Of a stretch of 64,000 nucleotides of DNA, positions 1 to 64,000 are shown in pieces (the stretch's first letter is position 1; every line of letters begins with the position of its first letter). The notes below the pieces were generated by a model that made no database searches, was not told the DNA's origin, and saw only the letters and a program-made list of their open reading frames with translations. A program made the translations under genes and the position numbers. The stretch is from Clostridia bacterium (GTDB taxonomy: Bacteria; Bacillota; Clostridia; Christensenellales; Borkfalkiaceae), in NCBI GenBank assembly GCA_017545865.1, contig JAFWXO010000025.1, forward strand, positions 27,273 through 91,272, written 5' to 3'.

Positions 1-29
1 TATAGTTACAGTCAAAAATGGAGAAACTT

Positions 30-995
30 ATGAAGTTTTTGAAAAAATTAACGTTATTATTAACGCTTGCAGTATCCGTTTTCGCGCTTACCGCTTGTTC
101 GGCGAACACGCTTGCGGTTAACGGCTACCTTTGGTTTAACGATCCTTCGGTTTTCAACCCCAACTTTGTTGAAACTTCCGTTTATGACGTTAGCTTTGTA
201 AACCAAACCCCGTCAAACAGCACTAAGGTGGAAGTTGAAGGCTACTCTTTAAACGTTAAGTCAGGCGTGTACACAACCGTTTTAAAATCGTTTAGAAACC
301 CGCAAGGCTTGGGCGACTATTACGAATATACCACAAGCTTTACTCTCATTGCAGATTACGTTGTTCCGAGTCCCGAAAACGGCGTTTACGAAGTAATTGA
401 AGAAAGTTTTTCAACCAAAACGATTTTCAAATCGGACTTAACGCCCATTACGAGCGAAAAAAGTTACCAAAGTTCAATGTCTAACTACAAGTATTCTTAC
501 GTTATTGAATACTCTGGTAGCACGGCAACGGCATCTTTAAGAGAAAGCACTTTGGAAGATAAAAACGTTAACGAACAAACCTTTACTTTTAAAAAGTACA
601 ATAAGAAAGCGTATATCGATAACGATATTTTACTTCTCGCTCAAAGGCTTTTCAATATTGACGGATCGTTCACGAGAAGTTTCAAAACTGTTGACGTTTT
701 GAGTAATAAACTCCACAAAATGAATTCTTACGCTTATCTTAGGGATAAGAACTTAGACGTTAAAGATTTGGAAAATTACGTTTTAAACGGCGTTGACCTT
801 AAAGCGACAGAACCAACCGTTTCTTGCGCTCACGTTCAAATTGCAATCGCAGATACCTTTGCAGGCGCGCCTATCGAGTGTTACTACGCTCAAGATAGAA
901 ACACTCACCGCCACCGCCTTATCGAAACTTACACGACGTTTGGCTCGCTAGGATATTTAAAATTCCACTTATCAAACGTTACCGTAACTGAATAA
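30..995 (+). CDS. Putative lipoprotein, unknown function
   Basis: The protein has 321 residues. It opens with a lysine-rich start, a hydrophobic stretch and a lipobox-like LTAC at about residues 20-23, so it is probably exported and lipid-anchored. An in-frame ATG also lies at 18, but a GGAG at 20-23 sits six bases before the ATG at 30, which is the better start. The mature part is polar and Ser/Thr/Tyr-rich with no family I recognise. It converges on the spoIVFB-like gene, and a shared hairpin separates them. The promoter must lie outside the window. Confidence 0.7.
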   Translation: MKFLKKLTLLLTLAVSVFALTACSANTLAVNGYLWFNDPSVFNPNFVETSVYDVSFVNQTPSNSTKVEVEGYSLNVKSGVYTTVLKSFRNPQGLGDYYEYTTSFTLIADYVVPSPENGVYEVIEESFSTKTIFKSDLTPITSEKSYQSSMSNYKYSYVIEYSGSTATASLRESTLEDKNVNEQTFTFKKYNKKAYIDNDILLLAQRLFNIDGSFTRSFKTVDVLSNKLHKMNSYAYLRDKNLDVKDLENYVLNGVDLKATEPTVSCAHVQIAIADTFAGAPIECYYAQDRNTHRHRLIETYTTFGSLGYLKFHLSNVTVTE

Positions 996-998
996 AAT

Positions 999-1030
999 AA
1001 AAGTTCACGAAATTTCGTGAACTTTTTTTA
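999..1030. terminator. Bidirectional terminator hairpin
   Basis: A perfect inverted repeat (AAAGTTCACGAAA with its complement) is followed by a T-run on the plus strand and preceded by an A-rich run, so it can stop transcription from both convergent genes. It includes the stop codon of the reverse-strand gene. Confidence 0.85.
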
Positions 1031-1856
1031 TTGCCGTTTTTAAGTTTTCATATCCGCTTTGAGTGGAAAGCAAAAGGTATAGTTTTTCGCCTTTAATAAC
1101 CGTTTCGCCCCCGTTTGATAAAACGGCTATCTCATAATAGTTTTCGCCGTTTATAAGCGGATAAAGGGCTTTTACGGGCTCGTTCTCACTAACCGCAATT
1201 CTTTTAACCACTTTGGGCTTGGTTAGGGGTTTATAGGTAAGGTTTGAAAAGATTTTAATATACTCCCCGTCTTTACTCTTATAAAAAACGCCGATAAAAA
1301 TAAAGAGAGAGAAAAAGAGCAAAGTGTAATTTACGCTACTTAGCGCCGAATAGATAAAGAGCGAAAATAAACTTATAGCCAAAACCGCGCCGAGCGTTCT
1401 AACCACCTTTACCGCCGTTTTTCGCCTAAATTTAAGCGATAATAGCGAGAGCAAAAACCTACCGCCGTCAAGCGGATAGCACGGCAAAAGGTTTAATATA
1501 AACAAAGAAAGGTTTGCAAAAACAATCTCGTCGGTGAGCGCGTAAGTTACGGGGAAAACCCACCAAAGCGCCGTGAAAAACACGGCTACTAATAAATTTA
1601 CGAGCGGGCCTGCGAGTGAAACTTTCAACTCGTCTTTAAACGTAAGTTCCGTGGCGTTGCCTAAAAGGAGCGCGCCGTAAGGCATTAAAACGATTTTATT
1701 AAGGGCGTAACCGCGTTTTTCGGAAGCAACGTAATGCCCAAGTTCGTGAAGGAGCGCGGAAAGGGTGTATATTATAAAAGAAAATACTTTGCCCGTGAAA
1801 GCAAAGTATATTCCAAACAGTAAAAATAGCGGATGAATTTTAAATTTTAAAGCCAT
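1005..1856 (-). CDS. spoIVFB: Site-2 protease, SpoIVFB-like M50 metalloprotease
   Basis: This 283-residue polytopic membrane protein is an intramembrane zinc protease of family M50. The zinc motif HELGH lies at residues 37-41 in the second hydrophobic segment, and the third ligand is in NLLPCYPLDGG, with Asp130. Both fit the SpoIVFB subgroup, which in Bacillus cleaves pro-sigma-K in the mother cell. The C-terminal 80 residues are soluble and may be a CBS-like remnant. The start overlaps the end of the upstream SpoIVFA-like gene by 10 bases and no ribosome site of its own is seen, so translational coupling is likely. The pairing with an M23-like partner is the main reason for the SpoIVFB call over a generic M50 protease. 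Confidence 0.85.
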   Translation of the reverse strand: MALKFKIHPLFLLFGIYFAFTGKVFSFIIYTLSALLHELGHYVASEKRGYALNKIVLMPYGALLLGNATELTFKDELKVSLAGPLVNLLVAVFFTALWWVFPVTYALTDEIVFANLSLFILNLLPCYPLDGGRFLLSLLSLKFRRKTAVKVVRTLGAVLAISLFSLFIYSALSSVNYTLLFFSLFIFIGVFYKSKDGEYIKIFSNLTYKPLTKPKVVKRIAVSENEPVKALYPLINGENYYEIAVLSNGGETVIKGEKLYLLLSTQSGYENLKTAIKKVHEIS

Positions 1857-2605
1857 ACGATTTTATCGTCGTCAACGGTGTAACCTGTTAAAATAGAGTC
1901 ATTATCGAACATTGAAACGTAAGCCGTTTGTTCGCTGTAACCAACGGGAATAGTTGAGTAAACGTTATCGCCAACGCTTAAATAAACGCTTTCAAGCCCA
2001 CTTATAACGGAAGAAAAACTATCGCTGTGAGAAACGGTTAAAATATACTTTCCGTCTTCTTCGGTTAAACTTTCAACAACGCCGTCACACGGGGAATAAA
2101 CGCTACCTTTAGATATGGTCATAACGCCGTCAGACAAACTAACGTTTCCGCTCTTAGTTGGCGAAAGGGCGGTAAAATCGGAATAACTTCTTTCAATCTT
2201 AGCGTCGTTTTTAGCAAACACAGAACGCATAAGCCTGTTTATTCCGCTATTGTCAACGAAAATGTTGGTTAAGATTATGCCAACGATTAAAACGAAAATG
2301 GTTACCACTTGCATAGAAACCACGTCAAACCCCGTGTTTTTAATCTCTACTGAAGATTTGGGCTTTTCTTGTTTAACGCGCTTAACCTTTGGGGTTTTTG
2401 ATTTGAAAAAGTTCTTTTCCTTTAAAGATTTTAAAATGCTTTTTCGCTCGGGTTTTTGATTTTCAACGGTTTCGCACGACTGCAAATTAACTTTTTGGAT
2501 AACTTGTTTTTTAACGTCTTTTTTAGTTTTGCGAGTGGGTTTAAAAGTAACTTCGCTTGAATTTACTGGGATTTCAAGCATTTTTAAATATTCCATATCG
2601 TTCAT
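1847..2605 (-). CDS. spoIVFA: SpoIVFA-like membrane protein with degenerate M23 domain
   Basis: The protein has 252 residues. A basic, Lys-rich cytoplasmic N-terminus (1-95) is followed by one membrane segment (about 97-117) and an extracytoplasmic C-terminal lysostaphin-like (M23) fold (about 160-245, for example SPCDGVVESL). The catalytic HxH and zinc ligands of active M23 enzymes are not evident, as in SpoIVFA, which regulates and stabilises SpoIVFB. A good ribosome site (AAGGAG) precedes the start. The gene is directly upstream of, and overlaps, the M50 protease, matching the spoIVF operon order. A general M23-like membrane protein is the alternative, but the context supports SpoIVFA. Confidence 0.75.
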   Translation of the reverse strand: MNDMEYLKMLEIPVNSSEVTFKPTRKTKKDVKKQVIQKVNLQSCETVENQKPERKSILKSLKEKNFFKSKTPKVKRVKQEKPKSSVEIKNTGFDVVSMQVVTIFVLIVGIILTNIFVDNSGINRLMRSVFAKNDAKIERSYSDFTALSPTKSGNVSLSDGVMTISKGSVYSPCDGVVESLTEEDGKYILTVSHSDSFSSVISGLESVYLSVGDNVYSTIPVGYSEQTAYVSMFDNDSILTGYTVDDDKIVWL

Positions 2606-2728
2606 AAAAACTCTCCTTGATTTTTTGCTTGGTATATGATACGGAAAAATTTTCCATTTTAGAACTTTTTTTAAAATTTTTGCATAAATAACTTTAACCT
2701 GCCCACACTTATTTTCGGGAGGTAAAGT

Positions 2729-2839
2729 ATGAAGAACGTTAAAAATTCTAAAAACTCCAAGGCTTCAAGTTCTAAAGCGACTAATTCTACTAAGAATACC
2801 GCTAAAAATAGAGCTAAGGCTACTGAAGATTGTAAGTAA
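2729..2839 (+). CDS. 36-residue Lys/Asn/Ser-rich small protein
   Basis: This short gene starts at ATG 2729 behind a strong GGGAGG ribosome site at 2717-2723. The product is 36 residues made mostly of Lys, Asn, Ser, Thr and Ala, with KNSKNSK-type repeats and a final EDCK. It has no hydrophobic segment. Its stop codon overlaps the next start (TAATG), so the two micro-genes are co-translated. The composition is like small basic nucleic-acid-binding or spore-core proteins, and the gene lies beside the spoIVF pair, but I do not recognise a family and the role is unknown. Confidence 0.6.
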   Translation: MKNVKNSKNSKASSSKATNSTKNTAKNRAKATEDCK

Positions 2840-2949
2840 TGAGAAGAAAAAAGAAAAAGTTTGTTTCTTCATTTGATCCAAACGGATCGTACACGGGCAC
2901 AAGCGAAGATATTTTTGAAAAGCCCGTTCAAGATGCAGACGATTTATAA
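2839..2949 (+). CDS. 36-residue small protein with DPNGSYTG motif
   Basis: The gene starts in the stop codon of the preceding micro-gene (TAATG) and encodes 36 residues: a basic head (MRRKKKK), a central DPNGSYTG motif, and an acidic tail ending QDADDL. The segmented composition and tight coupling suggest a real, conserved small protein rather than chance. A strong terminator follows. Its function is unknown. The overlapping reverse-strand reading frame here is a shadow. Confidence 0.6.
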   Translation: MRRKKKKFVSSFDPNGSYTGTSEDIFEKPVQDADDL

Positions 2950-2963
2950 TAAAACTTACAATT

Positions 2964-2996
2964 AAAAAAAGGCTACCCAGTTGGGTAGCCTTTTTT
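2964..2996. terminator. Bidirectional terminator
   Basis: The stem GGCTACCCA / TGGGTAGCC is flanked by seven A and six T, so it can end both the micro-gene pair (plus) and the large lipoprotein gene (minus). Confidence 0.9.
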
Positions 2997-3008
2997 CGTG
3001 GTAGGTAT

Positions 3009-5795
3009 TTATGCTTTTTTAATTGAAGATCCGTCATAATAATAGAGATAACCTTCTCCATTTCCAGAGTGTATCGGATAATCTGCAGTAAAAGTAACAA
3101 CCGTATCAATAAAGTAAACTTTTCCATTAACTTCACATATACCGTGACCTTGTTTGTCGGAAATTTTTGTTTCCGCTTTAGTTAATAAGTTAACTTTATA
3201 TAAGCCAGATTTTCCACTCTTTTTAGAGCTGTAATATAAATTTGAACCTTTAACGTAGAATTCAGTTACGTCAACACCACTAATTAAAGTTTGTTCGTTA
3301 GTTCCATCTAACGCGCAACTCTTAATCGCATTAGTACTTCCATCGTAATAATAAATCGTTGAGTTGTAAAGTTCAATATTTATTGCTCTTAAATCAAGGC
3401 TGGTAGCCTCTTTATCGCCGATAGTATATTTATAAATCACTTGTTTGCCGATTTTCGGATTTATAACGAAATAGAAATCATTACCTATTTTTATAAGATT
3501 TTCTATACTTACGTTTTTGTCGTTGTAAATTTCAGTAACCACACCATCTTTATCCAACTTGCAAATATTATTTCCAGCAAGGCTAACTTTCGTATAGTAA
3601 ATATCAGTTCCTTCAAAAATAAGGTTTTCACATCTATCGGAATTGATTTTTACAATTTCGTTGGTTGTTAAATCTAACCTATTGAGCGCAAAGTTAGTTA
3701 AAACGTAGGAAGAATAGTACATATAGTTTCCATTAAACCATACGCCTGCAACGGAATCAGATAAAATCTTAACTTTTGACTTAGTTTGCGGATTGTATCT
3801 ATACAAGCAAGAAGCGTCAAGCACGTCAGTATAGTAGATATAGCCGTTATATTCTTTTACGATAGCATATCCCGTAGGAGTAGCAGATTCAACCACAAGT
3901 TCAAAATCTTCCATTAAATCAACTTCTTCTTCACTTGAAAGGTCATACGAATAGAAATGCTTATCGTTGAGCTTGTAATAATACAAGTTTTCGCCGTCAC
4001 TTGAAAGTGACGAGAAGGCATTATTTTCTGCAACTATTACTTTAGCGCCAGGTAAAGAACTATCGCTCGTTGCAAGAGCGCTAACTTTACAAATGTTTTT
4101 ACCGAATAAACTACCAGTTAACAAATCGTCGTTAACGTAATAAATATACGAGCCAACTTTAGTTAAATATTTACCAGAATCAGTAGTAAGTTTAATGCAC
4201 TTGTTAGAAGAAATAACGTATTTTCTTATAGCACTACCACCAAGTAAACCGTTTGTCGAATTAAAATATAACGTTCCGTTATCAATGATAATATATTCTA
4301 CTTTTTCGTCAAAAAGTTTTGCGCTAGTTCCGTTATTTGCATCAACGGAAATTTTTGACAACGCCTTTCCGTCAGATGCGTTTGCATAATAAATATAGCC
4401 GTCGTAATAGCAAAGGTATTGAGCCTTATCCGTAGTTAAACGGATGGGAGCATCACTACTACCGTCTAACGCTATTTTATAAATACCGTTTTGATCGGTG
4501 TTAAGAACTAAATTGTTGATTGCATAGTAAATGTAATCGCCGTCGGTAGTTAAATATTCGCCCTTAGTAGAGTAAAGATTGCTTGCTAACGTGCCGTTGA
4601 AACTCTTAATGTTTTTAGAGAATAAACTCGTGCTGTAATAATACATCGTTCCATCGCTACTAATCATATATTCGGGAACGTCATTATTAACTTTTGTAAC
4701 GCCGTTTGTCGTTACTTTATAAAGTTTGTTACCATCAAGGTTGTTTTGGAAATATACAACGCCGTTATTATAAACGCTATAAAGTTGTTCTTCGGTAGAT
4801 TTAATGGTAAGTTTTGCTGTTAAAGTTTTAGTAACGTAGTTTGCGCCAGAAATCGTTGCAACAACGCTATATTCGCCAACTTCAGTTACTTCGTCAACCG
4901 ATTCTCCGTTATAAGTATATGAAACTTCAGTTCCAGTAGGAATATTTCCAACAATGCTAATGCCGTGTGGTAAAGCGTCATACTCAACTGTTAAATCGTC
5001 AAACTCAATAGATTGCGTTATAGTCGCTTTGTTTATTACGAGAGTTGCAGTTAAAGTCTTATCGTTGTAATTTGCTTTTGAAACTACCGCTTTTACTTGA
5101 TAAGTTCCAGCGTTTACAACTGAACTAACGCTTTGATTATTATAAGTATAAACGACGTTTGCGCCAGTTGGAACACCCGCAACTTCTATTTTGCGAGATT
5201 GACCATCGTAAGTATAGGTTTCACCCGTTAAACTTAAACCGCTAAAATCTGCTTTGTTTATCACGAGAGTAGCCGTTAAAGTCTTAGTTTGATAACCTTC
5301 TTTTGACAAGGTTACGCTTGCGCCGTAAGTTCCTGCGTTTGTTGCTTTATTGTTAGTGTATTGAACGTTAGTTCCTTCAGGTATATTACCAACAACTTCA
5401 ATTTTGTGTTCACTTCCGTTGTAAGTTACAGTTTTATTATCAAACGATAAATCGCTAAACTGCAATAAAGCCGCCGCTTCAATAGTAAGCGTTGCATTTA
5501 ACGTTTTAGTGGTATACCCTTCCTTAGATAAAACCGCAGTTGCATTATACACGCCAACTTCCGTTGCTTTATTGTTAGTATATTGAACGTTAGTTCCTGC
5601 AGGTAAATTGCCTTCAACTAAAAGTTCATGTTCATTGCCATCGTAAGTTACCGTTTTACTTTCAAAAGTTATACCAGTAAATTCAGATAACGCGGGCGTT
5701 TCATCACTCGTGCCACCACCGCCACCGCAGGCAAACAAGAAACACGAAAGTGATACTGCAAATACTGCAACTAAAACCTGTTTAAGTTTTAACAT
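3009..5795 (-). CDS. Large lipoprotein: four MBG/Ig-like repeats plus DUF5050-like propeller
   Basis: The protein has 928 residues. The signal peptide ends in lipobox FACG (about 20-23) followed by a Gly run, so it is probably a surface lipoprotein. Residues about 36-330 hold four imperfect repeats of about 72 residues with the pattern TYDGxxH...GxNVxYTxN...G.Y...L.IxK, typical of MBG-type bacterial Ig-like domains used as stalks. Residues about 335-925 contain many short YYY or IYYxN motifs spaced about 45 residues apart, like the DUF5050 beta-propeller-like repeats. The start has a good AGGAG site. The gene stands alone between terminators. A surface binding or adhesion role is inferred; no catalytic motif is visible. 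Confidence 0.8.
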   Translation of the reverse strand: MLKLKQVLVAVFAVSLSCFLFACGGGGGTSDETPALSEFTGITFESKTVTYDGNEHELLVEGNLPAGTNVQYTNNKATEVGVYNATAVLSKEGYTTKTLNATLTIEAAALLQFSDLSFDNKTVTYNGSEHKIEVVGNIPEGTNVQYTNNKATNAGTYGASVTLSKEGYQTKTLTATLVINKADFSGLSLTGETYTYDGQSRKIEVAGVPTGANVVYTYNNQSVSSVVNAGTYQVKAVVSKANYNDKTLTATLVINKATITQSIEFDDLTVEYDALPHGISIVGNIPTGTEVSYTYNGESVDEVTEVGEYSVVATISGANYVTKTLTAKLTIKSTEEQLYSVYNNGVVYFQNNLDGNKLYKVTTNGVTKVNNDVPEYMISSDGTMYYYSTSLFSKNIKSFNGTLASNLYSTKGEYLTTDGDYIYYAINNLVLNTDQNGIYKIALDGSSDAPIRLTTDKAQYLCYYDGYIYYANASDGKALSKISVDANNGTSAKLFDEKVEYIIIDNGTLYFNSTNGLLGGSAIRKYVISSNKCIKLTTDSGKYLTKVGSYIYYVNDDLLTGSLFGKNICKVSALATSDSSLPGAKVIVAENNAFSSLSSDGENLYYYKLNDKHFYSYDLSSEEEVDLMEDFELVVESATPTGYAIVKEYNGYIYYTDVLDASCLYRYNPQTKSKVKILSDSVAGVWFNGNYMYYSSYVLTNFALNRLDLTTNEIVKINSDRCENLIFEGTDIYYTKVSLAGNNICKLDKDGVVTEIYNDKNVSIENLIKIGNDFYFVINPKIGKQVIYKYTIGDKEATSLDLRAINIELYNSTIYYYDGSTNAIKSCALDGTNEQTLISGVDVTEFYVKGSNLYYSSKKSGKSGLYKVNLLTKAETKISDKQGHGICEVNGKVYFIDTVVTFTADYPIHSGNGEGYLYYYDGSSIKKA

Positions 5796-5840
5796 AGCAT
5801 TTCTCCTTTTTATTTCATATTTTATGAGTTTTTATCATAG

Positions 5841-5865
5841 AGAAAACCTACAAAATAGGTTTTCT
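5841..5865. other. Hairpin between two reverse-strand genes
   Basis: A perfect inverted repeat AGAAAACCTA / TAGGTTTTCT with a 5-base loop lies just downstream of the small DUF4177-like gene. On the minus strand no clean T-run follows, so termination here is doubtful; it may instead process or protect RNA ends. Confidence 0.4.
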
Positions 5866-5868
5866 TAT

Positions 5869-6063
5869 TTAGTCTGCTTTTTGCTTGAATACTAATTTAT
5901 ACGAAAAGTCTTTAGAGTTAGTGTTAATTTCCGACATTGCAACTAACTCTAATCCAAGTTTTGCTTGGTCGTTTATAAATTTACCGAGTTCTTCATCTGC
6001 CTTGGCAATTTTTACGCTACCAAAAAGTCCTGCAAATATCGTATATGTTTTTACTACGTACAT
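5869..6063 (-). CDS. Small DUF4177-like protein
   Basis: The protein has 64 residues with a beta-alpha-beta look (MYVVKTYTIFAG, then a helix with GKFINDQAKLGLELVAMS, then a strand). This resembles the DUF4177 family of small soluble proteins, which share an LxxxxxxGWELVS-type core. It has a good ribosome site (AAGGAGAAATAAAATG) and lies downstream of an XRE membrane regulator on the same strand. Its function is unknown, and the assignment is by pattern only. Confidence 0.5.
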   Translation of the reverse strand: MYVVKTYTIFAGLFGSVKIAKADEELGKFINDQAKLGLELVAMSEINTNSKDFSYKLVFKQKAD

Positions 6064-6090
6064 TTTATTTCTCCTTTTTATTTTATATTT

Positions 6091-6864
6091 TTAAAACGTT
6101 TCCTTAAATAACCAGTACGCTTTTATCGGGAAAGATACCATTGCCATTAAGATTGCAAGAATCGTTCCGCCGATACCAACAACAAGACCGATTAAGAAAC
6201 TTGCTAACGGAGCAATTAAACATTTGTAAGCAAGGAAAAACAAAATACCGTTAACGTCGAGCGAGAAAATGATACCCGGCATATTGATTGACGCGCCCCA
6301 CGAGCCGATGAAAAAATCTTCAATAAAACAATCGTGACCAAGGTGCATACCGAACGCAAACGTTGCATACAAGACAACAAGTGCTGCTATCCACTCGCCC
6401 GTTAACATAATGAGAACGAATAACATAACGGCAACACCTAAAGAAATACCAAAACCTACTCTCAAGCCAACCTTTTCTTGCCTTTCAAGTTCCGCTTCGT
6501 AAGCGCGCTTTTTTGCTTCTTCTTTCTTTTGCGCGTCAATAATCGCTTGTTGTTTTTGGCGTTCTATTTTATTGAGTTCTTCACGAACGATTGCCGCAGT
6601 TTCTTCACCCGTGAGCGCGCTTCCATTTGATACGGTAACGGCGGTTTCTTCCGCTTGATTTCCGTCAGCCATCTTAATGAACTCATCCATAGTAATACCG
6701 AATATTTTGCATATATCCGCAAGCACGTCAATACTTGGTTGTGATAAATCGTTTTCCCACTTACTAACCGCTTGATAGGTAACGTTTAACGCGCTACCTA
6801 ATTCCGCCTGTGTCATACCGCGTTGTTTTCTAAGTGCGGTGATCGTTTTGCCATAATTCAACAT
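6091..6864 (-). CDS. XRE-family regulator with membrane segments
   Basis: The product has 257 residues when started at ATG 6864, which has AAGGAGA six bases upstream; a longer reading adds 20 residues but contains the -10 box. An XRE helix-turn-helix fills residues 1-65 (LRKQRGMTQAELGSAL, TYQAVSKWENDLSQPS). An acidic/coiled Gln/Glu/Lys-rich linker (about 95-125) and three or four hydrophobic segments follow. Such fusions may be membrane-tethered repressors. It is divergent from a second XRE gene across a 277-base region rich in GTTGA/TCAAC pentamers. Confidence 0.75.
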   Translation of the reverse strand: MLNYGKTITALRKQRGMTQAELGSALNVTYQAVSKWENDLSQPSIDVLADICKIFGITMDEFIKMADGNQAEETAVTVSNGSALTGEETAAIVREELNKIERQKQQAIIDAQKKEEAKKRAYEAELERQEKVGLRVGFGISLGVAVMLFVLIMLTGEWIAALVVLYATFAFGMHLGHDCFIEDFFIGSWGASINMPGIIFSLDVNGILFFLAYKCLIAPLASFLIGLVVGIGGTILAILMAMVSFPIKAYWLFKETF

Positions 6865-6904
6865 AAAAATCTCCTTCGTGAATTTTCGTACTTCCATTAT
6901 ATCG

Positions 6905-7141
6905 CAAAACGAAAATTTGTACACCCGTTTTTTCTCAACTGTTGGTAGAATTTACTATAATGGCGGTTGAATTTTGCGATTTTACCGAAAAAAACGGCTA
7001 AATCACCCAAAAATCAACTCAAAAAAACACTTAACTCCACAATCCGTTGAGCAACTGAAAGTTGAATTTATCACTCTCATAATAGTTCATATTTTATGAA
7101 TTGTCAACATTTATCGCGCATACGTGCGATATAATAATTAT
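6905..7141. promoter_or_regulatory. Divergent regulatory region between two XRE genes
   Basis: TATAAT-like -10 boxes in the same GCGATATAAT context occur near both ends, at about 6896-6905 (reverse) and 7126-7135 (forward). Between them GTTGA or its complement occurs at about 6935, 6966, 7014, 7046 and 7061, and there are inverted repeats TTCATATTTTATGAA (7087-7101) and ATCGC..GCGAT (7113-7130). They are good candidates for XRE repressor operators, but which protein binds which is not known. Confidence 0.5.
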
Positions 7142-7351
7142 ATGAAGGTATTTGGTGAAAGGGTAAAAGAGGCTTTAAAAAGCCAAGGTTTAACGCAAAA
7201 AGACTTTGCAAAAAGCATTAACGTGCAACCAACAACGCTTTGCGAGTGGTTAAACGGCAACAATGAACCATCTATGCAGGCGATTGTTGATATTGCTAAA
7301 TCGCTCAATTTATCTACCGACTATTTGCTCGGCATTAAAGAATACGACTAA
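7142..7351 (+). CDS. Small XRE-family DNA-binding protein
   Basis: This 69-residue protein consists almost wholly of one XRE helix-turn-helix (LTQKDFAKSINVQPTTLCEW, then a helix ending STDYLLGIKE), like phage or chromosomal Cro/CI-type repressors. No ribosome site precedes ATG 7142, but TATAAT at 7130-7135 puts the expected transcript start on the ATG itself, so the mRNA is probably leaderless. A GTG at 7124 is in frame but lies inside the promoter. It converges with the SipW-substrate gene and is divergent from the XRE membrane regulator. Confidence 0.75.
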   Translation: MKVFGERVKEALKSQGLTQKDFAKSINVQPTTLCEWLNGNNEPSMQAIVDIAKSLNLSTDYLLGIKEYD

Positions 7352-7354
7352 AAT

Positions 7355-7387
7355 AAAATTCCGTGGAATTTCCACGGAATTTTTTTG
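7355..7387. terminator. Bidirectional terminator
   Basis: The stem AATTCCGTGGAA / TTCCACGGAATT has an A-rich left flank and a T-run on the right and separates convergent genes. Confidence 0.9.
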
Positions 7388-8362
7388 TTAAGTTGATATT
7401 GTAAACTTAAAGTGTTCGGGCTCACCAACAGCTGAGTAAGTGAGTTTTAAATAGTATGTCGTTCGCGTTTGTAAATTAGTGTTGCTACTAATTTCCGTTC
7501 CATTGCTATTACAAATAACACCGCTAAGCCCAGGCGTAGTCGTTGAGAACACGTATTTACCCCTGCTTGGAACTTGGAATTTAAAATAAACCGTCTTTTC
7601 TTTATCAATGTTTTGAACGGTTATTTCCTTTCCTATAATTCCAGACTCAATCTCTACGGAATTGCCCATACTGTCGCCTTCAGAGAAGGTAGAAACGTCG
7701 TAAGTTCTGGTTTTGGTGGACTGCGAATTTCCCCAAGACCCGTTAGCGTAGTCGTAATAATAAATAGTTCTTGAATAACCTACGGTAACCTTATCTGCAA
7801 CGTAACCACCGTTTCCATCAGACTTAAACGTCGTGCGGTTAACGGGATAAATGTAAGTCGTTTCGTTAACAAATTCTTCTTCTGGAATAACGTAGTTGCC
7901 GTTTTCGTCAACGGCGTCAACGTCCACTCTCGTAGTGTAAAGTTCATAACCAGGGTTTCCGCTTACAAACTTTATAATAATCGTAAGGTCGGGGAAATCT
8001 TTAATGCCGAGTAATTCTCTAATTTGCGCGCCTTCGGAATTTGGGTCGTCTAACGCAAGTTCGTTAATGGTAAACCACGACCTATCTTGCCTTGCATCAA
8101 ATATTTCGTCAAGCGTGGTGCTATTAGGATTATCAAGCATTTTATTGACTTCTTTTATAAACCTATCAGCCAAAACGGCTTCGCCAAGCACCATTTCTTC
8201 GTCGCCTTCAACAAAGTGGAACACGTCCATACTCATTTTGACGCCTGAAGAATAATCGTGCGGATCTGCGCTGGCGTAATTCCATACGGCAAATACTCCC
8301 GTTGCAGAAGAAACGACGAGCAAGGCAGTAATCAAGAGCGCCATTTTTTTAACTACACTCAT
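7388..8362 (-). CDS. SipW-type secreted protein, unknown
   Basis: The protein has 324 residues. Its signal sequence (KKMALLITALLVVSSATGVF then AVWNYA) has the form of SipW-dependent substrates: a hydrophobic core, Gly-Val/Thr-Phe/Tyr-Ala, then Trp. The mature part is an extended, mostly beta, acidic sequence with a C-terminal 100-residue region that may be another beta domain (QVPSRGKYVFSTT, TYYLKLTYS). The start overlaps the stop of the signal peptidase gene (ATGA), so it is made with its likely processing enzyme. It probably forms or decorates a surface fibre, by analogy with TasA/TapA; the family was not confirmed. Confidence 0.65.
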   Translation of the reverse strand: MSVVKKMALLITALLVVSSATGVFAVWNYASADPHDYSSGVKMSMDVFHFVEGDEEMVLGEAVLADRFIKEVNKMLDNPNSTTLDEIFDARQDRSWFTINELALDDPNSEGAQIRELLGIKDFPDLTIIIKFVSGNPGYELYTTRVDVDAVDENGNYVIPEEEFVNETTYIYPVNRTTFKSDGNGGYVADKVTVGYSRTIYYYDYANGSWGNSQSTKTRTYDVSTFSEGDSMGNSVEIESGIIGKEITVQNIDKEKTVYFKFQVPSRGKYVFSTTTPGLSGVICNSNGTEISSNTNLQTRTTYYLKLTYSAVGEPEHFKFTIST

Positions 8363-9381
8363 TTCTTACCCCCGTTGTCGTTCATATTTTGAAACAATTC
8401 TTCGGGAGCAACCTTAATAACGTCAACAGGCGTGTAGATAACGTTGCCAACTGCGTCCGTCGTTTGCTCGTAAACGATTTGTATGCCTTGGAAAGGACTA
8501 AGCGTACGACTTGCCGTCTTTTCTGCTTTCTCTTTTTCTTCAATTTGTTCTTTAAGTTTTTGCGCTTTTGCCCTTTCTTCTTCAAGTCGTTTTGCTTGCT
8601 CTAAATCGAACATATAGTCTATGCGCAAACGTTTTTCTTTCGCTATTTTCTTTTCGGCAAGTGGCGTTGCAATAATTGCAAATACTACTAATAGTATACA
8701 AAGCCAACCTGCAGGCGCTTGCATAAACATAATGAAACTACCGATAAACGGAATTCGCATACCGCCGTATATTCCCTTCATTTGTTCGTACAGTACGGGG
8801 AACTGGTCGGCAGACGTGTTCGCATCGCCTTGTAAAAGGAAATATCTATCGTTTGGATGTTTTTCGTTAGGCTCTTCAATTCTTACTATTCTATGAATAA
8901 TAAGCATGTCTTTAGTCGTATAAACGATAATATCGCCGATTTTTAAATCTTCTTCACTAGGTAATTTCTTTATAGAAATAAGGTCGAAAACTTGAAGTTG
9001 GTTGGAATAATCGCCTTCTTTGATATAACTGTGCTTTTCATTTACGTAAGACATACTTCCACTTTGAACAACGCTCAACGCGGGAATAGAGCCTACCTTG
9101 TTGCCGTCAGTTATAGAAATAGAAACACTAAACGCAAACGCAACGAATAAAACCGCACACGAAAGGATAAGAACAGTTTTGTCAATTATCTTACTCATAA
9201 TCGACGCCTTTTTCTTTTCTTCTTTTTCATATTCAATTTTAATTTTCTCGTCGTTTAAGCCTGCTTTCGTCATCTTGATATAGTTGCGAACTAATAACAC
9301 GACGAAAGTCGTTAAAAGTGTCGCCAACAACAAGAAAACGATTAGGCATAAAAAGAAAATGTATAAATTAAACTGTTCCAT
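8359..9381 (-). CDS. sipW: Signal peptidase I, SipW (ER/archaeal) type
   Basis: The protein has 340 residues. It has an N-terminal membrane segment (about 7-33), a second at about 70-90, the catalytic box QSGSM (Ser109 before Met110), and a His in IIHRIV (His163) where bacterial-type enzymes have Lys. This is the S26B type, as in Bacillus SipW. The downstream conserved GDAN motif is present, and a further membrane segment at about 220-240 is followed by a long charged cytoplasmic tail (RLEEERAKAQKLKEQIEE), which is longer than usual. Its ribosome site is weak. It lies between two genes with SipW-type signals, so it probably matures both. Confidence 0.85.
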   Translation of the reverse strand: MEQFNLYIFFLCLIVFLLLATLLTTFVVLLVRNYIKMTKAGLNDEKIKIEYEKEEKKKASIMSKIIDKTVLILSCAVLFVAFAFSVSISITDGNKVGSIPALSVVQSGSMSYVNEKHSYIKEGDYSNQLQVFDLISIKKLPSEEDLKIGDIIVYTTKDMLIIHRIVRIEEPNEKHPNDRYFLLQGDANTSADQFPVLYEQMKGIYGGMRIPFIGSFIMFMQAPAGWLCILLVVFAIIATPLAEKKIAKEKRLRIDYMFDLEQAKRLEEERAKAQKLKEQIEEKEKAEKTASRTLSPFQGIQIVYEQTTDAVGNVIYTPVDVIKVAPEELFQNMNDNGGKK

Positions 9382-9426
9382 ACTCTAAACGCGCGCTCGT
9401 TTTTCATTAGTTTTATAATAAAAGCA

Positions 9427-9453
9427 ATCCCACGCGCTCTACACGCGTGGGAT
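9427..9453 (-). terminator. Partial terminator/attenuator in the TasA-SipW operon
   Basis: The GC-rich stem ATCCCACGCG / CGCGTGGGAT is followed on the minus strand by ATTGCTTTTATT rather than a full T-run. It lies between the TasA-like gene and sipW and could lower expression of the peptidase relative to the abundant fibre protein. Confidence 0.55.
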
Positions 9454-9488
9454 AATAATTGATATTCAAAAATATACGCTAAAGATTA

Positions 9489-10121
9489 TTAAGCGTTAGG
9501 ATTTGCAGTAGTTACGTGAACGGTTAATTCTGCAGGTAAGCATAATTCAAACGCTTCGTTCTTTTCTACTGAATCTAATACGAATTCGTTAGCAAATCTT
9601 AACATTTGTTCCTTGTTCATTTCAATAGTTACGGTAAACGAGCTTCCGTCTTTAGTCCACTTGAAGGCTTCACTAGAATTTGCCTTGCCAACAAGGATAG
9701 GCGTAGCCTTACCATAATCACTAGCAAAAATAACTTTATCTTCGTATTCGGGATGAACGTCTAAAGCAAAGGCAAAGTAAACGTATGCTTCAACACCGTT
9801 ATTCATAATATCCGAACTAGCACCTACCTTCGGAGTGAAAGTAATAGTAAACGAAGCCTTAGTGCCAGAAGCGAGGTTGGTTTGTAATACGGCAGTATAA
9901 TCGCCTTCTTCTTTTTGGTCAATAGTGAAGTTGTCAACGTTGTGTTCAACGTAAAAATCACCGATTGCTAAGTTACTATCTTGAACGACAGTAGTCATAC
10001 CAACGCCACCAACGGGCACTGCTCTTGAAATGCTGGTGTTACCCATGTAAATCCAGTTAGCGTATACGCCACCGATTGTTGCAACGAGTAAAATTGCAAT
10101 AAGTAAACTTAATCTTTTCAT
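9489..10121 (-). CDS. TasA/camelysin-like fibre protein (SipW substrate)
   Basis: The protein has 210 residues. Its signal ILLVATIGGVYANWIY has the SipW-dependent form and is followed by a mature domain of beta strands (TAVLQTNLASGTKASFTITF, TVTIEMNKEQMLRFANEF). TasA and camelysin proteins of this size and layout form biofilm matrix fibres in Bacillus. A strong ribosome site (AAGGAG) and a near-consensus promoter (TTGACA-N17-TAAAAT) about 80 bases upstream suggest high expression. The sipW gene and a second SipW-type substrate follow. I see no catalytic motif. Identity to TasA itself is an inference from signal type, size and neighbours. Confidence 0.65.
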   Translation of the reverse strand: MKRLSLLIAILLVATIGGVYANWIYMGNTSISRAVPVGGVGMTTVVQDSNLAIGDFYVEHNVDNFTIDQKEEGDYTAVLQTNLASGTKASFTITFTPKVGASSDIMNNGVEAYVYFAFALDVHPEYEDKVIFASDYGKATPILVGKANSSEAFKWTKDGSSFTVTIEMNKEQMLRFANEFVLDSVEKNEAFELCLPAELTVHVTTANPNA

Positions 10122-10202
10122 AATTTTCTCCTTATAAAAAATAAGATTTTCAAATTTTAGCCGACTTTAGCGCTTATGCGCCTTTATCAACTTTATGAAG
10201 TG

Positions 10203-10231
10203 ATTTTATCATTACATTCCCACTCTGTCAA
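10203..10231 (-). promoter_or_regulatory. Promoter of the TasA-like/SipW operon
   Basis: On the minus strand TTGACA (10231-10226), 17 bases and TAAAAT (10208-10203) form a near-consensus vegetative promoter, giving a leader of about 75 bases that carries a small GCGC-type hairpin. Confidence 0.75.
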
Positions 10232-10293
10232 GTGTTTAAAATAAAATTTTAATATAATTTTGCGTTTTGTCTTTTTTTACTAAACTTTTCGAG

Positions 10294-10323
10294 CAAAAAA
10301 ATAAGCCGTGAATAACACGACTT
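10294..10323 (-). terminator. Terminator of birA
   Basis: The stem AAGTCGTG / CACGGCTT with a 5-base loop is followed by ATTTTTTT on the minus strand, just downstream of birA. Confidence 0.75.
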
Positions 10324-10327
10324 ATCG

Positions 10328-11041
10328 TTAATATTTGATTGAAACACACCCGTTTATAAAGGTTTTTATCTCCCCGTTTATTTCAACTTTAAGCCCCAAA
10401 TTATCGTCAACCCCCGTAGCCTTGCCTATGAAAGTTTCGCCGTTAAACTCTATGGAAACTTCCCTATCCGTTAAGAAAAATCTATCGCGGTATTCGGTAA
10501 AAAAATCTCTTGCTTTAAGTCTTTCTTCAAAACTCTCAAAACCCGTTAAAAGTTCAGCTATAAGGCGGTTATTATCAATAATTTGCCCCGTTTCGCTTTC
10601 TAACGACGTTGGCGTGTTTTTCAAAAAGGGCGGAAAGTTTTGGCTTTTAACGTTGATGCCAACGCCGATTATAACTTCAGTTTTATCCTTAACTATTTTG
10701 CTCTCGCAAAGTATTCCGCCGAGTTTTTTACCGTTAAGATACAAATCGTTAACCCACTTAATTTCCGTTTTAACGCCTGCAACTTTATCTATCGCGTTTG
10801 CGGTTATAACGGCAACGAGCGGGGTTAAAAACAAAAAGTCGTTCCCCGATAAGTTTAAAGGGAGTTTAACGCTAAGATAAATTCCACCGCTTGGAGAGAA
10901 GAAGGAGCGGTTGTTAGTTCCCTTTCCGCCCGTTTGCTCTTTGGCGATAACTAAATATAAATCTTTATCCTTTATATAATCGTTAGTGGAAGAAACTGTT
11001 TCTAACACTTGATATTTTTTATCTTTCAAAACGCTAAGCAT
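10328..11041 (-). CDS. birA: Biotin--[acetyl-CoA-carboxylase] ligase
   Basis: This 237-residue enzyme joins biotin to carrier protein lysines through biotinyl-AMP. It has the SSTNDY start, the biotin-binding loop EQTGGKGTNNR (variant of GRGRxGR), GGIYLSV, and KWVNDLYLNGKKLGGIL, followed by the C-terminal SH3-like part. No DNA-binding N-terminal domain is present, so it is a monofunctional (class I) ligase, not a repressor. There is no ribosome site; the ATG lies six bases after a TAAAAT -10 box with TTGCTT 17 bases upstream, so a leaderless transcript is likely. Its -35 overlaps the glyS terminator. Confidence 0.93.
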   Translation of the reverse strand: MLSVLKDKKYQVLETVSSTNDYIKDKDLYLVIAKEQTGGKGTNNRSFFSPSGGIYLSVKLPLNLSGNDFLFLTPLVAVITANAIDKVAGVKTEIKWVNDLYLNGKKLGGILCESKIVKDKTEVIIGVGINVKSQNFPPFLKNTPTSLESETGQIIDNNRLIAELLTGFESFEERLKARDFFTEYRDRFFLTDREVSIEFNGETFIGKATGVDDNLGLKVEINGEIKTFINGCVSIKY

Positions 11042-11047
11042 AGTTTT

Positions 11048-11076
11048 ATTTTAACAAAACCGCATAAAAAAAGCAA
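11048..11076 (-). promoter_or_regulatory. Leaderless promoter of birA
   Basis: TTGCTT (11076-11071), 17 bases, TAAAAT (11053-11048), then six bases to the ATG. The -35 lies in the glyS terminator stem. Confidence 0.6.
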
Positions 11077-11093
11077 GGCGTTAACCTTGCTTT
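11064..11093 (-). terminator. Terminator of glyS
   Basis: The stem AAAGCAAGG / CCTTGCTTT is followed on the minus strand by seven T, just after the glyS stop. Confidence 0.85.
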
Positions 11094-11097
11094 AATT

Positions 11098-12492
11098 TTA
11101 TAATCTAACTTTTCCTTCAATATAAGATTTAAGTTTGGAAATGGGAAGTCTAACTTGTTCCATAGAATCACGGTCACGAACGGTAACGCAGTTATCTTCA
11201 ACCGAGTCAAAGTCGTAAGTGATGCAGAAAGGCGTTCCGATTTCATCTTCACGGCGATATCTCTTACCGATAGAACCAGCATCGTCAAAATCGACCATGA
11301 AATACTTAGAAAGTTCGTCGTAAACTTCAAGCGCCTTTTCGGAAAGTTTTTTGCTAAGCGGAAGCACCGCTGCCTTGAAAGGAGCAAGAGCCGGGTGTAA
11401 ACGCATAACAGTTCTAACGTCGTTTTCGCCAACCACTTCTTCGTCGTACGCGCCCGATAGTACTGCAAGCACGCATCTTTCAACGCCGAGCGAAGGTTCA
11501 ACAACGTAAGGCACGTATCTTTCGTTAGTTTCGGGGTCAAAGTAAGATAAATCTTTCTTAGAAACGTTTTGGTGTTGAGTTAAGTCGTAATCAGTTCTAT
11601 CCGCTACGCCCCAAAGTTCACCCCAACCGAACGGGAATAAATATTCAAAGTCAGTGGTTGCTTTTGAGTAGAAGCAAAGTTCTTCAGGAGAGTGATCGCG
11701 AAGGCGGATATCTTCTTCTTTAAGACCGATATCAAGAAGCCATTGACGGCAGAAAGAACGCCAGTAGTTAAACCACTCAAGGTCAGTTCCAGGCTTACAG
11801 AAGAATTCAAGTTCCATTTGTTCAAATTCTCTTACTCTGAAAATGAAGTTACCAGGGGTAATTTCGTTTCTGAAAGATTTACCGATTTGAGCGATACCGA
11901 AAGGAACTTTTCTTCTTGCCGAGCGTTGAACGTTAACGAAGTTTGTGAAAATACCTTGCGCAGTTTCAGGGCGGAGATATACGGTGTTTTTGCTATCTTC
12001 AGTAACGCCTTGGAAGGTTTTGAACATTAAGTTGAATTGCCTAATATCAGTAAAGTTGTGTTTACCACAAGTGGGGCAAGGGATATTGTGTTCTTCAACG
12101 AAAGCCTTCATTTCTTCGTGAGTGAACGCATCTATACCCTTTTCTAAGGTGTAATTATTTTCCTTAACCCAGTCTTCAATAAGTTTATCCGCTCTAAATC
12201 TTTCGTGGCACTCTTTACAGTCCATTAACGGATCGGAAAAGCCTGCTAAGTGACCGGACGCTACCCAAGTTTGCGGGTTCATAAGAATAGCCGCGTCTAA
12301 CCCAACGTTATACTTGTTTTCTTGAACGAATCTTTGCCACCACGCTTTTTTAACGTTGTTTTTAAGTTCAACACCTAAAGGGCCGTAATCCCAAGTGTTT
12401 GCTAAGCCACCGTAAATTTCGCTACCGGGGAAGATAAAACCCCTTGTTTTACAAAGAGTTACGAGTTTTTCCATTGTTACAACTTTGCTCAT
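11098..12492 (-). CDS. glyS: Glycyl-tRNA synthetase, homodimeric type
   Basis: This 464-residue class II synthetase charges tRNA-Gly. The dimeric (GlyQS, eukaryote/Gram-positive) type is shown by the start [20 protein letters not shown], the zinc-finger-like CKECHERFR ... CPTCGKHNF region, motif 2 ([20 protein letters not shown]), motif 3 with GVERC, and the C-terminal anticodon-binding domain (about 350-464: [20 protein letters not shown]). Its length is normal. AAGGTGA precedes the start. A terminator separates it from birA. Confidence 0.97.
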
Positions 12493-12595
12493 AATTCACC
12501 TTAAAAGTTTTTTATTTTTATATATTTTATTAAAATTAGCGAGCATTGTCAAGCAAATAGTGCCTTAAAATGATATATAATATCCTTTTAAATTA

Positions 12596-12624
12596 TTGAT
12601 ATTTGAAAAAAATTGTGTTACAAT
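12596..12624 (+). promoter_or_regulatory. Promoter of glnS
   Basis: TTGATA (12596-12601), 17 bases, TACAAT (12619-12624), giving a transcript start near 12631, about 28 bases before the ATG. An in-frame TTG that could be read as a start lies inside the -35 box. Confidence 0.7.
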
Positions 12625-12658
12625 AAAAATGTATTTATATTTTTACTCACGGTGCTTT

Positions 12659-14296
12659 ATGGAAAACGTTATTGAAAGCAAAAATTTTATAGAAGAAATC
12701 ATCAACGAAGAACTTGAAAGCGGTAAGGTTAATTCCGTTCACACTCGTTTCCCCCCAGAACCAAACGGCTACCTTCATATCGGCCACGCTAAAAGTTTAT
12801 GCTTAAACTTCGGCACGGCTAAAAAGTATAACGGCGTTTGCAATCTCTTTTTTGACGATACTAACCCGTCTAAAGAAAAAACGGAATACGTTAACGCTAT
12901 TAAAGAAGATATTAAGTGGCTGGGTTTTGACTGGTTTGAAATGCATTACGCATCGGACTTTTTCGATGAAATTTATAATTACGCCGTTAAACTTATAAAA
13001 GACGGCAAGGCGTACGTTTGCGACCTTTCTGCTGAAGAAATTAAAAATACGCGCGGTACTCTTACCGAGCCCGGTATTGAAAGCCCTTACAGAAACCGTT
13101 CCATTGAAGAAAACTTAAAACTCTTTGAAGAAATGAAAAACGGCGTTTATGCTGACGGGGAAAAGGTTTTAAGAGCCAAAATCGATATGGCTTCGCCAAA
13201 CATCAACATGCGTGACCCCGTTATTTATAGGGTTTTAAGAGCAACTCACCACAGAACGGGCGACAAGTGGTGCATTTACCCTATGTACGACTATGCTCAC
13301 CCCCTTTGCGACAGTATGCAAGGGGTTACCCACTCGCTCTGCACTTTGGAGTTTGAAGACCACCGCCCGCTTTATAACTGGACGATTGAAAACACGGGCG
13401 TTCCCCACAAGCCCCGCCAAATCGAGTTTGCAAGGCTTAACATAACTAACACCGTTATGAGTAAGCGTTACCTTAAAAAACTCGTTGAAGACGGCGCTGT
13501 TGAAGGGTGGGACGATCCGCGTATGCCAACGCTTACTGGGCTTAGAAACCGTGGCGTTCCTGCCGAAGCGCTTAAAAACTTCTGTGAAGAAATAGGCGTT
13601 GCCAAGGCAAATAGCGAGATTGAAGTTTCGTATTTTGAACACTTTATAAGAGATTATTTGAACTTTAACGCCGAAAGGGCTATGGCGGTTGAAAATCCGC
13701 TTAAACTCACCATTACTAACTACAACGGCGAAGAAGATACGGAGTTTGACGTTAATCCGAACGCCGAAGAAAAAACTCTTAGAAACGTTAAATTCTCTAA
13801 AACGCTCTACATTGAGCAAGATGATTTTTCGCTCAACCCCCCACCCAAATACTTCCGCCTTAAAAAAGACGGTTACGTTAGACTTAAAAACGCCTATATC
13901 GTTAAGTGTGACGACGTTGTTTTAAACGACGACGGAACTGTTAAGGAAGTTTTATGTTCGTATATCCCCGAAAGCCGTTCGGGCGCGGACACGAGCGGTA
14001 TTAAGTGCAAAGGCACTATCCACTGGGTTAACGCTGACGATGCGGTTGACGTTGAAATTAGAAATTACGACTATCTTTTGAAAGACGCGGAATACGCAGG
14101 CCAAGACTTTAACGAACGCATGAATTACGATAGCGTTCACACCTTCCTTGGCAAAGCAGAGCCTTATATCGCAAACGTTTCAGAAGGCACGCCTTTCCAA
14201 CTTTTAAGAAAGGGATATTATAAAAAGACTGTAAAAGACGGTAAACTCGTTCTTTCACAAATCGTTTCTATGAAAGATAGTTTTAAAAAATCTTAA
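12659..14296 (+). CDS. glnS: Glutaminyl-tRNA synthetase
   Basis: The protein has 545 residues from ATG 12659 (GGTG ribosome site; upstream TTG starts lie in the promoter). It is a class I synthetase with the HIGH motif PNGYLHIGHAKSL (about 32-44), the DDTNPSKE loop, and the MSKRYL signature in place of KMSKS, as in GlnRS. The C-terminal beta-barrel anticodon domain is complete, near E. coli length. A typical GlnRS rather than a non-discriminating GluRS is supported by the FDDTNP and CDSMQGVTHSLCTLEFE motifs. Many Clostridia use the GatCAB route instead, so this gene may be laterally acquired. The CvpA-like gene follows after 15 bases and is probably co-transcribed. Confidence 0.95.
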   Translation: MENVIESKNFIEEIINEELESGKVNSVHTRFPPEPNGYLHIGHAKSLCLNFGTAKKYNGVCNLFFDDTNPSKEKTEYVNAIKEDIKWLGFDWFEMHYASDFFDEIYNYAVKLIKDGKAYVCDLSAEEIKNTRGTLTEPGIESPYRNRSIEENLKLFEEMKNGVYADGEKVLRAKIDMASPNINMRDPVIYRVLRATHHRTGDKWCIYPMYDYAHPLCDSMQGVTHSLCTLEFEDHRPLYNWTIENTGVPHKPRQIEFARLNITNTVMSKRYLKKLVEDGAVEGWDDPRMPTLTGLRNRGVPAEALKNFCEEIGVAKANSEIEVSYFEHFIRDYLNFNAERAMAVENPLKLTITNYNGEEDTEFDVNPNAEEKTLRNVKFSKTLYIEQDDFSLNPPPKYFRLKKDGYVRLKNAYIVKCDDVVLNDDGTVKEVLCSYIPESRSGADTSGIKCKGTIHWVNADDAVDVEIRNYDYLLKDAEYAGQDFNERMNYDSVHTFLGKAEPYIANVSEGTPFQLLRKGYYKKTVKDGKLVLSQIVSMKDSFKKS

Positions 14297-14311
14297 CAAG
14301 GAATAAGTTTT

Positions 14312-14896
14312 ATGTATTTTTTAGTTGACGTTATTGCAATAGCGTTCGTTTTGTTCTTTACTCTTTACGGACTTAAAGCAGGCTTTACTAAATCTACGCT
14401 TGACGTGGTTTTGGTTTTAGGTTGCGTTGCAGGCGCTGGGCTTCTCGCTTATTTTTGCGCCGTTTGGTTTACCAAAATCGGCTGGACGAACGAATTTCAA
14501 TCGGTAATACTTAGATTGTTTGGCAACTCTAAGATTTCAGGCGCGCAACCCATAATAGAAAAGGTATGCTACTGGATAGCGTTCGCTTTCTTCGTGCTTA
14601 TTTCTTTTATCGTTTGCTATATCGTTTTAAGTCTACTTAGAAAACTTTTAGTTTCGCTTATAAAAAAATTTAACGGGCTTGCAGTTTTTGGAGTGCTCGA
14701 TAAAGTTTTAGGCGTTACCGTTAACCTTGCGGTAACTGCTGGCATCGTGCTTTGCCTTATGGCGTTGTTCTTCGCCCTTGCAAAAAGCGGAAAGTACGCT
14801 TACGGCGATGAAGTTTTAAGAGCGAGCGAAGTTTTAAGCCACGTTCACAAAATCAACCCCTTAAATTCTATTTTCGCAGGAATTTTCGGAGCGTAA
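14312..14896 (+). CDS. CvpA-family membrane protein
   Basis: The protein has 194 residues with four hydrophobic segments (about 4-22, 28-50, 85-110, 135-160) and the family features: an early LKAGFTKS after the first segment and a central KFNGLAVFGVLDKVLG amphipathic region followed by GxxxN-like residues. CvpA proteins are inner-membrane proteins linked to colicin V export and membrane stress, with no known activity. AAGGA at 14299-14303 is its ribosome site. It follows glnS closely. Its terminator is the first hairpin of a large repeat element. Confidence 0.7.
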   Translation: MYFLVDVIAIAFVLFFTLYGLKAGFTKSTLDVVLVLGCVAGAGLLAYFCAVWFTKIGWTNEFQSVILRLFGNSKISGAQPIIEKVCYWIAFAFFVLISFIVCYIVLSLLRKLLVSLIKKFNGLAVFGVLDKVLGVTVNLAVTAGIVLCLMALFFALAKSGKYAYGDEVLRASEVLSHVHKINPLNSIFAGIFGA

Positions 14897-14948
14897 AATT
14901 CGGTAATAATATTAAACGCCCATAAGGATTTTAAGCAATAACAAAAGT

Positions 14949-15243
14949 GTAGCCCACTATACTTCGCTTTATGCGAAATATGGTGGGCTTTATCTTTACC
15001 AAAAAATTAAGTTAATGTAGTTATATTTTTAGCCTTGTGGCTAAAAGTGATATTGTTTACAAAGTAAACAGTGGTATTTTGGCAAAGCCAAAGTGATATT
15101 AAATAAATCCACAACTCGCCGCAGGCGAATATAACCGCCATAGGCGATATCACTTGCCGTTAGGCAAATCTCACAAATCCGCTTGCGGATTTATTTAGTT
15201 GCCGAATCCCTTGTAGGGACTCGGCTTGCCGTGGGCTTTTTTT
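14949..15243. repeat. Multi-hairpin AGTGATAT intergenic element
   Basis: This 295-base region has no gene. It begins with a long hairpin (14951-14989, AGCCCAC...GTGGGCT) that can terminate cvpA. Next are small stem-loops with 3-5-base loops: TTTTAGCC/GGCTAAAA (15027-15046), TGTTTAC/GTAAACA (15054-15070), TTTGGC/GCCAAA (15078-15092), TCGCC/GGCGA (15116-15128), CGCC/GGCG (15136-15146), TTGCC/GGCAA (15154-15167) and AAATCCGC/GCGGATTT (15175-15192). In the first half they are joined by AGTGATAT (15046, 15092) or AGTGGTAT (15070); in the second half by the complement ATATCACT (15147). TAAATAAATCC (15100) pairs with GGATTTATTTA (15187). A last hairpin at 15201-15225 and GTGGGCT plus a T-run (15231-15243) close it. 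It may fold as one multibranch structure. Confidence 0.75.
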
Positions 15244-15368
15244 TATCCTATATGATCTTCTTTTTTTAAAAATAAACTATCGCAAGAAATATAAAGTGGT
15301 TGTTTTGGCGTTTCAACTTTAACCTCTTCAAAAAACCAGTTGTAAATTTTATCGAATAACTTTTTCAT
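15243..15368 (-). CDS. 41-residue small protein
   Basis: The gene encodes 41 residues (MKKLFDKIYNWFFEEVKVE then a polar tail) beginning with an amphipathic, Lys/Phe/Trp-rich helix. AAAGGAGAG lies just before the ATG. The ribosome site sits in the loop of an inverted repeat GCATTAC...GTAATGC (15370-15398), which might control translation. Its stop codon touches the T-run of the multi-hairpin element. I recognise no family. The Shine-Dalgarno match and amphipathic start support a real gene, but it is short. Confidence 0.5.
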   Translation of the reverse strand: MKKLFDKIYNWFFEEVKVETPKQPLYISCDSLFLKKEDHIG

Positions 15369-15369
15369 A

Positions 15370-15398
15370 GCATTACTCTCCTTTGTTTGTTGTAATGC
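15370..15398 (-). promoter_or_regulatory. Hairpin holding the ribosome site of the 41-residue gene
   Basis: GCATTAC (15398-15392 on the minus strand) pairs with GTAATGC (15376-15370), with the AAAGGAGA Shine-Dalgarno in a 15-base loop directly before the start codon. Confidence 0.45.
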
Positions 15399-15460
15399 TA
15401 TTTTATTATTCTATACGTGACAACAGTCTGTCATATTATAAAAGTTTTTGTCGAAATTTT

Positions 15461-15961
15461 TTAAGGCTTAATATTTTTGTCAATAGTGATATAGTCGCAG
15501 TTCCAGTATTTTAAAACCCCAACTTCGTCTTCACGGGTAAGGATATAGCCGTTAACTTTAACTCCTGCGTTTTGGAATTTTTGTATGCGTTCGGGGGCGA
15601 GAGCGGTATACTTCATAGTAACGCTGAATTTGTTAACGGATAAAAACGGTACGAGCATTTCGTCAAACCCGTCGTAAAAAATATGGATATCGGCGTTTGC
15701 TCTAACGCTTTTTATAAAGATTGCTTTTTGGAAATCGTCAACAACGAAAGTTACTTCTTTTTCCAAATTTTTTGCAAAGCCTAAGCAGTGGTTTGCAGGA
15801 AGGGAAGAAAAATCAAAAAAGACTTGCTTTCCATTATCTATTAGTGTTAAAATATCATCAACGGGGGTTTGAGGCGTTACTTTAACGTAAACCCCGTCAA
15901 ATTGCTTTTGAAAGCCGTTTAAATCGTTTAAATTTTCAATATTAACTAAAATCTTGCTCAT
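15461..15961 (-). CDS. Short TIM-barrel-like protein, GDPD-like C-terminus
   Basis: The protein has 166 residues. It has alternating beta/alpha pattern, and its end (RIQKFQNAGVKVNGYILTRE, then YWNCDYITID) resembles the last strands of glycerophosphodiester phosphodiesterase barrels. However, the family catalytic HRG and the metal Glu/Asp residues are not visible, and it is shorter than the usual 230-250 residues. Any enzymatic role is doubtful. It is probably leaderless: TACAAT (15973-15968) lies six bases before the ATG, with TTGATT 17 bases upstream. It is divergent from the FTR-like gene. Confidence 0.45.
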   Translation of the reverse strand: MSKILVNIENLNDLNGFQKQFDGVYVKVTPQTPVDDILTLIDNGKQVFFDFSSLPANHCLGFAKNLEKEVTFVVDDFQKAIFIKSVRANADIHIFYDGFDEMLVPFLSVNKFSVTMKYTALAPERIQKFQNAGVKVNGYILTREDEVGVLKYWNCDYITIDKNIKP

Positions 15962-15967
15962 AGTAAG

Positions 15968-15996
15968 ATTGTAACCTATTTTTAAATATAAATCAA
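15968..15996 (-). promoter_or_regulatory. Leaderless promoter of the 166-residue protein
   Basis: TTGATT (15996-15991), 17 bases, TACAAT (15973-15968), six bases, ATG at 15961. Confidence 0.6.
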
Positions 15997-16010
15997 GGAG
16001 ATAACGCTTT

Positions 16011-16208
16011 ATGAAAATAATTTTTAATCCCGATGAAAAAATCGTTAACGCTATCCGCGATGGGCTTAAGCGAAAGGACGGTTACTGCCCTTGCAGGCTT
16101 CAAAAAACGGAAGATAACCTTTGCATGTGCAAAGAGTTCCGCGACCAGATTGCCGACCCTGAGTTTGAAGGTTTTTGCCATTGTAGGCTATACTATAAAG
16201 AAAAGTAA
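16011..16208 (+). CDS. Ferredoxin-thioredoxin reductase catalytic-chain-like protein
   Basis: The protein has 65 residues. Six cysteines occur in three CxC motifs, CPC (26-28), CMC (38-40) and CHC (56-58), the pattern of the FTR beta chain, which holds a [4Fe-4S] cluster beside a redox disulphide. The canonical spacing is CPC-x16-CPC-x8-CHC; here it is about x9 and x15, so it is a divergent relative. It is likely a cytoplasmic redox protein acting on a thioredoxin or a disulphide substrate; no variable (alpha) subunit is nearby. AAGGAG is the ribosome site. A bidirectional terminator follows. Confidence 0.75.
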   Translation: MKIIFNPDEKIVNAIRDGLKRKDGYCPCRLQKTEDNLCMCKEFRDQIADPEFEGFCHCRLYYKEK

Positions 16209-16210
16209 AA

Positions 16211-16240
16211 TAAAACGGAGCGAAACTGCTCCGTTTTTTT
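16211..16240. terminator. Bidirectional terminator
   Basis: The stem AAACGGAGC / GCTCCGTTT with a T-run on the plus strand lies between the FTR-like gene and copA. Confidence 0.85.
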
Positions 16241-16242
16241 AT

Positions 16243-18429
16243 TTATGATTTGAATAATCGTAACGAGTTAAGAACAACAAACAAACTGCTCAAACTCATA
16301 AAGGCTGAGGCTATCATAGGATTGAGTAAAATACCAACAAAACTTAAAACACCTGCGGCGAGCGGTATGCCTAAAACGTTATAAATAAACGCCCAAAAGA
16401 GATTTTCTTTGATAATTCTTCTTGCCTTTTTACCCGTTTTAATCGCCTTATCAAGCGAGATTAAGTCGTTTGACATAAGTATTACGTCACTTGAAGAAAC
16501 GGCTATATCAACGCCCGAACCCATTGAAGCTCCAACGTCTGCAACGGAAAGCGCGGGGCTATCGTTAACCCCATCGCCAACGAAAAGCGTTTTGCCGTTT
16601 TGCTTGTAAGATTTAACGATTTCAGCCTTTTCTTCGGGTAAAACTTCGCCGTAAACGAAATCCGCGCCGATTTCTTCTTTAACTCTTGCGCAAACCTTTT
16701 GGTTATCGCCCGATAAAATTATAGTCGTAACGCCCTGCTCTTTCAAATTTTCAACCGCTTGTTTTGAAGAAGGTTTAACCATATCGTAAACTTCAATAAA
16801 GCCTATAACCAAACCGTTTTTGCAAACGTATAAAACAGTTTTGCCGTTGTTTTCAGACTTTTCAGCAAGTTCGATAACGCCTTCTTTCTTGTTATAAAGG
16901 TTAACAAAGGGGAGATTTCCTATAACGTACGAATTGCCGTTAACAACCCCCTTAACGCCCTTTCCAGTAACGGAAAGATAGTCTTGAACGGCAAAAAGGT
17001 CGGCGTTTGCATATTCAACGATTGCGCTTGCTATGGGGTGAGAACTTAAACTTTCAATAGACGCGATTTCCACAATTTCCGTTTCGCTAACGCCGAAAAC
17101 ACCGCCAACTTTTACCTTGCCGATAGTAACCGTGCCCGTTTTATCCATAATGCAAACGTTCGTTAAACCTATTCTTTCTAAAACTTCAGCGTTTTTAACA
17201 AGAACGCCAAACGACGCCATTTTCCCCGTTGCAACGGTAACGGCAAGCGGAGTTGCAAGCCCAAGCGCGCACGGGCAAGAGATAACGAGAACGGATATTG
17301 CCCTTGTGAAAGCAAAGTCGAAAGGTTTTCCGATAATTAGCCAAACGGCAAGCGTGATTATCGCAATCAACGAAACTGTTGGAACAAATATTCCGCTTAT
17401 TTTATCGGCTAAGCGTTGAACGGGGGCTTTGGTTGCTTCGGCGGAAAGAACGTAATCTATAATTTTTGAAAACACCGTGTTTTCGCCAACGGCGGTTACT
17501 TTTGCTAAAATATAACCGCTTTCAAGCACGGTTGCCGTTTTTATCTCACCGCCAACGGTTTTGGTTATCGGCATACTCTCGCCCGTTAACATCGATTCGT
17601 TAACTTCGCCTTCGCCTGAAATAACAACCCCGTCACACGGGGCGGAAGAACCTTGTTTTATAACCATTATATCGCCAACGTTAACGCTTGAAACGGGAAC
17701 GGTAACTTCCTTGCCGTCAACCATGATAACGGCAACGCTCGGCGCTAAGGACTTTAACTTTTCAACCGCAGATTCGGTCTTCTTTTTTGAACGGTCTTCA
17801 AGCGTTTTGCCAACCGTTACGAGCGTGAGTATCATAGCGGAAGACTCAAAGTAAAGGTTTTTTGAAAGGGATAGAACGAGCGCGTCGTTTCCTAAAACCC
17901 TTCCTATAATAATCATAACGAGCGCGTACGCGCCAAAGATAAAACTTGCGCCTGCGCCTAAGGAAACGAGCGTGTCCATATTCGGGGCTTTGTGAATAAC
18001 AGCCATCGTTCCGCTTATAAAAAACTTTCTGTTTAAAACCATAACGGCAAGCGTTAACACAAGTTGAAATGAAACGAACGCTATCGCTCCGCTCGCCCCT
18101 TTAAAGAAGGGAAAGGTTGGGAGTTTAAGCATACCGCCCATTGAAAAATACATTAGTATAACGAGAAGTATTATAGACGGCAAAAGCCTACTTAAAAATA
18201 TGGACTTTTCTTCCGTTTGAGCAGTTTCTTTATACTTAACCGCCTTAAAGCCTGCTTTTTTAACCGCTTTTATTATATCGGCGCTTGAAAACTCCCCATC
18301 AACCACCAAAAGTTTTTGGGTGAGATTGACAACCGCGTTTTCAACGCCGTTAACTTTTTTAACTGCCCTTTCAACCGCGTTTGAACACGCCGAACAAGAC
18401 ATACCTAAAACGGTGAACTTACTTTTCAT
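16243..18429 (-). CDS. copA: Copper-exporting P1B-type ATPase
   Basis: The protein has 728 residues from ATG 18429, which has an AAGGTG ribosome site and overlaps the stop of the RHH gene (ATGA). It has one N-terminal heavy-metal domain (GMSCSAC), eight membrane segments, the TGES actuator loop, the CPC motif in ISCPCALGL, the phosphorylation site DKTGT, the HP motif SHPIA, and [10 protein letters not shown]. The CPC and one metal domain fit Cu+ export, which protects cytoplasmic and membrane enzymes; a silver function is possible. Only one HMA domain is present, at the shorter end of the family. It is probably in the SPFH-RHH-CopA operon and under the same operator. Confidence 0.92.
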
Positions 18430-18607
18430 CACACACCTTGCCTTCAATAGAAACGTTTACCTTCTTGCGCTTTTTTACACACTCGGTTAACAAGTATTCT
18501 ATTTGACCGTTGATTGAACGAAATTCATCTTGCGCCCAACGCTCAAGGGCAACAAAAAGTTCTTTTGTTACCCTAAGCGGTATTTGTTTTTTATCCTTTA
18601 CGTCCAT
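18419..18607 (-). CDS. Arc-type ribbon-helix-helix protein
   Basis: The protein has 62 residues. A beta strand ([12 protein letters not shown]) is followed by two helices ([29 protein letters not shown]), matching the Arc/MetJ RHH fold, which binds DNA as a dimer through the strand. It begins one base after the SPFH gene and overlaps copA. Its likely operator is two ATGATATCAT-type palindromes that cover the -10 box of the operon promoter, so autoregulation is expected. It is not a clear toxin-antitoxin member, since no toxin is adjacent. Confidence 0.75.
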
Positions 18608-18608
18608 A

Positions 18609-19631
18609 TCAATAAATACTGCCTGAGTTTATTACGGGTTGCGCGTCGTGATTACCACAGAGAACTACTAAAAGGTTGGAAACCATTTGAGCCTTGCGCT
18701 CCTCGTCAAGTTTAACCATTTGATTTTTTTCAAGGCGTTCAAGCGCCATTTCAACCATACCCACAGCGCCGTCGACAATCATTTTTCTAGCGTCGATTAT
18801 AGCGGACGCTTGTTGGCGTTGGAGCATTACCGCTGCAATTTCAGGCGCGTAAGCAAGATAAGTTATTCTCGCTTCAACAATTTCAATACCAGCGTTTTCT
18901 ACTCTCGATTGAATTTCGCCCCTTATTCTTTCAACAACCACTTCGCTTGAACCGCGCAAACTGCCTTCGTCGGCCTTGCCGTCACCCGTAGTGTCAACGC
19001 CTTGGGCGATATCGTAAGGATAAATCTTTACGATTTGGCGGACTGCACTATCGCATTGAAGGGAAAGATATTCTTTATAGTTATCAACGTTAAACACCGC
19101 TTTTGCCGTGTCAACAATCTTCCACATAACAGCAACGCTAATTTCAACGGGATTGCCTAAACAATCGTTGATTTTTTGACGGCTATTATTAAGAGTCATA
19201 ACCTTTAAACTTATCTTGTTTTGCTTAGAAAGAGCAATCTCTTTACCGGTTGAAGATAAACTCGTTAAAGCGGACGCTACGGAAGTAGAAGTCTTAACGT
19301 CACCACTTTGGCTAAGTTTCGTTTGAGAAGCGGGATTAAACGATTGACAGAAAGGGTTTACGAAATAAAATCCTTCGCCCCTAATCGTGCCTTTATATTT
19401 ACCAAACAACGTTAAAACTAACGCTTCTTGCGGTTTTAATACCTTTAAACCGGGAATTACAAAAAAGGAAAGACCAAACACTACGAGCCCCGCAATAAAT
19501 AATATCGGTAAACCACCTTCGTCTATTATCATTGCGCCTTTTACCATACCAACTACCGAAGCAATCATTAGTAAAATCATAAAAACAAGCATTTGTAAGC
19601 CGATTTTCTTACCTATAATTTTTTCTTTCAT
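18609..19631 (-). CDS. SPFH/band-7 membrane protein
   Basis: The protein has 340 residues. Two N-terminal hydrophobic segments (about 10-32, 38-60) are followed by the SPFH/band-7 domain ([20 protein letters not shown] ... [13 protein letters not shown]) and a C-terminal coiled coil rich in Glu, Arg and Gln ([18 protein letters not shown]). Such proteins oligomerise on the membrane and organise other membrane proteins. AAGGAG precedes the start. The RHH gene and copA follow in one transcription unit. Confidence 0.85.
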
Positions 19632-19651
19632 AAAAAATCTCCTTTATATAT

Positions 19652-19690
19652 TGATATCATAATGATATCATAATAATTCATATAAGTCAA
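19652..19690 (-). promoter_or_regulatory. Promoter-operator of the SPFH-RHH-copA operon
   Basis: On the minus strand TTGACT (19690-19685), 17 bases, TATCAT (19667-19662). The -10 box lies inside ATGATATCAT (19662-19671), and a second TGATATCA (19652-19659) is spaced 11 bases away, a helical-turn arrangement fitting dimeric RHH binding. The same promoter-operator arrangement occurs before the RHH gene at 51 kb. Confidence 0.7.
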
Positions 19691-19691
19691 T

Positions 19692-19718
19692 AGAAAAGCC
19701 ACTCAAAGAGTGGCTAAT
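19692..19718 (-). terminator. Terminator downstream of the PH-domain gene
   Basis: AGCCACT CAAAG AGTGGCT is followed on the minus strand by TTTTCT, just before the SPFH promoter. Confidence 0.75.
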
Positions 19719-19719
19719 T

Positions 19720-20175
19720 TTATTCGGTTGCGCCCTGAACGTAAACTATTTTTGGGGCTACTTTTTTAACTTCGTCAACAAACTTTTCGTATTCGGAGTT
19801 TTTAATAACGATATTAAAATAACTCTCGTCGTCAAAAATAAATTGAAGTTTTAAAGTATCGGTGCAAAACTTAATTTCCTTAACTTCGTTAAGTTTAACG
19901 GTGTTTCTAACAACGCCCCATTTTAAAACCACTTTATCTTGCATAATAACGTAATTTGAACTTATAAGCGCAGTTACGACTATTGCGATAAACGCTACCG
20001 ATAAAACGAGAATAAAGCCGAACGACAAATAGTCGTAAAACCCAAGGTCAATGCCTTTTTGAATATAGGAAGAATACCTTATCACGTTTAAAATTATGCA
20101 AGCAATCGCAACGAGCGAGCCAACGCCTGCAACGATATAAAACCATTTTGAAAAATTATATTTAAACTTAACCAT
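19720..20175 (-). CDS. PH-like domain membrane protein
   Basis: The protein has 151 residues with two membrane segments (about 12-34, 48-70) followed by a soluble beta-rich domain with DKVVLKWGVVRNTVKLNEVKE-like strand pattern, as in bacterial PH (DUF304-like) proteins. Its function is unknown. The ATG lies six bases after TATAAT with TTGAAA 16 bases upstream, so the transcript is probably leaderless. The promoter is back-to-back with that of the ABC-F gene. Confidence 0.6.
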   Translation of the reverse strand: MVKFKYNFSKWFYIVAGVGSLVAIACIILNVIRYSSYIQKGIDLGFYDYLSFGFILVLSVAFIAIVVTALISSNYVIMQDKVVLKWGVVRNTVKLNEVKEIKFCTDTLKLQFIFDDESYFNIVIKNSEYEKFVDEVKKVAPKIVYVQGATE

Positions 20176-20181
20176 ATTTTA

Positions 20182-20243
20182 ATTATAACACAATTTATTA
20201 TAATTTCAAATCATTTGACTAAAAAAGCAAAATATTATATCAT
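20182..20243. promoter_or_regulatory. Divergent leaderless promoters (PH gene and ABC-F gene)
   Basis: Reverse: TTGAAA (20209-20204), 16 bases, TATAAT (20187-20182), 6 bases to ATG. Forward: TTGACT (20215-20220), 17 bases, TATCAT (20238-20243), 7 bases to ATG 20251. The two -35 boxes are five bases apart. Confidence 0.7.
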
Positions 20244-20250
20244 GAATTCT

Positions 20251-21798
20251 ATGAGCATACTTGAAATTAGAAATTTAACACACCGCTATGACGATAGGTA
20301 TTTATTCCAAAACGCATCGCTCCAAATCAACAACGGCGAACACCTTGGAATAGTTGGTCTTAACGGCGCTGGTAAAACCACGTTTATAAATATTATAGCC
20401 GGCAAACTTTCTCAAGACGACGGCGAAGTTTTGCGCCAACACAACGCGCGTTGGGGATACCTTGACCAGCACGCCGATATCGATAGAAACCAAACGGTTA
20501 TGGAATATCTCCGCCACGCTTTCGACTATCTTTACGAACTCAACGATAAACTTGAAGAAATTTATCTTAAAATGGGCGAAACGGAAGATGCAGACGAACT
20601 TGACCGCTTGGTTAACAAATCTTCGCGCATGCAAGAAACGCTTGATAACGCCGGATTTTACGACCTTGACAGTAAGATTAAAAAGGTTGCCGGTGGGCTT
20701 GGCGTTCACAACTTTGGCTACGATACGCTAATCGGTAGGCTTTCGGGTGGCGAAAGAGCAAAACTAATGCTTTCCAAACTACTCCTTGAAGAAGTTGACG
20801 TTATGCTTCTTGACGAACCTACGAACTTTTTGGATATCGAGCATATAGAGTGGCTTAAAAAATACCTTAACGGTTATAAAAAGACGTTTATGGTTATTTC
20901 CCACGATACCGCATTTTTAGATAGCGTTTGCAAGTTTATTATAAATATTGAAAACGGCAATATCAAAAAGTATTCGGGCAACTATTCAACGTTTATCGTT
21001 CAACGCGATATGAACGCTAAGCAATACGAAGAAGATTATCTCCGCCAACAAGCCGAGATAAAGAAAATGCAAGATTATATCGACAAGAACAAGGCGCGCG
21101 CCGCAACCGCTGGCATGGCGAATTCTCGAAAGAAAATGCTTGATAGAATTGAAGTTATGCAAAAGCCGATGACCGTGCACGACGCTACCTTTTCCTTCCC
21201 CTATATCCCCGTTAACAGTAAAGACTTTTTGATTGTTAAGGGCTTGGAAGTTGGCTACGATAAAACTTTAATTCCACCGATTGACTTGCACCTTAAAAGC
21301 ACGGATAAACTTTGGATAAGGGGTACTAACGGCGTTGGTAAAACAACTCTTATCAAAACGCTACTTAGAAAAATTCACGCGTTAAACGGCAATTTTTTAT
21401 TCCACCTATCCGCAAAGCCCGCGTATTTAGAGCAAGAACTCAATTTTGAAAACAACACTTTAAACGCGATGATTTACTTTAACGGTAAGTTCCCACGCCT
21501 TAACCAAAAGGAGCAACGCTCGGAACTTGCAAAGGTTGGGCTTAAAGGTGATTTGGCAACCAAGCCTATAAAAGACTTATCGGGTGGCGAGCAAGTGAGA
21601 ATTAAACTTGCCCTTCTTAACAACACCCCGTCAAACGTTTTGATACTTGACGAACCTACCAACCACTTAGACGTTAGAGCCAAAGAGGCGCTTAAAAAAG
21701 CGCTCATCGAATACGAAGGCGCAATAATTCTCGTTAGCCACGAACACGATTTTGCAGGCGAGATTTGCAATATTATATTCGACGCTAAAACTAAATAG
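20251..21798 (+). CDS. ABC-F family ATPase
   Basis: The protein has 515 residues from ATG 20251. Two ABC ATPase domains lie in one chain: Walker A GLNGAGKTTF with LSGGERAKL and DEPTNFLD, and GTNGVGKTTLIK with LSGGEQVRIKLALL and DEPTNHLD. Between them is the family linker with a Lys/Arg-rich coiled helix (KARAATAGMANSRKKMLD) that enters the ribosome E-site region. There are no membrane segments. ABC-F proteins act on stalled or antibiotic-bound ribosomes; this one could be a translation factor or a mild resistance factor, and sequence alone cannot say which. An upstream in-frame TTG is the -35 box. The gene is probably leaderless. Confidence 0.9.
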   Translation: MSILEIRNLTHRYDDRYLFQNASLQINNGEHLGIVGLNGAGKTTFINIIAGKLSQDDGEVLRQHNARWGYLDQHADIDRNQTVMEYLRHAFDYLYELNDKLEEIYLKMGETEDADELDRLVNKSSRMQETLDNAGFYDLDSKIKKVAGGLGVHNFGYDTLIGRLSGGERAKLMLSKLLLEEVDVMLLDEPTNFLDIEHIEWLKKYLNGYKKTFMVISHDTAFLDSVCKFIINIENGNIKKYSGNYSTFIVQRDMNAKQYEEDYLRQQAEIKKMQDYIDKNKARAATAGMANSRKKMLDRIEVMQKPMTVHDATFSFPYIPVNSKDFLIVKGLEVGYDKTLIPPIDLHLKSTDKLWIRGTNGVGKTTLIKTLLRKIHALNGNFLFHLSAKPAYLEQELNFENNTLNAMIYFNGKFPRLNQKEQRSELAKVGLKGDLATKPIKDLSGGEQVRIKLALLNNTPSNVLILDEPTNHLDVRAKEALKKALIEYEGAIILVSHEHDFAGEICNIIFDAKTK

Positions 21799-21803
21799 CA
21801 ATT

Positions 21804-21838
21804 TAAAACCCCACGGAAAACCGTGGGGCTTTTTTTAA
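21804..21838. terminator. Bidirectional terminator
   Basis: CCCCACGG AAAA CCGTGGGG with flanking A and T runs separates convergent genes. Confidence 0.9.
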
Positions 21839-21846
21839 GTTTTTTC

Positions 21847-23361
21847 TTAGAACGTGGTGGGAACGAAGAAGTAAACGAGGAATAATACTGCAACGATGAT
21901 AGTAACAGCGTGTAATTCCCAAGCGGGTTTAACAGCTTCGCCTTTACCTTTGTTGAACGCATACTTAATTAACTTAACGAGATATTCAACAAGGCTGATA
22001 ACAACGTAAGAAACGATACCGAAACCAATACCGTCAGTAATAGAGTATGCTAAGGGCATCATAGCGATAGTTAAGAAAGCAGAAACTGCATTTTTAACAG
22101 AGTCAATCTTAATATTAACGATACCTTTAAGCATCAATACGCCAACGTAAATAAGAGCGGATGCAGCAGCAGGACCAGGAATAGATGCGAACAACGGAAG
22201 CAAGAATATTGATAAAGTGAACATAATTGCGGTTGTGAACGCAGTAAGACCAGTTCTACCACCAGCAGCGATACCAGAACCAGATTCTACGAAAGTAGTA
22301 ACGGTAGAAGTACCGAACATTGCGCCTACGCAGGTAGCAACGGAGTCAGATAACATAATCTTGCTGTAGTTAAGGGGTTTGCCCTTTTCGTCAACAAGAC
22401 CAACGGGAGTACAACAGCCAACAACCGTACCCATAGTATCGAACATATCGATCATACAGAAGGTGATAACCGTCATAATAAGAGGCATAATGCCTACGCC
22501 TTCAGCGAACTTGAAGCCTTCGGTAAAGGTTGCGAAGAACGCGCCACCGTTAGCAGAATCAAAGCTGAAGAATTTTTCAAAATAAGTCCAGAATTCCCAA
22601 GACATACCAGACCACTTAGTAACGTTAAGAGGAATACCAACGAGCGTTGCAATGATGATACCGATAATAACAGAACCTTTTACTTTGAAGAGTTCAAGAA
22701 CTGCGATTGAGATTAAACCAACCAAGCAAACAACAGCGCCTGCAGCAGCGTAACCACCAGCAGCGTAATTGTTAAATTGAACAAGGTCAACAAGCGTGCC
22801 GGGAATCCAAGTGATGAACGCGCCGCCTTCGCCAAGGATGGGGAAACCAGGAGATACGATTAAACCTGCGTTTTGCATACCGATAAACGCAATGAATAAA
22901 CCGATACCAACTGAGATCGCACCGCGAACTGCTTCGGGCATACCGTCGAACACGAGTTCACGAAGGGATACGCCTTTAATCTTGATGATTGAGAGTAAAA
23001 GGAAAAGAACACCAGAGATAAGAACGAGCAACATTACGTTACCGTAAGACATAGCAAAACCGAGCGAACCGCCGAGAATTGCGCCTACGGTATAGTTAAG
23101 ACCCATACCTGATGCTTGCGCTAAGGGTAACTTAGCAAGGAACGCCATAAGTAACGTACCTACGATTGCGCCAAGAGCGGTTGCAAGGAAGATTGAAGAC
23201 CATTCCATAGCAGCGCCGTTTGAGCTAAGGATCGCATCGGGGTTAACTACCAAAATGTAAGCCATTGCAAGGAAAGTAACAATACCTGCAACGATTTCCG
23301 TTCTGATATTCGTTTTCTTCGCTACCGGATCAAATCCGAGAGCTTTAGCAAACTTTTTCAT
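21847..23361 (-). CDS. NCS2-type purine permease (AzgA/PbuG-like)
   Basis: The protein has 504 residues and about 12 to 14 membrane segments. The opening FDPVAKKTNIRTEIVAGIVTF and the FLAMAYILVVNP motif mark the AzgA-like NCS2 group that imports adenine, guanine or hypoxanthine with protons. GMGLNYTVG, GVGIMPLIMTVITFCMIDMF and TFVESGSGIAAGGRTGLTA are also conserved. A strong AGGAGG ribosome site is present. No purine riboswitch is visible upstream in about 120 bases, unlike many relatives. Confidence 0.9.
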   Translation of the reverse strand: MKKFAKALGFDPVAKKTNIRTEIVAGIVTFLAMAYILVVNPDAILSSNGAAMEWSSIFLATALGAIVGTLLMAFLAKLPLAQASGMGLNYTVGAILGGSLGFAMSYGNVMLLVLISGVLFLLLSIIKIKGVSLRELVFDGMPEAVRGAISVGIGLFIAFIGMQNAGLIVSPGFPILGEGGAFITWIPGTLVDLVQFNNYAAGGYAAAGAVVCLVGLISIAVLELFKVKGSVIIGIIIATLVGIPLNVTKWSGMSWEFWTYFEKFFSFDSANGGAFFATFTEGFKFAEGVGIMPLIMTVITFCMIDMFDTMGTVVGCCTPVGLVDEKGKPLNYSKIMLSDSVATCVGAMFGTSTVTTFVESGSGIAAGGRTGLTAFTTAIMFTLSIFLLPLFASIPGPAAASALIYVGVLMLKGIVNIKIDSVKNAVSAFLTIAMMPLAYSITDGIGFGIVSYVVISLVEYLVKLIKYAFNKGKGEAVKPAWELHAVTIIVAVLFLVYFFVPTTF

Positions 23362-23483
23362 TTGAAAAACCTCCTATACGTGCATTAAGCACAAATGATA
23401 CATACATTTTACCACTTTATTCGACAATATTCAAGCATATTTGTGAAAAAATTTTCATATTTTGTTAAACTTTTTTTATAGAA

Positions 23484-23514
23484 TAAAAAACAGCCGAAAT
23501 CTCGGCTGTTTTAA
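23484..23514 (-). terminator. Terminator of the NSS transporter gene
   Basis: The stem ACAGCCGA / TCGGCTGT is followed on the minus strand by six T; it lies just downstream of the transporter stop. Confidence 0.85.
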
Positions 23515-23522
23515 TATTGATT

Positions 23523-24899
23523 TTATATAAAGAACGTTACGATACTTATAACGATGAACGCAAACATTATAACGGGAAGAACGAATCTAACGTAACCTTT
23601 CATCCACTTTTGAAGTTTTAAACCCTTTCCTGTATTTACTTCGTTTTCAAAGTTTTCATAACCCCAACCTTTGCCCTTTTTCAATATACAGAACATTACG
23701 AACGTAAACGAGCCTATCGGAAGAAGAAGGTTGGATACGATAAAGTCTTCAAGGTCTAAAACGGACGAACCGTCGCCAAACGGGGTAAAGCCCGACCAAG
23801 CGTTGAAACCAAGCACGCAAGGGATAGTTAAAACAAACATAACTACCGCTAAGATAATGCAGAGTTTCTTTCTTGACATCTTCGTGATTTCTTGAACGAA
23901 AGCGAGAATATTTTCAAACACGGCAAACACCGTTGAAAGAGCCGCGAACGACAAGAATAAGAAGAATAAACTGCCCCATAGCCTACCGAGTGGCATATTG
24001 TTAAAGATGTTGGGGAGCGTTTCAAAAATGAGCGGTGGGCCTGCGGAAACGTTGCCGTTATTGTAAGTAAAACAAGCGGGGAAAATTATAAGACCTGCAA
24101 CGAACGCCACGAAAGTGTCAAGCACCGCAACGTTAACCGCTTCGCCGAAAAGCGAACGGTCTTTGCCTAAATAACTGCCGAATATCGCCATTGAGCCGAT
24201 ACCTAAACTAAGCGTGAAGAAGGACTGACTCATCGCGCCCGTTATTACGTTGAAAATACCGACTTCTTTTACGTTTTCAACGTTCGGTACGAGATAGAAT
24301 TTTAAACCTTCCTTCGTTCCGTCCATAAAAAAGCCGTTGATAGCGAGAACTACCATAATAACGAGAAGCGCAATCATCATAATTTTAGTTACGCGTTCCA
24401 AACTGTTTTTAACACCGAAAGCGCAAACGGTAAAGCCTAAAACGACGACTATACCCGTAAAGAGTATTTGCATCCACGGGTCTTGAAGCATTAAGCCGAA
24501 CTGCGAAGTTGCAACTTGACTAGTAACGCCCGTAAAGTCACCCTTTACCATTTTAACGAAGTATTGCAAAAGCCAACCTGAAACCACCGTGTAGAACATC
24601 ATTAAAATAACGTTACCAACGAGCGCGGCGTATCCGTGAATTTGCCACTTGCTACCCTTTGGCTCTAATTCTTGATAAAGCCTAGTCATACTCTTTTGGC
24701 TTGCTCTACCAAGCGCAAATTCCATTGTGAGTACGGGAAGCCCCATTACGAGTAAAAACCCAAGGTAAATAAGAACGAATATTGCGCCACCGTTTTGACC
24801 AACCATATAAGGAAATTTCCAAACGTTGCCAACGCCTATCGCGCAACCTGCCGACAAGAGTATGAACCCAAGCCTACTGCCTAACTTTTCTCTTTCCAT
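23523..24899 (-). CDS. Na+-dependent neurotransmitter-symporter family transporter
   Basis: The protein has 458 residues and about 11-12 membrane segments. The opening LGSRLGFILLSAGCAIGVGN with WKFPYMVGQNGGAIF is the NSS (SNF) signature, including the Na+ and substrate-binding first helix. The substrate is probably an amino acid such as tryptophan or tyrosine, which relatives import, but specificity cannot be read from sequence. It is monocistronic between terminators. Confidence 0.9.
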   Translation of the reverse strand: MEREKLGSRLGFILLSAGCAIGVGNVWKFPYMVGQNGGAIFVLIYLGFLLVMGLPVLTMEFALGRASQKSMTRLYQELEPKGSKWQIHGYAALVGNVILMMFYTVVSGWLLQYFVKMVKGDFTGVTSQVATSQFGLMLQDPWMQILFTGIVVVLGFTVCAFGVKNSLERVTKIMMIALLVIMVVLAINGFFMDGTKEGLKFYLVPNVENVKEVGIFNVITGAMSQSFFTLSLGIGSMAIFGSYLGKDRSLFGEAVNVAVLDTFVAFVAGLIIFPACFTYNNGNVSAGPPLIFETLPNIFNNMPLGRLWGSLFFLFLSFAALSTVFAVFENILAFVQEITKMSRKKLCIILAVVMFVLTIPCVLGFNAWSGFTPFGDGSSVLDLEDFIVSNLLLPIGSFTFVMFCILKKGKGWGYENFENEVNTGKGLKLQKWMKGYVRFVLPVIMFAFIVISIVTFFI

Positions 24900-24962
24900 A
24901 ATTTCTCCGTAAAGTAATTTTTTACTTTAATATTCTATCACACGTTTTTCAAAATTGCAATA

Positions 24963-24993
24963 AAAAAACGCAAAGCAACCGCCTTGCGTTTAT
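24963..24993 (-). terminator. Terminator of ppx
   Basis: The stem AAACGCAA / TTGCGTTT has an A-rich left flank giving a T-run on the minus strand. Confidence 0.7.
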
Positions 24994-24995
24994 CT

Positions 24996-26510
24996 TTATA
25001 AAATTTCAAGATTTTTCTTGAACACTCTCTTAAAGTCGGATTGAGAAGAAAGCGCGTCTTTAATCTCTAAACTTGCGTCAGACGTGTATTCCGTTTTCAT
25101 AATAACGGAATCGCCTAAAACGTCACAATCGATATTTACAACGCTACCTGCCATACTTCTATCCAAACTTACTGCAATTCTAAGCATAACGCCGAGTTTT
25201 CTAATAATCTCAACGTCTTCTTCAGAAATGAACTCTTTATATCTTGCTAAGTCCGCCATAGACAAATCGTCATTTTTATAATTAGAAACAACGAGCGCCG
25301 CAAGAACGACTTCCCTTTGAGTAATGCCGTATAAACTTGAATTTAAGATAATGTAACTGGTGTGTTTTTGATAATCGTAATACTTAATTGACGTGCCTGC
25401 GTTATGAAGATAAGCCGCAACCTTTAAAATCTTTAAGCATTGACGGGGGAATTTGTGAAGAACTCTCATTTGCTTGAAAAGTTGAACGGACAAGTTAACA
25501 ACTTGTTCAGCGTGCTTTTCGTTGCAGTGATAGTATTTAACAAGCGTTTGCAAACTGTAAGTCAAAACGTCGGATATCGGTTTTTCAACGGTCATGGGAA
25601 CGGCGTAATTAAACATAATGCCTTCTCTTAAACCGCACGCGGATATAGCCATTGATTCAAAGCCGAGATTTTTAACGAAGGAGTGCGCAACTGCGAACGC
25701 AGACGGCAATAAATCCGCTCTTTGCGGAGAAACGCCTTTAATTCTAACCTTCTTGTCACCGTCAAGCGACTTTATCATATCGTAAACTTGCTCAAACTCT
25801 TCCGTCTTAACATTATAGTTATGTATAAGCGGTAAGGGAGATTTTTTCATCATCTTAACGATTTTGCAAAGGTTTCTAAACGAACCACCGCAACCGATAA
25901 GTTGAGTTTCAGGATCAAGTTCTTTAAGCCACTCTATCTTGGAAATTTGTTCAGTCACGAATTCTTCAATCTTTTCGGCTTGTTCCTTGGGTGACAACCC
26001 GTCACTTGAGAATAAATCAGTAAGCGTAACCGCGCCAAAAGGCAAGGTTTCGTAGTGAAGAAGGTTTCTTCTATTATAATATATAACTTTGGTAGAGCCA
26101 CCGCCGATTTCCAAAATTAAACCCTTTGAAATATCCATGGTGTTGATAACGCCACGATAAACGTAAGTCGCTTCCTCTTCAGCCGATAAAACTTTGAGTT
26201 TTATGCCGGTGTTAGCAACGATTTCGTCAAGAAAACTCCTTTGGTTTTTTGCTCTGCGAACTGCCGCCGTTGCAACCGAAATGATGCGCTCGATCTCATA
26301 AGCGTCACAAAGTTTTCTAAACATTTTAAGCGTTTTGATAGTTTCGGCAATACGTTGGGGCTTTAAGAACCCGTCACGCTCCATATCCTTACCTAAACGA
26401 ACGCTTTCTTTTAGTTGGTCGATAACCATAAAGTGACCGTCACCAAGCATTTCCACGATGACGAGCCTTGCGGTATTCGAGCCTAAGTCAATAATTCCTA
26501 TTCTTTCCAC
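24996..26510 (-). CDS. ppx: Exopolyphosphatase / guanosine pentaphosphatase (Ppx/GppA)
   Basis: The protein has 504 residues from GTG 26510, with AGGAG seven bases upstream. The Ppx/GppA fold is an ASKHA ATPase-like enzyme: IDLGSNTARLVIVEM starts the first phosphate loop, GGGSTK (about 145) the second. A C-terminal HD-like helical domain (AAYLHNAGTSIKYYDYQKH) completes it. It removes terminal phosphates from polyphosphate or pppGpp; the substrate cannot be fixed from sequence. Promoter TTGAAA-N17-TATAAT lies at about 26612-26640, followed by a two-part hairpin in the leader. Confidence 0.9.
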   Translation of the reverse strand: MERIGIIDLGSNTARLVIVEMLGDGHFMVIDQLKESVRLGKDMERDGFLKPQRIAETIKTLKMFRKLCDAYEIERIISVATAAVRRAKNQRSFLDEIVANTGIKLKVLSAEEEATYVYRGVINTMDISKGLILEIGGGSTKVIYYNRRNLLHYETLPFGAVTLTDLFSSDGLSPKEQAEKIEEFVTEQISKIEWLKELDPETQLIGCGGSFRNLCKIVKMMKKSPLPLIHNYNVKTEEFEQVYDMIKSLDGDKKVRIKGVSPQRADLLPSAFAVAHSFVKNLGFESMAISACGLREGIMFNYAVPMTVEKPISDVLTYSLQTLVKYYHCNEKHAEQVVNLSVQLFKQMRVLHKFPRQCLKILKVAAYLHNAGTSIKYYDYQKHTSYIILNSSLYGITQREVVLAALVVSNYKNDDLSMADLARYKEFISEEDVEIIRKLGVMLRIAVSLDRSMAGSVVNIDCDVLGDSVIMKTEYTSDASLEIKDALSSQSDFKRVFKKNLEIL

Positions 26511-26556
26511 TCTTATTCTCCTACTTCAAGTCCTTTATTCTGAGTAAAAAACTTAC

Positions 26557-26640
26557 ATACTGTAAGGTTAAAAATTTATGCCGTGTTAAGGCAACAGTAT
26601 TAGTATTTGTAATTATACACTAAAAAACTCAACTTTTCAA
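26557..26640 (-). promoter_or_regulatory. Promoter and structured leader of ppx
   Basis: TTGAAA (26640-26635), 17 bases, TATAAT (26617-26612). The leader starts near 26605 and holds ATACTGT...ACAGTAT (26600-26557) around TGCC...GGCA. It could be a simple 5'-end stabiliser; I see no known riboswitch. Confidence 0.5.
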
Positions 26641-26669
26641 TACCCCTTTGAAAAAAAATCTTTTATTTT

Positions 26670-27053
26670 TCAGTTTTTATCGGCGTTTTCGCCACGTTTG
26701 CCACCTAAAAAGAACTGAACGAAAGATAAAGCAAGCAAAAACCAACCGAAAATTTTACTCATTACCTCACTTGACAAAAAGTAGCAAAGCACTCCGCCAC
26801 CCACGCCGAAAAAGCACGCGGGAATTATCATATACCAGAGATTTTTAGTGCTTACGAGTTTGTTTTTAAAGTGGAGTATCAGCGCAACTACAGCCATCGG
26901 TATAAACGCTATTAAGTTGATAAGTTGAGCGGTTTTTTGCTCCACGCTTAAAAAGACCGTAAGCAGTGGAATAAGTACCGTTCCCCCGCCCATACCCATA
27001 CCGCCTAAAACACCGCCGAGTAGCCCAAAAACACCAAATAATAAATACTTCAT
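26670..27053 (-). CDS. TauE/SafE half-permease (second half-like)
   Basis: The protein has 127 residues with four membrane segments and the GGVLGGMGMGGGTVLIPLLT motif typical of the TauE/SafE family, which exports sulphite, sulphonate or related organic anions. Full-length members have about 250 residues and eight segments; this is half size. The upstream gene encodes a similar half, 12 bases away, so they likely form a heterodimer. AAGGTGG is the ribosome site. It is one of a split pair, not a frameshift of one gene, because both start with the Gly-rich motif. Confidence 0.8.
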   Translation of the reverse strand: MKYLLFGVFGLLGGVLGGMGMGGGTVLIPLLTVFLSVEQKTAQLINLIAFIPMAVVALILHFKNKLVSTKNLWYMIIPACFFGVGGGVLCYFLSSEVMSKIFGWFLLALSFVQFFLGGKRGENADKN

Positions 27054-27065
27054 TTTACCACCTTT

Positions 27066-27431
27066 TTAAAAGAACGCAAGCTTGACGCCCGCAACGAACA
27101 TTAAAATTGCAAATATCTTGTTAAGATATTTGTTTTTTAGTTTTTTGAGTAGCAACGCGCCGATAATTCCACCTAAAACAACGCCTATCGTAGAGAGCAA
27201 AAGTTTAAAGTTAAAAACGCTTGTTCCGCCCGTTATTAGATAGGTTATCGCGCTTATTATAGTTATCGGCAAAATTACCGCTATCGCCGTTGCGTGGGCG
27301 CGCTTTTGCTCAAAGCCTAAAAGCATAGTAAAAATGGGCAAAACCACCATACCGCCACCACCGCCGAAAAATCCGTTCAAAAATCCAACGAAAGCGCCTG
27401 AAAGCGCGTAATACAGTTTTTGTTTTTTCAT
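27066..27431 (-). CDS. TauE/SafE half-permease (first half-like)
   Basis: The protein has 121 residues from ATG 27431, with four hydrophobic segments and the family motif GFLNGFFGGGGGMVVLP. It is about half the usual length and is partnered with the adjacent gene. The ATG lies seven bases after TACTAA, with TTGTTT 16 bases further upstream, so a leaderless transcript is likely; a longer in-frame start would place the promoter inside the gene. Confidence 0.8.
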   Translation of the reverse strand: MKKQKLYYALSGAFVGFLNGFFGGGGGMVVLPIFTMLLGFEQKRAHATAIAVILPITIISAITYLITGGTSVFNFKLLLSTIGVVLGGIIGALLLKKLKNKYLNKIFAILMFVAGVKLAFF

Positions 27432-27557
27432 AGCAAAATTAGTATTTGCAATCCTGAAAAAAACAACCACTTTAAAAAAAACCGCTTAAAAACGTGGGGT
27501 TAACGAGAAATTTTTATAAAATTTATACGGCAATCACAAAAAATGGGCTTTTAAGTA

Positions 27558-27586
27558 TTGCAATTTTGGAAAAAATGTTATATACT
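27558..27586 (+). promoter_or_regulatory. Promoter of the 992-residue surface protein gene
   Basis: TTGCAA (27558-27563), 17 bases, TATACT (27581-27586). The leader holds a GCGCG-type hairpin near 27610 and ends in AAGGTG. Confidence 0.65.
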
Positions 27587-27650
27587 TGTTAAGTATTATA
27601 TTATAAATGCGGGCGCGAACGCGCTAAACTACTAAAAAACAAGGTGACTT

Positions 27651-30629
27651 ATGTATTCAAAATCCAAGTTTAATTTCAAAAAATTCTTTATCGCTTTACT
27701 TTCCATGCTCACGGCTATTACGCTTGCTTTTTCGGTTGCTTGTAAGAAAAACGATCCGTCTACCGACACTCCTGACGATGATTCTACTTCTACCGAAACC
27801 ACAACGACCGTAACCGACTATCAGCTCATCAAGAACGGCGACTTTGAATTTAACACGAAAGACGATTCTTCTTTCCCCTACTCTTCTTCTATCAACTGGG
27901 CAAGAAGTTTATACACGAGCGTTACTTCCGCTCCGTCTTCCACCGGTACTTCGGGTATTATCGATACCGCTGATGAAAAGTTTACTAAACTTGAATCTAA
28001 AAACAAACCGAGCGAAAACCCCAAAACTCCTTTTGCTTTCGGCTTAGTTGAAAATACTTACGACGCTGACGATGAAGAGTTGAGAGTTAACCCCCAAGCA
28101 GACGGTACTAAGATCTTAATGATCAACAACAAGAAAAACGGCGAAGGTACTGCTCAATATTACAGAGCGTCTTCTTCAATCTCCGTTCCCACTGCTGAAT
28201 ACGCGGTTCTTTCTTTCTGGGTTAAAACTTTAGACCTTAAGAGTTTATACACGGCTAACCCCGGCGCTCACGTTAAACTTACAAGTTCCACTGGTTCTGC
28301 AACTTATGAAGAACTCGTTATCAACAACATTAACACCGCTGGCGAGTGGGTTAAGTTTGAACTTTACTTTGAAGGTTCTGAAGTTGCTTCCACAACGCTC
28401 AACTTAACTTTCGGTCTTGGCCAAGGCAACGGTATTGACCATAACGAATTCGTTGAAGGTTTCGCTTTCCTTGATAACGTTAACGTTGCTACTATTGAAA
28501 AGGCTGATTACGAAGCTAAGTCTTCAACTAATATCGACCTTGATATTACCGATCCCGAAACTATTAACCCAAACACTAACAAAGTTACCTTTAGCAAGAC
28601 TATTATCGATAACGAAGTTGACGATAGCAAGGAAGATAACTTTGCTCTTTACAAAGCGAGAATTAACTTCAACGTTTTAACTGCAACTACTAAATCGGCA
28701 ACTACCGTTAACGCTACTCCCATTAAGGTTAACGCTAACCCATCAAGCAACGCCGTTTACGGTTACAATAAAACTTTAAACGAAACTTCGGATACAGTTA
28801 AAGAGGCAATCGGCTCTGCAACCTTTAGCAAATACACGTTTATGGATTTTGCAAGCCCCGCTTCCGCAACTTACGAAACCGATACTTACACTCTTGCAAG
28901 CGGTGAATACGATTTAGTAACCTTCTTTGCAAAAGTTAAAACTTACCACCCCGATTCAGACAAGTTAAAAGTTCAAATCTTGAACGAAGATAACGACGCG
29001 GCTGACGTGTTCGCTTCGATTGACACCGATTCTCTTGAAAGCGCAAGATACGGCGAGTGGATTGCATACCGCGTGTTCGTTAACAACCCGACTGACGTTG
29101 CCACCACCTACTCTTTAAAATTCACTTTCGGTTATGACGGCGAGTGGGACGATGCTTACGCATTACAAAAAGGTTACGCTATCATCGCAGACCTTAGCGT
29201 TTACTCAACCGATGAAGATAGTTACAAACTTGCTTCTACTGGCGACTACCTTGCAAAACAACAAATCTACGGCGACTACGTTTCCTTCTCTGACGCGGCT
29301 GACGACACTAAGAACGATTCTTATCCCATCGTAGTTGACAAAACTCAATCGTTTACCGTAAAGAGCACTCCTGCAACCAACGTTAACGGATATTCTTTCA
29401 AAGCAAGCGATAGCGCTAACACCTTATACGGTATTGTCAATAGCAAATATTATAACGGCGGTAAATCTTACGGTAACGTTACCTTTGAAGACGATATTAC
29501 CGGTTTTGAAAGCCTTACCACCGCTTCTAACAAATACGCTCAAGTTTTAGTTTTAGATAATAAGACTGAAAGTTACTCTCGCTTCGTTACCGAAGTTAAA
29601 ACTGTTTCGGCTAACTCGGCAAGCAAAGTTATCGTAAAAGTTAGAGCGTTCGACCAAGCGGTTGCAAACGTTTCTATCGTTGCTTCTGCTTATGCAGACG
29701 GCGGTTACGAAAAGAAAGAGTTTAAAACTAGCGACACCGACACTGCAGTTGCGCTTACCTCTCAAATCACTTCCGCATCTTACACCAAGGGCGGTTGGAC
29801 TTACGTTTACTTCTACTTAACCGCTGGCAATGAAGACATTTCCTTCCGCGTTGAAGTTTCTAACGAATCTAAAGGCACTATCCTTACCGAAGGCGTTACG
29901 GTAGCATCTATCGATCAAGCGCTTATCTCGGCTGACAAGAAGGCTCTTTCAACCGACTTTAAAGTTCTTGGTAGCGATTACGACTTTACTTCTAAAAAGC
30001 ACACTCAAGCCCCCACCACTATCCTTACCACTGGCGAAGATGGGGAAACCGTTGAAAACGTTAAGTACCACGCTGAAAAAGAGGTTTACTTCGGCAACGG
30101 TTACGCTAAGTTCGTTGACTACTCTACTTTATTTGCCGATACCGAAATTGACAACAGAACGGATAGCGACAATTCAACCGATACCGAAACTGAACAACCT
30201 GAAGAAGAAGGCTACACTTTAAGTACTGACGTTGCTCTTCAAGTATCTTCAATCATCATCGCGCTCGTATTGATTCTCGTAATCTTAGTAATCTTCATTA
30301 GAAACATTACAAAAGATAGAAGAAGAAAGAAAGCAAAAACCGCTTCTTACTACGAAGAAAACACTGGCTTTGATAGATTCACTCGTGAAAAAACTCTCAA
30401 GAAGATTGCTGAAAAGAAGGCAAAAGAACTTGAAATTGAACTTTCCGATGACGATGCTGAATACGATTACTCTTTAACCGAACTTATGGAAGAAGAAACC
30501 TCGGAAGAAGTTGAACTTGAAGAAGTGGTTGAAGAAACCGCAGAAGAAGAAACCTCGGAAGAAATCGTTGAAGAAACTACTGAAGAAGTGGTTGAAGAAA
30601 CTCTTGAAGAAGAAAAACCGCAAGAATAA
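27651..30629 (+). CDS. Large surface protein with lipobox and C-terminal membrane anchor
   Basis: The protein has 992 residues. An N-terminal signal ends in FSVAC (about 27-31, a lipobox), followed by a Thr/Ser/Asp-rich stretch. The main part (about 55-880) is beta-rich with NGDFEFN and several aromatic-flanked, carbohydrate-binding-like (jelly-roll) segments, such as GEWVKFELYFEG and GGWTYVYFYL. A single hydrophobic span (about 890-912) precedes a basic stretch (KDRRRKKAK) and a very acidic Glu-rich tail. Having both a lipobox and a C-terminal span is odd: the protein may be anchored at both ends, or the lipobox may be unused. AAGGTG is the ribosome site. Function unknown; surface structure or glycan binding is inferred. 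Confidence 0.7.
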   Translation: MYSKSKFNFKKFFIALLSMLTAITLAFSVACKKNDPSTDTPDDDSTSTETTTTVTDYQLIKNGDFEFNTKDDSSFPYSSSINWARSLYTSVTSAPSSTGTSGIIDTADEKFTKLESKNKPSENPKTPFAFGLVENTYDADDEELRVNPQADGTKILMINNKKNGEGTAQYYRASSSISVPTAEYAVLSFWVKTLDLKSLYTANPGAHVKLTSSTGSATYEELVINNINTAGEWVKFELYFEGSEVASTTLNLTFGLGQGNGIDHNEFVEGFAFLDNVNVATIEKADYEAKSSTNIDLDITDPETINPNTNKVTFSKTIIDNEVDDSKEDNFALYKARINFNVLTATTKSATTVNATPIKVNANPSSNAVYGYNKTLNETSDTVKEAIGSATFSKYTFMDFASPASATYETDTYTLASGEYDLVTFFAKVKTYHPDSDKLKVQILNEDNDAADVFASIDTDSLESARYGEWIAYRVFVNNPTDVATTYSLKFTFGYDGEWDDAYALQKGYAIIADLSVYSTDEDSYKLASTGDYLAKQQIYGDYVSFSDAADDTKNDSYPIVVDKTQSFTVKSTPATNVNGYSFKASDSANTLYGIVNSKYYNGGKSYGNVTFEDDITGFESLTTASNKYAQVLVLDNKTESYSRFVTEVKTVSANSASKVIVKVRAFDQAVANVSIVASAYADGGYEKKEFKTSDTDTAVALTSQITSASYTKGGWTYVYFYLTAGNEDISFRVEVSNESKGTILTEGVTVASIDQALISADKKALSTDFKVLGSDYDFTSKKHTQAPTTILTTGEDGETVENVKYHAEKEVYFGNGYAKFVDYSTLFADTEIDNRTDSDNSTDTETEQPEEEGYTLSTDVALQVSSIIIALVLILVILVIFIRNITKDRRRKKAKTASYYEENTGFDRFTREKTLKKIAEKKAKELEIELSDDDAEYDYSLTELMEEETSEEVELEEVVEETAEEETSEEIVEETTEEVVEETLEEEKPQE

Positions 30630-30638
30630 AAAATAAAA

Positions 30639-30671
30639 GAAAAACTGCTTGAAAATCAAGCAGTTTTTTAT
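30639..30671. terminator. Bidirectional terminator
   Basis: AAAACTGCTTGA AAA TCAAGCAGTTTTTT separates the surface protein gene from trmO. Confidence 0.85.
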
Positions 30672-31309
30672 TTTACCTTTATTATGGTTATTTGATTATC
30701 CCTTACGCTAAAAGTAACGTTTACCTTTCCGTAATCGAGTTTATATTCCCTTTCATCATCTTGATAAGAAGGTCTTGGGTCTTCGCTTAAAATATTTATA
30801 ATATCGCTTTTTAAACTTTCGCTAAGCCCGTTTAACAATTCGGAATTTTCAACCTTTAACTTGTAATCAACGAATTCGCCCGCATAACCGCTGGTTGCGT
30901 TTTCGTGGCAATCGGTAAAAGGAAGATAGGGTTTAATATCGTAAATGGGCGTTCCGCTTAGTAAATCTGCGCCCGAAACAATTAAGCTCCCGTCGCTTTC
31001 CACCTTGATAATCTTAACTGACGATAACCCCAAATTATTAGGTCTAAACGGGGAACGGCTTGCAAACACGCCAACTTTTTTATTACCGCCAAGCCTTGGT
31101 GGGCGAACGGTTAAACTATACTTTCCCTCGGCTTTAGAAAAACCGAAGATAAGCCACAAGTGAGAAAAGCCTTCAATCTCTCTTATCGCATCCAAGTTAT
31201 TAAAGGGTTTTTCAAAAACTATTTTTGAAAGGTTTTCCACTCGCCCGCTTTGGCGTGGAATACCAAACTTATCTTCAAACCCGTTTTCTATTCTCGCTAT
31301 AACTATCAT
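30668..31309 (-). CDS. trmO: tRNA (t6A37) N6-methyltransferase, TrmO/TsaA
   Basis: The protein has 213 residues. The TsaA/YaeB beta-barrel is shown by GIPRQSGRV, the SHLWLIFGF strand, and RSPFRPNNLGLS, which is the SAM-binding signature. It methylates the t6A37 nucleoside of tRNA-Thr with SAM. The length is usual for the bacterial type. The ATG overlaps the stop of the upstream regulator (ATGA), so it is coupled to it. Confidence 0.92.
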   Translation of the reverse strand: MIVIARIENGFEDKFGIPRQSGRVENLSKIVFEKPFNNLDAIREIEGFSHLWLIFGFSKAEGKYSLTVRPPRLGGNKKVGVFASRSPFRPNNLGLSSVKIIKVESDGSLIVSGADLLSGTPIYDIKPYLPFTDCHENATSGYAGEFVDYKLKVENSELLNGLSESLKSDIINILSEDPRPSYQDDEREYKLDYGKVNVTFSVRDNQITIIKVK

Positions 31310-32361
31310 TTTTGAGCCACCTTTTTATTCATTTTGCGCCTTACTCTACTTAAATGCCGTTCAAAACTACCGCTACTTATAAACTCAGACAAAACGTATT
31401 GATCAAGCACTGGAACGGAGCAAGAAAACCCGTCCGTCTTTTCCTTATATATATAAATAAGTGATTCGGGGATAATCATATACCCTATTCTCATTGCGGG
31501 GGATAAACTTTTTGAAAAAGTGTTAACGTAAACTACCCTTTCGCCACCGTCAAGCCCGTAAAGAGATTGTATGGGATTTCCGGGAATAAAAAATTCACTT
31601 GCAAAATCGTCTTCTATGATATACCCGTTGTTTTTTCTTGCATAGTTTAAATATTCGTAACGCTTTTTAACCGTTGCCGTTACGCCCGACGGGAAGCTTG
31701 AAAAGGGGGTAACGTGCAAAACCTTAACGCCGGAACTTTCAAGTTCGCCCGTTTCTATTCCTTCTTCACCCATCTTGAGTTTTTTTATTTTAACGCCCGT
31801 TTCTAAATAAACCTTTTCTATTTGCTTATAAGACGGGTCTTCAATACCGTAAACTTTATCTTTGCCCAAAATTTTAACCGCAGTTTCGTAAAGTTGTTCA
31901 GACCCAGAGCCTATAATTATCCTTTCGGGCGGGGCAACCATACCACGATACCTTAAAAGATAATCGCTTATTGCGTTTCTAAGCACGGCGCAACCTTCCG
32001 TTGGCGATTTGATAAACAACTCTTTATCCTTTTCCGATATTACCTTTCTAACCGTTTTAAACCATAAAGAATACTCAAACTCATCGCCTATCGGCTCAAC
32101 TTCAATAGGGAGCATTTCAAAGGGCTTGTGCGGCGCGCTTTTAACGATAACGTCTATCTCGCAAACGAAATAACCGCTTCGCTCTCTCGCTTCGATATAC
32201 CCTTCCGATTCAAGTAGAGAATAAGCGTTCATAACGGTTATCTCGCTAAACCCCGTTATATCAACCATAACGCGCTTCGACGGAATTTTATCCCCCGCCT
32301 TGTAAACACCGCTGAGTATTTCGTTTTTAATCTTTTCGTAAACGGATAAATACTTCTTCAT
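31306..32361 (-). CDS. pdxR: MocR/PdxR-type GntR-aminotransferase regulator, C-terminally short
   Basis: The protein has 351 residues. A GntR winged helix fills residues 1-75 (YEKIKNEILSGVYKAGDKIP, TGFSEITVMNAYSLLESEGY), followed by a fold-type I aminotransferase-like domain with GSGSEQL, the Asp in IEDDFAS and the PLP lysine in TFSKSLSPAMRIGY. MocR proteins usually have about 450-480 residues; this one ends right after SGSFERHLSRVRRKM, missing about 100 residues of the small domain. The stop is fused with the trmO start. It is divergent from pyridoxal kinase, the typical PdxR target, so PLP-sensing control of that gene is inferred. A -10-like TTATAT lies six bases before the ATG, but the -35 is poor. 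Confidence 0.8.
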   Translation of the reverse strand: MKKYLSVYEKIKNEILSGVYKAGDKIPSKRVMVDITGFSEITVMNAYSLLESEGYIEARERSGYFVCEIDVIVKSAPHKPFEMLPIEVEPIGDEFEYSLWFKTVRKVISEKDKELFIKSPTEGCAVLRNAISDYLLRYRGMVAPPERIIIGSGSEQLYETAVKILGKDKVYGIEDPSYKQIEKVYLETGVKIKKLKMGEEGIETGELESSGVKVLHVTPFSSFPSGVTATVKKRYEYLNYARKNNGYIIEDDFASEFFIPGNPIQSLYGLDGGERVVYVNTFSKSLSPAMRIGYMIIPESLIYIYKEKTDGFSCSVPVLDQYVLSEFISSGSFERHLSRVRRKMNKKVAQK

Positions 32362-32445
32362 CTGGTTATATAAAAAACTCCAAATTTGATTATTTTAATA
32401 ATATCACTTTTGCATTATACTGTAAAGCAAATAAGGAGATTTGTT

Positions 32446-33279
32446 ATGGATAATTTAAAAGTTTTAACTATTCAAGATATTTCGTGCGTTGGTCAATGTT
32501 CGTTAACCGTTGCCCTTCCTATCATTTCGGCGTGCGGTGTGGAAACTTGTATTCTTCCTTCCGCCGTGATTTCAACTCATACCGCTGGGTTTAAAAACTT
32601 TACCTTCCGCGATTTAACCGACGATATGCCCGGCATTTTCTCGCACTGGGCAAGTGAAAACATTGATTTTGATGCGGTGTATACTGGTTATTTAGGTAGC
32701 CAACAACAAATTGATTATATGATAACGCTTGCTAAAAACTCGCTCAAAAAGGGCGGAAAGTTTATCGTTGACCCCGCTTTTGCGGATAACGGCAAACTCT
32801 ACCCCGCGTTCGACCTTGAATACGTTAACGGTATGAAAAATCTCGTTGCGGTGGCAGACGTTGTTGTTCCTAACCTTACCGAAGCGTGCTTTTTAACGGG
32901 CATTGAATATAAAACCGAATACGATGAAGAATATATTTTAACCGTTGTTAAAGCGCTCGCAAACCTTGGAGCAAAAGCGGTTGTTTTAACGGGCGTTGGT
33001 TATGAAAAGGGTTACACCGGCGTTGTAACTTACGAAAACGGAGAGTATTTATACTATAAACACCAACTTATGCCTAACGGTTGCCACGGAACGGGCGATA
33101 TTTACGCATCGGCTTTCGTTGGCGCGCTCGTTAAAGGAAAGAGTTTATACGATGCGTCAGTCGTGGCGGCGGAATTTACCCTTCTTGCCATTAAAGAAAC
33201 GGCTAAGTACGACAATCACTGGTACGGCGCAAAGTTTGAGCCCGTTCTTTATAAACTTAATTCACTCATAAATGGTTGA
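32446..33279 (+). CDS. pdxK: Pyridoxal/pyridoxamine kinase
   Basis: The product has 277 residues from ATG 32446, with AAGGAG upstream; a longer in-frame start at 32386 has no ribosome site. It is a ribokinase-fold PfkB/PdxK-type enzyme that makes pyridoxal 5'-phosphate with ATP. Motifs are QDISCVGQCSLT, a central FIVDPAFADNGKLY, NLTEACFLTG and the C-terminal anion-hole loop NGCHGTGDIYASA with the catalytic Asp. It is divergent from the PdxR-like regulator. The PdxY subgroup is also possible. Confidence 0.92.
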   Translation: MDNLKVLTIQDISCVGQCSLTVALPIISACGVETCILPSAVISTHTAGFKNFTFRDLTDDMPGIFSHWASENIDFDAVYTGYLGSQQQIDYMITLAKNSLKKGGKFIVDPAFADNGKLYPAFDLEYVNGMKNLVAVADVVVPNLTEACFLTGIEYKTEYDEEYILTVVKALANLGAKAVVLTGVGYEKGYTGVVTYENGEYLYYKHQLMPNGCHGTGDIYASAFVGALVKGKSLYDASVVAAEFTLLAIKETAKYDNHWYGAKFEPVLYKLNSLING

Positions 33280-33321
33280 CAATATTTTTTAAGTGTGTTA
33301 ACATATAGCCATCAAACAAAC

Positions 33322-33588
33322 CTATGAGAAAGAGTAGTAGGTTGCTAAAACTTTTTCTAAGAGAGCCGTAGGCGGTGGGATTACGGTAAAAAGTCGCAAC
33401 TAAATGGACTTTCGAGGGCGAACGGAAAAACCTTTCAAGGTTGAGTATGGAAGACGGGGTAACTTGCCGTAATCAATAGTTAGCATATATTCGTATGCGT
33501 AAAGTGGGCGTTTTAACGCCAAGCCGGGTGGCACCACGGGTAGTAAACAACCTGTCCCAGCAATTTTGATTGCAGGGGCAGTTTTTTT
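33322..33588 (+). ncRNA. T-box leader, tryptophan-specific
   Basis: The region has stem I, specifier loop and the T-box core GGGTGGCACCACGGG (33526-33540), followed by an intrinsic terminator (33552-33588) that competes with the antiterminator. In stem I, GTTGC pairs with GCAAC and GAAAG with CTTTC; the specifier codon TGG lies just before the lower stem in AAATGGACTTTC, at about 33403-33405. Uncharged tRNA-Trp should therefore turn on the downstream trpB2. Coordinates are approximate at the 5' end. Confidence 0.9.
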
Positions 33589-33608
33589 GTCCCTGAAAGG
33601 AGTGTAAA

Positions 33609-34976
33609 ATGAAAAAAGAAATACCTTACAAAATCTATCTTGAAGAAAGTGAAATGCCTAAGGCTTGGCTTAACCTTAGAGCGTTTATGGATAAAAAGCC
33701 CGCTCCCCTTCTCGACGGGGAAACGCTTAAACCCATCACGCTTGAAAAACTTTCTAACGTGTTCTGTGAAGAACTTGCACGCCAAGAACTTGACGATGAG
33801 AGTAAATTTATTGAAATCCCTGAAGAAGTTAGAAACTTTTACAAAATGTACCGCCCTGCACCGCTCGTGCGCGCGTACTGCTTGGAAAAGGCGCTTGATA
33901 CTCCCGCTAAGATTTACTATAAGTTTGAAGGTAACAACACGTCAGGCTCGCACAAGTTAAACTCGGCAATCGCTCAAGCGTATTACGCTAAAAAGCAAGG
34001 CTTAAAGGGTGTTACCACCGAAACGGGCGCAGGTCAATGGGGAACTGCTCTTTCAATGGCTTGCTCGTACTTTGGGCTTGACTGCAAGGTGTTTATGGTA
34101 AAATGTTCGTACGAGCAAAAACCCTTCCGCCGTGAAGTTATGAGAACTTACGGGGCAGACGTTACGCCTTCTCCTTCAATGACGACTGAAGTTGGCAAAA
34201 AAATAAACGAAGAATTCCCCGGCACTACTGGCTCACTCGGTTGCGCTATTTCCGAAGCAGTTGAAGCGGCTACTTCAAGAGATGGTTACCGTTACGTTTT
34301 GGGTAGCGTTTTAAACCAAGTTCTTCTTCATCAATCGGTTATCGGTTTAGAAACTAAAACCGCGCTTGATAAATACGGCGTTAAGGCGGATATTATTATC
34401 GGTTGCGCGGGTGGCGGATCAAACCTTGGCGGTCTTATCGCTCCGTTTATGGTTGAAAAAATGCAAGGCGTTAGAGATTATCAAATTATTGCGGTTGAGC
34501 CGTCTTCTTGCCCCACTTTAACTCGTGGCGTTTACGCTTACGACTACTGCGATACGGGTAAAGTTTGCCCCTTGGCTAAAATGTACACCTTGGGTAGCGG
34601 TTATATCCCTGCGGCAAGCCACGCTGGTGGGCTTAGATACCACGGCATGACTACAACGCTCTCTGAACTTAAAGACCAAGGCTTAATGGAAGCAAGGTCA
34701 GTTCTTCAAACGGAAGTTTTCAAAACCGCTCAAACTTTTGCAAGGGTTGAAGGTATTCTCCCCGCGCCCGAATCGGCGCACGCTATCAAGGTTGCCGTTG
34801 ACGAGGCTCTCAAATGCAAGGAAACAGGCGAAGAAAAAACTATCGTGTTCGGCTTAACGGGAACGGGATACTTTGATATGATGAGTTATCAAAAGTTTAA
34901 CGACGGCGTTATGAAAGATTACGTTCCTACCGATGAAGAAATTGAAAAGGCAATCGCAAAACTCCCCAAATTTTAA
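33609..34976 (+). CDS. trpB: Tryptophan synthase beta chain, TrpB2 type
   Basis: The protein has 455 residues, a fold-type II PLP enzyme. The long TrpB2 form has an N-terminal extension, SGSHKLNSA with the PLP lysine (Lys116), TETGAGQWG with the catalytic Glu, and the phosphate loop GGGSNLGG. It joins serine and indole to tryptophan. No trpA or other trp gene lies nearby, so it probably works on free or salvaged indole, under Trp T-box control. AAAGGAG precedes the start. Terminator at 34978-35010. Confidence 0.93.
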   Translation: MKKEIPYKIYLEESEMPKAWLNLRAFMDKKPAPLLDGETLKPITLEKLSNVFCEELARQELDDESKFIEIPEEVRNFYKMYRPAPLVRAYCLEKALDTPAKIYYKFEGNNTSGSHKLNSAIAQAYYAKKQGLKGVTTETGAGQWGTALSMACSYFGLDCKVFMVKCSYEQKPFRREVMRTYGADVTPSPSMTTEVGKKINEEFPGTTGSLGCAISEAVEAATSRDGYRYVLGSVLNQVLLHQSVIGLETKTALDKYGVKADIIIGCAGGGSNLGGLIAPFMVEKMQGVRDYQIIAVEPSSCPTLTRGVYAYDYCDTGKVCPLAKMYTLGSGYIPAASHAGGLRYHGMTTTLSELKDQGLMEARSVLQTEVFKTAQTFARVEGILPAPESAHAIKVAVDEALKCKETGEEKTIVFGLTGTGYFDMMSYQKFNDGVMKDYVPTDEEIEKAIAKLPKF

Positions 34977-34977
34977 A

Positions 34978-35010
34978 CAAAAAAAGAACTCGGAATTCCG
35001 AGTTCTTTTT
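34978..35010. terminator. Bidirectional terminator
   Basis: AGAACTCGGAATTCCGAGTTCT, a perfect palindrome, has flanking A and T runs. Confidence 0.9.
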
Positions 35011-35014
35011 AATT

Positions 35015-36949
35015 TTAATAAATTAAAAGTAAAACAGGTTGTAATACAAAGGAGGGTTCTTTCAAGGTTACTAAATCGCCTTTTTGAGTAAATTTAACCT
35101 TTACCCTTTCGCCCTTTTCGTTGAGTTTATAAATCTTTTTAACCTTTTTATCTACGATAAGTTCAATATTCTCAATAGGGTCTGCGCACTCGTTGATAAA
35201 GGAAACGAAATAACCGCCGTCATCCATATTAGCCGTTTTTAAGTAAACCTCAGCATCGCCAGGATAATATACTTGCGCTTCGCCGTGCTCTTTTAAAATA
35301 TCGATAAACTGGCGTTTTCTCGTTTCATTAAGGAAAGAGAACGCTCCGCCGTGAATATTGCGTGGCGCGGTGGGAGTGCCTGCGAACACGTAAACCGTAC
35401 CGCCGAGTTCATTTTTGAACTTGGTTGATCCTGGGAATAAATATTCAGGCTCACAACCCGTGGTTTGATTATAAACTTTAGTTACCGCTTCCACTTTATC
35501 GTCGGTTATAACGATTTCTTTTACGCTTTGTTGAATACTCGTGTATTTGCCGGGCTCGTTGTAAACAACTTCGGTCTTTGGCATTTTGCCCGTCCACTCG
35601 CGAATATCAACGCCAAGATATTTACCGTAGCCACGGTCGATTAAGATTTTTGCGCTTTCCCAGTCTAAAACAACGTTGCCAGCAAGAAGTTCCTTAACTT
35701 CTTCGTCTGGAAGAATTGAAGTGATTTTACCTGCAAAACAGTTAATACCCGTTACTTCCGTTGAGAAAGATAACGGCAAGCCCATTTGGTCAAGGAAAGT
35801 TGTGGTAAACCCGTCGTTATGCTCAACGTTTGTATAGTTTGTGAGTTTGCGAGTGATAAAAGTGTTGAAACCACGCCATCTTAAAGTGGGGTAAATTCTT
35901 GCAAGTTCTTCATATAAATCACGGTTTTTAGCAAGAACTTTTCTATACGCTTTTCCACTATTAGGCTCGTACGGTGAGCGAGTGAGCCATTGTTTAGCGC
36001 CGTTGCAACCTTCAAGCAAAGAGCAAATAAAATGGGTGTGCAAACTTTGAGCGGAAGTTGAATATCTGTTATGTGGGCAGGTATCGGTTTCCGCCATAAT
36101 AACGTCAACCTTATCTTTAAGCCTTGTTGTATGGCGAGCCGCTCTAAAAGAAACGTAACTGAAAAATCTTGTTCCGGCAGGAGTGTAATAACCGTTTGAT
36201 AAACGATAAGTTACGGGGTTTTTACTTCCCGATAAAACTACCGCGCGCTCATAGTCAAGGCTCACGGAACTACCGCCACAGTATGAGCCTTGAATATAAG
36301 GATCAACTTCATCTATAGCCTTTCTTATAATTTGGGCGGTTGCTAAAAGAGAATCTTGGTTTGTTTGCTTTAAAATATCGTATAAACGGTTGCCTTCTTC
36401 ATCGCCCTTTTGAATTTTTTCCCAAAGTTCTTCACGGGTTAAGTTTAACCCTGCCATTTCGTTAAACTTCTTCATGTGAAGTGGGCAAGCGCAAGCCTTA
36501 CCCGGCCTTGTAACAAGCCTAAAGTCATCGTCGATCATAATGGCTTTCGGAGAACAAAGGGCAATCTTTTTAATTGCGTTGTAAATATATTCGTTAAACC
36601 TATCGTCCAACGGGCAAGCAACGTTATCCGTTTTACCGTCAGTCAAATTAGTGTACGCTTGGATAGCGAAAGGCTTGCCAAGAGTCCAGCCGTGCCCAAG
36701 TGTTGCTTGAACTAAAACACCGCTTGGAACGCCTGCTTTATCTAAAATTGCTTTGTACTTTTTGTAACTATTGCAAAGTTCTTCCGCCTTGTCAACGAGG
36801 GGATCGCCTTCGGGAACAAGCGTCATATTAAACATAGGGAGCGAACATACGCCAGTGTTATATTGCTCAATGATATCTTGGCAAATTTCTTCAACGTACG
36901 CGTCGTTAAACTTCATTATCGAGTATAAAACAAGTTTTCTTTCCTTCAT
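35015..36949 (-). CDS. Putative glycoside hydrolase-like TIM-barrel protein
   Basis: The protein has 644 residues and no signal peptide, so it is cytoplasmic. The N-terminal 400 residues have the beta-alpha pattern of a TIM barrel (IMIDDDF, VDVIMAETD, GFTTTFLD), resembling clan GH-A hydrolases such as beta-galactosidase-like families. The C-terminal 150 residues look like a beta-sandwich. I cannot assign a family or the catalytic pair. GGAG precedes the start, and a TTGAAT-N17-TATCAT promoter lies upstream. It is a single gene facing the convergent trpB2. Confidence 0.5.
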   Translation of the reverse strand: MKERKLVLYSIMKFNDAYVEEICQDIIEQYNTGVCSLPMFNMTLVPEGDPLVDKAEELCNSYKKYKAILDKAGVPSGVLVQATLGHGWTLGKPFAIQAYTNLTDGKTDNVACPLDDRFNEYIYNAIKKIALCSPKAIMIDDDFRLVTRPGKACACPLHMKKFNEMAGLNLTREELWEKIQKGDEEGNRLYDILKQTNQDSLLATAQIIRKAIDEVDPYIQGSYCGGSSVSLDYERAVVLSGSKNPVTYRLSNGYYTPAGTRFFSYVSFRAARHTTRLKDKVDVIMAETDTCPHNRYSTSAQSLHTHFICSLLEGCNGAKQWLTRSPYEPNSGKAYRKVLAKNRDLYEELARIYPTLRWRGFNTFITRKLTNYTNVEHNDGFTTTFLDQMGLPLSFSTEVTGINCFAGKITSILPDEEVKELLAGNVVLDWESAKILIDRGYGKYLGVDIREWTGKMPKTEVVYNEPGKYTSIQQSVKEIVITDDKVEAVTKVYNQTTGCEPEYLFPGSTKFKNELGGTVYVFAGTPTAPRNIHGGAFSFLNETRKRQFIDILKEHGEAQVYYPGDAEVYLKTANMDDGGYFVSFINECADPIENIELIVDKKVKKIYKLNEKGERVKVKFTQKGDLVTLKEPSFVLQPVLLLIY

Positions 36950-37057
36950 ACTTTTATCTCCAAATTGAGTTATTATCTATATGATAGCATATTATAATGG
37001 GGAATTCAATGTAAAATCAATCAAAAAATATGTAAAACTTGTCAATATTCTAAAAGA

Positions 37058-37088
37058 AAAACCCTATGATATTTCATAGGGCTTTAAG
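37058..37088 (-). terminator. Terminator of the amino acid permease
   Basis: ACCCTATGA / TCATAGGG has an A-rich left side giving a T-run on the minus strand. Confidence 0.75.
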
Positions 37089-37090
37089 TT

Positions 37091-38500
37091 TTATTCTTTA
37101 ATTTGTGATTTTTTATCGCGCTTAGTCTTAATAACGTCAAATATAGCGCCGATGCCCATAATAACGACAAAGAACACTAAGTAGAATAAAACGGGGAAAG
37201 AGAATTTTTCAGATGATTTAAACGGAACGATACCGTGCGCGTAAACCGCGGCGAAAACCATAACAGCGCAAGCGATAATCGCTAAAACGGGAAGAACGAA
37301 ACGCTTGAACTTTGGAAGAGATTTTTCCTTCTTCATCCAAACGATGAACATAGGAATATACATAGCGTAAATAGTAATGATAGGAAGTTCAGACGAGTCG
37401 AAATTGAAAACGCCGAACCAACCGCTCGTTAAATTAGCGCCGTAGAAATATAAAAGCCACAACACCGTTACGAGCAAGCCCCAAACGGATGAGTTTGTCG
37501 TTGCGTTGGTAACTTTATCAACTTGCTTAAACATTTCAATGCCAGGGCCTTCGTTTCGAACGGCAAGCGCGTACATACCGCGCGTTTCCGCCATCATAAG
37601 CCCGTTTAAAGTTCCTAAACAAGATATAACAACGCAAACGTTAAGAAGCGTTCCACCAACCGCGCCGAACACGTTTTTGAAAGCAACGTAAACCCCGTCG
37701 TCAGTCATTAAAGTACCAACGGACGCGCCGCCCGCAAGACCGATATTATATAAAACGTAGGCTATAATTACCACTATTGAGCCGATAATAAGAGCAAGCG
37801 GTAAGTTTTTCTTGGGATTTTCAAGTTCCGCATTGATACTCGTTGCGCATATCCAGCCTTCGTAAGCAAAAACCGCCGCAACAACGCCCGCAAACAAGCC
37901 ACCGCCGAACGATACCGAACCGCCACCTAAGGAAACGTTAGTAAAGTTATCAATAAGCGTTCCTTTTGCCAAGCCAACGATTGAGCCTATAACAGCCATC
38001 AATAAAATAGGCACGAGTTTTATAAAGGTTGCGCTCGTTTGGAACTTGCCTGCAAGTTTAGGCGCAAGCGCGTTCATTGAGTAAACGCCGATTAAGAATA
38101 CGCCCGCTAAAGTCATAACTTCAGGTCCGGTTATGTCCCAGCCTAAAATAACGCCGAAATATCTTGCGGATACCCAAGATAAAACGCTCGTCATAGCGGG
38201 ATAGTAGATGTTAACCAAGAACCACGCGAGATAATACGCGTATCTTCTACCGAAAGTTGCTTCCGCATAGTCAACAACGCCGTTTACTTTCTCGTGCTTT
38301 GTTGCCATAACGGAAAATTGAAGAGCGCAAGCAATCATAATAATGCCCGTGAGCGCCCAAGCAAGTATACCAACGAGCAAGTTACCGCCCGTTCTTTCAA
38401 GCATGGTTTTGCCTTTAAAGAATATACCAGAGCCTATAACCGTGCCTACAACCATACAAATTGCGGTTAATAATCCATACTTTCTAGTTAATTTTTCCAT
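37091..38500 (-). CDS. APC-family amino acid permease
   Basis: The protein has 469 residues and 12 membrane segments. The first helix motif TVIGSGIFFKGKTML and the conserved FAYEGWICATSINAELENP loop fit the L-type amino acid transporter/exchanger subgroup (SteT-like). It imports or exchanges neutral amino acids; the substrate is not fixed. It is close behind the C39-like gene (19 bases), so probably co-transcribed. Confidence 0.88.
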   Translation of the reverse strand: MEKLTRKYGLLTAICMVVGTVIGSGIFFKGKTMLERTGGNLLVGILAWALTGIIMIACALQFSVMATKHEKVNGVVDYAEATFGRRYAYYLAWFLVNIYYPAMTSVLSWVSARYFGVILGWDITGPEVMTLAGVFLIGVYSMNALAPKLAGKFQTSATFIKLVPILLMAVIGSIVGLAKGTLIDNFTNVSLGGGSVSFGGGLFAGVVAAVFAYEGWICATSINAELENPKKNLPLALIIGSIVVIIAYVLYNIGLAGGASVGTLMTDDGVYVAFKNVFGAVGGTLLNVCVVISCLGTLNGLMMAETRGMYALAVRNEGPGIEMFKQVDKVTNATTNSSVWGLLVTVLWLLYFYGANLTSGWFGVFNFDSSELPIITIYAMYIPMFIVWMKKEKSLPKFKRFVLPVLAIIACAVMVFAAVYAHGIVPFKSSEKFSFPVLFYLVFFVVIMGIGAIFDVIKTKRDKKSQIKE

Positions 38501-38519
38501 TTGTTTTTCCTTTTTTATT

Positions 38520-39200
38520 TTATTCTATAACAACGAATCCACACCCGTCGCTATCCAAATTTTCAAGTTCGCCCCAAGTTTTATCGGTGGGGTTTGCTAT
38601 TTTTGATAAAGCCATTTCAATAGTTTTAGTATCAACCGCGTTTATACCTAAAACACAGCCCGAATAATCGCCGTTTAAAGAACTGTTTAAAACCACGATA
38701 TTTCCGCTCTCGTCAAACCCAGAAAGAACAACCCAGTGATGTCCTTTTGAAAAGGGGTTATTTGGAAATTCTTCACTCGGGCAAGAAATCATAGCCACGA
38801 GTTTGCCAGTTTTAAGTTCCTTTATTATTTGCTCGGTAGCAGATTTTCTATCGCCGTTGAGAACGCCAAAGCACCTTGCTTCTAGCCCATAAGAGTTAAA
38901 GACCTTTACCATACCCGTTACCGATAAAAAGGGGTATTGCTTGTTTCCGCTCTTAGATACGCCTTGCTCGCCGAAAAGTTCTAAGCACCTTTGATATTCT
39001 TCCCAAGGGGTTACCTTTTGCCCCCTTAAATTTAAAATCATCGATACCGAACAATGCCCGCACCCACTATACTGAAGTTGAGCAAAATTTTCAACTTCTT
39101 TTATTCTTTGTTGCATCCAAACGGGGGTAGAAAAACCGTTAACCGTTGCCACAACGGGCGTTAACTCATTATCTAAAACTTGGTATTTTACCATACACAT
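38520..39200 (-). CDS. C39-like papain-fold peptidase
   Basis: The protein has 226 residues without a signal peptide. The core has the Cys of QYSGCGHCSVSM, the His in GHHWVVLSG and an Asn/Asp partner in VVLNSS, the Cys-His-Asn layout of C39-like peptidases. As a cytoplasmic protein next to an amino acid permease it may be a peptidase for imported peptides, but this is inference. The ATG lies six bases after TATAAT with TTGTCA 17 bases upstream, a leaderless start; its -35 overlaps that of the divergent thrH. Confidence 0.65.
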   Translation of the reverse strand: MCMVKYQVLDNELTPVVATVNGFSTPVWMQQRIKEVENFAQLQYSGCGHCSVSMILNLRGQKVTPWEEYQRCLELFGEQGVSKSGNKQYPFLSVTGMVKVFNSYGLEARCFGVLNGDRKSATEQIIKELKTGKLVAMISCPSEEFPNNPFSKGHHWVVLSGFDESGNIVVLNSSLNGDYSGCVLGINAVDTKTIEMALSKIANPTDKTWGELENLDSDGCGFVVIE

Positions 39201-39206
39201 AAAATT

Positions 39207-39257
39207 ATTATAACATTTCGATTAAGATTTGACAACCGTTTAAAATTTTTATATAAT
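39207..39257. promoter_or_regulatory. Divergent promoters sharing overlapping -35 boxes
   Basis: Forward (thrH): TTGACA 39229-39234, 17 bases, TATAAT 39252-39257. Reverse (C39-like): TTGTCA 39235-39230, 17 bases, TATAAT 39212-39207. The -35 boxes share five bases, so only one RNA polymerase can hold them at a time. Confidence 0.8.
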
Positions 39258-39280
39258 AAAAACGTTAAAGGAGATTTATT

Positions 39281-39892
39281 ATGAGTAACGATATGAATAT
39301 TGTTTGCTTAGATTTAGAGGGCGTTTTAGTTCCTGAAATTTGGATTGCGTTTAGTGAAGAAACGAATATTCCCGAACTTAAAATCACCACCCGTGAAGAA
39401 CCCGATTACGATAAACTTATGAAATATCGTATTAAAATCTTAAAAGAACACGGCTTAGGTCTTAAAGAAATTCAAGAAACTATTTCTAAAATCAACCCGT
39501 TAAACGGCGCGAAAGAGTTTTTAGATGAACTTAGAAAAATCACTCAAGTTATAATTTTATCCGATACTTTCACTCAGTTTGCTATGCCCTTAATGGCAAA
39601 ACTTGGCTATCCAACTATTATGTGCAACACGCTTGAAGTTGCGGATAACGGCGAGATAGTAGGCTTTAAAATGCGTTGTGAAAATTCAAAACTCACCACT
39701 ATTAAAGCCCTTCAATCTGCTGGGTTTGAAACTATTTGCGCAGGCGATAGTTATAACGACCTTGGCATGATTTTAAACGGAAAAGCAGGCTTCTTGTTTA
39801 AAAGCACGGATAAAATTAAAAAAGATTATCCAAATCTTCCCGCTTACGAAACTTACGACGAACTTTTAACCGCTATTAAAAACGCACTTTAA
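39281..39892 (+). CDS. thrH: Phosphoserine phosphatase / homoserine phosphotransferase-like (ThrH)
   Basis: The protein has 203 residues, a HAD-fold phosphatase. Motif I is CLDLEGVLVPE with a Glu in place of the usual second Asp, the feature of ThrH; motif II is ILSDTF, motif III Lys in KLTTIKALQ, and motif IV GDSYNDLGM. ThrH acts on phosphoserine or transfers phosphate to homoserine, linking serine and threonine metabolism. AAGGAG is the ribosome site. A terminator follows that overlaps the dgt -35. Confidence 0.88.
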   Translation: MSNDMNIVCLDLEGVLVPEIWIAFSEETNIPELKITTREEPDYDKLMKYRIKILKEHGLGLKEIQETISKINPLNGAKEFLDELRKITQVIILSDTFTQFAMPLMAKLGYPTIMCNTLEVADNGEIVGFKMRCENSKLTTIKALQSAGFETICAGDSYNDLGMILNGKAGFLFKSTDKIKKDYPNLPAYETYDELLTAIKNAL

Positions 39893-39925
39893 AAAATACA
39901 AGGCAAACCGCCTTGTATTTTTTTT
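39892..39925 (+). terminator. Terminator of thrH overlapping the dgt promoter
   Basis: AAAATACAAGG / CCTTGTATTTT plus a T-run; the TTGTAT of the right arm is also the -35 of dgt. Confidence 0.8.
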
Positions 39926-39941
39926 AAGGCTGTTGTATAAT
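39913..39941 (+). promoter_or_regulatory. Leaderless promoter of dgt
   Basis: TTGTAT (39913-39918), 17 bases, TATAAT (39936-39941), six bases, ATG 39948. Confidence 0.7.
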
Positions 39942-39947
39942 TTAGTT

Positions 39948-41132
39948 ATGTATAACGAACTATCTAAAGAGTTAATAGAAAAAATTGAATACGATAAAGC
40001 AAACGGCAGAGATTTTGACTTTTCTTTTAAAGATGAAAACGCCGTTAGGCGAAACAAGTCAACTAACGATAATAAAGGAATTTTGCGCTCCCCTTTCGTT
40101 CGCGATACCGACAAGATTTTAAACTGCCCCTTTTATAATCGTTACGCAGATAAAACGCAGGTTTTCTCCCTTAGGAAAAACGACGATATTTCAAGAAGGG
40201 CGCTCCACGTTCAACTCGTTTCAAGAATAGCAAGAACTATCGGTAAAACGCTTGGGCTTAACCTTGACCTTATTGAAGCAATTTCTTTAAGCCACGACCT
40301 TGGGCACACCCCGTTTGGTCACGCAGGCGAAAGTTTTTTAGACGAGGCGTTTTCTTCGCATACGGGCAAGCGTTTTTTCCACAACGTTCACTCAATTCGC
40401 GTGCTTGATAAAATCTTCCCTTTAAACGTTACCCTTCAAACGCTTGACGGGGTTATCTCACACAACGGCGAACTTGAACTTAGCAAGTATTCCCCAGTAA
40501 GCCTTTCGGGCTTTGAAGAATTTGACAAGCGCGTTGAAGATTGCTACCAAAGTGAAAAAGCCGTTTTAAAACTTATTCCGTCAACCTTGGAAGGTTGCGT
40601 TATGAGAATTTCAGATATAATAGCGTATCTTGGAAAAGACAGGCAAGACGCGATTAAAGCAAACCTTTCCCCCGAATTTTTTGACTACGGGATAGGCGTG
40701 ATAAATTCTGAAATCGTTAACAACCTAACCGTTAACCTTATTGAAAACAGTTACGGAAAACCGTATATTAAAATGGACGGCGAAGCGTTTTTAGCAATGC
40801 AAAAAGCAAAAAAGGATAATTACGAGTTTATCTATAACGCTAAGTCTAACTTGGATATAAAATCAACGCTTAGAGAAATGTTACTTTCCCTTTACGATAA
40901 ACTCTTGTTTGACCTTACGAGTGGCGTTAAAACTTCTCCCATTTTTACCCACCATTTAGATTATATAAACAAGCCCTACTATAAACGCTTAACGCCTTAT
41001 GAAGAAACGGAGAAAAACCAAATTGTAGTTGACTATATCGCTAGTATGACGGATGATTATTTCATTGAACTCTTTGCCCATCTTTTCCCGTCTTCTACGT
41101 TAAAAATTAAATATATAGGATATTTTGAATAA
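39948..41132 (+). CDS. dgt: dGTPase-like HD-domain triphosphohydrolase
   Basis: The product has 394 residues from ATG 39948. The Dgt family is shown by RSPFVRDTDKI, TQVF, the HD pair in ALHVQLVSRIARTI and SLSHDLGHTPFGHAGE, and a C-terminal helical part. It removes triphosphate from dGTP or other dNTPs. There is no ribosome site and the TATAAT lies six bases before the start, so it is probably leaderless. A role in nucleotide pool control is likely; an anti-phage role is possible for the family but nothing nearby supports it. Confidence 0.88.
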   Translation: MYNELSKELIEKIEYDKANGRDFDFSFKDENAVRRNKSTNDNKGILRSPFVRDTDKILNCPFYNRYADKTQVFSLRKNDDISRRALHVQLVSRIARTIGKTLGLNLDLIEAISLSHDLGHTPFGHAGESFLDEAFSSHTGKRFFHNVHSIRVLDKIFPLNVTLQTLDGVISHNGELELSKYSPVSLSGFEEFDKRVEDCYQSEKAVLKLIPSTLEGCVMRISDIIAYLGKDRQDAIKANLSPEFFDYGIGVINSEIVNNLTVNLIENSYGKPYIKMDGEAFLAMQKAKKDNYEFIYNAKSNLDIKSTLREMLLSLYDKLLFDLTSGVKTSPIFTHHLDYINKPYYKRLTPYEETEKNQIVVDYIASMTDDYFIELFAHLFPSSTLKIKYIGYFE

Positions 41133-41136
41133 TAAA

Positions 41137-41164
41137 AAGCAAGGCAATTAAGCCTTGCTTTTTC
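41137..41164. terminator. Bidirectional terminator
   Basis: AAAAGCAAGGC AATTAA GCCTTGCTTTTT separates convergent dgt and the small membrane protein gene. Confidence 0.85.
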
Positions 41165-41477
41165 ACTTTCTAAAAAATTTATCTTTTATAAACTCGATTA
41201 CTAATTTTATGCCAACGCTTATTATCAAATATAGGAAAAATACTATTCCTATCATAATTAAAACGTACATCGCCATAAAAAAGATATTTAACCCTTCGCC
41301 ATAGTCTTCCACGCCGAAAAGTTTAAAAATCTTGCCGTTGCCAACCACTATTATTCCCGTAACAACCGCCAGTATAAACGCAGTTATAATGATAATGAGT
41401 TTAACCCTATTATACTGCTTGGCTTTTCTTTGAAATTCTTTTTCTTGTTCGGGGGTAACCTTAAAAAGTTTGCTCAT
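41163..41477 (-). CDS. Small membrane protein, unknown
   Basis: The protein has 104 residues. A basic N-terminus (EKEFQRKAKQYNRVK) is followed by two hydrophobic segments (about 27-48 and 65-90) with a short basic tail (KFIKDKFFRK). I do not recognise a family. The start overlaps the stop of the upstream gene (TAATG), so translation is coupled to the AllA-like gene. Confidence 0.55.
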   Translation of the reverse strand: MSKLFKVTPEQEKEFQRKAKQYNRVKLIIIITAFILAVVTGIIVVGNGKIFKLFGVEDYGEGLNIFFMAMYVLIMIGIVFFLYLIISVGIKLVIEFIKDKFFRK

Positions 41478-41968
41478 TAAAGAACTATTTCAAACTGCTC
41501 GTCTTTGGTTAAGTCAACCACTTTGCAGTCGTTCATATAGGTGCATTCAGGGAGTATTATAAGAGCGGTAAGCTCGTCTTTCTTCTTAGGAAGGGGGGCT
41601 AAGTGCCAAACGCAAGCGTTCATTTTGATAAGGGTGTTTTTAGGAACGATAAACGCTTTAGTTCGGTCGGTAATGGGTTTGCCAGCAGAAGGCTCGGCAA
41701 CGTGTAAAATCATATCGTCGTTAAGGGGCATAATAAGTTCGCAAGTGGTGGTGTGATACTCAATTTGAGTTATAACCATCTTCTCAGGTTTTTTAACGAG
41801 AATAGGTGAAAACCCAACGTTTCCACACTCGTTAGCAAGCAAACGGTCGGGGAAGAATTTGTGAATTTCGCCACACAAGGGATAACCGTCAGGCTTGGCA
41901 AAATTATAGTATTCGCCGTAAGGCGCAAAGTCTTTTTTAGTTAAAGGCATTGCTTTGATAGTTTTCAT
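41477..41968 (-). CDS. Ureidoglycolate lyase-like (AllA/DUF4867) cupin protein
   Basis: The protein has 163 residues with a cupin fold. The start TIKAMPLTKKDFAPYGEYY and the core VEYHTTTCELIMPLNDDMIL, with a conserved ACVWHLAPLP, fit the AllA/DUF4867 group. True AllA breaks ureidoglycolate to glyoxylate and urea, but no other allantoin gene is present here, so the activity is uncertain. A good AAAGGAG ribosome site exists. Confidence 0.65.
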   Translation of the reverse strand: MKTIKAMPLTKKDFAPYGEYYNFAKPDGYPLCGEIHKFFPDRLLANECGNVGFSPILVKKPEKMVITQIEYHTTTCELIMPLNDDMILHVAEPSAGKPITDRTKAFIVPKNTLIKMNACVWHLAPLPKKKDELTALIILPECTYMNDCKVVDLTKDEQFEIVL

Positions 41969-42045
41969 AATAATCTCCTTTAAAAGTTTATCTTTTATAT
42001 TGTAACGCTAATCGGCAAAAAAATCAATACCAAACGGCAAAATAA

Positions 42046-42078
42046 AACCCCACTTTGAAAGTTTCAAAACGGGGTTTG
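42046..42078 (-). terminator. Terminator of the SHOCT gene
   Basis: AAACCCC ... GGGGTTT with an inner TTTGAAA/TTTCAAA stem; A-run on the left gives T-run on the minus strand. Confidence 0.75.
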
Positions 42079-42083
42079 TTGTA

Positions 42084-42764
42084 TTATAACAACTCTTTTT
42101 TCTTTTGGTCGAACTCTTCTTGAGAGATAACACCTGCGTCTAAAAGGTCTTTATATTCTTTTAAAAGTTGAATTGAACTCATTTGGCTTTTTTGAGATTT
42201 AACGCTTGCTCCCTTTTCTTTAACGGCAACAAAAGTAGTTTCTCCGTCAACTTTATAAAGTTTATCAAACACGATATATCCTGCAAAAGTAAGCGCACAC
42301 AAAATAAAGGATAAGAAAGCCGAAGAAGAAGTGCGAATCCACTTTCCAAAATTATCTAACACGCTACTAAACGCTATACCTTCAAGCATATACCAAGCGG
42401 TAAGTGAAACGCCAACTATCATTAAAATCTTAACAGCTTTATTGATAATTTTGTTGTCAAAGAAAAACTTTAACACGCCAAGCGCCATTACGGCAATTCC
42501 AACGAGAAGTTGAATAAGCGAAAATAAACCTATTAAAACGGGAACAATGCCCGCATCTTCCTCAACGTAAGGCATATCGGTGCTAAAACTTAAAAAAGTA
42601 AAACCACTTTCTTTATAAACGCCATTGTACTCAGGGCTATACCAAGAACTTTCCGAATACCAAACACCTTTTATTACCGTGAAAGCAAGGCTTATAACTA
42701 TTAAGAACCCTAAAAATATTGTAATTGAGTTAAGTATTATTTGTTTTAACTTTGCTTTATCCAT
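42084..42764 (-). CDS. SHOCT-domain membrane protein
   Basis: The protein has 226 residues and four hydrophobic segments (about 12-30, 62-90, 95-115, 135-158) with a C-terminal SHOCT motif (LLKEYKDLLDAGVISQEEFD) used for oligomerisation or partner contact. Its promoter TTGACA-N17-TATAAT has an inverted repeat TAACAA...TTGTTA in the spacer. It is divergent from a small XRE gene, whose product may repress it. Confidence 0.65.
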   Translation of the reverse strand: MDKAKLKQIILNSITIFLGFLIVISLAFTVIKGVWYSESSWYSPEYNGVYKESGFTFLSFSTDMPYVEEDAGIVPVLIGLFSLIQLLVGIAVMALGVLKFFFDNKIINKAVKILMIVGVSLTAWYMLEGIAFSSVLDNFGKWIRTSSSAFLSFILCALTFAGYIVFDKLYKVDGETTFVAVKEKGASVKSQKSQMSSIQLLKEYKDLLDAGVISQEEFDQKKKELL

Positions 42765-42796
42765 AACTACTCTCCTTAGAATAATAATATAGTTTT

Positions 42797-42852
42797 ATTA
42801 TAGTAACAATTTTTGTTATTGTCAACTAAAATGTAACTGAAATTGTTACAAT
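42797..42852. promoter_or_regulatory. Divergent operator region between SHOCT gene and XRE gene
   Basis: Reverse promoter: TTGACA (42825-42820), 17 bases, TATAAT (42802-42797). Inverted repeats TAACAA/TTGTTA (42804-42818) lie in its spacer, and TGTAAC/GTTACA (42832-42850) overlap the forward -10 TACAAT (42847-42852). Two similar half-site pairs, one at each promoter, fit repression of both genes by the XRE protein. Confidence 0.65.
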
Positions 42853-42858
42853 TATAAT

Positions 42859-43065
42859 ATGGTAGAGTTTAAGGTAAGGTTAAAGGAATTGCGACTTGAA
42901 AAAAAGATTTCGCAACAAGAACTAGGTTTAGTTGTAAACATGTCTAAAATGGCGATATCTCACTGGGAAAGCGGTCACAGTGAGCCGAGCATTTCTCAAC
43001 TGATAATTTTGTCCGAGTTTTTTGACGTTACGGTTGATTATTTAATAGGGAAAACAAACGAATAA
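42859..43065 (+). CDS. Small XRE-family DNA-binding protein
   Basis: The protein has 68 residues and one XRE helix-turn-helix (ISQQELGLVVNMSKMAISHW, SQLIILSEFFDVTVDYLIG). It has no ribosome site; the ATG lies six bases after TACAAT, so the transcript is likely leaderless. The -35 is not consensus (a TTGTCA is 22 bases upstream). It sits opposite the SHOCT gene with operator-like repeats between. Confidence 0.75.
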   Translation: MVEFKVRLKELRLEKKISQQELGLVVNMSKMAISHWESGHSEPSISQLIILSEFFDVTVDYLIGKTNE

Positions 43066-43096
43066 AAAAGGAGCGAACGTTTCGCTCCTTTTTTGT
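43066..43096. terminator. Bidirectional terminator
   Basis: AAGGAGCGAA CG TTTCGCTCCTT with A and T runs on both sides. Confidence 0.85.
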
Positions 43097-43100
43097 TTTG

Positions 43101-43973
43101 TTAAATTGAAAGAACGGCAACTGCAACCGCGCCAAGACCAACGCCCAACCATTGCCACCACGAAAGTTTTTCCTTAAAGGCAAATTTTGAAAATAAAGTT
43201 AGTATTATAAGCCCACCAACGCCGATTACTGGATAAATCAAACTTGGCGAAAGACTCGTTGTTGCCATTAAGATTACGAAAAAGTTTAAAAGCCCGTTAA
43301 ATACGCCTGCAAACGTTGGCATATACCACGAACTTTTTAAAACTTTGAGCGTTTCCTTTTTATCATCTCTAAGCCATAAAACAAAGCAAGTGATAGCCGA
43401 AAAGCCCGTTGCAACGAACATAAAGAAGTTGCCGTAATTACCGTTAAAGTAAATTTGCTCCGTTTTTTGAACGATAGCGCAACCTGCGTTTGACGCGAAC
43501 GCCAAGATTGCAAAAATTAGCCATTTAAAATTAAACTTTTCACCGCCATCTTTGTTTTTGCCTTTATATAAACATAGCCAAATGGAAACGCAAACTAAAA
43601 CTACGCCTATAATAACTAAAAGGTTTGGCTTTGCGCCCCAGAAAAAGAAACCCCAAACGGTTGCGCCGATAAGCGAGAGTTGTGAAAACAAACCCGTGAG
43701 CGCAATAGGCCCTGACTTAACGGCTAAAATATAGGATATATTGTAAAGGGCGAAGAACGCGCCGAACATAAGCGAAAACCAAATAACTTTTGCGTTTAAC
43801 GTTCTGTCAAAGCAAAAAACTATCGCCCAAAACAAAAATACGGCAAGTGATATTAAAAACGAATACAGTGAAGACGCGCCTTTTTCGCCTTCATTCTTCT
43901 TGTTGAAAAATCCGCCTATAACGCTTGAAAGACCTATCGACGTTACTGCGAAAGTTAAATATAAATACGGCAT
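43101..43973 (-). CDS. DMT-family (EamA) transporter
   Basis: The product has 290 residues from ATG 43973, which has AAAGGAG before it; the longer reading has no ribosome site. Ten membrane segments in two EamA repeats are visible, with small gly-rich ends (LSLIGATVWGFFFWG, GVGLGAVAVAVLS). It likely exports or imports a small metabolite; the substrate is unknown. Confidence 0.8.
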   Translation of the reverse strand: MPYLYLTFAVTSIGLSSVIGGFFNKKNEGEKGASSLYSFLISLAVFLFWAIVFCFDRTLNAKVIWFSLMFGAFFALYNISYILAVKSGPIALTGLFSQLSLIGATVWGFFFWGAKPNLLVIIGVVLVCVSIWLCLYKGKNKDGGEKFNFKWLIFAILAFASNAGCAIVQKTEQIYFNGNYGNFFMFVATGFSAITCFVLWLRDDKKETLKVLKSSWYMPTFAGVFNGLLNFFVILMATTSLSPSLIYPVIGVGGLIILTLFSKFAFKEKLSWWQWLGVGLGAVAVAVLSI

Positions 43974-44063
43974 ATAAACTCCTTTATTGCTACGCTTATT
44001 TAACCATATCTTCAATTTTTTTGCAAGCATTTTTAATTAAAAAAGGCTTAACTTATCCTTTAC

Positions 44064-44092
44064 TTTACAAAACGCAAATAATGTGGTATAAA
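44064..44092 (+). promoter_or_regulatory. Leaderless promoter of the polymerase gene
   Basis: TTTACA (44064-44069), 17 bases, TATAAA (44087-44092) preceded by TGG (extended -10), seven bases, ATG 44100. Confidence 0.65.
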
Positions 44093-44099
44093 TTAAGAT

Positions 44100-45599
44100 A
44101 TGGAAAGCGCTCAAACGAGAAAATACAATTTGTATAACTTACCCGTTATAAGGCAAATAAATTCTTTTATTTATTCTAAGCCTTATATCGTTTTGGTTGC
44201 GCTTTTAACCGTTATTGCAAACGCTTTCGGGCTTGACGTGGCGTTTTTTGGGTTTATCACTTTTTTTGCAGTTTATATTGCTATATTTGGAAAAGATTTA
44301 TCGCCGTATCTTCCCATGCTTTGCTTTTGCCATATAACGCCAAGCATAAAAAACAACCCCGCTATCAACGCCGAATCTTTTTTATTCCCTAAAAACAGCG
44401 GTTATTTACTGTTTTACTTTGGCGCGTCGATAATAATTGCAATGGCGATAAGATTTATCTTTGACGATGAAATCGGTTTTAAAAACATTTTCAAGCAAAA
44501 GAGAAAACAATCGCTTGGCATTTGGCTACTTGCCCTTTCGTTTTTCATATCGGGAATAGGCTCTGAAAACTATAAAAGTTTTGCGCTTAAAAACGTTGCC
44601 TTTTCGGCAGTTCAATTAGTTGCGTTTTTCGTTCCTTATTTCGTTTTATCTTTCACGGTTAAGTGGAAGGATATAAAAAAAGATTACCTTTGCTTTACGG
44701 GGCTTATGCTTGGGCTTGCCGTTGGGTTTGAACTTATTTCCGTTTACGTTATAAACGGCGTTATGGTTGACGGATCGCCCGTAGAAGAACTTATGTTTAC
44801 AGGCTGGGGAATTAGCAACAATATCGGGTCTATGATTTCCATAATGATTCCGTTTGCTATCTATTACGTTTACGTTTCAAAACGCCCGTTAATTCCCGTT
44901 TTGGCGCTTGACTTTTTAATGCTAACAACCGTGTTCTCACTATCAAGAACGGCTATGCTTGCGGGGCTTATTTTCTTTATAATAGGCTTTATCGTTATTT
45001 TAATAAAAGCAAGCAAGAAAACAAGATTATACTTTGTGTTCAACCTTTTAATATTAGCCGTTTTAATTTACGGTCTTGCCTTCTTGTTTACTAACGCCTT
45101 TATAATCTCTTTTAAGAGTGGGCTTGACTCAATGCCAAGGCGCGAACTTTACTCTCTCGGCATAAAAACTTTCCTTGATAAACCTATCCTTGGCAAAGGT
45201 TTTTACTCTTTAAACAACCAAATCGACCTTACTAACAACAACTGGGTTTGGGCAACTGAACTTAGTTTCTCAAACTTCTTCCCGGGGCGTTGGCACAACA
45301 CTATTATTCAACTTTTAGCAACGGGCGGTGTGGTTTCGCTTGTAGCGTACTGTTTCCACAGATTTCAAACGATTAAAACGTTTATTGAAAAACGCTCGCT
45401 TGAAACGTTTGTTACCCTGCTTTATATGATTGCGCTCCTTTTTGAAAGTTTGCTTGATTGCCACTTTTTCAACGTTGGGCCTATCTTATTTTACTCGTGC
45501 GCGCTTGCGTTCGTTGAGTTTAGAATACCGCACTTTACCGAAAAGATAAAGTTTAAAGATTACGAATATGATACAAACGAAAACCGCCTACTTAAATAG
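44100..45599 (+). CDS. O-antigen-ligase-like polymerase (Wzy/WaaL-type)
   Basis: The protein has 499 residues and about 11-12 membrane segments. The large extracytoplasmic loop near residues 345-400 ends in the HNT-like FFPGRWHNTIIQLLATGG, matching the O-antigen ligase/polymerase family, which moves lipid-linked sugars. No glycan cluster surrounds it. There is no ribosome site; the ATG is seven bases after TATAAA, so leaderless. A cell-surface polysaccharide or teichoic acid role is inferred. Confidence 0.75.
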   Translation: MESAQTRKYNLYNLPVIRQINSFIYSKPYIVLVALLTVIANAFGLDVAFFGFITFFAVYIAIFGKDLSPYLPMLCFCHITPSIKNNPAINAESFLFPKNSGYLLFYFGASIIIAMAIRFIFDDEIGFKNIFKQKRKQSLGIWLLALSFFISGIGSENYKSFALKNVAFSAVQLVAFFVPYFVLSFTVKWKDIKKDYLCFTGLMLGLAVGFELISVYVINGVMVDGSPVEELMFTGWGISNNIGSMISIMIPFAIYYVYVSKRPLIPVLALDFLMLTTVFSLSRTAMLAGLIFFIIGFIVILIKASKKTRLYFVFNLLILAVLIYGLAFLFTNAFIISFKSGLDSMPRRELYSLGIKTFLDKPILGKGFYSLNNQIDLTNNNWVWATELSFSNFFPGRWHNTIIQLLATGGVVSLVAYCFHRFQTIKTFIEKRSLETFVTLLYMIALLFESLLDCHFFNVGPILFYSCALAFVEFRIPHFTEKIKFKDYEYDTNENRLLK

Positions 45600-45613
45600 T
45601 AGACGGTTTTAAT
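45582..45613. terminator. Bidirectional terminator
   Basis: AAAACCGcCTACT / AGTAGaCGGTTTT with a T-run on the right; it overlaps the polymerase stop codon. Confidence 0.8.
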
Positions 45614-46417
45614 TTAAAATTTAAACACTCGCTTAGCGTTCTCGCTAAGCATTTTTTTATTGTCTTCTTCACTAAAACCAAGCGAGAAGAAGTATTCAAG
45701 TTCTTCGCTTGCCTCCCACATGGGATAATCAGTTCCAAACAAAACTTTATCCGCGCCGTAACGATTGATAATCGTTTTAGCGTCAGCCTTGTCAAGAGCG
45801 TAGAACGCAGAAGAACAGTCAACGAAAAAGTTATCGTATTTGCAAAGTTGTTTGCTAGCCTCGTCATACATTGACCACCCGCCGAAATGCGCGCCGACAA
45901 GCGTTAAGTTTTTGAACGTTTCTAATATGGGGATAACTCGGTTGGGATTAGAGTTATCGTAACGATAATCGCCCGTGTGCATTAAAATAGGGAGAGAGTG
46001 TTTTTCGCAAAGTTCGTAGATAGGAAAATACCTTTCTTCATCAATTTTAAAGTTTTGAATATCGGGGTGAAGTTTAACGCCTTTAAGCTCTAATTCTAAA
46101 AGGTGTAAAACGTCTTCTTCCATCGTTTGACTATCTTGGTGTAACGTTCCAAGCCCTATTAAAAAGTCGCTGTAAAGTTCAACTTCACGCGCAACGAACT
46201 CGTTAATACTCTTTACTTGATGCGGTGTTGTTGCAACCGATTGAACGATGAACTTATCCACCTTTGAAGAGTGCATTTCGTCAATCAAGTCCTTAGCCGT
46301 TCCCTTTCGTTTTGAAACGATATTATAAAAGGTATCCGTGCCGTGAACCGCCCTATCGGCTATTTTTTCGGGGTATATATGACAGTGAGCGTCAATTATT
46401 TCATATCCGTTTATCAT
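45614..46417 (-). CDS. Amidohydrolase-family metal hydrolase
   Basis: The protein has 267 residues, an amidohydrolase-2 TIM barrel. The HxH of IIDAHCHIYPEK (about 9-11), the His of LMHTGDYRYD, the His of LVGAHFGGW, and the Asp in LFGTDYPMWE are the expected metal and catalytic ligands. The substrate is unknown; relatives decarboxylate or hydrolyse aromatic acids or lactones. It lies downstream of the acyl-CoA synthetase fusion on the same strand, separated by a structured repeat, so it may belong to that operon. Confidence 0.8.
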   Translation of the reverse strand: MINGYEIIDAHCHIYPEKIADRAVHGTDTFYNIVSKRKGTAKDLIDEMHSSKVDKFIVQSVATTPHQVKSINEFVAREVELYSDFLIGLGTLHQDSQTMEEDVLHLLELELKGVKLHPDIQNFKIDEERYFPIYELCEKHSLPILMHTGDYRYDNSNPNRVIPILETFKNLTLVGAHFGGWSMYDEASKQLCKYDNFFVDCSSAFYALDKADAKTIINRYGADKVLFGTDYPMWEASEELEYFFSLGFSEEDNKKMLSENAKRVFKF

Positions 46418-46456
46418 AGTTAAAGTGTTATAATTTGATGTTTTATAAATTGATTA

Positions 46457-46587
46457 TTTTAAGCCGTTAGAAACAAGCAAGACAAGGCTCGGCAAGACTT
46501 TGACGGGCACAATTGACCTTGCTGGTCATTGTGTTCGCAAAGGCTTGACAGTAAACGCAGTATTGCGCCGTTTATAACGGCTTAAAA
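46457..46587. repeat. 131-bp inverted-repeat, structured element
   Basis: The ends TTTTAAGCCGTTA (46457-46469) and TAACGGCTTAAAA (46575-46587) are perfect inverted repeats. Inside, AAGaCTTTG pairs with CAAAGgCTT (46494-46502, 46538-46546) around CACAATTGACC / GGTCATTGTG (46508-46533). It looks like a small non-coding RNA or a MITE-type insertion. It lies between two reverse-strand genes; no transposase is near. Confidence 0.65.
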
Positions 46588-49107
46588 TCATGCTGTTACA
46601 ATCTTAGATGCCTTTTGTAAACCTAATTTCTCAACCGCGTCTTCACGCATTTTGTATTTTAAAATCTTGCCGGCAGCGTTCATGGGGAAAGAGTCGACAA
46701 AGTCAATATACTTGGGAACTTTATGGCGAGCCATATTAGCGTTAACGTAGTCTTTCATTTCTTTTTCGGTCATGGTTTCGCCGTCTTTTAAGATAATGCA
46801 AGCCATAATTTCTTCGCCGTACTGCTCGTCGGGAACGCCGATAACCTGAACGTCTTTAACCTTTTCGTGAGTGTAGATAAACTCTTCAATTTCCTTGGGG
46901 TAAATGTTTTCGCCACCGCGGATAATCATATCTTTAAGACGGCCCGTGATTTTGAAGTTACCGTCAGGAGTTTTGCAAGCAAGGTCGCCCGTGTGAAGCC
47001 AACCGTCTTTATCAATCGCTTGGGCGGTTTCTTTTGGCATTTTATAGTAGCCTTTCATAATGTTATAACCGCGGGCAACGAATTCGCCGTTCTCGTTGTA
47101 GCCACACTCTTCGCCCGTTTCGGGGTTAACGATTTTGCACTCAATTTCAGGGAGCGCTCTACCTACCGTTGAAACTCTCGTTTCGATAGTATCGTCAGTT
47201 GAACTCATGGTGCAACCGGGGGACGCTTCAGTTTGACCGTAAACGATAGTGATTTCCTTCATATTCATCTTGTTAACCACTTCGTTCATTGTTGATATCG
47301 GGCAAGGACTTCCCGCCATAATACCCGTTCTCATATACGAGAAGTCGGTATTTTTAAAGTCAGGATTTTCCAAAAGGGCGATAAACATAGTGGGAACGCC
47401 GTGGAAAGCGGTGATATGCTCGTTGTTAATGCATGCAAGCGCAGGCTTTGGCGAGAAGTACGGGAGCGGATATAAAGAAACGCCGTGAGTCATACTTGCC
47501 GTCATTGCAAGCACCATACCAAAGCAGTGGAACATAGGAACTTGAATCATCATACGGTCAGCCGTTGATAAATCCATACGGTCGCCTATACACTTACCGT
47601 TATTAACGATATTGTAGTGCGTGAGCATAACGCCTTTTGGGAAACCAGTTGTACCGGAGGTGTATTGCATATTGCAAACGTCGTCTTTATCGACTAAACT
47701 TGCCATGCGGTAAACTTCGGAAAGGGGAACTTTATTCGCGCGTTCTAACGCTTCGTTCCAAGTGATTGCGCCTTTCATTTTAAAGCCAACGGTGATAACG
47801 TTTCTTAAAAAGGGCAAACGCTTGCTGTGAAGTTGCTTGCCCGACGGAACTTTTTCAAGTTCGGGGCAAAGAGTAGAAATTGCGCTTGCATAGTCGCTAT
47901 CTCTCCAACCCTTAACCATAATAAGAGTGTGAGTATCAGATTGCTTTAACAAATATTCCGCTTCCGCAATCTTATATGACGTGTTCATCGTAACGAGCAC
48001 CGCGCCTATTTTTACGGTTGCCCAGAACGCTATATACCATTGTGGAACGTTGGTTGCCCAAACGGCAACGTGAGAGCCTGCCTTTACGCCAAGCGCAATT
48101 AAAGAACGGGCAAACTCGTCAACGTCGTCACGGAATTCGCTATACGTTCTCGTATAATCGAGCGTGGTATACTTAAAAGCGTACTGATCGGGGAATTCTT
48201 CAACCATACGGTCTAAAACTTGCGGGAAGGTAAGGTCGATTAAAAGTTCCTTCTTCCAAAGGAATTTACCCGTGTGGGTTTTGTTGTAATAGTAAACCGT
48301 TTCGTTCTTTTTGGTATCGCCAAACGAACGCATGTAGTTTATAAATTGAGATAAAACGATTTCCAAATCGTCAAGTTCGGCGCACCACTTAGGATCCCAA
48401 ACGAGAGAGATGTAGCCGCTAAAATTTACCGAGCGGAGCGCAAGCATAACGTCTGCAATAGGAAGTTCGCCTTCGCCAACCAAACGGTATTCAACGCCGT
48501 TATCCGTTTTAACCCCGTCGGTAATTTGAACGTGGGAAACGTAAGCGCCTAAGTTTTTGATAATTTTTTCGGGTGTTTCGCCTTTTTGGAAATAGCAAGT
48601 TGCGGTATTCCAAAGAACTGCTAAATTATCGCTTGCAAACTCATCCATCATGGCGCGAAGAACGGAAGTATCCGCAAATATGCCGGAAGTTTCTAAAAGT
48701 AACACTATTTGAGTGTCTTCAAACTCTGGTAAAATTTCATTGATTAAGTTTTTAGCGTTATCGTAAGCGCCTTCATCGTTTGAAGAAGACTTAATTCTGA
48801 TATACGGAATTCTAAGATTTAACGCGATATTTTTGCAACGGTTAATCTCGGCAATAGCGTCAGCCTTTTTAGAAAGGTCGGAAATATCGGTTAAACAGTC
48901 AATACAAGGTATTGAAAGTTTTTTATCGTATAACTTTCTCATAGTGGACGCGGACGAATAGTCGTGGAACGCGCCGTCTTTATCGGTGAATAAGCGGTTG
49001 TAAACGTTGTGAAGTTCAACCCCGTCAAACTTCAAATTTGAAGCAACGGATAAAAATTCATCAAACGTATTATTGTGCCAACCCCTCGTTGAGAACGAGA
49101 ATTTCAT
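46588..49107 (-). CDS. Fusion of sugar-isomerase-like TIM barrel with acyl-CoA synthetase
   Basis: The protein has 839 residues. Residues 1-265 are a xylose-isomerase-like (AP endonuclease family 2) TIM barrel: FDGVELHNVYNRL, IVLLLETSGIF, SHVQITDG, GEGELPIADV. Residues about 275-835 are an AMP-forming acyl-CoA synthetase: YTSGTTGFPKG, YGQTEASPG, WLHTGDL, DMIIRGGENIYPKEIEE, and the catalytic Lys in FPMNAAGKILK. Ligation of a carboxylic acid to CoA is likely; the barrel might act on a sugar-related substrate first. GGAGG precedes the ATG, three bases after the LeuA-like stop, so it is in that Leu T-box operon. Fusions of this type are uncommon. Confidence 0.88.
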   Translation of the reverse strand: MKFSFSTRGWHNNTFDEFLSVASNLKFDGVELHNVYNRLFTDKDGAFHDYSSASTMRKLYDKKLSIPCIDCLTDISDLSKKADAIAEINRCKNIALNLRIPYIRIKSSSNDEGAYDNAKNLINEILPEFEDTQIVLLLETSGIFADTSVLRAMMDEFASDNLAVLWNTATCYFQKGETPEKIIKNLGAYVSHVQITDGVKTDNGVEYRLVGEGELPIADVMLALRSVNFSGYISLVWDPKWCAELDDLEIVLSQFINYMRSFGDTKKNETVYYYNKTHTGKFLWKKELLIDLTFPQVLDRMVEEFPDQYAFKYTTLDYTRTYSEFRDDVDEFARSLIALGVKAGSHVAVWATNVPQWYIAFWATVKIGAVLVTMNTSYKIAEAEYLLKQSDTHTLIMVKGWRDSDYASAISTLCPELEKVPSGKQLHSKRLPFLRNVITVGFKMKGAITWNEALERANKVPLSEVYRMASLVDKDDVCNMQYTSGTTGFPKGVMLTHYNIVNNGKCIGDRMDLSTADRMMIQVPMFHCFGMVLAMTASMTHGVSLYPLPYFSPKPALACINNEHITAFHGVPTMFIALLENPDFKNTDFSYMRTGIMAGSPCPISTMNEVVNKMNMKEITIVYGQTEASPGCTMSSTDDTIETRVSTVGRALPEIECKIVNPETGEECGYNENGEFVARGYNIMKGYYKMPKETAQAIDKDGWLHTGDLACKTPDGNFKITGRLKDMIIRGGENIYPKEIEEFIYTHEKVKDVQVIGVPDEQYGEEIMACIILKDGETMTEKEMKDYVNANMARHKVPKYIDFVDSFPMNAAGKILKYKMREDAVEKLGLQKASKIVTA

Positions 49108-49110
49108 TTT

Positions 49111-50487
49111 TTATTCCTCCTCGTAAGCGATTTTGTTTACTGCGCTAACGTACGCTTTAATACTTGCGCCTATAATGTCGGTTGAAATACCTGAGCCACT
49201 GTAAAGCTTGCCGTTATTTCTAAGTTTAACGAGCGCCGAACCTACCGCGCCTTTACCTTCGGTTACTGATTTTATTGAGAAGTTATCAAGTTCGTAATGG
49301 TGGCCGATAATCTCGTCGATTGCTTTAAACGCTGCGTCAACAGGGCCGTCACCTAAGCAAACGGCTTGCAAGTTCTTTCCGTCTTTTTCAAGAGTTACGG
49401 AAGCGCTCGTTGTGATAACGTTGCCGTTGTTGATAACGTAACTGATAAGTTTATAAGTGGTGGGAACTTGCATAGCAACGGTTGAAACGATAGCGTCAAG
49501 TTCCTTAGCGCCAACTTCTTTTTTGCTTGCAACTTTTAAAAACTCATCGTAAACCTTTTTAACGTCTTCCTCGGTTAAATCGTAGCCAAGCATCGTTACG
49601 GCGTTTGCAACCGTTTCAATAGTGTCACTTTCAACTAAGTTAATACCGTCACTTTCACTTGATACGGGGGAAATTGCGTGAATTTCCGTCTTATCGGTCA
49701 CTTTTTCAATTTGTTTAACGATGCGGTTAAGTTCAGTTGCCTTAGCGTTAACGGAAATTCCAAAGGTGTTACCGCAAGCGTAAACCGTGCCGATAAACGT
49801 CTTTAAAGAAACGAAACCGTCGGTTGCCTTAGTTTTAACAACGCCTGCCCCTGCTCTAACCGCCATAACGGCGATAGCGTTTGCAAGCCCGTTTTTATCG
49901 CTTGCCGAAACACCGAGAGTGATTTCGGGGAATTCGCTCTTTAAAGCGGAGATAAATTCAATGAACGCATCGGGAAGCGTTTCGCCACTATCTTCGGAAA
50001 CGGTTATTTCTTTAACGCCAAGTTCGGTTGCCGTTTTGATGAGTGATTTTAAAAGTTCAAAGTCGGCGCGAGTAGCGTCACAAGCGGAGAACTCAACGTT
50101 GCAACCAGCGCTCATGCACTCTTTAACACACTCTTTTAAGTAGTCGCAAATCTTTGCGGGTTTTTTACCGCAAACGTATTCAAGACCAACTGGAGAAACT
50201 GGGAATTCAATTCTAATCTTGGCGTTTTTAATTCCGCTAATTGCTTTGATTGCCTTTTCAACGCTACCAGCCGAAACGCCTGCGCCAACGGAAATAACGC
50301 CGTTTTTAACGAAGGAAGAAACAGTCCTTACAAGTAGCGTGTCAACTTTTTCTTCGATAATTTCAGGTAGTTCAATCACGTCAACTTTCAAATTTTCAAG
50401 TTGGCGAGCAATTTCAATTTTTTCTCTGAACGAAAAACCGCTTTCGCTACAAACTAAGGTTTTGTCTGCAATAATTACTTTCTTCAT
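49111..50487 (-). CDS. 2-isopropylmalate synthase-like protein without catalytic motifs
   Basis: The protein has 458 residues. The C-terminal third (about 335-455: VQVPTTYKL-like, GDGPVDAAFKAIDEIIG, GISTDIIGASIKAYVSAVNK) matches the LeuA allosteric (leucine-binding) domain. The N-terminal HMGL-like barrel is recognisable by spacing (ADKTL at 7-11, CDATR at 136-140) but lacks the usual RDGEQ, HxHND and GERAGN motifs; SASDK (194-198) stands where HCHND is expected. It is therefore probably not an active synthase. It is headed by a Leu T-box and followed by the acyl-CoA synthetase fusion. A leucine-sensing or scaffold role is inferred. Confidence 0.75.
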   Translation of the reverse strand: MKKVIIADKTLVCSESGFSFREKIEIARQLENLKVDVIELPEIIEEKVDTLLVRTVSSFVKNGVISVGAGVSAGSVEKAIKAISGIKNAKIRIEFPVSPVGLEYVCGKKPAKICDYLKECVKECMSAGCNVEFSACDATRADFELLKSLIKTATELGVKEITVSEDSGETLPDAFIEFISALKSEFPEITLGVSASDKNGLANAIAVMAVRAGAGVVKTKATDGFVSLKTFIGTVYACGNTFGISVNAKATELNRIVKQIEKVTDKTEIHAISPVSSESDGINLVESDTIETVANAVTMLGYDLTEEDVKKVYDEFLKVASKKEVGAKELDAIVSTVAMQVPTTYKLISYVINNGNVITTSASVTLEKDGKNLQAVCLGDGPVDAAFKAIDEIIGHHYELDNFSIKSVTEGKGAVGSALVKLRNNGKLYSGSGISTDIIGASIKAYVSAVNKIAYEEE

Positions 50488-50511
50488 AAATTTCTCCTTT
50501 TAATTTCAAGG

Positions 50512-50790
50512 TATAAAAAATCCCTTATGCGTTAAGCGTAAGGGACGATTAGTTATATCGTGGTACCACCCTAATTCCCTAAACTAAGTTTAGGCTCAGT
50601 CGAGTTCAAACAAACTCTATGCCGTGATAACGGGGCAAGCCGTAGTCGCCTACTGTAAGTTCAGCGTCTCTGCTCCGGAACGAGACTTAAAAATTCAGCC
50701 CTATTGACTTGCACCAACCGTCAACTCTCTGAAAGCGACCAACGAATTTTTAATAATTCCATCTTTGCATTTGGGGTAAATAATTAAATT
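50512..50790 (-). ncRNA. T-box leader, leucine-specific
   Basis: The minus-strand leader contains a stem I with GGUG-type apical region, the T-box core TAGGGTGGTACCACG (about 50573-50559) and a terminator hairpin TCCCTTACGC / GCGTAAGGGA-like at 50545-50521 followed by six T. The specifier loop lies between a GAATTTTT arm and a lower stem GGAA/TTCC; CTC directly before GTTCC is the codon, so leucine. Uncharged tRNA-Leu should read through into the LeuA-like gene. Its 5' end is approximate. Confidence 0.85.
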
Positions 50791-50851
50791 ACCATTATTA
50801 TATCAATACTTTTTATCGATGTCAAATATTTTAAAGGGGTTTGCTTTATTT

Positions 50852-51184
50852 TTAGAAAATGCCACCGTTGTATTTTATCATAGCGTAAAACGACAAGGAA
50901 GTTCCCACAACAATTCCACCGCCCATAACGATATACGCAATTATTGAAAGCAAATGATTTTTGTAATACGATGAAAAGGTTATAAGCACTCCAAACACTA
51001 AAAACGCCACACCCATTATCATCATACCTATGCCAACAAGCCTACCGAAAGGCAAAACGTCTTCCGGTTTTACCCTACTTCTATGGTATGAGTGAAGGGA
51101 GTTTATATTGCCGTTAAAGTTAATTATTCCTATAACTATCAACAAAACTCCAACGGCGCTCGTTACAATAAGTCCAAGTATCAT
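50852..51184 (-). CDS. Small membrane protein, DUF3784-like
   Basis: The protein has 110 residues and three hydrophobic segments (about 4-24, 50-72, 78-102) with a short loop HSYHRSRVKPEDVLPFGRL after the first. This layout resembles DUF3784. Its function is unknown. It lies directly downstream (10 bases) of the RHH gene and so is probably in its operon. Confidence 0.5.
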   Translation of the reverse strand: MILGLIVTSAVGVLLIVIGIINFNGNINSLHSYHRSRVKPEDVLPFGRLVGIGMMIMGVAFLVFGVLITFSSYYKNHLLSIIAYIVMGGGIVVGTSLSFYAMIKYNGGIF

Positions 51185-51194
51185 ATTATATCCT

Positions 51195-51371
51195 TTAATT
51201 TTTATTTAAACTATTTTCAATAAGGTCGGTTATATATTCGTTTATACTAAAAGCGTAATTATCCTTTTCCTTAATCTCATTTACTTTCGCTCTCAACTTT
51301 TTATAAGTCAACGGCGATAATCTAAGTGAAAACGTGATTTTTTGAACGGTTGGCGTTTCAGTTTTATTCAT
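51195..51371 (-). CDS. Small ribbon-helix-helix-like protein
   Basis: The protein has 58 residues: a strand (QKITFSLRLSPLT), a basic helix (YKKLRAKVNEIKEKDN) and a second helix (SINEYITDLIENSL), matching an RHH dimer. An AAGGAG ribosome site is present. The promoter lies 170-200 bases upstream, overlapping a 30-bp palindrome that contains ATGATATCAT, the same operator core as in the SPFH-RHH-copA promoter. Autoregulation is likely. No toxin-like partner; a small membrane protein follows. Confidence 0.7.
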   Translation of the reverse strand: MNKTETPTVQKITFSLRLSPLTYKKLRAKVNEIKEKDNYAFSINEYITDLIENSLNKN

Positions 51372-51517
51372 AGTATATTCTCCTTACTTTTTTACGTCTA
51401 AAAATAATTCTATTTGCTTACAACTCGGTTTAATCAAAACAACTTCACGTTAAACCATACTATCTAATTTATAATAAGCCGTACCACTTGTTTTATATTG
51501 TACAGCATTTATATTTC

Positions 51518-51568
51518 GATATCATAACGTCATGATGTTATGATATCATAATTTATAACAAAAGTCAA
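51518..51568 (-). promoter_or_regulatory. RHH operator palindrome and promoter
   Basis: A 30-bp palindrome (51518-51547, one mismatch pair, GATATCATAACGTCA with complement) contains ATGATATCAT at 51540-51549. The minus-strand promoter TTGACT (51568-51563), 17 bases, TATCAT (51545-51540) has its -10 inside it. It matches the arrangement upstream of the SPFH operon. Confidence 0.7.
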
Positions 51569-51575
51569 CATGGGA

Positions 51576-51700
51576 TTTTAAGATGTTATATAAGATTTTA
51601 AATACTATAGCGGTTTAAATACTTTATTCAGTTTTAAATACTATAGCGATTTTAAATAATATATGCAGTTTTAAAAACCAACCTAAGATTTTAAAAAATC
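51576..51700. repeat. Tandem direct repeats, 18-20 bp period
   Basis: About seven copies of a TTTTAAATACTATAGCG-like unit begin at 51576, 51596, 51613, 51632, 51650, 51669 and 51689, with periods of 17-20 bases. Units 2 and 4 share exact TTTTAAATACTATAGCG-type cores. Such iteron-like arrays are usually binding sites for a replication, partition or regulatory protein. They follow the RHH operator; no rep gene is near. The rest of 51372-51885 holds only this, the operator, and a hairpin. Confidence 0.6.
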
Positions 51701-51783
51701 TAAAACACAATTTAGCACAAATAAACTCGCGTTTTATAAGGTGAACGTCTAACGCAAAATCAACTAATTTATAAAAAATGGCA

Positions 51784-51846
51784 ATAAAAAAAGTAGAGCC
51801 ACAAGAGTCATTAGCTCTCGCAATCGGCTTTTTAGCCCCTCTACTT
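51784..51846 (-). terminator. Branched (three-way) terminator-like hairpin after tag
   Basis: The outer stem AAGTAGAG / CTCTACTT (51791-51798, 51839-51846) encloses two inner stems AGAG/CTCT (51804-51818) and GGCT/AGCC (51826-51837), followed on the minus strand by seven T. It can end the tag gene, but its branched form is unusual for a simple terminator. Confidence 0.65.
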
Positions 51847-51885
51847 AAATTTATTGTAATCTAAACAAATAAATTTGTCAAGATT

Positions 51886-52443
51886 TTAATCTATGTGTAA
51901 ATAACAATCTTTATCGTGAGAAAAAATTACACCTATCGCTTGAAGATACGAATAAATTATTGTTGACCCCACAAACTTCATACCCCTTTTTTGTAAATCT
52001 TTAGAAATTGAATCGGACAATCTATTCGTGACTTTCCCCGTTTCATAAATAGTTTTACCATCGTAAAAAGTTTTCAAATAATCGTAAAATGAACCGTACT
52101 CTAAAACGATTTCTTTAAAAATTTTACTATTACTAATGCTCGCATTGATTTTTAACCGATTGCGGATAATTCCTTTATCTTTTAAAAGAGTTTCGATTTT
52201 ATCATTATTATACTTGCACACTTTGTCTATATCAAAACCGTCGTAAGCGAGTCTAAAACTTTCACGCTTATTGAGAACGCACTCCCAAGATAACCCCGCT
52301 TGAAAACTTTCAAGAATAAGCATTTCATATAAATACCCGTCTTTAAAATTCGGCTTGCACCACTCGTTATCGTGATATTCAACGTATTTATGATTTTTCA
52401 AGTTGCACCAAGCGCATCTTTTCTTATCCGTTTCTTTTCCCAT
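51886..52443 (-). CDS. tag: DNA-3-methyladenine glycosylase I
   Basis: The protein has 185 residues. The Tag family is shown by RCAWC and EYHDNEWCKP, the LESFQAGLSWECVLNKRESF region, KDKGIIRNRLKI, and the C-terminal DCYLH zinc-binding end. It removes alkylated adenine from DNA. It begins two bases after the AAC(3)-like gene stop, so the two are co-transcribed. Confidence 0.93.
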   Translation of the reverse strand: MGKETDKKRCAWCNLKNHKYVEYHDNEWCKPNFKDGYLYEMLILESFQAGLSWECVLNKRESFRLAYDGFDIDKVCKYNNDKIETLLKDKGIIRNRLKINASISNSKIFKEIVLEYGSFYDYLKTFYDGKTIYETGKVTNRLSDSISKDLQKRGMKFVGSTIIYSYLQAIGVIFSHDKDCYLHID

Positions 52444-52445
52444 TT

Positions 52446-53240
52446 TTATATATACCAGTTTTCGTCAAGCGGAGCGTCGTCTGCTAAAAGTTCAATACCA
52501 CCGCTGTTTTTTCTTATTAAAGCCATAACGTCGGCTAAAATTTTTGCGTTGCAAAGTTGAGTTTTGGCGTTGCCGATAACCCCGTCTACTATACCGCCGT
52601 AATGCCTAAAAGCAGGCTCGTATTTAAAAAACCTTGTTGAAACGTCACCTAAATCGCCTTCGTAAATATAGTAAAAGGGTTTGCCTTCAACGCGCCCGTC
52701 TTCATGCCTAACGTTCATAATTATAGGCTCTTTTGATAAGCGGTTAGGAACGGATAAACGTTCTTCAACGCTGTGAAGATAGGTGTTTTTATTTTGCGAA
52801 ACACCGATTAAAAGAACGAAGCCACCATCGTATAACCGCCCGTATGCCCCGTTTTTGCAAGTTGGAGTGGAAACTTTATCTTCGTTATCCAAAATTTCTT
52901 GCACTCTTTTTGGCTCGCCGAATAAAACAACCGAGTGGGTTGGATTGCTCGTTCTTTTACCCCTTTTGTCAAGCACAGCAATTTCCGAAAACTTGCCTAT
53001 GCAACAATCGGGGCTAAGTTTATCAAGAACGATTTCTTTAAAGGTGTTATGCCAAGTGTGAGTGGGAACGCATAAAACTCCACCGCCGAAAGTGAAATAT
53101 TCAATTAGCGCGTCAAGAAGAGTTTGCGCCCTACCTTCAATTTCGCCTATTGCTTTGAGCGACGTGTGAACGATAACCGTTTTATCTCTCGACGCGCCCA
53201 TATCTTTAAGCGATTTTAAAATTTGCTCTTTCGTTACCAT
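52446..53240 (-). CDS. AAC(3)-family N-acetyltransferase-like protein
   Basis: The protein has 264 residues of the AAC(3)/YokD antibiotic N-acetyltransferase fold: VIVHTSLKAIG, GGGVLCVPTHTW, the H/E pair of LHSVEER and a SRKEP-like RLSKEP loop. Members of this fold are often chromosomal with no resistance role; acetylation of an aminoglycoside or of a sugar amine is possible. It lies downstream of nagB and upstream of tag. No mobile element is adjacent, so an acquired resistance gene is not implied. Confidence 0.8.
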   Translation of the reverse strand: MVTKEQILKSLKDMGASRDKTVIVHTSLKAIGEIEGRAQTLLDALIEYFTFGGGVLCVPTHTWHNTFKEIVLDKLSPDCCIGKFSEIAVLDKRGKRTSNPTHSVVLFGEPKRVQEILDNEDKVSTPTCKNGAYGRLYDGGFVLLIGVSQNKNTYLHSVEERLSVPNRLSKEPIIMNVRHEDGRVEGKPFYYIYEGDLGDVSTRFFKYEPAFRHYGGIVDGVIGNAKTQLCNAKILADVMALIRKNSGGIELLADDAPLDENWYI

Positions 53241-53260
53241 TTTTATATCGTTTATAAAAG

Positions 53261-53287
53261 CGAAGCGGTAGACCGCTTCGCTTTAAT
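53261..53287 (-). terminator. Terminator hairpin after nagB
   Basis: AAGCGAAGCGG TAGA CCGCTTCGCTT with a short T-run on the minus strand; the T-run is weak, so read-through into the AAC(3)-like gene is possible. Confidence 0.6.
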
Positions 53288-53297
53288 AGTTGTAAAA

Positions 53298-54083
53298 TTA
53301 CTTTTCGTTTTTGTAAATTTCTTTAAAGTATTTGTAAGTATCAACTTTCAATTCGCCACAAGCTGCTTCATCGCAAGCAATAATACCGTCTTTATGTAAT
53401 TGAAGGGCGCTAATAGTCCAAGCGTGGTCAACGCCACCTTCAACGCAGTGACGGAGAGCGCGCGCCTTGTTGTGACCGCTAATAAGCAATAAAACTTGCT
53501 TAGAATCGCAAACCGTGCCAACGCCAACCGAAAGAGCGGTTTTGGGAACTTTGTTAGGATCGTTATCAAAGAAACGAGAGTTTACGATTAAAGTATCTTC
53601 AGTTAAAGCGCGAACGCCAGTTCTTGAAGTTAAGGAAGTGAAAGGTTCGTTGAAAGCAATATGCCCGTCAACACCGCTACCGCCTAAGAATAAATCAATA
53701 CCGCCGTAAGATGCAATCTTATCTTCATAACGCTTGCACTCTGCTTCTAAATCCTTTGCCATACCGTCTAAAATATTAACGTTTTCAGCAGGGATATCGA
53801 TGTGATTGAAGAAGTTATCGTGCATAAAGTACCAGTAGCTTTGGTCGTGTTCTCTTGGAAGACCAACGTACTCGTCCATATTGAAAGTTACAACGTTTTT
53901 AAAGGTAACTTTGCCTGCTTTGTTCATTTCAATAAGTTTTCTATAAACGCCGAGCGGAGAAGAACCGGTGGGAAGACCTAAAATGAAAGGGCGATCTTCT
54001 TTATGGTTGTTAATTGCGTTAGCAATATGTTCAGCAGCCCATTGGCTCATAGCGTCATAATTATCTTTGATAATTAACTTCAT
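53298..54083 (-). CDS. nagB: Glucosamine-6-phosphate deaminase
   Basis: The protein has 261 residues. It converts glucosamine-6-P to fructose-6-P and ammonia. The family motifs are [27 protein letters not shown] with the catalytic Asp and His, and RFF-DN near 175. AAGGAG precedes the ATG. Its presence beside Gfo/Idh and hydrolase genes points to amino-sugar use, but its operon link is broken by a terminator at 54171-54204. Confidence 0.95.
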
Positions 54084-54170
54084 AATTATTACTCCTTAAA
54101 AATTTTTTAATTTTCACATTGATTATACAACTTATAAATGCTTTTGTAAAGACCTTTAAGCGATTTTTTA

Positions 54171-54205
54171 ATTAAAAAACCAAGGCGTTTTGCCTTGGTT
54201 TTTAG
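54171..54205 (-). terminator. Terminator of the Gfo/Idh operon
   Basis: CCAAGGC GTTTT GCCTTGG with a T-run on the minus strand, between the Gfo/Idh and nagB genes. Confidence 0.85.
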
Positions 54206-54206
54206 A

Positions 54207-55463
54207 TTACTTAGTATAATCGAGAACTTCCCAGTCAGCGGGGGGATTACCCAAATCGGGAACGTCCATAAGAACACCGCCAGCTAATGCCGACTCGTGA
54301 GCAACAAGACCTGGGATATTGTATCTTGCAACCGCCCAAATGTTAGTGGGAGATAATTTACCGGTTGCAAACGCTCTACAGAAGTCGTCAATAAGGAAGT
54401 GGTGAGTACCGTTGTGACCGTTGCCTAAACCTTCATACTCTTTGGGTAAACGGTCAAGCGGTTGAATAGGCGAAGTTGCATAGAAACCAAAACCTTCGGA
54501 AATGTTTTGAATAGCCGAATCGTAATCTTCTTTTATCATCTTGGAAACTTCAACAGGTTGCAACTCGTCGGTAACCCTTCTCATTTTAACTAAACCCGGG
54601 CGTTCAGGGTCCCAAGTGCTTAAATGGTGGTTGGCAACTGAGAATTCGTAACCGCCGTTAGTACCGTAGAATTGAGAAATATAAGTTTCGGGCGCGCGCC
54701 AGCCAACGCATCTGTTTTCGCTAATTCTTGCAATACCGCCATTAGAAAGTTTAACGAGCATCGCTTCGTTAGCGAACGGGTTATCGTAATGGTTTTGACC
54801 ATCTCTACCGAAAATATCCGTTCTTGGGCTTCCTTCATAACCCATAGCCGCAACCTTAGTAACGTAAACGCCGGGCATTGAACTTAAAATCATTGCGGTT
54901 GAGTGAGTGGGATAGAAGAACGGCGGAACGCCTGCAAACTTTTTCCAGTCATCGCCACCAGAACTCTTGAAAGCATCTTCCATAATACTCATATCGTGGT
55001 TATAGTGCGCTTCAGCGTAAACGAACTTACCGAAAGTGCCTTTTGCAAACTCTCTACGGCAGAAAAGCGCAGGCGCGCGGTACGCGCCCGTTTCACCCAT
55101 AGAATAAGTTAAACGCGTTTCTTCAACCAACTTTGCAATCTCTTTAATTTCATCAATCGAAACGGCGCAAGGAACTGCGGAATATACGTGCTTGCCTGCT
55201 TTTAACGCGTTGATTACGAGCCTACCGTGGCTAAATCTTTGCGTAAATATTGCAATCGCGTTGATTGACTTATCTTCAAGAGCCTTTTCGTAACTTTCAT
55301 AGCCTTCAACGCCAAACTTTTCCATATATTCTTGTTGGCGTTCTTTCTTTAAGTCGCAAACGTAAACCTTTTCAACAACGGGGTGCGCTTTGAAAAGGGG
55401 CACGAAGAACTTACTAAAACGCCCACAACCGATAATAACAACTCTCATTTTTTCATTATTCAT
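54207..55463 (-). CDS. Gfo/Idh/MocA-family oxidoreductase
   Basis: The protein has 418 residues. An N-terminal Rossmann fold (VVIIGCGRFSKFF) binds NAD(P), EKALEDKSINAIAIFTQ and AGKHVYSAVP follow, and the C-terminal alpha/beta domain completes the family. It oxidises or epimerises a sugar, inositol, or glycoside; the substrate is unknown. AAAGGAG is the ribosome site at the 55463 start. It is the last gene of the long reverse-strand cluster. Confidence 0.88.
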   Translation of the reverse strand: MNNEKMRVVIIGCGRFSKFFVPLFKAHPVVEKVYVCDLKKERQQEYMEKFGVEGYESYEKALEDKSINAIAIFTQRFSHGRLVINALKAGKHVYSAVPCAVSIDEIKEIAKLVEETRLTYSMGETGAYRAPALFCRREFAKGTFGKFVYAEAHYNHDMSIMEDAFKSSGGDDWKKFAGVPPFFYPTHSTAMILSSMPGVYVTKVAAMGYEGSPRTDIFGRDGQNHYDNPFANEAMLVKLSNGGIARISENRCVGWRAPETYISQFYGTNGGYEFSVANHHLSTWDPERPGLVKMRRVTDELQPVEVSKMIKEDYDSAIQNISEGFGFYATSPIQPLDRLPKEYEGLGNGHNGTHHFLIDDFCRAFATGKLSPTNIWAVARYNIPGLVAHESALAGGVLMDVPDLGNPPADWEVLDYTK

Positions 55464-55483
55464 AATTTTTCTCCTTTAATCTT

Positions 55484-56965
55484 TTAAGATTTAGCAACGA
55501 CGTATCCGCCGATATCGTCAAACACGTATTGACCGAGTTTTCTAATATAAACGTTAACTTCGTCGTTTTTAAAATTTGCAGTTATTTGCATTTTGCCAAA
55601 ATAACTGTCAATAACTTGAACTTTAATTGCCAAAGTGTTATCGTCAATAAACCCAGCGGAAGACAAGCACTTGTATTTGCCGTCAACCTTTACGCCCATC
55701 ATATCTTCTTTGGCGCGCTTGCCAAACGAAAACTCTACTTCTTTATTTTCGTTAAAAGCAAAATCTATATGATTTTTTATTCCGTTGCAGACGAAACTAA
55801 ACCTACCGCCGTTACCAAAAAAATCAAACTTAACTTCGGATATATTCATTGAGTTTTCTATAACCGATTTATAGGTAACACCGTTAATTTTATCTATAAC
55901 GCTTGATGTTTTGTTTCCGTACTGCGCGATTAACTTCCTTCCCTTTTCAAACTCTCTAAGGGCTTTTAAATCCCTTTCGTTTTCTTCAATAGGCGAGCCG
56001 TTTATTTTGGGAATAAAGTGATTATTAAGTTCGTGATAGATAACCCTATCCGCATTAGACGCGCCTTGATTATCCGATTGAATAACGAAAGTAAAATCGT
56101 TTTTCTCGTTATAAAAAACGTATTGACCGCCAAGCCCAGCAAGGGCAAAACCGTTATCCGTTATCCAAATCAAATACCCGTAACCACCGTTATCATACGA
56201 GTTATAATCGGCATATAGGTCGTTTTTTGACTGAACGCTAACGGCGTTATCCATAAACTCTTTGTCGATATACTGCTTGCCGTTTACATAGCCACGCTTA
56301 GCAATAAATCTAGCAAAGATATACATATCGTTAAGGGTGCACAGCACTCCCGAATCGCCAACGGCATAGCCACCAGGCTCGGTTAAAACGTAACTTTCCG
56401 CTGAAAAGCCAAGGTCTAAAAGCACCTTTTCTTTTAAATATTCTAAGAAGTTTTTGCCCGTTAATTTTTTAATGATATTGCCAAGAACGAACGAGCCGAT
56501 GCTATCATACCAAAAGATTGAATTTGGTGATTTTACTGACTTTTGTGAGTAATACGCTTTAGTTCTACTATCAAACTTTCCCCACCAGTAAACGTTTGAG
56601 CCGATATTGCTTTGCATTTTAAGCATATCTAAAATGGTGCAACGCTCGTAAAACTCATCGATATTTTCGTTTCTATTTTCAGGAAAGTAATCGATAATCT
56701 TATCGCTAAGAGATAAAAGTTTTTCGGTATAAGCAAGCCCTATTGCAATCGCAACGAAACTTTTTGAAACGGAATAAACCCTATGCAAAAACTTATCGTT
56801 AAACGGCTTATAATAAGCGGATGAAAAAACCTTATCTCCACGCGCCATAAGTATGGAGTGGGTGTAAAAACCGCAAGACTCTAAAGTTTTATAAAATTCA
56901 ATAACGTCTTTTGACGCAACGCCAACGCTTTCCGGCGTTGCGCTTAGAATTTTAAACTTTTCCAT
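55484..56965 (-). CDS. Beta-lactamase-family serine hydrolase
   Basis: The protein has 493 residues of the penicillin-binding/class C-like fold. Residues S65-V-S-K68 (in VYSVSKSF) form the SxxK; the second motif is a Tyr in FWYDSIGSF rather than a plain YxN, and the third motif GLGGQYVF replaces KTG/HTG. A C-terminal beta domain (about 350-493) follows. There is no signal peptide, so it is cytoplasmic; esterase or amidase activity is more likely than beta-lactam hydrolysis. It follows the third QueG-like gene after five bases. Confidence 0.75.
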   Translation of the reverse strand: MEKFKILSATPESVGVASKDVIEFYKTLESCGFYTHSILMARGDKVFSSAYYKPFNDKFLHRVYSVSKSFVAIAIGLAYTEKLLSLSDKIIDYFPENRNENIDEFYERCTILDMLKMQSNIGSNVYWWGKFDSRTKAYYSQKSVKSPNSIFWYDSIGSFVLGNIIKKLTGKNFLEYLKEKVLLDLGFSAESYVLTEPGGYAVGDSGVLCTLNDMYIFARFIAKRGYVNGKQYIDKEFMDNAVSVQSKNDLYADYNSYDNGGYGYLIWITDNGFALAGLGGQYVFYNEKNDFTFVIQSDNQGASNADRVIYHELNNHFIPKINGSPIEENERDLKALREFEKGRKLIAQYGNKTSSVIDKINGVTYKSVIENSMNISEVKFDFFGNGGRFSFVCNGIKNHIDFAFNENKEVEFSFGKRAKEDMMGVKVDGKYKCLSSAGFIDDNTLAIKVQVIDSYFGKMQITANFKNDEVNVYIRKLGQYVFDDIGGYVVAKS

Positions 56966-56970
56966 AACTT

Positions 56971-57933
56971 TTACTTGTCTTCTTTATTATAATTTTCAAA
57001 CTGTTCGGTAGAAAGTTTCCACTCTTCCCCTTCTCTGAACGGGCGATTGAACGATTTTTTAAGCAAACCTTTCTTTTCTAAATGAGCGTAGCACGCTCTA
57101 TCGCACGCCCTTGCGCAAATCGATGCGCGATAGAAGTGTTTTGCAGGGGGATAGAAGAAAATGTTATCTAAAATTTCCTTTGCGCCTTCACTGTCGAACT
57201 CAGCCGTGCCGTTGATAATAGCCATTTTCTTTTCTTTATCAAAATTAGCAAACGCTTCAGGGGGCATAAACGGGTTTTTGCTACCGTTTGCGCCGTTATA
57301 GTATACCGCGCAACGCCAACAGTCAACCTTTCCGTCGTCTGAAATCGCTCTACCAGGACAAGCTTTGATACACTCGTTACAACCGTCGCAAAGTTTAGCG
57401 GTTACAATCGGCGTTTCTTCAAGTTCCATATCCGTTAAGATAAAGCAGTAACGGATAAACGGGCCGTATTCTTCGTTTAATAATGAGCCTATTTTACTCT
57501 TTTCGCCAAGCCCGCACTTTACAGCGCAGTCTAAGAAATTGAGTTGGTTTTCTTTGGTTACGCCGTGATAAACGTCAACGTAGTCAACTTCAGGGTTGGT
57601 AGTGCCCGTTTCGTTTTTGATAAGCGGACTTATTTTTTGGGGAACGGCAATATAGCCTTCCCCTTCGATAAGGTTGGAAACGCGAAGAAGCGCCATCGGC
57701 ATAACCGTTTCTTCTAAGTTTTCAACGCCCATAGTCGTATATTGATAATAGGTTGAGCCTTCTTCAACACCGCGATAAATACCGCGCAAAACTCTAAAAC
57801 CTAAGCCGATAACAGTTTTAGTTTCAGGGAAAATTTTAAATACGGGGTCGTTTTTATCAAAGCGACTTGCAGGCGCAAAGCCAACTATATCCGCATCGCA
57901 TTTTTTAGCAAGTTTTATAATTTGTTCTCTCAT
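56971..57933 (-). CDS. QueG-like Fe-S reductase (third of three)
   Basis: The protein has 320 residues. The N-terminal part resembles the corrinoid-binding-type domain of epoxyqueuosine reductase (VIGLGFRVLRGIYRGVEEGS). One [4Fe-4S] motif is CDGCNECIKACPGRA, and a second set is RCAVYYN and CARACDRACYAHL. The short size and lack of the QueG C-terminal HEAT-like part set it apart from QueG. ATG overlaps the previous stop by four bases. A cofactor-dependent reduction of a small substrate is inferred, not known. Confidence 0.7.
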   Translation of the reverse strand: MREQIIKLAKKCDADIVGFAPASRFDKNDPVFKIFPETKTVIGLGFRVLRGIYRGVEEGSTYYQYTTMGVENLEETVMPMALLRVSNLIEGEGYIAVPQKISPLIKNETGTTNPEVDYVDVYHGVTKENQLNFLDCAVKCGLGEKSKIGSLLNEEYGPFIRYCFILTDMELEETPIVTAKLCDGCNECIKACPGRAISDDGKVDCWRCAVYYNGANGSKNPFMPPEAFANFDKEKKMAIINGTAEFDSEGAKEILDNIFFYPPAKHFYRASICARACDRACYAHLEKKGLLKKSFNRPFREGEEWKLSTEQFENYNKEDK

Positions 57934-58835
57934 AATTTTCCTTGCTCCTTTAAGTGTTTATAGCACACCGTTTCGCACGACTTACCGCAAAGGCAAGCAA
58001 CGTAACCAAGGTGAGTTTTCGGCAAGAAATCAAGCTTGGGATAAATCGCTTGGGCGCTTTCCCTATCAAACTTCTTTTCGCCGTTTAAGATTGCTTCTCT
58101 TTCGGGGTGGTCTTTAAGCGTTTCTTCCGTTACAAACGGGTTAGATTTATGCGCGCCACGATAGTATACGCTACATTGCCAACTATCAACGCCGTTATCT
58201 GAAATCGCCTTTCCAGGGCAAGCGTTTAAGCACTTACCGCACTTGTCGCAAAGTTCTTCTTTGAAAGGCTCGTCACACTCAAGGGGCATATCTGTAATGA
58301 TGAATACCCAACGCATAAACGTGCCGTATTTTGGCGAAATAACTTTGCCGTGCAAACCGATACTGCCAAGCCCGCACACAACCGCCGCCTTGTTATAATC
58401 GATAATAACGTCGGGCGCGGGTTTGCCTTCGGCTACGGGCGAAGCAAACTGCAATTCGTAAATGCGTGAAACTTCGGGGTTGGTCGACTTATCACCCTTT
58501 ACTTTAAAACCAGGGATAAATCTTTGAAGACAAGCATCGTAGCCTGCGTCTTCAATCATTGCTCCCATCTTTAAAAGGAAAATTTCAGCAAACATTTCGT
58601 CGGTATATTTTACGCCTACGTTTACGTAATTGAAATACTGTCTTTTATCTTCCATAGCCATATATAAACCCTTAGGTACGGGAATACCAAAGCCTATAAT
58701 GCAAGTGGCTTTAGGAAGTATTGATAATGGGTTGCGTTGGGGATCATCGCCGATAAAATGCTTAATATCGCCGATACCGCAAACGCCAGCGCCAAGTTCA
58801 ATGGCTTTTTCTTTAATCATTTTAGCCGTTATCAT
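57930..58835 (-). CDS. QueG-like Fe-S reductase (second of three)
   Basis: The protein has 301 residues, similar in layout to its neighbours: a QueG-type N-terminus (CIIGFGIPVPKGLYMAMED), the first [4Fe-4S] motif LCDKCGKCLNACPGKA, then WQCSVYYRG and a second Cys set CLCGKSCETVCYKHL. AAGGAGC precedes the start. It overlaps the cupin stop by one base. The function is unknown. Confidence 0.7.
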   Translation of the reverse strand: MITAKMIKEKAIELGAGVCGIGDIKHFIGDDPQRNPLSILPKATCIIGFGIPVPKGLYMAMEDKRQYFNYVNVGVKYTDEMFAEIFLLKMGAMIEDAGYDACLQRFIPGFKVKGDKSTNPEVSRIYELQFASPVAEGKPAPDVIIDYNKAAVVCGLGSIGLHGKVISPKYGTFMRWVFIITDMPLECDEPFKEELCDKCGKCLNACPGKAISDNGVDSWQCSVYYRGAHKSNPFVTEETLKDHPEREAILNGEKKFDRESAQAIYPKLDFLPKTHLGYVACLCGKSCETVCYKHLKEQGKL

Positions 58836-59209
58836 TATCTTTGCTCCTTTATCTCATCTTCCGTCAAAATTTTCTTATCGGAATTTTCTTTAGTAGTGTT
58901 GCTGTTTTCAACAACGAAAACGAGCGCGTCTTTACTAACTTTCAAATGATGCCAAGTGTTCTTCTTAACAACGTATAACTTCTCTTTTTCAAGTTCGGTT
59001 TTTTGCAAAGGCTCGTCACCTTCCGCCGTATACATCGTTGCCGTGCCGTTTATAAGCAAGAACGCTTCATCGGTTAAGGTGTGCCTTTTAATAACTTCCA
59101 ACTCGTCAAACTGGTCGGCGTAAGTTAAAAACGCCACCTTCCAACCTTCAAACGTATGTAAAACGTCAAAACCATTACCGTTATTAGGATTTTCAATAAT
59201 TTCTATCAT
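58835..59209 (-). CDS. Cupin-fold small protein
   Basis: The protein has 124 residues from ATG 59209, which overlaps the previous stop (ATGA) and has GGAAG upstream; an ATG 15 bases earlier is less likely. A cupin beta-barrel is indicated by DEAFLLINGTATMYT and WHHLKVSKDALVFVVENS. It lacks a clear full set of metal His ligands. It may bind a sugar or act as a sensor or isomerase in this cluster; unknown. Confidence 0.65.
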   Translation of the reverse strand: MIEIIENPNNGNGFDVLHTFEGWKVAFLTYADQFDELEVIKRHTLTDEAFLLINGTATMYTAEGDEPLQKTELEKEKLYVVKKNTWHHLKVSKDALVFVVENSNTTKENSDKKILTEDEIKEQR

Positions 59210-60285
59210 CTGTCCATCTTCCATGCTTTGCCTTCACGCAAGGGGTGTTCAAACCTACCTTCCATGCATCCGCCTTTCTTTTCAAGCATACTTACGCACG
59301 CTCTTATGCAACCGCCACACTTAGCCATATTGTAACCTACCCAACTTGGGAAATACTCTTCAAGCGCAGTGTAAACTTTCATAACTTCTTTTTCGTTCGC
59401 CACGTTTGTTACGCCTTCAAGAAGATCAAGCATACCGTTTTCGTTCTTATCGAAAACTTCCTTGGGCACGAACGGGTTAAAGTATCTACCGCCGTGAGTG
59501 TAGAACGCGTAACAACGCCACATATCAATGTCGCCCCACTCGCAAAGTTTACCGTCAAGATTAACTGAGATAGTCTTGCCCGACTTAATCGACGGAATAC
59601 ATCCGCCCGGGCACTCTCTAACGCACGCACCACACTTTCTACAAAGCGGTTTACCGTTATACATTTCATCGTATTCAAGTTCCGCATCGGTAAAGATAAA
59701 CGCCACACGTTGTAACGGACCAAACTCAGGTGTTAAAAGCATTTTGCTCCAACCGATTTCGCCAAGACCGCACGCAACCGCTGCCAAACGGAATTGAAAT
59801 TGCAAATCGGGCGGTTGTTTGCCTTCTCCAACGGGGCGGGTAAATTGAACGCTTCTGTGGTGCGCCGTTTTACCCTTAGCGTGTTTGCTAATTTCAATTT
59901 GTTCTTCGGGCGAAAGGGTGTTGCCGGGCGTTCCGTCCATATCCGAAACTGCGCCACGAGCGCCAGTGTTACGATAAACGAAGGCTTCGTAGCCCGCGTC
60001 TTCAATCACTTTACCAACGTGGTATAAAACTGCGGGGGCGTGAATTTCATTTATACCGCCGTACGCCATTGACGGATATTGATAGAACTGAGTTCCTTCC
60101 TCAATACCCCTTTGAACGCCACGCGGAATTCTAAACGCCATCGCAATACAGCTCTTTGCTTGCGGGAATAAAAATTGCGGATTCATAACGTCAGGCGCGC
60201 CGTTAAAACGGCTCATAGGGCCAATTCCGCAAAGGTCTGCTCCGGCTTCAAGCGCCGCTTCTTTAATCATTTTGCTGGTAAGCAT
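59206..60285 (-). CDS. QueG-like Fe-S reductase (first of three, longest)
   Basis: The protein has 359 residues. The N-terminal domain (SCIAMAFRIPRGVQRGIEEGT) resembles the epoxyqueuosine reductase/reductive-dehalogenase-like cobamide-binding fold. CRKCGACVRECPGGC is a [4Fe-4S] motif, followed by RCYAFY and CGGCIRACVSMLEKKGGCM. It is longer than its two paralogues by about 40-60 residues, partly in the insert between the Fe-S motifs. GGAGG precedes ATG 60285, and the start overlaps the U32-like stop by 23 bases. Role unknown. Confidence 0.7.
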   Translation of the reverse strand: MLTSKMIKEAALEAGADLCGIGPMSRFNGAPDVMNPQFLFPQAKSCIAMAFRIPRGVQRGIEEGTQFYQYPSMAYGGINEIHAPAVLYHVGKVIEDAGYEAFVYRNTGARGAVSDMDGTPGNTLSPEEQIEISKHAKGKTAHHRSVQFTRPVGEGKQPPDLQFQFRLAAVACGLGEIGWSKMLLTPEFGPLQRVAFIFTDAELEYDEMYNGKPLCRKCGACVRECPGGCIPSIKSGKTISVNLDGKLCEWGDIDMWRCYAFYTHGGRYFNPFVPKEVFDKNENGMLDLLEGVTNVANEKEVMKVYTALEEYFPSWVGYNMAKCGGCIRACVSMLEKKGGCMEGRFEHPLREGKAWKMDR

Positions 60286-61273
60286 AATCTTCCTCCAATT
60301 TTACGAACGCGTCACCGCCGTCCGAATAAATCAATTTTTCTTTATCGTAAGTTACCAAAACGTTTTTATTTTCTAAAACGAAAGGATATATTGAACTTGA
60401 GTGGTCGGGTTCTAAAAGCCCTGCTAAGTTGCCAACGAACTTGGCGTTATCGATATATGCGCGAAGTATTCTCGTTGGGTTGCCATGAACTCTCGTTGCA
60501 AGTTTCATAGCGGGGGTAAGCCCTTCGTACAAGTAAACGTCTTCCGGGCGAATAAAACTTGTGCCCGTTAGCAACCAACCGCGCTTGTCTTCACTCATTA
60601 AATACTTTCGGCAAACGCTTTCAAAAGCGTAACCATTGTCCATTTTAGCAATTTCTTTCTCGTGAGCAACTAAGTTATCGTGGAAGGTGTGCGCCGAGCA
60701 ATCGTTCAAGCAACCGCTGTTTGCAAGCAAGAACATTTGCTTGCCGTTTTTATCACACCACGCTCTAATTTCTCTAAGCGCTTTAAGGTCACGGTTTTTT
60801 TCGCGTTGAATATAAAAACTATCAAAGTATTCAGAAACGTATTCTAAACCGTGAACAGTGCCTATTTTCATATTGACTGAAGCGCGAACGTCAATCCCGT
60901 TAAAATTTTGCTTTATAAACTTGGCAATTAACGGAGAAGTGGTAGTTACCGAAGTTAAGTTAAAACGGCTTGCATAATCTAACGTTTCGCCAACTTGATT
61001 AAACAAAGCGCGAGATTGCGCCATCTCTCCATAACAGTTTGCATTAAATAAAAGGTTGAGTTTAATTCCTTCGCTTGCAAGTTTTTCGAGATCTCTTATC
61101 TGTTTTGCTTGCGCTTCCCAAGGCGTTAACCCTTCGCTACGAGTTTGATCGTTCCTACCGCTTGGGAACGCGCCCCAAGAACAGTAAACTTCGTAAATAT
61201 TTTCCTTTCTTTTTATAATTTCGTTAGTCAAACTCTCGCCCGACCTAACGCTATATCCAACGGAAAACTTCAT
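60263..61273 (-). CDS. U32/UbiU-like TIM-barrel protein
   Basis: The protein has 336 residues, TIM-barrel-like, with a Cys-containing loop SGCLNDCSAHTFHDN and a later VCRKYL, as in U32/UbiU-type proteins, which bind an Fe-S cluster and carry out oxygen-independent hydroxylation or other reactions in anaerobes. True U32 peptidase activity is unlikely. AAGGA precedes the ATG. It is the first gene of the cluster and faces the AraC gene across 157 bases. Confidence 0.65.
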   Translation of the reverse strand: MKFSVGYSVRSGESLTNEIIKRKENIYEVYCSWGAFPSGRNDQTRSEGLTPWEAQAKQIRDLEKLASEGIKLNLLFNANCYGEMAQSRALFNQVGETLDYASRFNLTSVTTTSPLIAKFIKQNFNGIDVRASVNMKIGTVHGLEYVSEYFDSFYIQREKNRDLKALREIRAWCDKNGKQMFLLANSGCLNDCSAHTFHDNLVAHEKEIAKMDNGYAFESVCRKYLMSEDKRGWLLTGTSFIRPEDVYLYEGLTPAMKLATRVHGNPTRILRAYIDNAKFVGNLAGLLEPDHSSSIYPFVLENKNVLVTYDKEKLIYSDGGDAFVKLEEDYAYQQND

Positions 61274-61304
61274 CTCTTTATCCTTTTGATATTTTTATAA
61301 AATA

Positions 61305-61382
61305 ATTATACTGCATTTTTTATTACTATAATAGCATAAAATAAACCTAAAAACTACACAAAATAAACTTTTTTACTTGATT
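61305..61382. promoter_or_regulatory. AraC-type divergent control region
   Basis: Two direct repeats AAAATAAAC lie at 61338-61346 and 61360-61368, 22 bases apart. Forward promoter TTGATT (61377-61382), 17 bases, TATAAT (61400-61405) drives the AraC gene. Reverse -10 TATAAT (61310-61305) has no good -35, and the repeats lie just upstream of that site, the arrangement expected for AraC activation of the U32/QueG cluster. Confidence 0.65.
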
Positions 61383-61430
61383 ATTATTATGGTTTTAGTT
61401 ATAATTAAATAGAAAAAGGGGGGTGGCATT

Positions 61431-62276
61431 TTGAATTATTTGAAGATAAATCCGTTTATAAGATACGCAGGTCAACACACTTATCACTATAACAAGCGTG
61501 AAAATAGCGTGTGTTACGATTGCAGATTGTTCTATATCGAGCAAGGCAAAGGCACGCTTTTCGCAAACGGGCAAACGTATTTAATCTCTGGTAACGAAGC
61601 GGTTTTTTTACCACCCGAAAGCGTGTATCGCTTTTCATTTTCAAACCCAAGCGCAATTAAGATTTTTATACTCAATCTTGACCTAACTGATGAATTTTCG
61701 GCCTATAGCAAGTCTTTTAGCACTGCAACCGAAGAAACGTTTGATAAAACGCTAACGTTAAAATACGATTTGCCAAGTGAATTTCAAACGCCAATCGTTC
61801 AAAAAAACGCCTTTTCAATCCGCGAAAATATGATAAAATGCATTGATTTATTCTTGCAAAAAACCCCGTATTATAAAGAAGACGTTTCAGCCCTTGCAAA
61901 ACTATCTCTGCTTGAAATTTTACGCGGACAGCAAAGTGACGACTATTCCGTTATCCAAACCGTTTTAGAGTTTGTTAGAGAAAATTACAGTTTGCCAACC
62001 CTTACCAACCAAACGATTGCCGAACGCTTCCACTACCACCCTAACTACTTAAATAGGATAATTAAGGCGTACACTAAAAAAACCTTGCACGAATACCTTT
62101 TAGATTACCGTATCCAAATGGCAAAGCGATATTTATCTTCAACAAAACTTAGCGTAACGCTAATTGCGGAAAAAACTGGATTTTCTTCTTACACTTATTT
62201 TATAAGGTATTTTAACAAAAAAACGGGGGAATCTCCCCTTCAATATCGCCGTAGTCACGAAAGCATAGGTATGTAA
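61431..62276 (+). CDS. AraC-family transcriptional regulator
   Basis: The protein has 281 residues from TTG 61431, behind a GGGGGGTGG ribosome site. An N-terminal cupin-like sensing domain (about 20-130: CRLFYIEQGKGTLFANGQTY) is followed by two AraC helix-turn-helix repeats (about 180-275: HYHPNYLNRIIKAYTKKTL, IAEKTGFSSYTYFIRYFNKK). It probably senses a sugar-like ligand and activates the divergent QueG-like cluster through the AAAATAAAC repeats. Its own promoter is near consensus. Confidence 0.88.
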   Translation: MNYLKINPFIRYAGQHTYHYNKRENSVCYDCRLFYIEQGKGTLFANGQTYLISGNEAVFLPPESVYRFSFSNPSAIKIFILNLDLTDEFSAYSKSFSTATEETFDKTLTLKYDLPSEFQTPIVQKNAFSIRENMIKCIDLFLQKTPYYKEDVSALAKLSLLEILRGQQSDDYSVIQTVLEFVRENYSLPTLTNQTIAERFHYHPNYLNRIIKAYTKKTLHEYLLDYRIQMAKRYLSSTKLSVTLIAEKTGFSSYTYFIRYFNKKTGESPLQYRRSHESIGM

Positions 62277-62279
62277 GAG

Positions 62280-62318
62280 CAATTTAAAAGAGAAGGAAGT
62301 TCCTTCTCTTTTTTAATC
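62280..62318. terminator. Bidirectional terminator
   Basis: AAAAGAGAAGGA / TCCTTCTCTTTT with a T-run; between the AraC gene and the XRE/zinc-ribbon gene. Confidence 0.85.
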
Positions 62319-62924
62319 TTTGCTAATAACCTTTTTTTGCCAAGATCTTTCGCCACATTTTGGGCATTTGAGATATTTAGTTCTACCCATGTGCATTGAA
62401 AAACTTGCCTGTTTAAAGGTGGGAACGTGTTTATGCCCACATTTTTGGCACTCGTAATACCCTGCAACTTGCTCTATTTTCATAGCGAAAAATAACCCCA
62501 CAGCGCACGGAATAACGCCCGAACAAACGAGAACTATTCTTTGCCAAGTTTCAAGTTTTAAATATGCGGCTAATAGTATAGGAATTAACAAAACCAAAAC
62601 GGATAAAACGATTATAACCACTTCTAAAGTAAGCAGTCTTTTATCCGCTTGTTCTTTTTGTTTTACGGCTTCTATTAAGTTTTTTTCTAATTGATTTTTA
62701 TAATCATCCATACTCAAAATCTCTCCCGATAATAATTCGTTAACGCTTATTTTTAAAATAGAACACAGTTCAAGCATAATTGAAGAATCGGGCATAGTTT
62801 TACCCGTTTCCCATCTTGAAACGGCTCTATCGGTTATGCCGAGTTTTTCAGCAAGTTCAAACTGAGTTAAGTTAACAAACTTTCTTCGCTCGGCTATAAA
62901 TTTACCTATTTTAATTTGATCCAT
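62313..62924 (-). CDS. XRE regulator with membrane segments and zinc ribbon
   Basis: The protein has 203 residues. An XRE domain (1-65: LTQFELAEKLGITDRAVSRW, MPDSSIMLELCSILKISVNE) is followed by a charged helix (EKNLIEAVKQKEQADKRLL), two membrane segments (about 102-120, 127-148) and a C-terminal CxxC...CxxC zinc ribbon (CQKCGHKH, CPKCGERS). Such membrane-bound regulators may sense a membrane or metal signal; this is inference. AAAGGAGG is the ribosome site. Confidence 0.75.
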   Translation of the reverse strand: MDQIKIGKFIAERRKFVNLTQFELAEKLGITDRAVSRWETGKTMPDSSIMLELCSILKISVNELLSGEILSMDDYKNQLEKNLIEAVKQKEQADKRLLTLEVVIIVLSVLVLLIPILLAAYLKLETWQRIVLVCSGVIPCAVGLFFAMKIEQVAGYYECQKCGHKHVPTFKQASFSMHMGRTKYLKCPKCGERSWQKKVISKD

Positions 62925-63077
62925 TTGTGCCTCCTTTCATAATTATTGTATACCACTTATTTAAAAAAGTCTACAAACAGTTAGTTGAGTTCAAAAATAC
63001 CCGTTTTTGCCATATAAACGCCATAACGTATATGCGTTTTTTAGTGTTTGACAAGTAATTGCGAAATAAAAACAAAA

Positions 63078-63110
63078 AGAGAAGTGTTGCTTAACACTTC
63101 TCTTCTTATG
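63078..63110 (-). terminator. Terminator of the glycosyltransferase gene
   Basis: AGAGAAGTGTT / AACACTTCTCT with an A-rich left side giving a T-run on the minus strand. Confidence 0.8.
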
Positions 63111-63147
63111 TTATTATTTAATAATTTTTCACCCTAGTTTTAGCGGT

Positions 63148-64000
63148 TTATACACCGAGTTCTTTTTTATAAATATCTACCATTTTTGTAGCCCATATAT
63201 CAACAGTATAATTTGCTAAAAGATATTCTCTACTTAAGATTAATTCTTCTTGCGTAAAGGTTCTTTCTCCATTGATATATTTTTCCATTTCCGTTGCCAA
63301 TTCTTGGCTATTCTCTTTTTCGAATAAGGTTACGCTTTTTTGACCGATAGCCCATGAAACACCTTCAATATTGCTAGAAATGATAGGCAATCCACCCAGC
63401 ATCGCCTCTGCAATCGCATTTGAAAACGTTTCACCCCTACTAGCGGAAATAAAGCAATCACTTTCCGCAAACAATTCTGACACGTTTTCACGCGCATCAA
63501 TAAGTTTTAATTCTGGATAATCTTCTAGTTTAAACTCTTTGTCTTTAATAAAATTAGAAGTATCTTTACTTTTAGTAACGTTCAACTCGTACTTTTCCGT
63601 ATATTTGTTGTGTAAAATTTTTACTGCTTCTAAAACAGTATCTAACCCTTTGGTGAACCCTCTACCACCAAACATTAAAAACTTGTACTTATCACTAACT
63701 TTTAACGAGTGATTTTTATAATCTACTCTACTCTCGTCAATACCATTAGGACAAACTATTACCTTGCCTTTAAATCCCATCTTGCGCAATTCAGATTCAA
63801 AACTATTATTTAAAACAATTGCCAAACTTTTTTTACAATGAAATCTATACTGGAGTGTATTTCGTATCTTTTTATGTATTTTATCTCTAAACGTAACTGC
63901 AGGTTCGTGTGCATTACGACAATGAATTATATGTTTTGCGTTACTTTTGCTCTTTTTAATCGCAAGAGCACAAAATTCATCGTAACCATCAAAATGGCTA
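63148..64000 (-). CDS. GT4-family glycosyltransferase, cut by the window edge
   Basis: The reading frame stays open to the right end of the window. The visible 280 residues carry HFDGYDEFCALA near the edge, then AKHIIHCRNAHEP, then the C-terminal GT4 half with CPNGID, FGGRGFTKGLDTVLEA, the ESDCFISASRGETFSNAIAE nucleotide-sugar motif with the conserved Glu, and a final helix. It moves a sugar from an activated donor to a surface glycan or lipid. A TTG near 63825 could be read as a start but the frame upstream is continuous with a normal GT4 N-terminus, so the gene is longer than that. Confidence 0.85.
   Translation of the reverse strand, partial: SHFDGYDEFCALAIKKSKSNAKHIIHCRNAHEPAVTFRDKIHKKIRNTLQYRFHCKKSLAIVLNNSFESELRKMGFKGKVIVCPNGIDESRVDYKNHSLKVSDKYKFLMFGGRGFTKGLDTVLEAVKILHNKYTEKYELNVTKSKDTSNFIKDKEFKLEDYPELKLIDARENVSELFAESDCFISASRGETFSNAIAEAMLGGLPIISSNIEGVSWAIGQKSVTLFEKENSQELATEMEKYINGERTFTQEELILSREYLLANYTVDIWATKMVDIYKKELGV

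Follow-up and report, generated by a model that had tools for sequence, protein, structure and literature searches.

A conserved AraC-linked gene cluster of a U32-like protein and three class III cobalamin-type iron–sulfur proteins as a candidate pathway in Clostridia

In a 64,000-nucleotide stretch of DNA from a Clostridia bacterium (hereafter, the window), we analyzed a reverse-strand gene cluster encoding a U32-like protein and three paralogous double-[4Fe-4S] proteins, here called Q1, Q2, and Q3, next to a divergent AraC-family regulator. All open reading frames named in the original prediction are present in the place it gave, and so are its three paralogues of 301, 320, and 359 residues (Q2, Q3, and Q1, respectively). 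The features are as follows:

53298–54083, minus strand: nagB, glucosamine-6-phosphate deaminase (TIGR00502, E 2.9e-119, over cut-off)
54176–54202, no strand: hairpin flanked by T/A runs, a probable operon-ending terminator (read from the sequence)
54207–55463, minus strand: Gfo/Idh/MocA oxidoreductase, 418 aa, optional (PF01408, E 9.8e-21)
55484–56965, minus strand: beta-lactamase-fold serine hydrolase/acyltransferase, 493 aa, optional (PF00144, E 1e-21)
56971–57933, minus strand: Q3, class III cobalamin-type double-[4Fe-4S] protein, 320 aa (TIGR02486 reductive dehalogenase, E 3.8e-12, below cut-off)
57930–58835, minus strand: Q2, class III cobalamin-type double-[4Fe-4S] protein, 301 aa (TIGR02486 reductive dehalogenase, E 1e-15, below cut-off)
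58835–59224, minus strand: small cupin, optional (Cupin_2, E 0.0057, and WbuC cupin, 3e-4, both below cut-off)
59206–60285, minus strand: Q1, class III cobalamin-type double-[4Fe-4S] protein, 359 aa (profile, fold, cysteines)
60263–61273, minus strand: U32-like (beta-alpha)8 Fe-S protein, 336 aa, the operon's first gene (fold and profile comparison)
61338–61368, no strand: probable AraC operator, AAAATAAAC twice (sequence repeats)
61431–62276, plus strand: divergent AraC-family regulator, 281 aa, TTG start (HTH_18, E 2e-22; AraC_binding, 8.5e-7)

From the U32-like gene down to Q3, adjacent frames overlap by 23, 19, 1, and 4 bases, followed by gaps of 5 and 20 bases; the predicted overlaps of 23, 4, 1, and 4 are correct if the cupin begins at codon six, likewise an ATG, which leaves it 4 bases of overlap with Q1. 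The terminator proposed to precede nagB was likewise located, as the hairpin between the Gfo/Idh gene and nagB; it was missing from the scanner's output and was identified by reading the sequence. Beyond it, nagB has promoter-like hexamers of its own (54150–54122, 11 of 12 matches), a kind of site that in the region as a whole is no commoner than in shuffled sequence. No nagB homologue was found in the 12–21 kb around six other full clusters (6/6), and nagB is probably a neighbor outside the system.

Gene-neighborhood comparison bore out the expectation of a conserved set. The genes are not scattered: the four core genes (U32-like, Q1, Q2, and Q3) are complete and in order at 20 of 39 loci, and the class III cobalamin-type proteins, with their AraC link, form a set conserved across loci. 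Another 11 of the 39 carry just a Q1-like plus U32-like pair. This count leaves out 12 weak-match U32 loci (L088–L099) as well as L021 and L029; L071, where Q1–Q3 are present and the ORF caller overlooked most of the cluster, was counted apart, and L082 starts at a contig end. The recurrence of the core gene order, and of the upstream words described below, is not chance; as for correlated divergence, shared species history can also produce such a signal. Among the 20 full clusters, some of them in stretches that end early, the optional genes are Gfo/Idh (11), cupin (9), and serine hydrolase (4). The conserved gene set, as judged from the operons listed in the loci, contains no transporter. 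A Pfam scan of 78 of the 85 flanking proteins from 19 full clusters (100–1400 aa, core and optional genes excluded, seven left out of the scan) found no common partner gene; AraC HTH domains were the commonest family, and among the families listed (25 of 119) none occurred in more than 5 of the 78.

The divergent AraC gene adjoins the U32-like gene in 18 of the 20 full clusters, the exceptions being L032 and L078. Direct repeats 22 bp apart had been noted facing this gene, and AAAATAAAC indeed occurs at 61338 and 61360; its minus-strand form is GTTTATTTT, and there are seven copies on the window's plus strand. In relatives, the word TTTGTTTT lies upstream of the U32-like gene, in several cases with a second copy about 21–22 bases off. 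Of 23 upstream regions, 18 contain it, where 1.4 would be expected and 200 resamplings gave at most 8; the statistic was computed on related sequences, and its excess partly reflects shared descent. The window is outside those 18 regions and has the variant TTTATTTT twice. The paired repeats in the shared upstream region, 61274–61430, are a probable AraC operator, judged from their sequence.

The operon's first product was correctly called U32-like, by fold and profile comparison, since Pfam does not see the family in the window protein (PF01136, no hit). Its model is a (beta-alpha)8 barrel, with the U32 structure 5d88 as the clear best structural match, and the predicted fold is the one expected of the U32 barrel. 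At 22.4 of 22.4 bits, a paralogue encoded by this genome barely attains the PF01136 cut-off, and the more distant relatives L097, L094, and L088 exceed it. Aligned by hhalign with only the two ordinary U32 proteins of the genome, the family gave a weak match (probability 6), which rose to 99.9 with relatives added, several of them recruited by the family's own profile. Four cysteines (C80, C188, C192, and C221) are invariant in 38 aligned homologues. The protein shares its barrel and four invariant cysteines with UbiU/UbiV, TrhP, RlhA, and 5d88, but differs in being encoded beside class III-type partners, without a second U32 protein, and in its cysteine spacing, C-X107-C-X3-C-X28-C rather than the CX6CX15CX3C that a passage in PMC11574389 gives as typical of U32 oxidases. 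U32 oxidases carry out prephenate-dependent hydroxylation, and an enzyme that uses prephenate occurs in 26 of 29 genomes with the module.

Dehalogenation and epoxyqueuosine reduction are the two chemistries known to be proven for class III cobalamin enzymes. As judged from profiles and from a model of Q1, the Q proteins combine the cobalamin-domain fold with the C-terminal double [4Fe-4S] module that marks this class, and each keeps eight cysteines in the 2x[4Fe-4S] pattern. Q1 is the best conserved member of the set (median pairwise identity of 84% over 20 loci); its model is of moderate quality (pLDDT 72), with residues 107–150 not folded. An insertion in Q1 was considered as an unusual conserved feature and discarded, residues 103–155 having a conservation of 0.87 against 0.88–0.92 in the rest. 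With a profile of all Q proteins, the closest solved relative was the reductive dehalogenase 8q4h (E 7.8e-20), and the QueG structure 5d08 scored E 1.6e-15; hhalign matched the Q2 alignment (A3) to a dehalogenase with a probability of 98.8.

The statement that this is not the queuosine pathway held up, and profile scores and the distribution of PF08331 rule that pathway out. A genome-wide search for the QueG N-terminal family PF08331 found nothing at E 0.001, Q1–Q3 did not match it at E 0.1 either, and the three Q proteins scored 27.2, 49.7, and 45.2 bits with TIGR00276 (QueG), far under its cut-off of 200. Nor does the module always travel with full queuosine genes: PF08331 exceeds its cut-off in just 8 of the 29 genomes with the module, as separate genes in frames of 264–272 aa. 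QueG has a C-terminal, tRNA-side helical repeat domain, described in a passage of PMC4646009. Q2 ends 10 residues past its last cluster cysteine and therefore has no room for such a domain; Q1, with 29 residues there, lacks the room as well. Three paralogues per operon further set the Q proteins apart from QueG.

A related alternative is that the set modifies or salvages a nucleoside or a cobamide, in the manner of RNA, nucleoside, or cofactor modification enzymes. QueG reduces a base of tRNA and U32 proteins hydroxylate bases of RNA; the substrates of characterized U32 proteins are tRNA, rRNA, and ubiquinone precursors (as stated in a passage of PMC11574389). However, the distribution is patchy and accessory, with the U32-like family at E 1e-40 in 23 of 391 genomes of the class (~6%) and 2 of 398 genomes of the phylum draw, and the Q family in 5 of those 398; together with the AraC neighbor and the missing C-terminal room in Q1 and Q2, this makes modification or salvage very improbable.

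The other known chemistry would have a soluble set of short dehalogenases act on natural gut organohalides. Besides the profile match to 8q4h, this draws on an Arg of the dehalogenases that is kept in 74 of 74 aligned Q sequences and is reportedly missing from QueG. In contrast to PceA and NpRdhA, the window Q proteins have no leader, their chains beginning directly with the enzyme domain; no small anchor-type gene lies within the operons listed (ORFs of at least 80 aa); and TIGR02486 scores of 40.4, 58.4, and 46.7 bits are far under the cut-off of 160. Catabolic dehalogenases also occur without a twin-arginine leader and a membrane anchor, so this absence alone does not exclude them. The putative active site differs too: an acidic residue, again in 74 of 74 sequences, stands in the place of Asn272, and the essential Tyr appears to lack a counterpart in Q2 and Q3. 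Of all the readings weighed, we consider dehalogenation the least probable.

The alignment behind these residue counts excludes Q1 of L072 and Q2 of L064 (both cut by contig ends), the second L020 protein, and Q1 and Q3 of L071. The active-site Tyr is Tyr101 in QueG and Tyr246 in PceA; hhalign places the QueG Tyr on E80 and the dehalogenase Tyr on H82. Glu occupies position 80 in every Q1 (21/21), Q2 (21/21), and Q3 (20/20), and Tyr does so in 9 of 12 outlying Q1-like proteins. At position 82, Tyr was counted in 7 of 21 Q1, 10 of 12 outlying Q1-like, 0 of 21 Q2, and 0 of 20 Q3 sequences. The proton-donor Tyr shared by QueG and the dehalogenases thus appears to have no sure counterpart in Q1–Q3.

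Absence of this Tyr at both aligned positions in Q2 and Q3 would fit proteins that no longer bind cobamide. In that case Q1–Q3 would carry electrons on their two clusters, to or from the U32 protein as the sole catalyst, and their nitroreductase-like domain would be a relic. Consistent with such carriers, the Q1-like and U32-like genes form a recurring pair, and three genomes of the genus that carry the pair or the cluster (G002, G005, and G007) lack over-threshold B12 markers; both markers are also under threshold in G004, of the same genus, where the 17 kb read contained a U32-like gene and no Q gene. On the other hand, the conserved Arg and acidic residue of the putative active site, Arg193 and Asp160 in Q1, go beyond a relic's need, and three specialized paralogues are hard to explain by electron transfer alone. 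Q genes also occur apart from the U32 gene, as a pair at L020 and in six genomes with a Q-family match and no strong U32-like match (four of the six under 85% complete). We regard the carrier explanation as unlikely, though deserving of more weight than the other alternatives.

The original prediction had read the cluster as an anaerobic catabolic or cofactor-dependent reductive pathway for a sugar-like or amino-sugar-like compound. A cofactor-dependent reductive pathway suits the conserved class III set; the sugar part found no support, since nagB is split off by the hairpin, the accessory genes are optional, and the neighbors have no consistent sugar theme. In a glycoside-catabolic operon the redox enzymes would act on the sugar itself. 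Pointing that way are nagB next door, scattered neighbors that include an acetyl-xylan esterase, GH20, GH42, and an aldose epimerase, and the Gfo/Idh protein, which as in DgpA C-glycoside oxidase and GH109 has a Gfo/Idh domain and whose nearest solved relatives are DgpA (9m3d, E 3.4e-16; 7xr9, 6.3e-15) and then the GH109-type 2ixa (1.2e-12). This likeness, the only hint of a substrate, comes from a gene that, unlike those of DgpA and GH109, is optional and adjoins Fe-S protein genes; 9 of the 20 clusters have no Gfo/Idh in the stretch read. We know of no class III cobalamin enzyme that acts on free sugars, and consider sugar catabolism improbable. The serine hydrolase resembles 3-succinylated cholic acid synthase (NCBIfam, E 1.2e-43, below cut-off).

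The reading we tentatively favor, at slightly less than even odds, is an AraC-controlled operon of a U32-type [4Fe-4S] barrel and three class III cobamide-type reductases that act on a small molecule. The AraC regulator would sense the small molecule and activate the operon from the paired upstream sites. Each Q protein would relay electrons via its two [4Fe-4S] clusters to a base-off cobamide, whose Co(I) would reductively cleave a polar bond of the substrate, most likely carbon–oxygen; acidic residues near the cobalt may protonate the leaving group, by analogy with a proposal for QueG. In the same pathway, the U32 protein could act as an oxygen-independent oxidase or hydroxylase. The minimal unit would consist of Q1 and the U32 protein, extended by Q2 and Q3, with the cupin, serine hydrolase, and Gfo/Idh as optional enzymes for trimming, a role suited to an acylated or glycosylated substrate. 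Against this reading stand the B12 markers below threshold in three Q-bearing genomes of the genus, the proton-donor Tyr without a sure counterpart, the moderate Q1 model, the lack of a transporter and of a consistent neighbor, the divergent U32 cysteine spacing, and shared species history as another source of correlated divergence. A bolder version, which we hold to be possible and less likely, is an undescribed anaerobic pathway of gut Clostridia that removes or shifts oxygen on a small molecule from the diet or the host. It would combine an oxygen-independent U32 oxidase with three specialized cobamide-dependent class III reductases, whose active site would differ from that of QueG (Arg added) and from that of the dehalogenases (acid for Asn, Tyr lost or moved).

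Further class III families may exist and are hard to find without a binding motif (a point made in a passage of PMC4646009). The cluster is a compact, conserved, regulator-linked class III candidate with sequence features distinct from QueG and dehalogenases, and it ties class III cobalamin-type proteins to U32 proteins. Its product could be among the gut's unexplained reductive transformations. We found no description of the cluster in the open-licence literature, where absence is no proof.

Three other ideas were set aside. Rnf electron supply for the L020 Q pair had been a guess from gene sizes, and the neighbors are a histidine operon; a PADLOC search of seven proteins gave no match to a defence system; and in a tblastn of Q2 against plasmids none of 13 records reached 80% query coverage, the annotated matches being QueG, dehalogenases, and SCP2-named proteins. 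Two of the four titled genome records name the colon of sheep and the colon of roe deer as sources.

We analyzed the arrangement of the genes for the 336-aa U32-like protein and the three double-[4Fe-4S] paralogues Q1, Q2, and Q3 (359, 301, and 320 aa) in the window, which forms the right end of a 91-kb contig from a 1.59-Mb genome that is 94.9% complete. The features of the operon region are as follows:

61273 down to 54207, reverse strand: U32-like, Q1, cupin, Q2, Q3, serine hydrolase, and Gfo/Idh genes, overlapping or almost touching
start at 61431, divergent from the operon: AraC gene
54176–54202: hairpin between the seven-gene run and nagB

As originally predicted, nagB is set off from the operon by the hairpin in between, and it is preceded by a separate promoter-like site, although such sites were no commoner in the region than in shuffled sequences. 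The G+C content of Q1 was 0.48 vs. 0.39 for the window.

To assess how widely this arrangement occurs, we searched other genomes for the U32-like protein. It was detected in 7 of 61 relatives in a first search, one of the seven being a weak partial match. A scan of genome contigs with the U32-like protein as query yielded four titled metagenome-assembled genomes, and the complete cluster was present in each; the titles of two of them name sheep colon and roe deer colon. A profile search recovered the protein in 31/391 genomes of the class (23 at E 1e-40 or better) and, at E 1e-12, in 8/398 genomes of a phylum draw, where only the window's own genome and G474 reached E 1e-40 or better. The Q-family profile, constructed from Q1 but able to pick up Q2 and Q3 as well, matched 5/398 genomes of a phylum draw. 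With the same genome handles in both 391-genome draws, every one of the 23 genomes that matched the U32-like profile strongly fell within the 29/391 that had a Q-family match at E 1e-40, against a chance expectation of 1.7.

We then read the gene neighborhoods of 39 strong-match loci including the window, with the 12 weak-match loci L088–L099, L021, and L029 excluded. The core genes were not scattered: the order U32-like, Q1, Q2, Q3 was found in 20/39 loci, sometimes with the cupin, or in locus L077 another gene, in between, and a 21st full cluster (L071) came from the Q-family profile search. Eleven of the 39 held a U32-like/Q1-like pair but neither Q2 nor Q3, three were cut by contig ends, L020 had two Q genes and no U32 gene, and in L024, L066, and L082 the U32-like gene was the sole core gene. 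In 18 of the 20 full clusters (the exceptions being L032 and L078), the U32-like gene has a divergent AraC gene as its direct neighbor; Gfo/Idh (11), cupin (9), and hydrolase (4) are optional.

Related genes also occur in other settings. Left of the window on the same contig (C27) lies a second, divergent Q1-like/U32-like/AraC three-gene set (L019:4873–7773); its Q1-like protein has near-identical counterparts in sister genomes (L025–L027), and its U32-like protein carries a cysteine-rich tail that the window's U32-like protein lacks. A Q-type gene pair without U32 (L020:7702–9746) adjoins a divergent AraC gene and a histidine operon, and neighboring Q-family matches without U32 were seen in further genomes too. 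Distant U32 proteins in larger genomes (L097:8142–9440, L090:3880–5097, and L088:8629–10065) adjoin NRPS, ketoacyl synthase, or radical SAM genes, which suggests that these U32 proteins are tailoring enzymes of biosynthetic clusters. Nostoc and Priestia plasmid proteins annotated as SCP2 sterol-binding (L136:3803–5035 and L138:3611–4954) include a QueG-like stretch; they are of interest because the U32 pair UbiU/UbiV works with an SCP2 protein, UbiT.

Direct repeats had been predicted to face the divergent AraC gene, and AAAATAAAC is indeed repeated at 61338 and 61360. A related word, TTTGTTTT, was present in 18/23 upstream regions of 200 bases (expected 1.4; maximum 8/23 over 200 resamplings), an enrichment to which shared descent contributes, since the upstream sequences are related. 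Several of these regions have a second TTTGTTTT copy 21–22 bases further, and the window's own contains TTTATTTT twice. Such a paired-repeat arrangement is the usual layout of AraC-family sites.

Median pairwise identity across the 20 full clusters was 84% for Q1, 65% for Q2, 63% for Q3, 55% for the U32-like protein, and 33% for AraC, the last taken from the best-scoring AraC gene per locus, which in some loci is not the divergent one. Divergence was correlated among Q1, Q2, and Q3 (Mantel r 0.74–0.86) and less so with the U32-like protein and AraC (0.47–0.63); none of 2000 permutations reached these values in either case, and a common species history can contribute to the correlation. In the midpoint-rooted tree, Q1, Q2, and Q3 each form their own clade, but the deeper branching order is unsafe because of this rooting and the long outgroup branches.

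According to PMC4646009, Tyr101 and Asp130 of QueG are the counterparts of Tyr246 and Asn272 of the reductive dehalogenase RdhA, and an equivalent of Arg305 is absent from QueG. Counted on the profile alignment, Arg193 of Q1 aligns with Arg305 of the dehalogenase PceA, and at position 160 the spacing (12) equals that of Asn272, compared with 13 for the Asp in Enterococcus QueG. The place of the Tyr is ambiguous: in hhalign, the QueG Tyr falls on E80 and the dehalogenase Tyr on H82, with the QueG alignment shifted near position 160. A Tyr occupies position 82 in 7/21 Q1, 10/12 outlying proteins, and 0/41 Q2 and Q3. Judged from these alignments, Q2 and Q3 can safely be taken to lack a Tyr at both candidate places, and the Arg and the acidic residue to be invariant, a combination matching neither QueG nor the dehalogenases. 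Since an acid could protonate an oxygen leaving group, the acidic residue would speak for carbon–oxygen rather than carbon–halogen cleavage.

As for B12 supply, 20/29 module-bearing genomes have a cobalamin riboswitch over the cut-off, and 24/29 have a B12-binding domain. The window's genome encodes a strong B12-binding domain in an 837-aa frame; its riboswitch match is weak (25.3 vs. a cut-off of 31.5 bits) and lies upstream of genes for a DUF4430 protein and a very hydrophobic 182-aa protein:

L130:5154–6079 and L137:2961–3465: DUF4430 and very hydrophobic protein genes, weak cobalamin riboswitch match ahead

This arrangement resembles an Enterococcus gilvus plasmid, where an annotated pair of DUF4430 and ECF transporter S component flanks queG; the DUF4430 parts of the two share 27% identity over 48 residues. 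In a proteome paper (PMC9963975), a DUF4430 gene adjoins rtpR, and a lipoprotein is listed as part of a putative cobalamin ECF transporter. The gene pair is probably a corrinoid uptake unit. In three genomes of the same genus (G002, G005, and G007), no B12 marker exceeded the threshold, which does not prove absence because their completeness is 83–93%.

The sugar or amino-sugar pathway originally suggested appears unlikely. The cluster is accessory and AraC-linked, has no conserved transporter in the set, and is flanked by genes that differ between loci; the closest relatives of the optional Gfo/Idh protein are DgpA glycoside oxidases and GH109, and those of the serine hydrolase are beta-lactamase-fold acyl enzymes. 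For these reasons, we favor a reductive route that is inducible and acts on a small molecule, possibly glycosylated or acylated. According to a review (PMC11574389), prephenate supplies the oxygen in ubiquinone synthesis and may do so for other U32 oxidases; a prephenate-using enzyme is encoded in 26/29 module-bearing genomes, a content compatible, if weakly, with prephenate as oxygen source for the U32-like protein. A description of the cluster was not found in the open-licence literature searched for it and its enzymes. The component folds are all known, and the novelty is their unusual, well-conserved partnership.

Elsewhere in the window, two T-box leaders were found:

50538–50774, reverse strand: T-box leader upstream of a 2-isopropylmalate-synthase-like (leuA-like) gene (49111–50487)
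33315–33562, forward strand: T-box leader upstream of a TrpB-like gene (33609–34976)

The T-box-led leuA-like gene is immediately followed by a gene (46588–49107) for an 839-aa protein, residues 287–831 of which match fatty-acid CoA ligases, with an extra ~285 residues at the N terminus.
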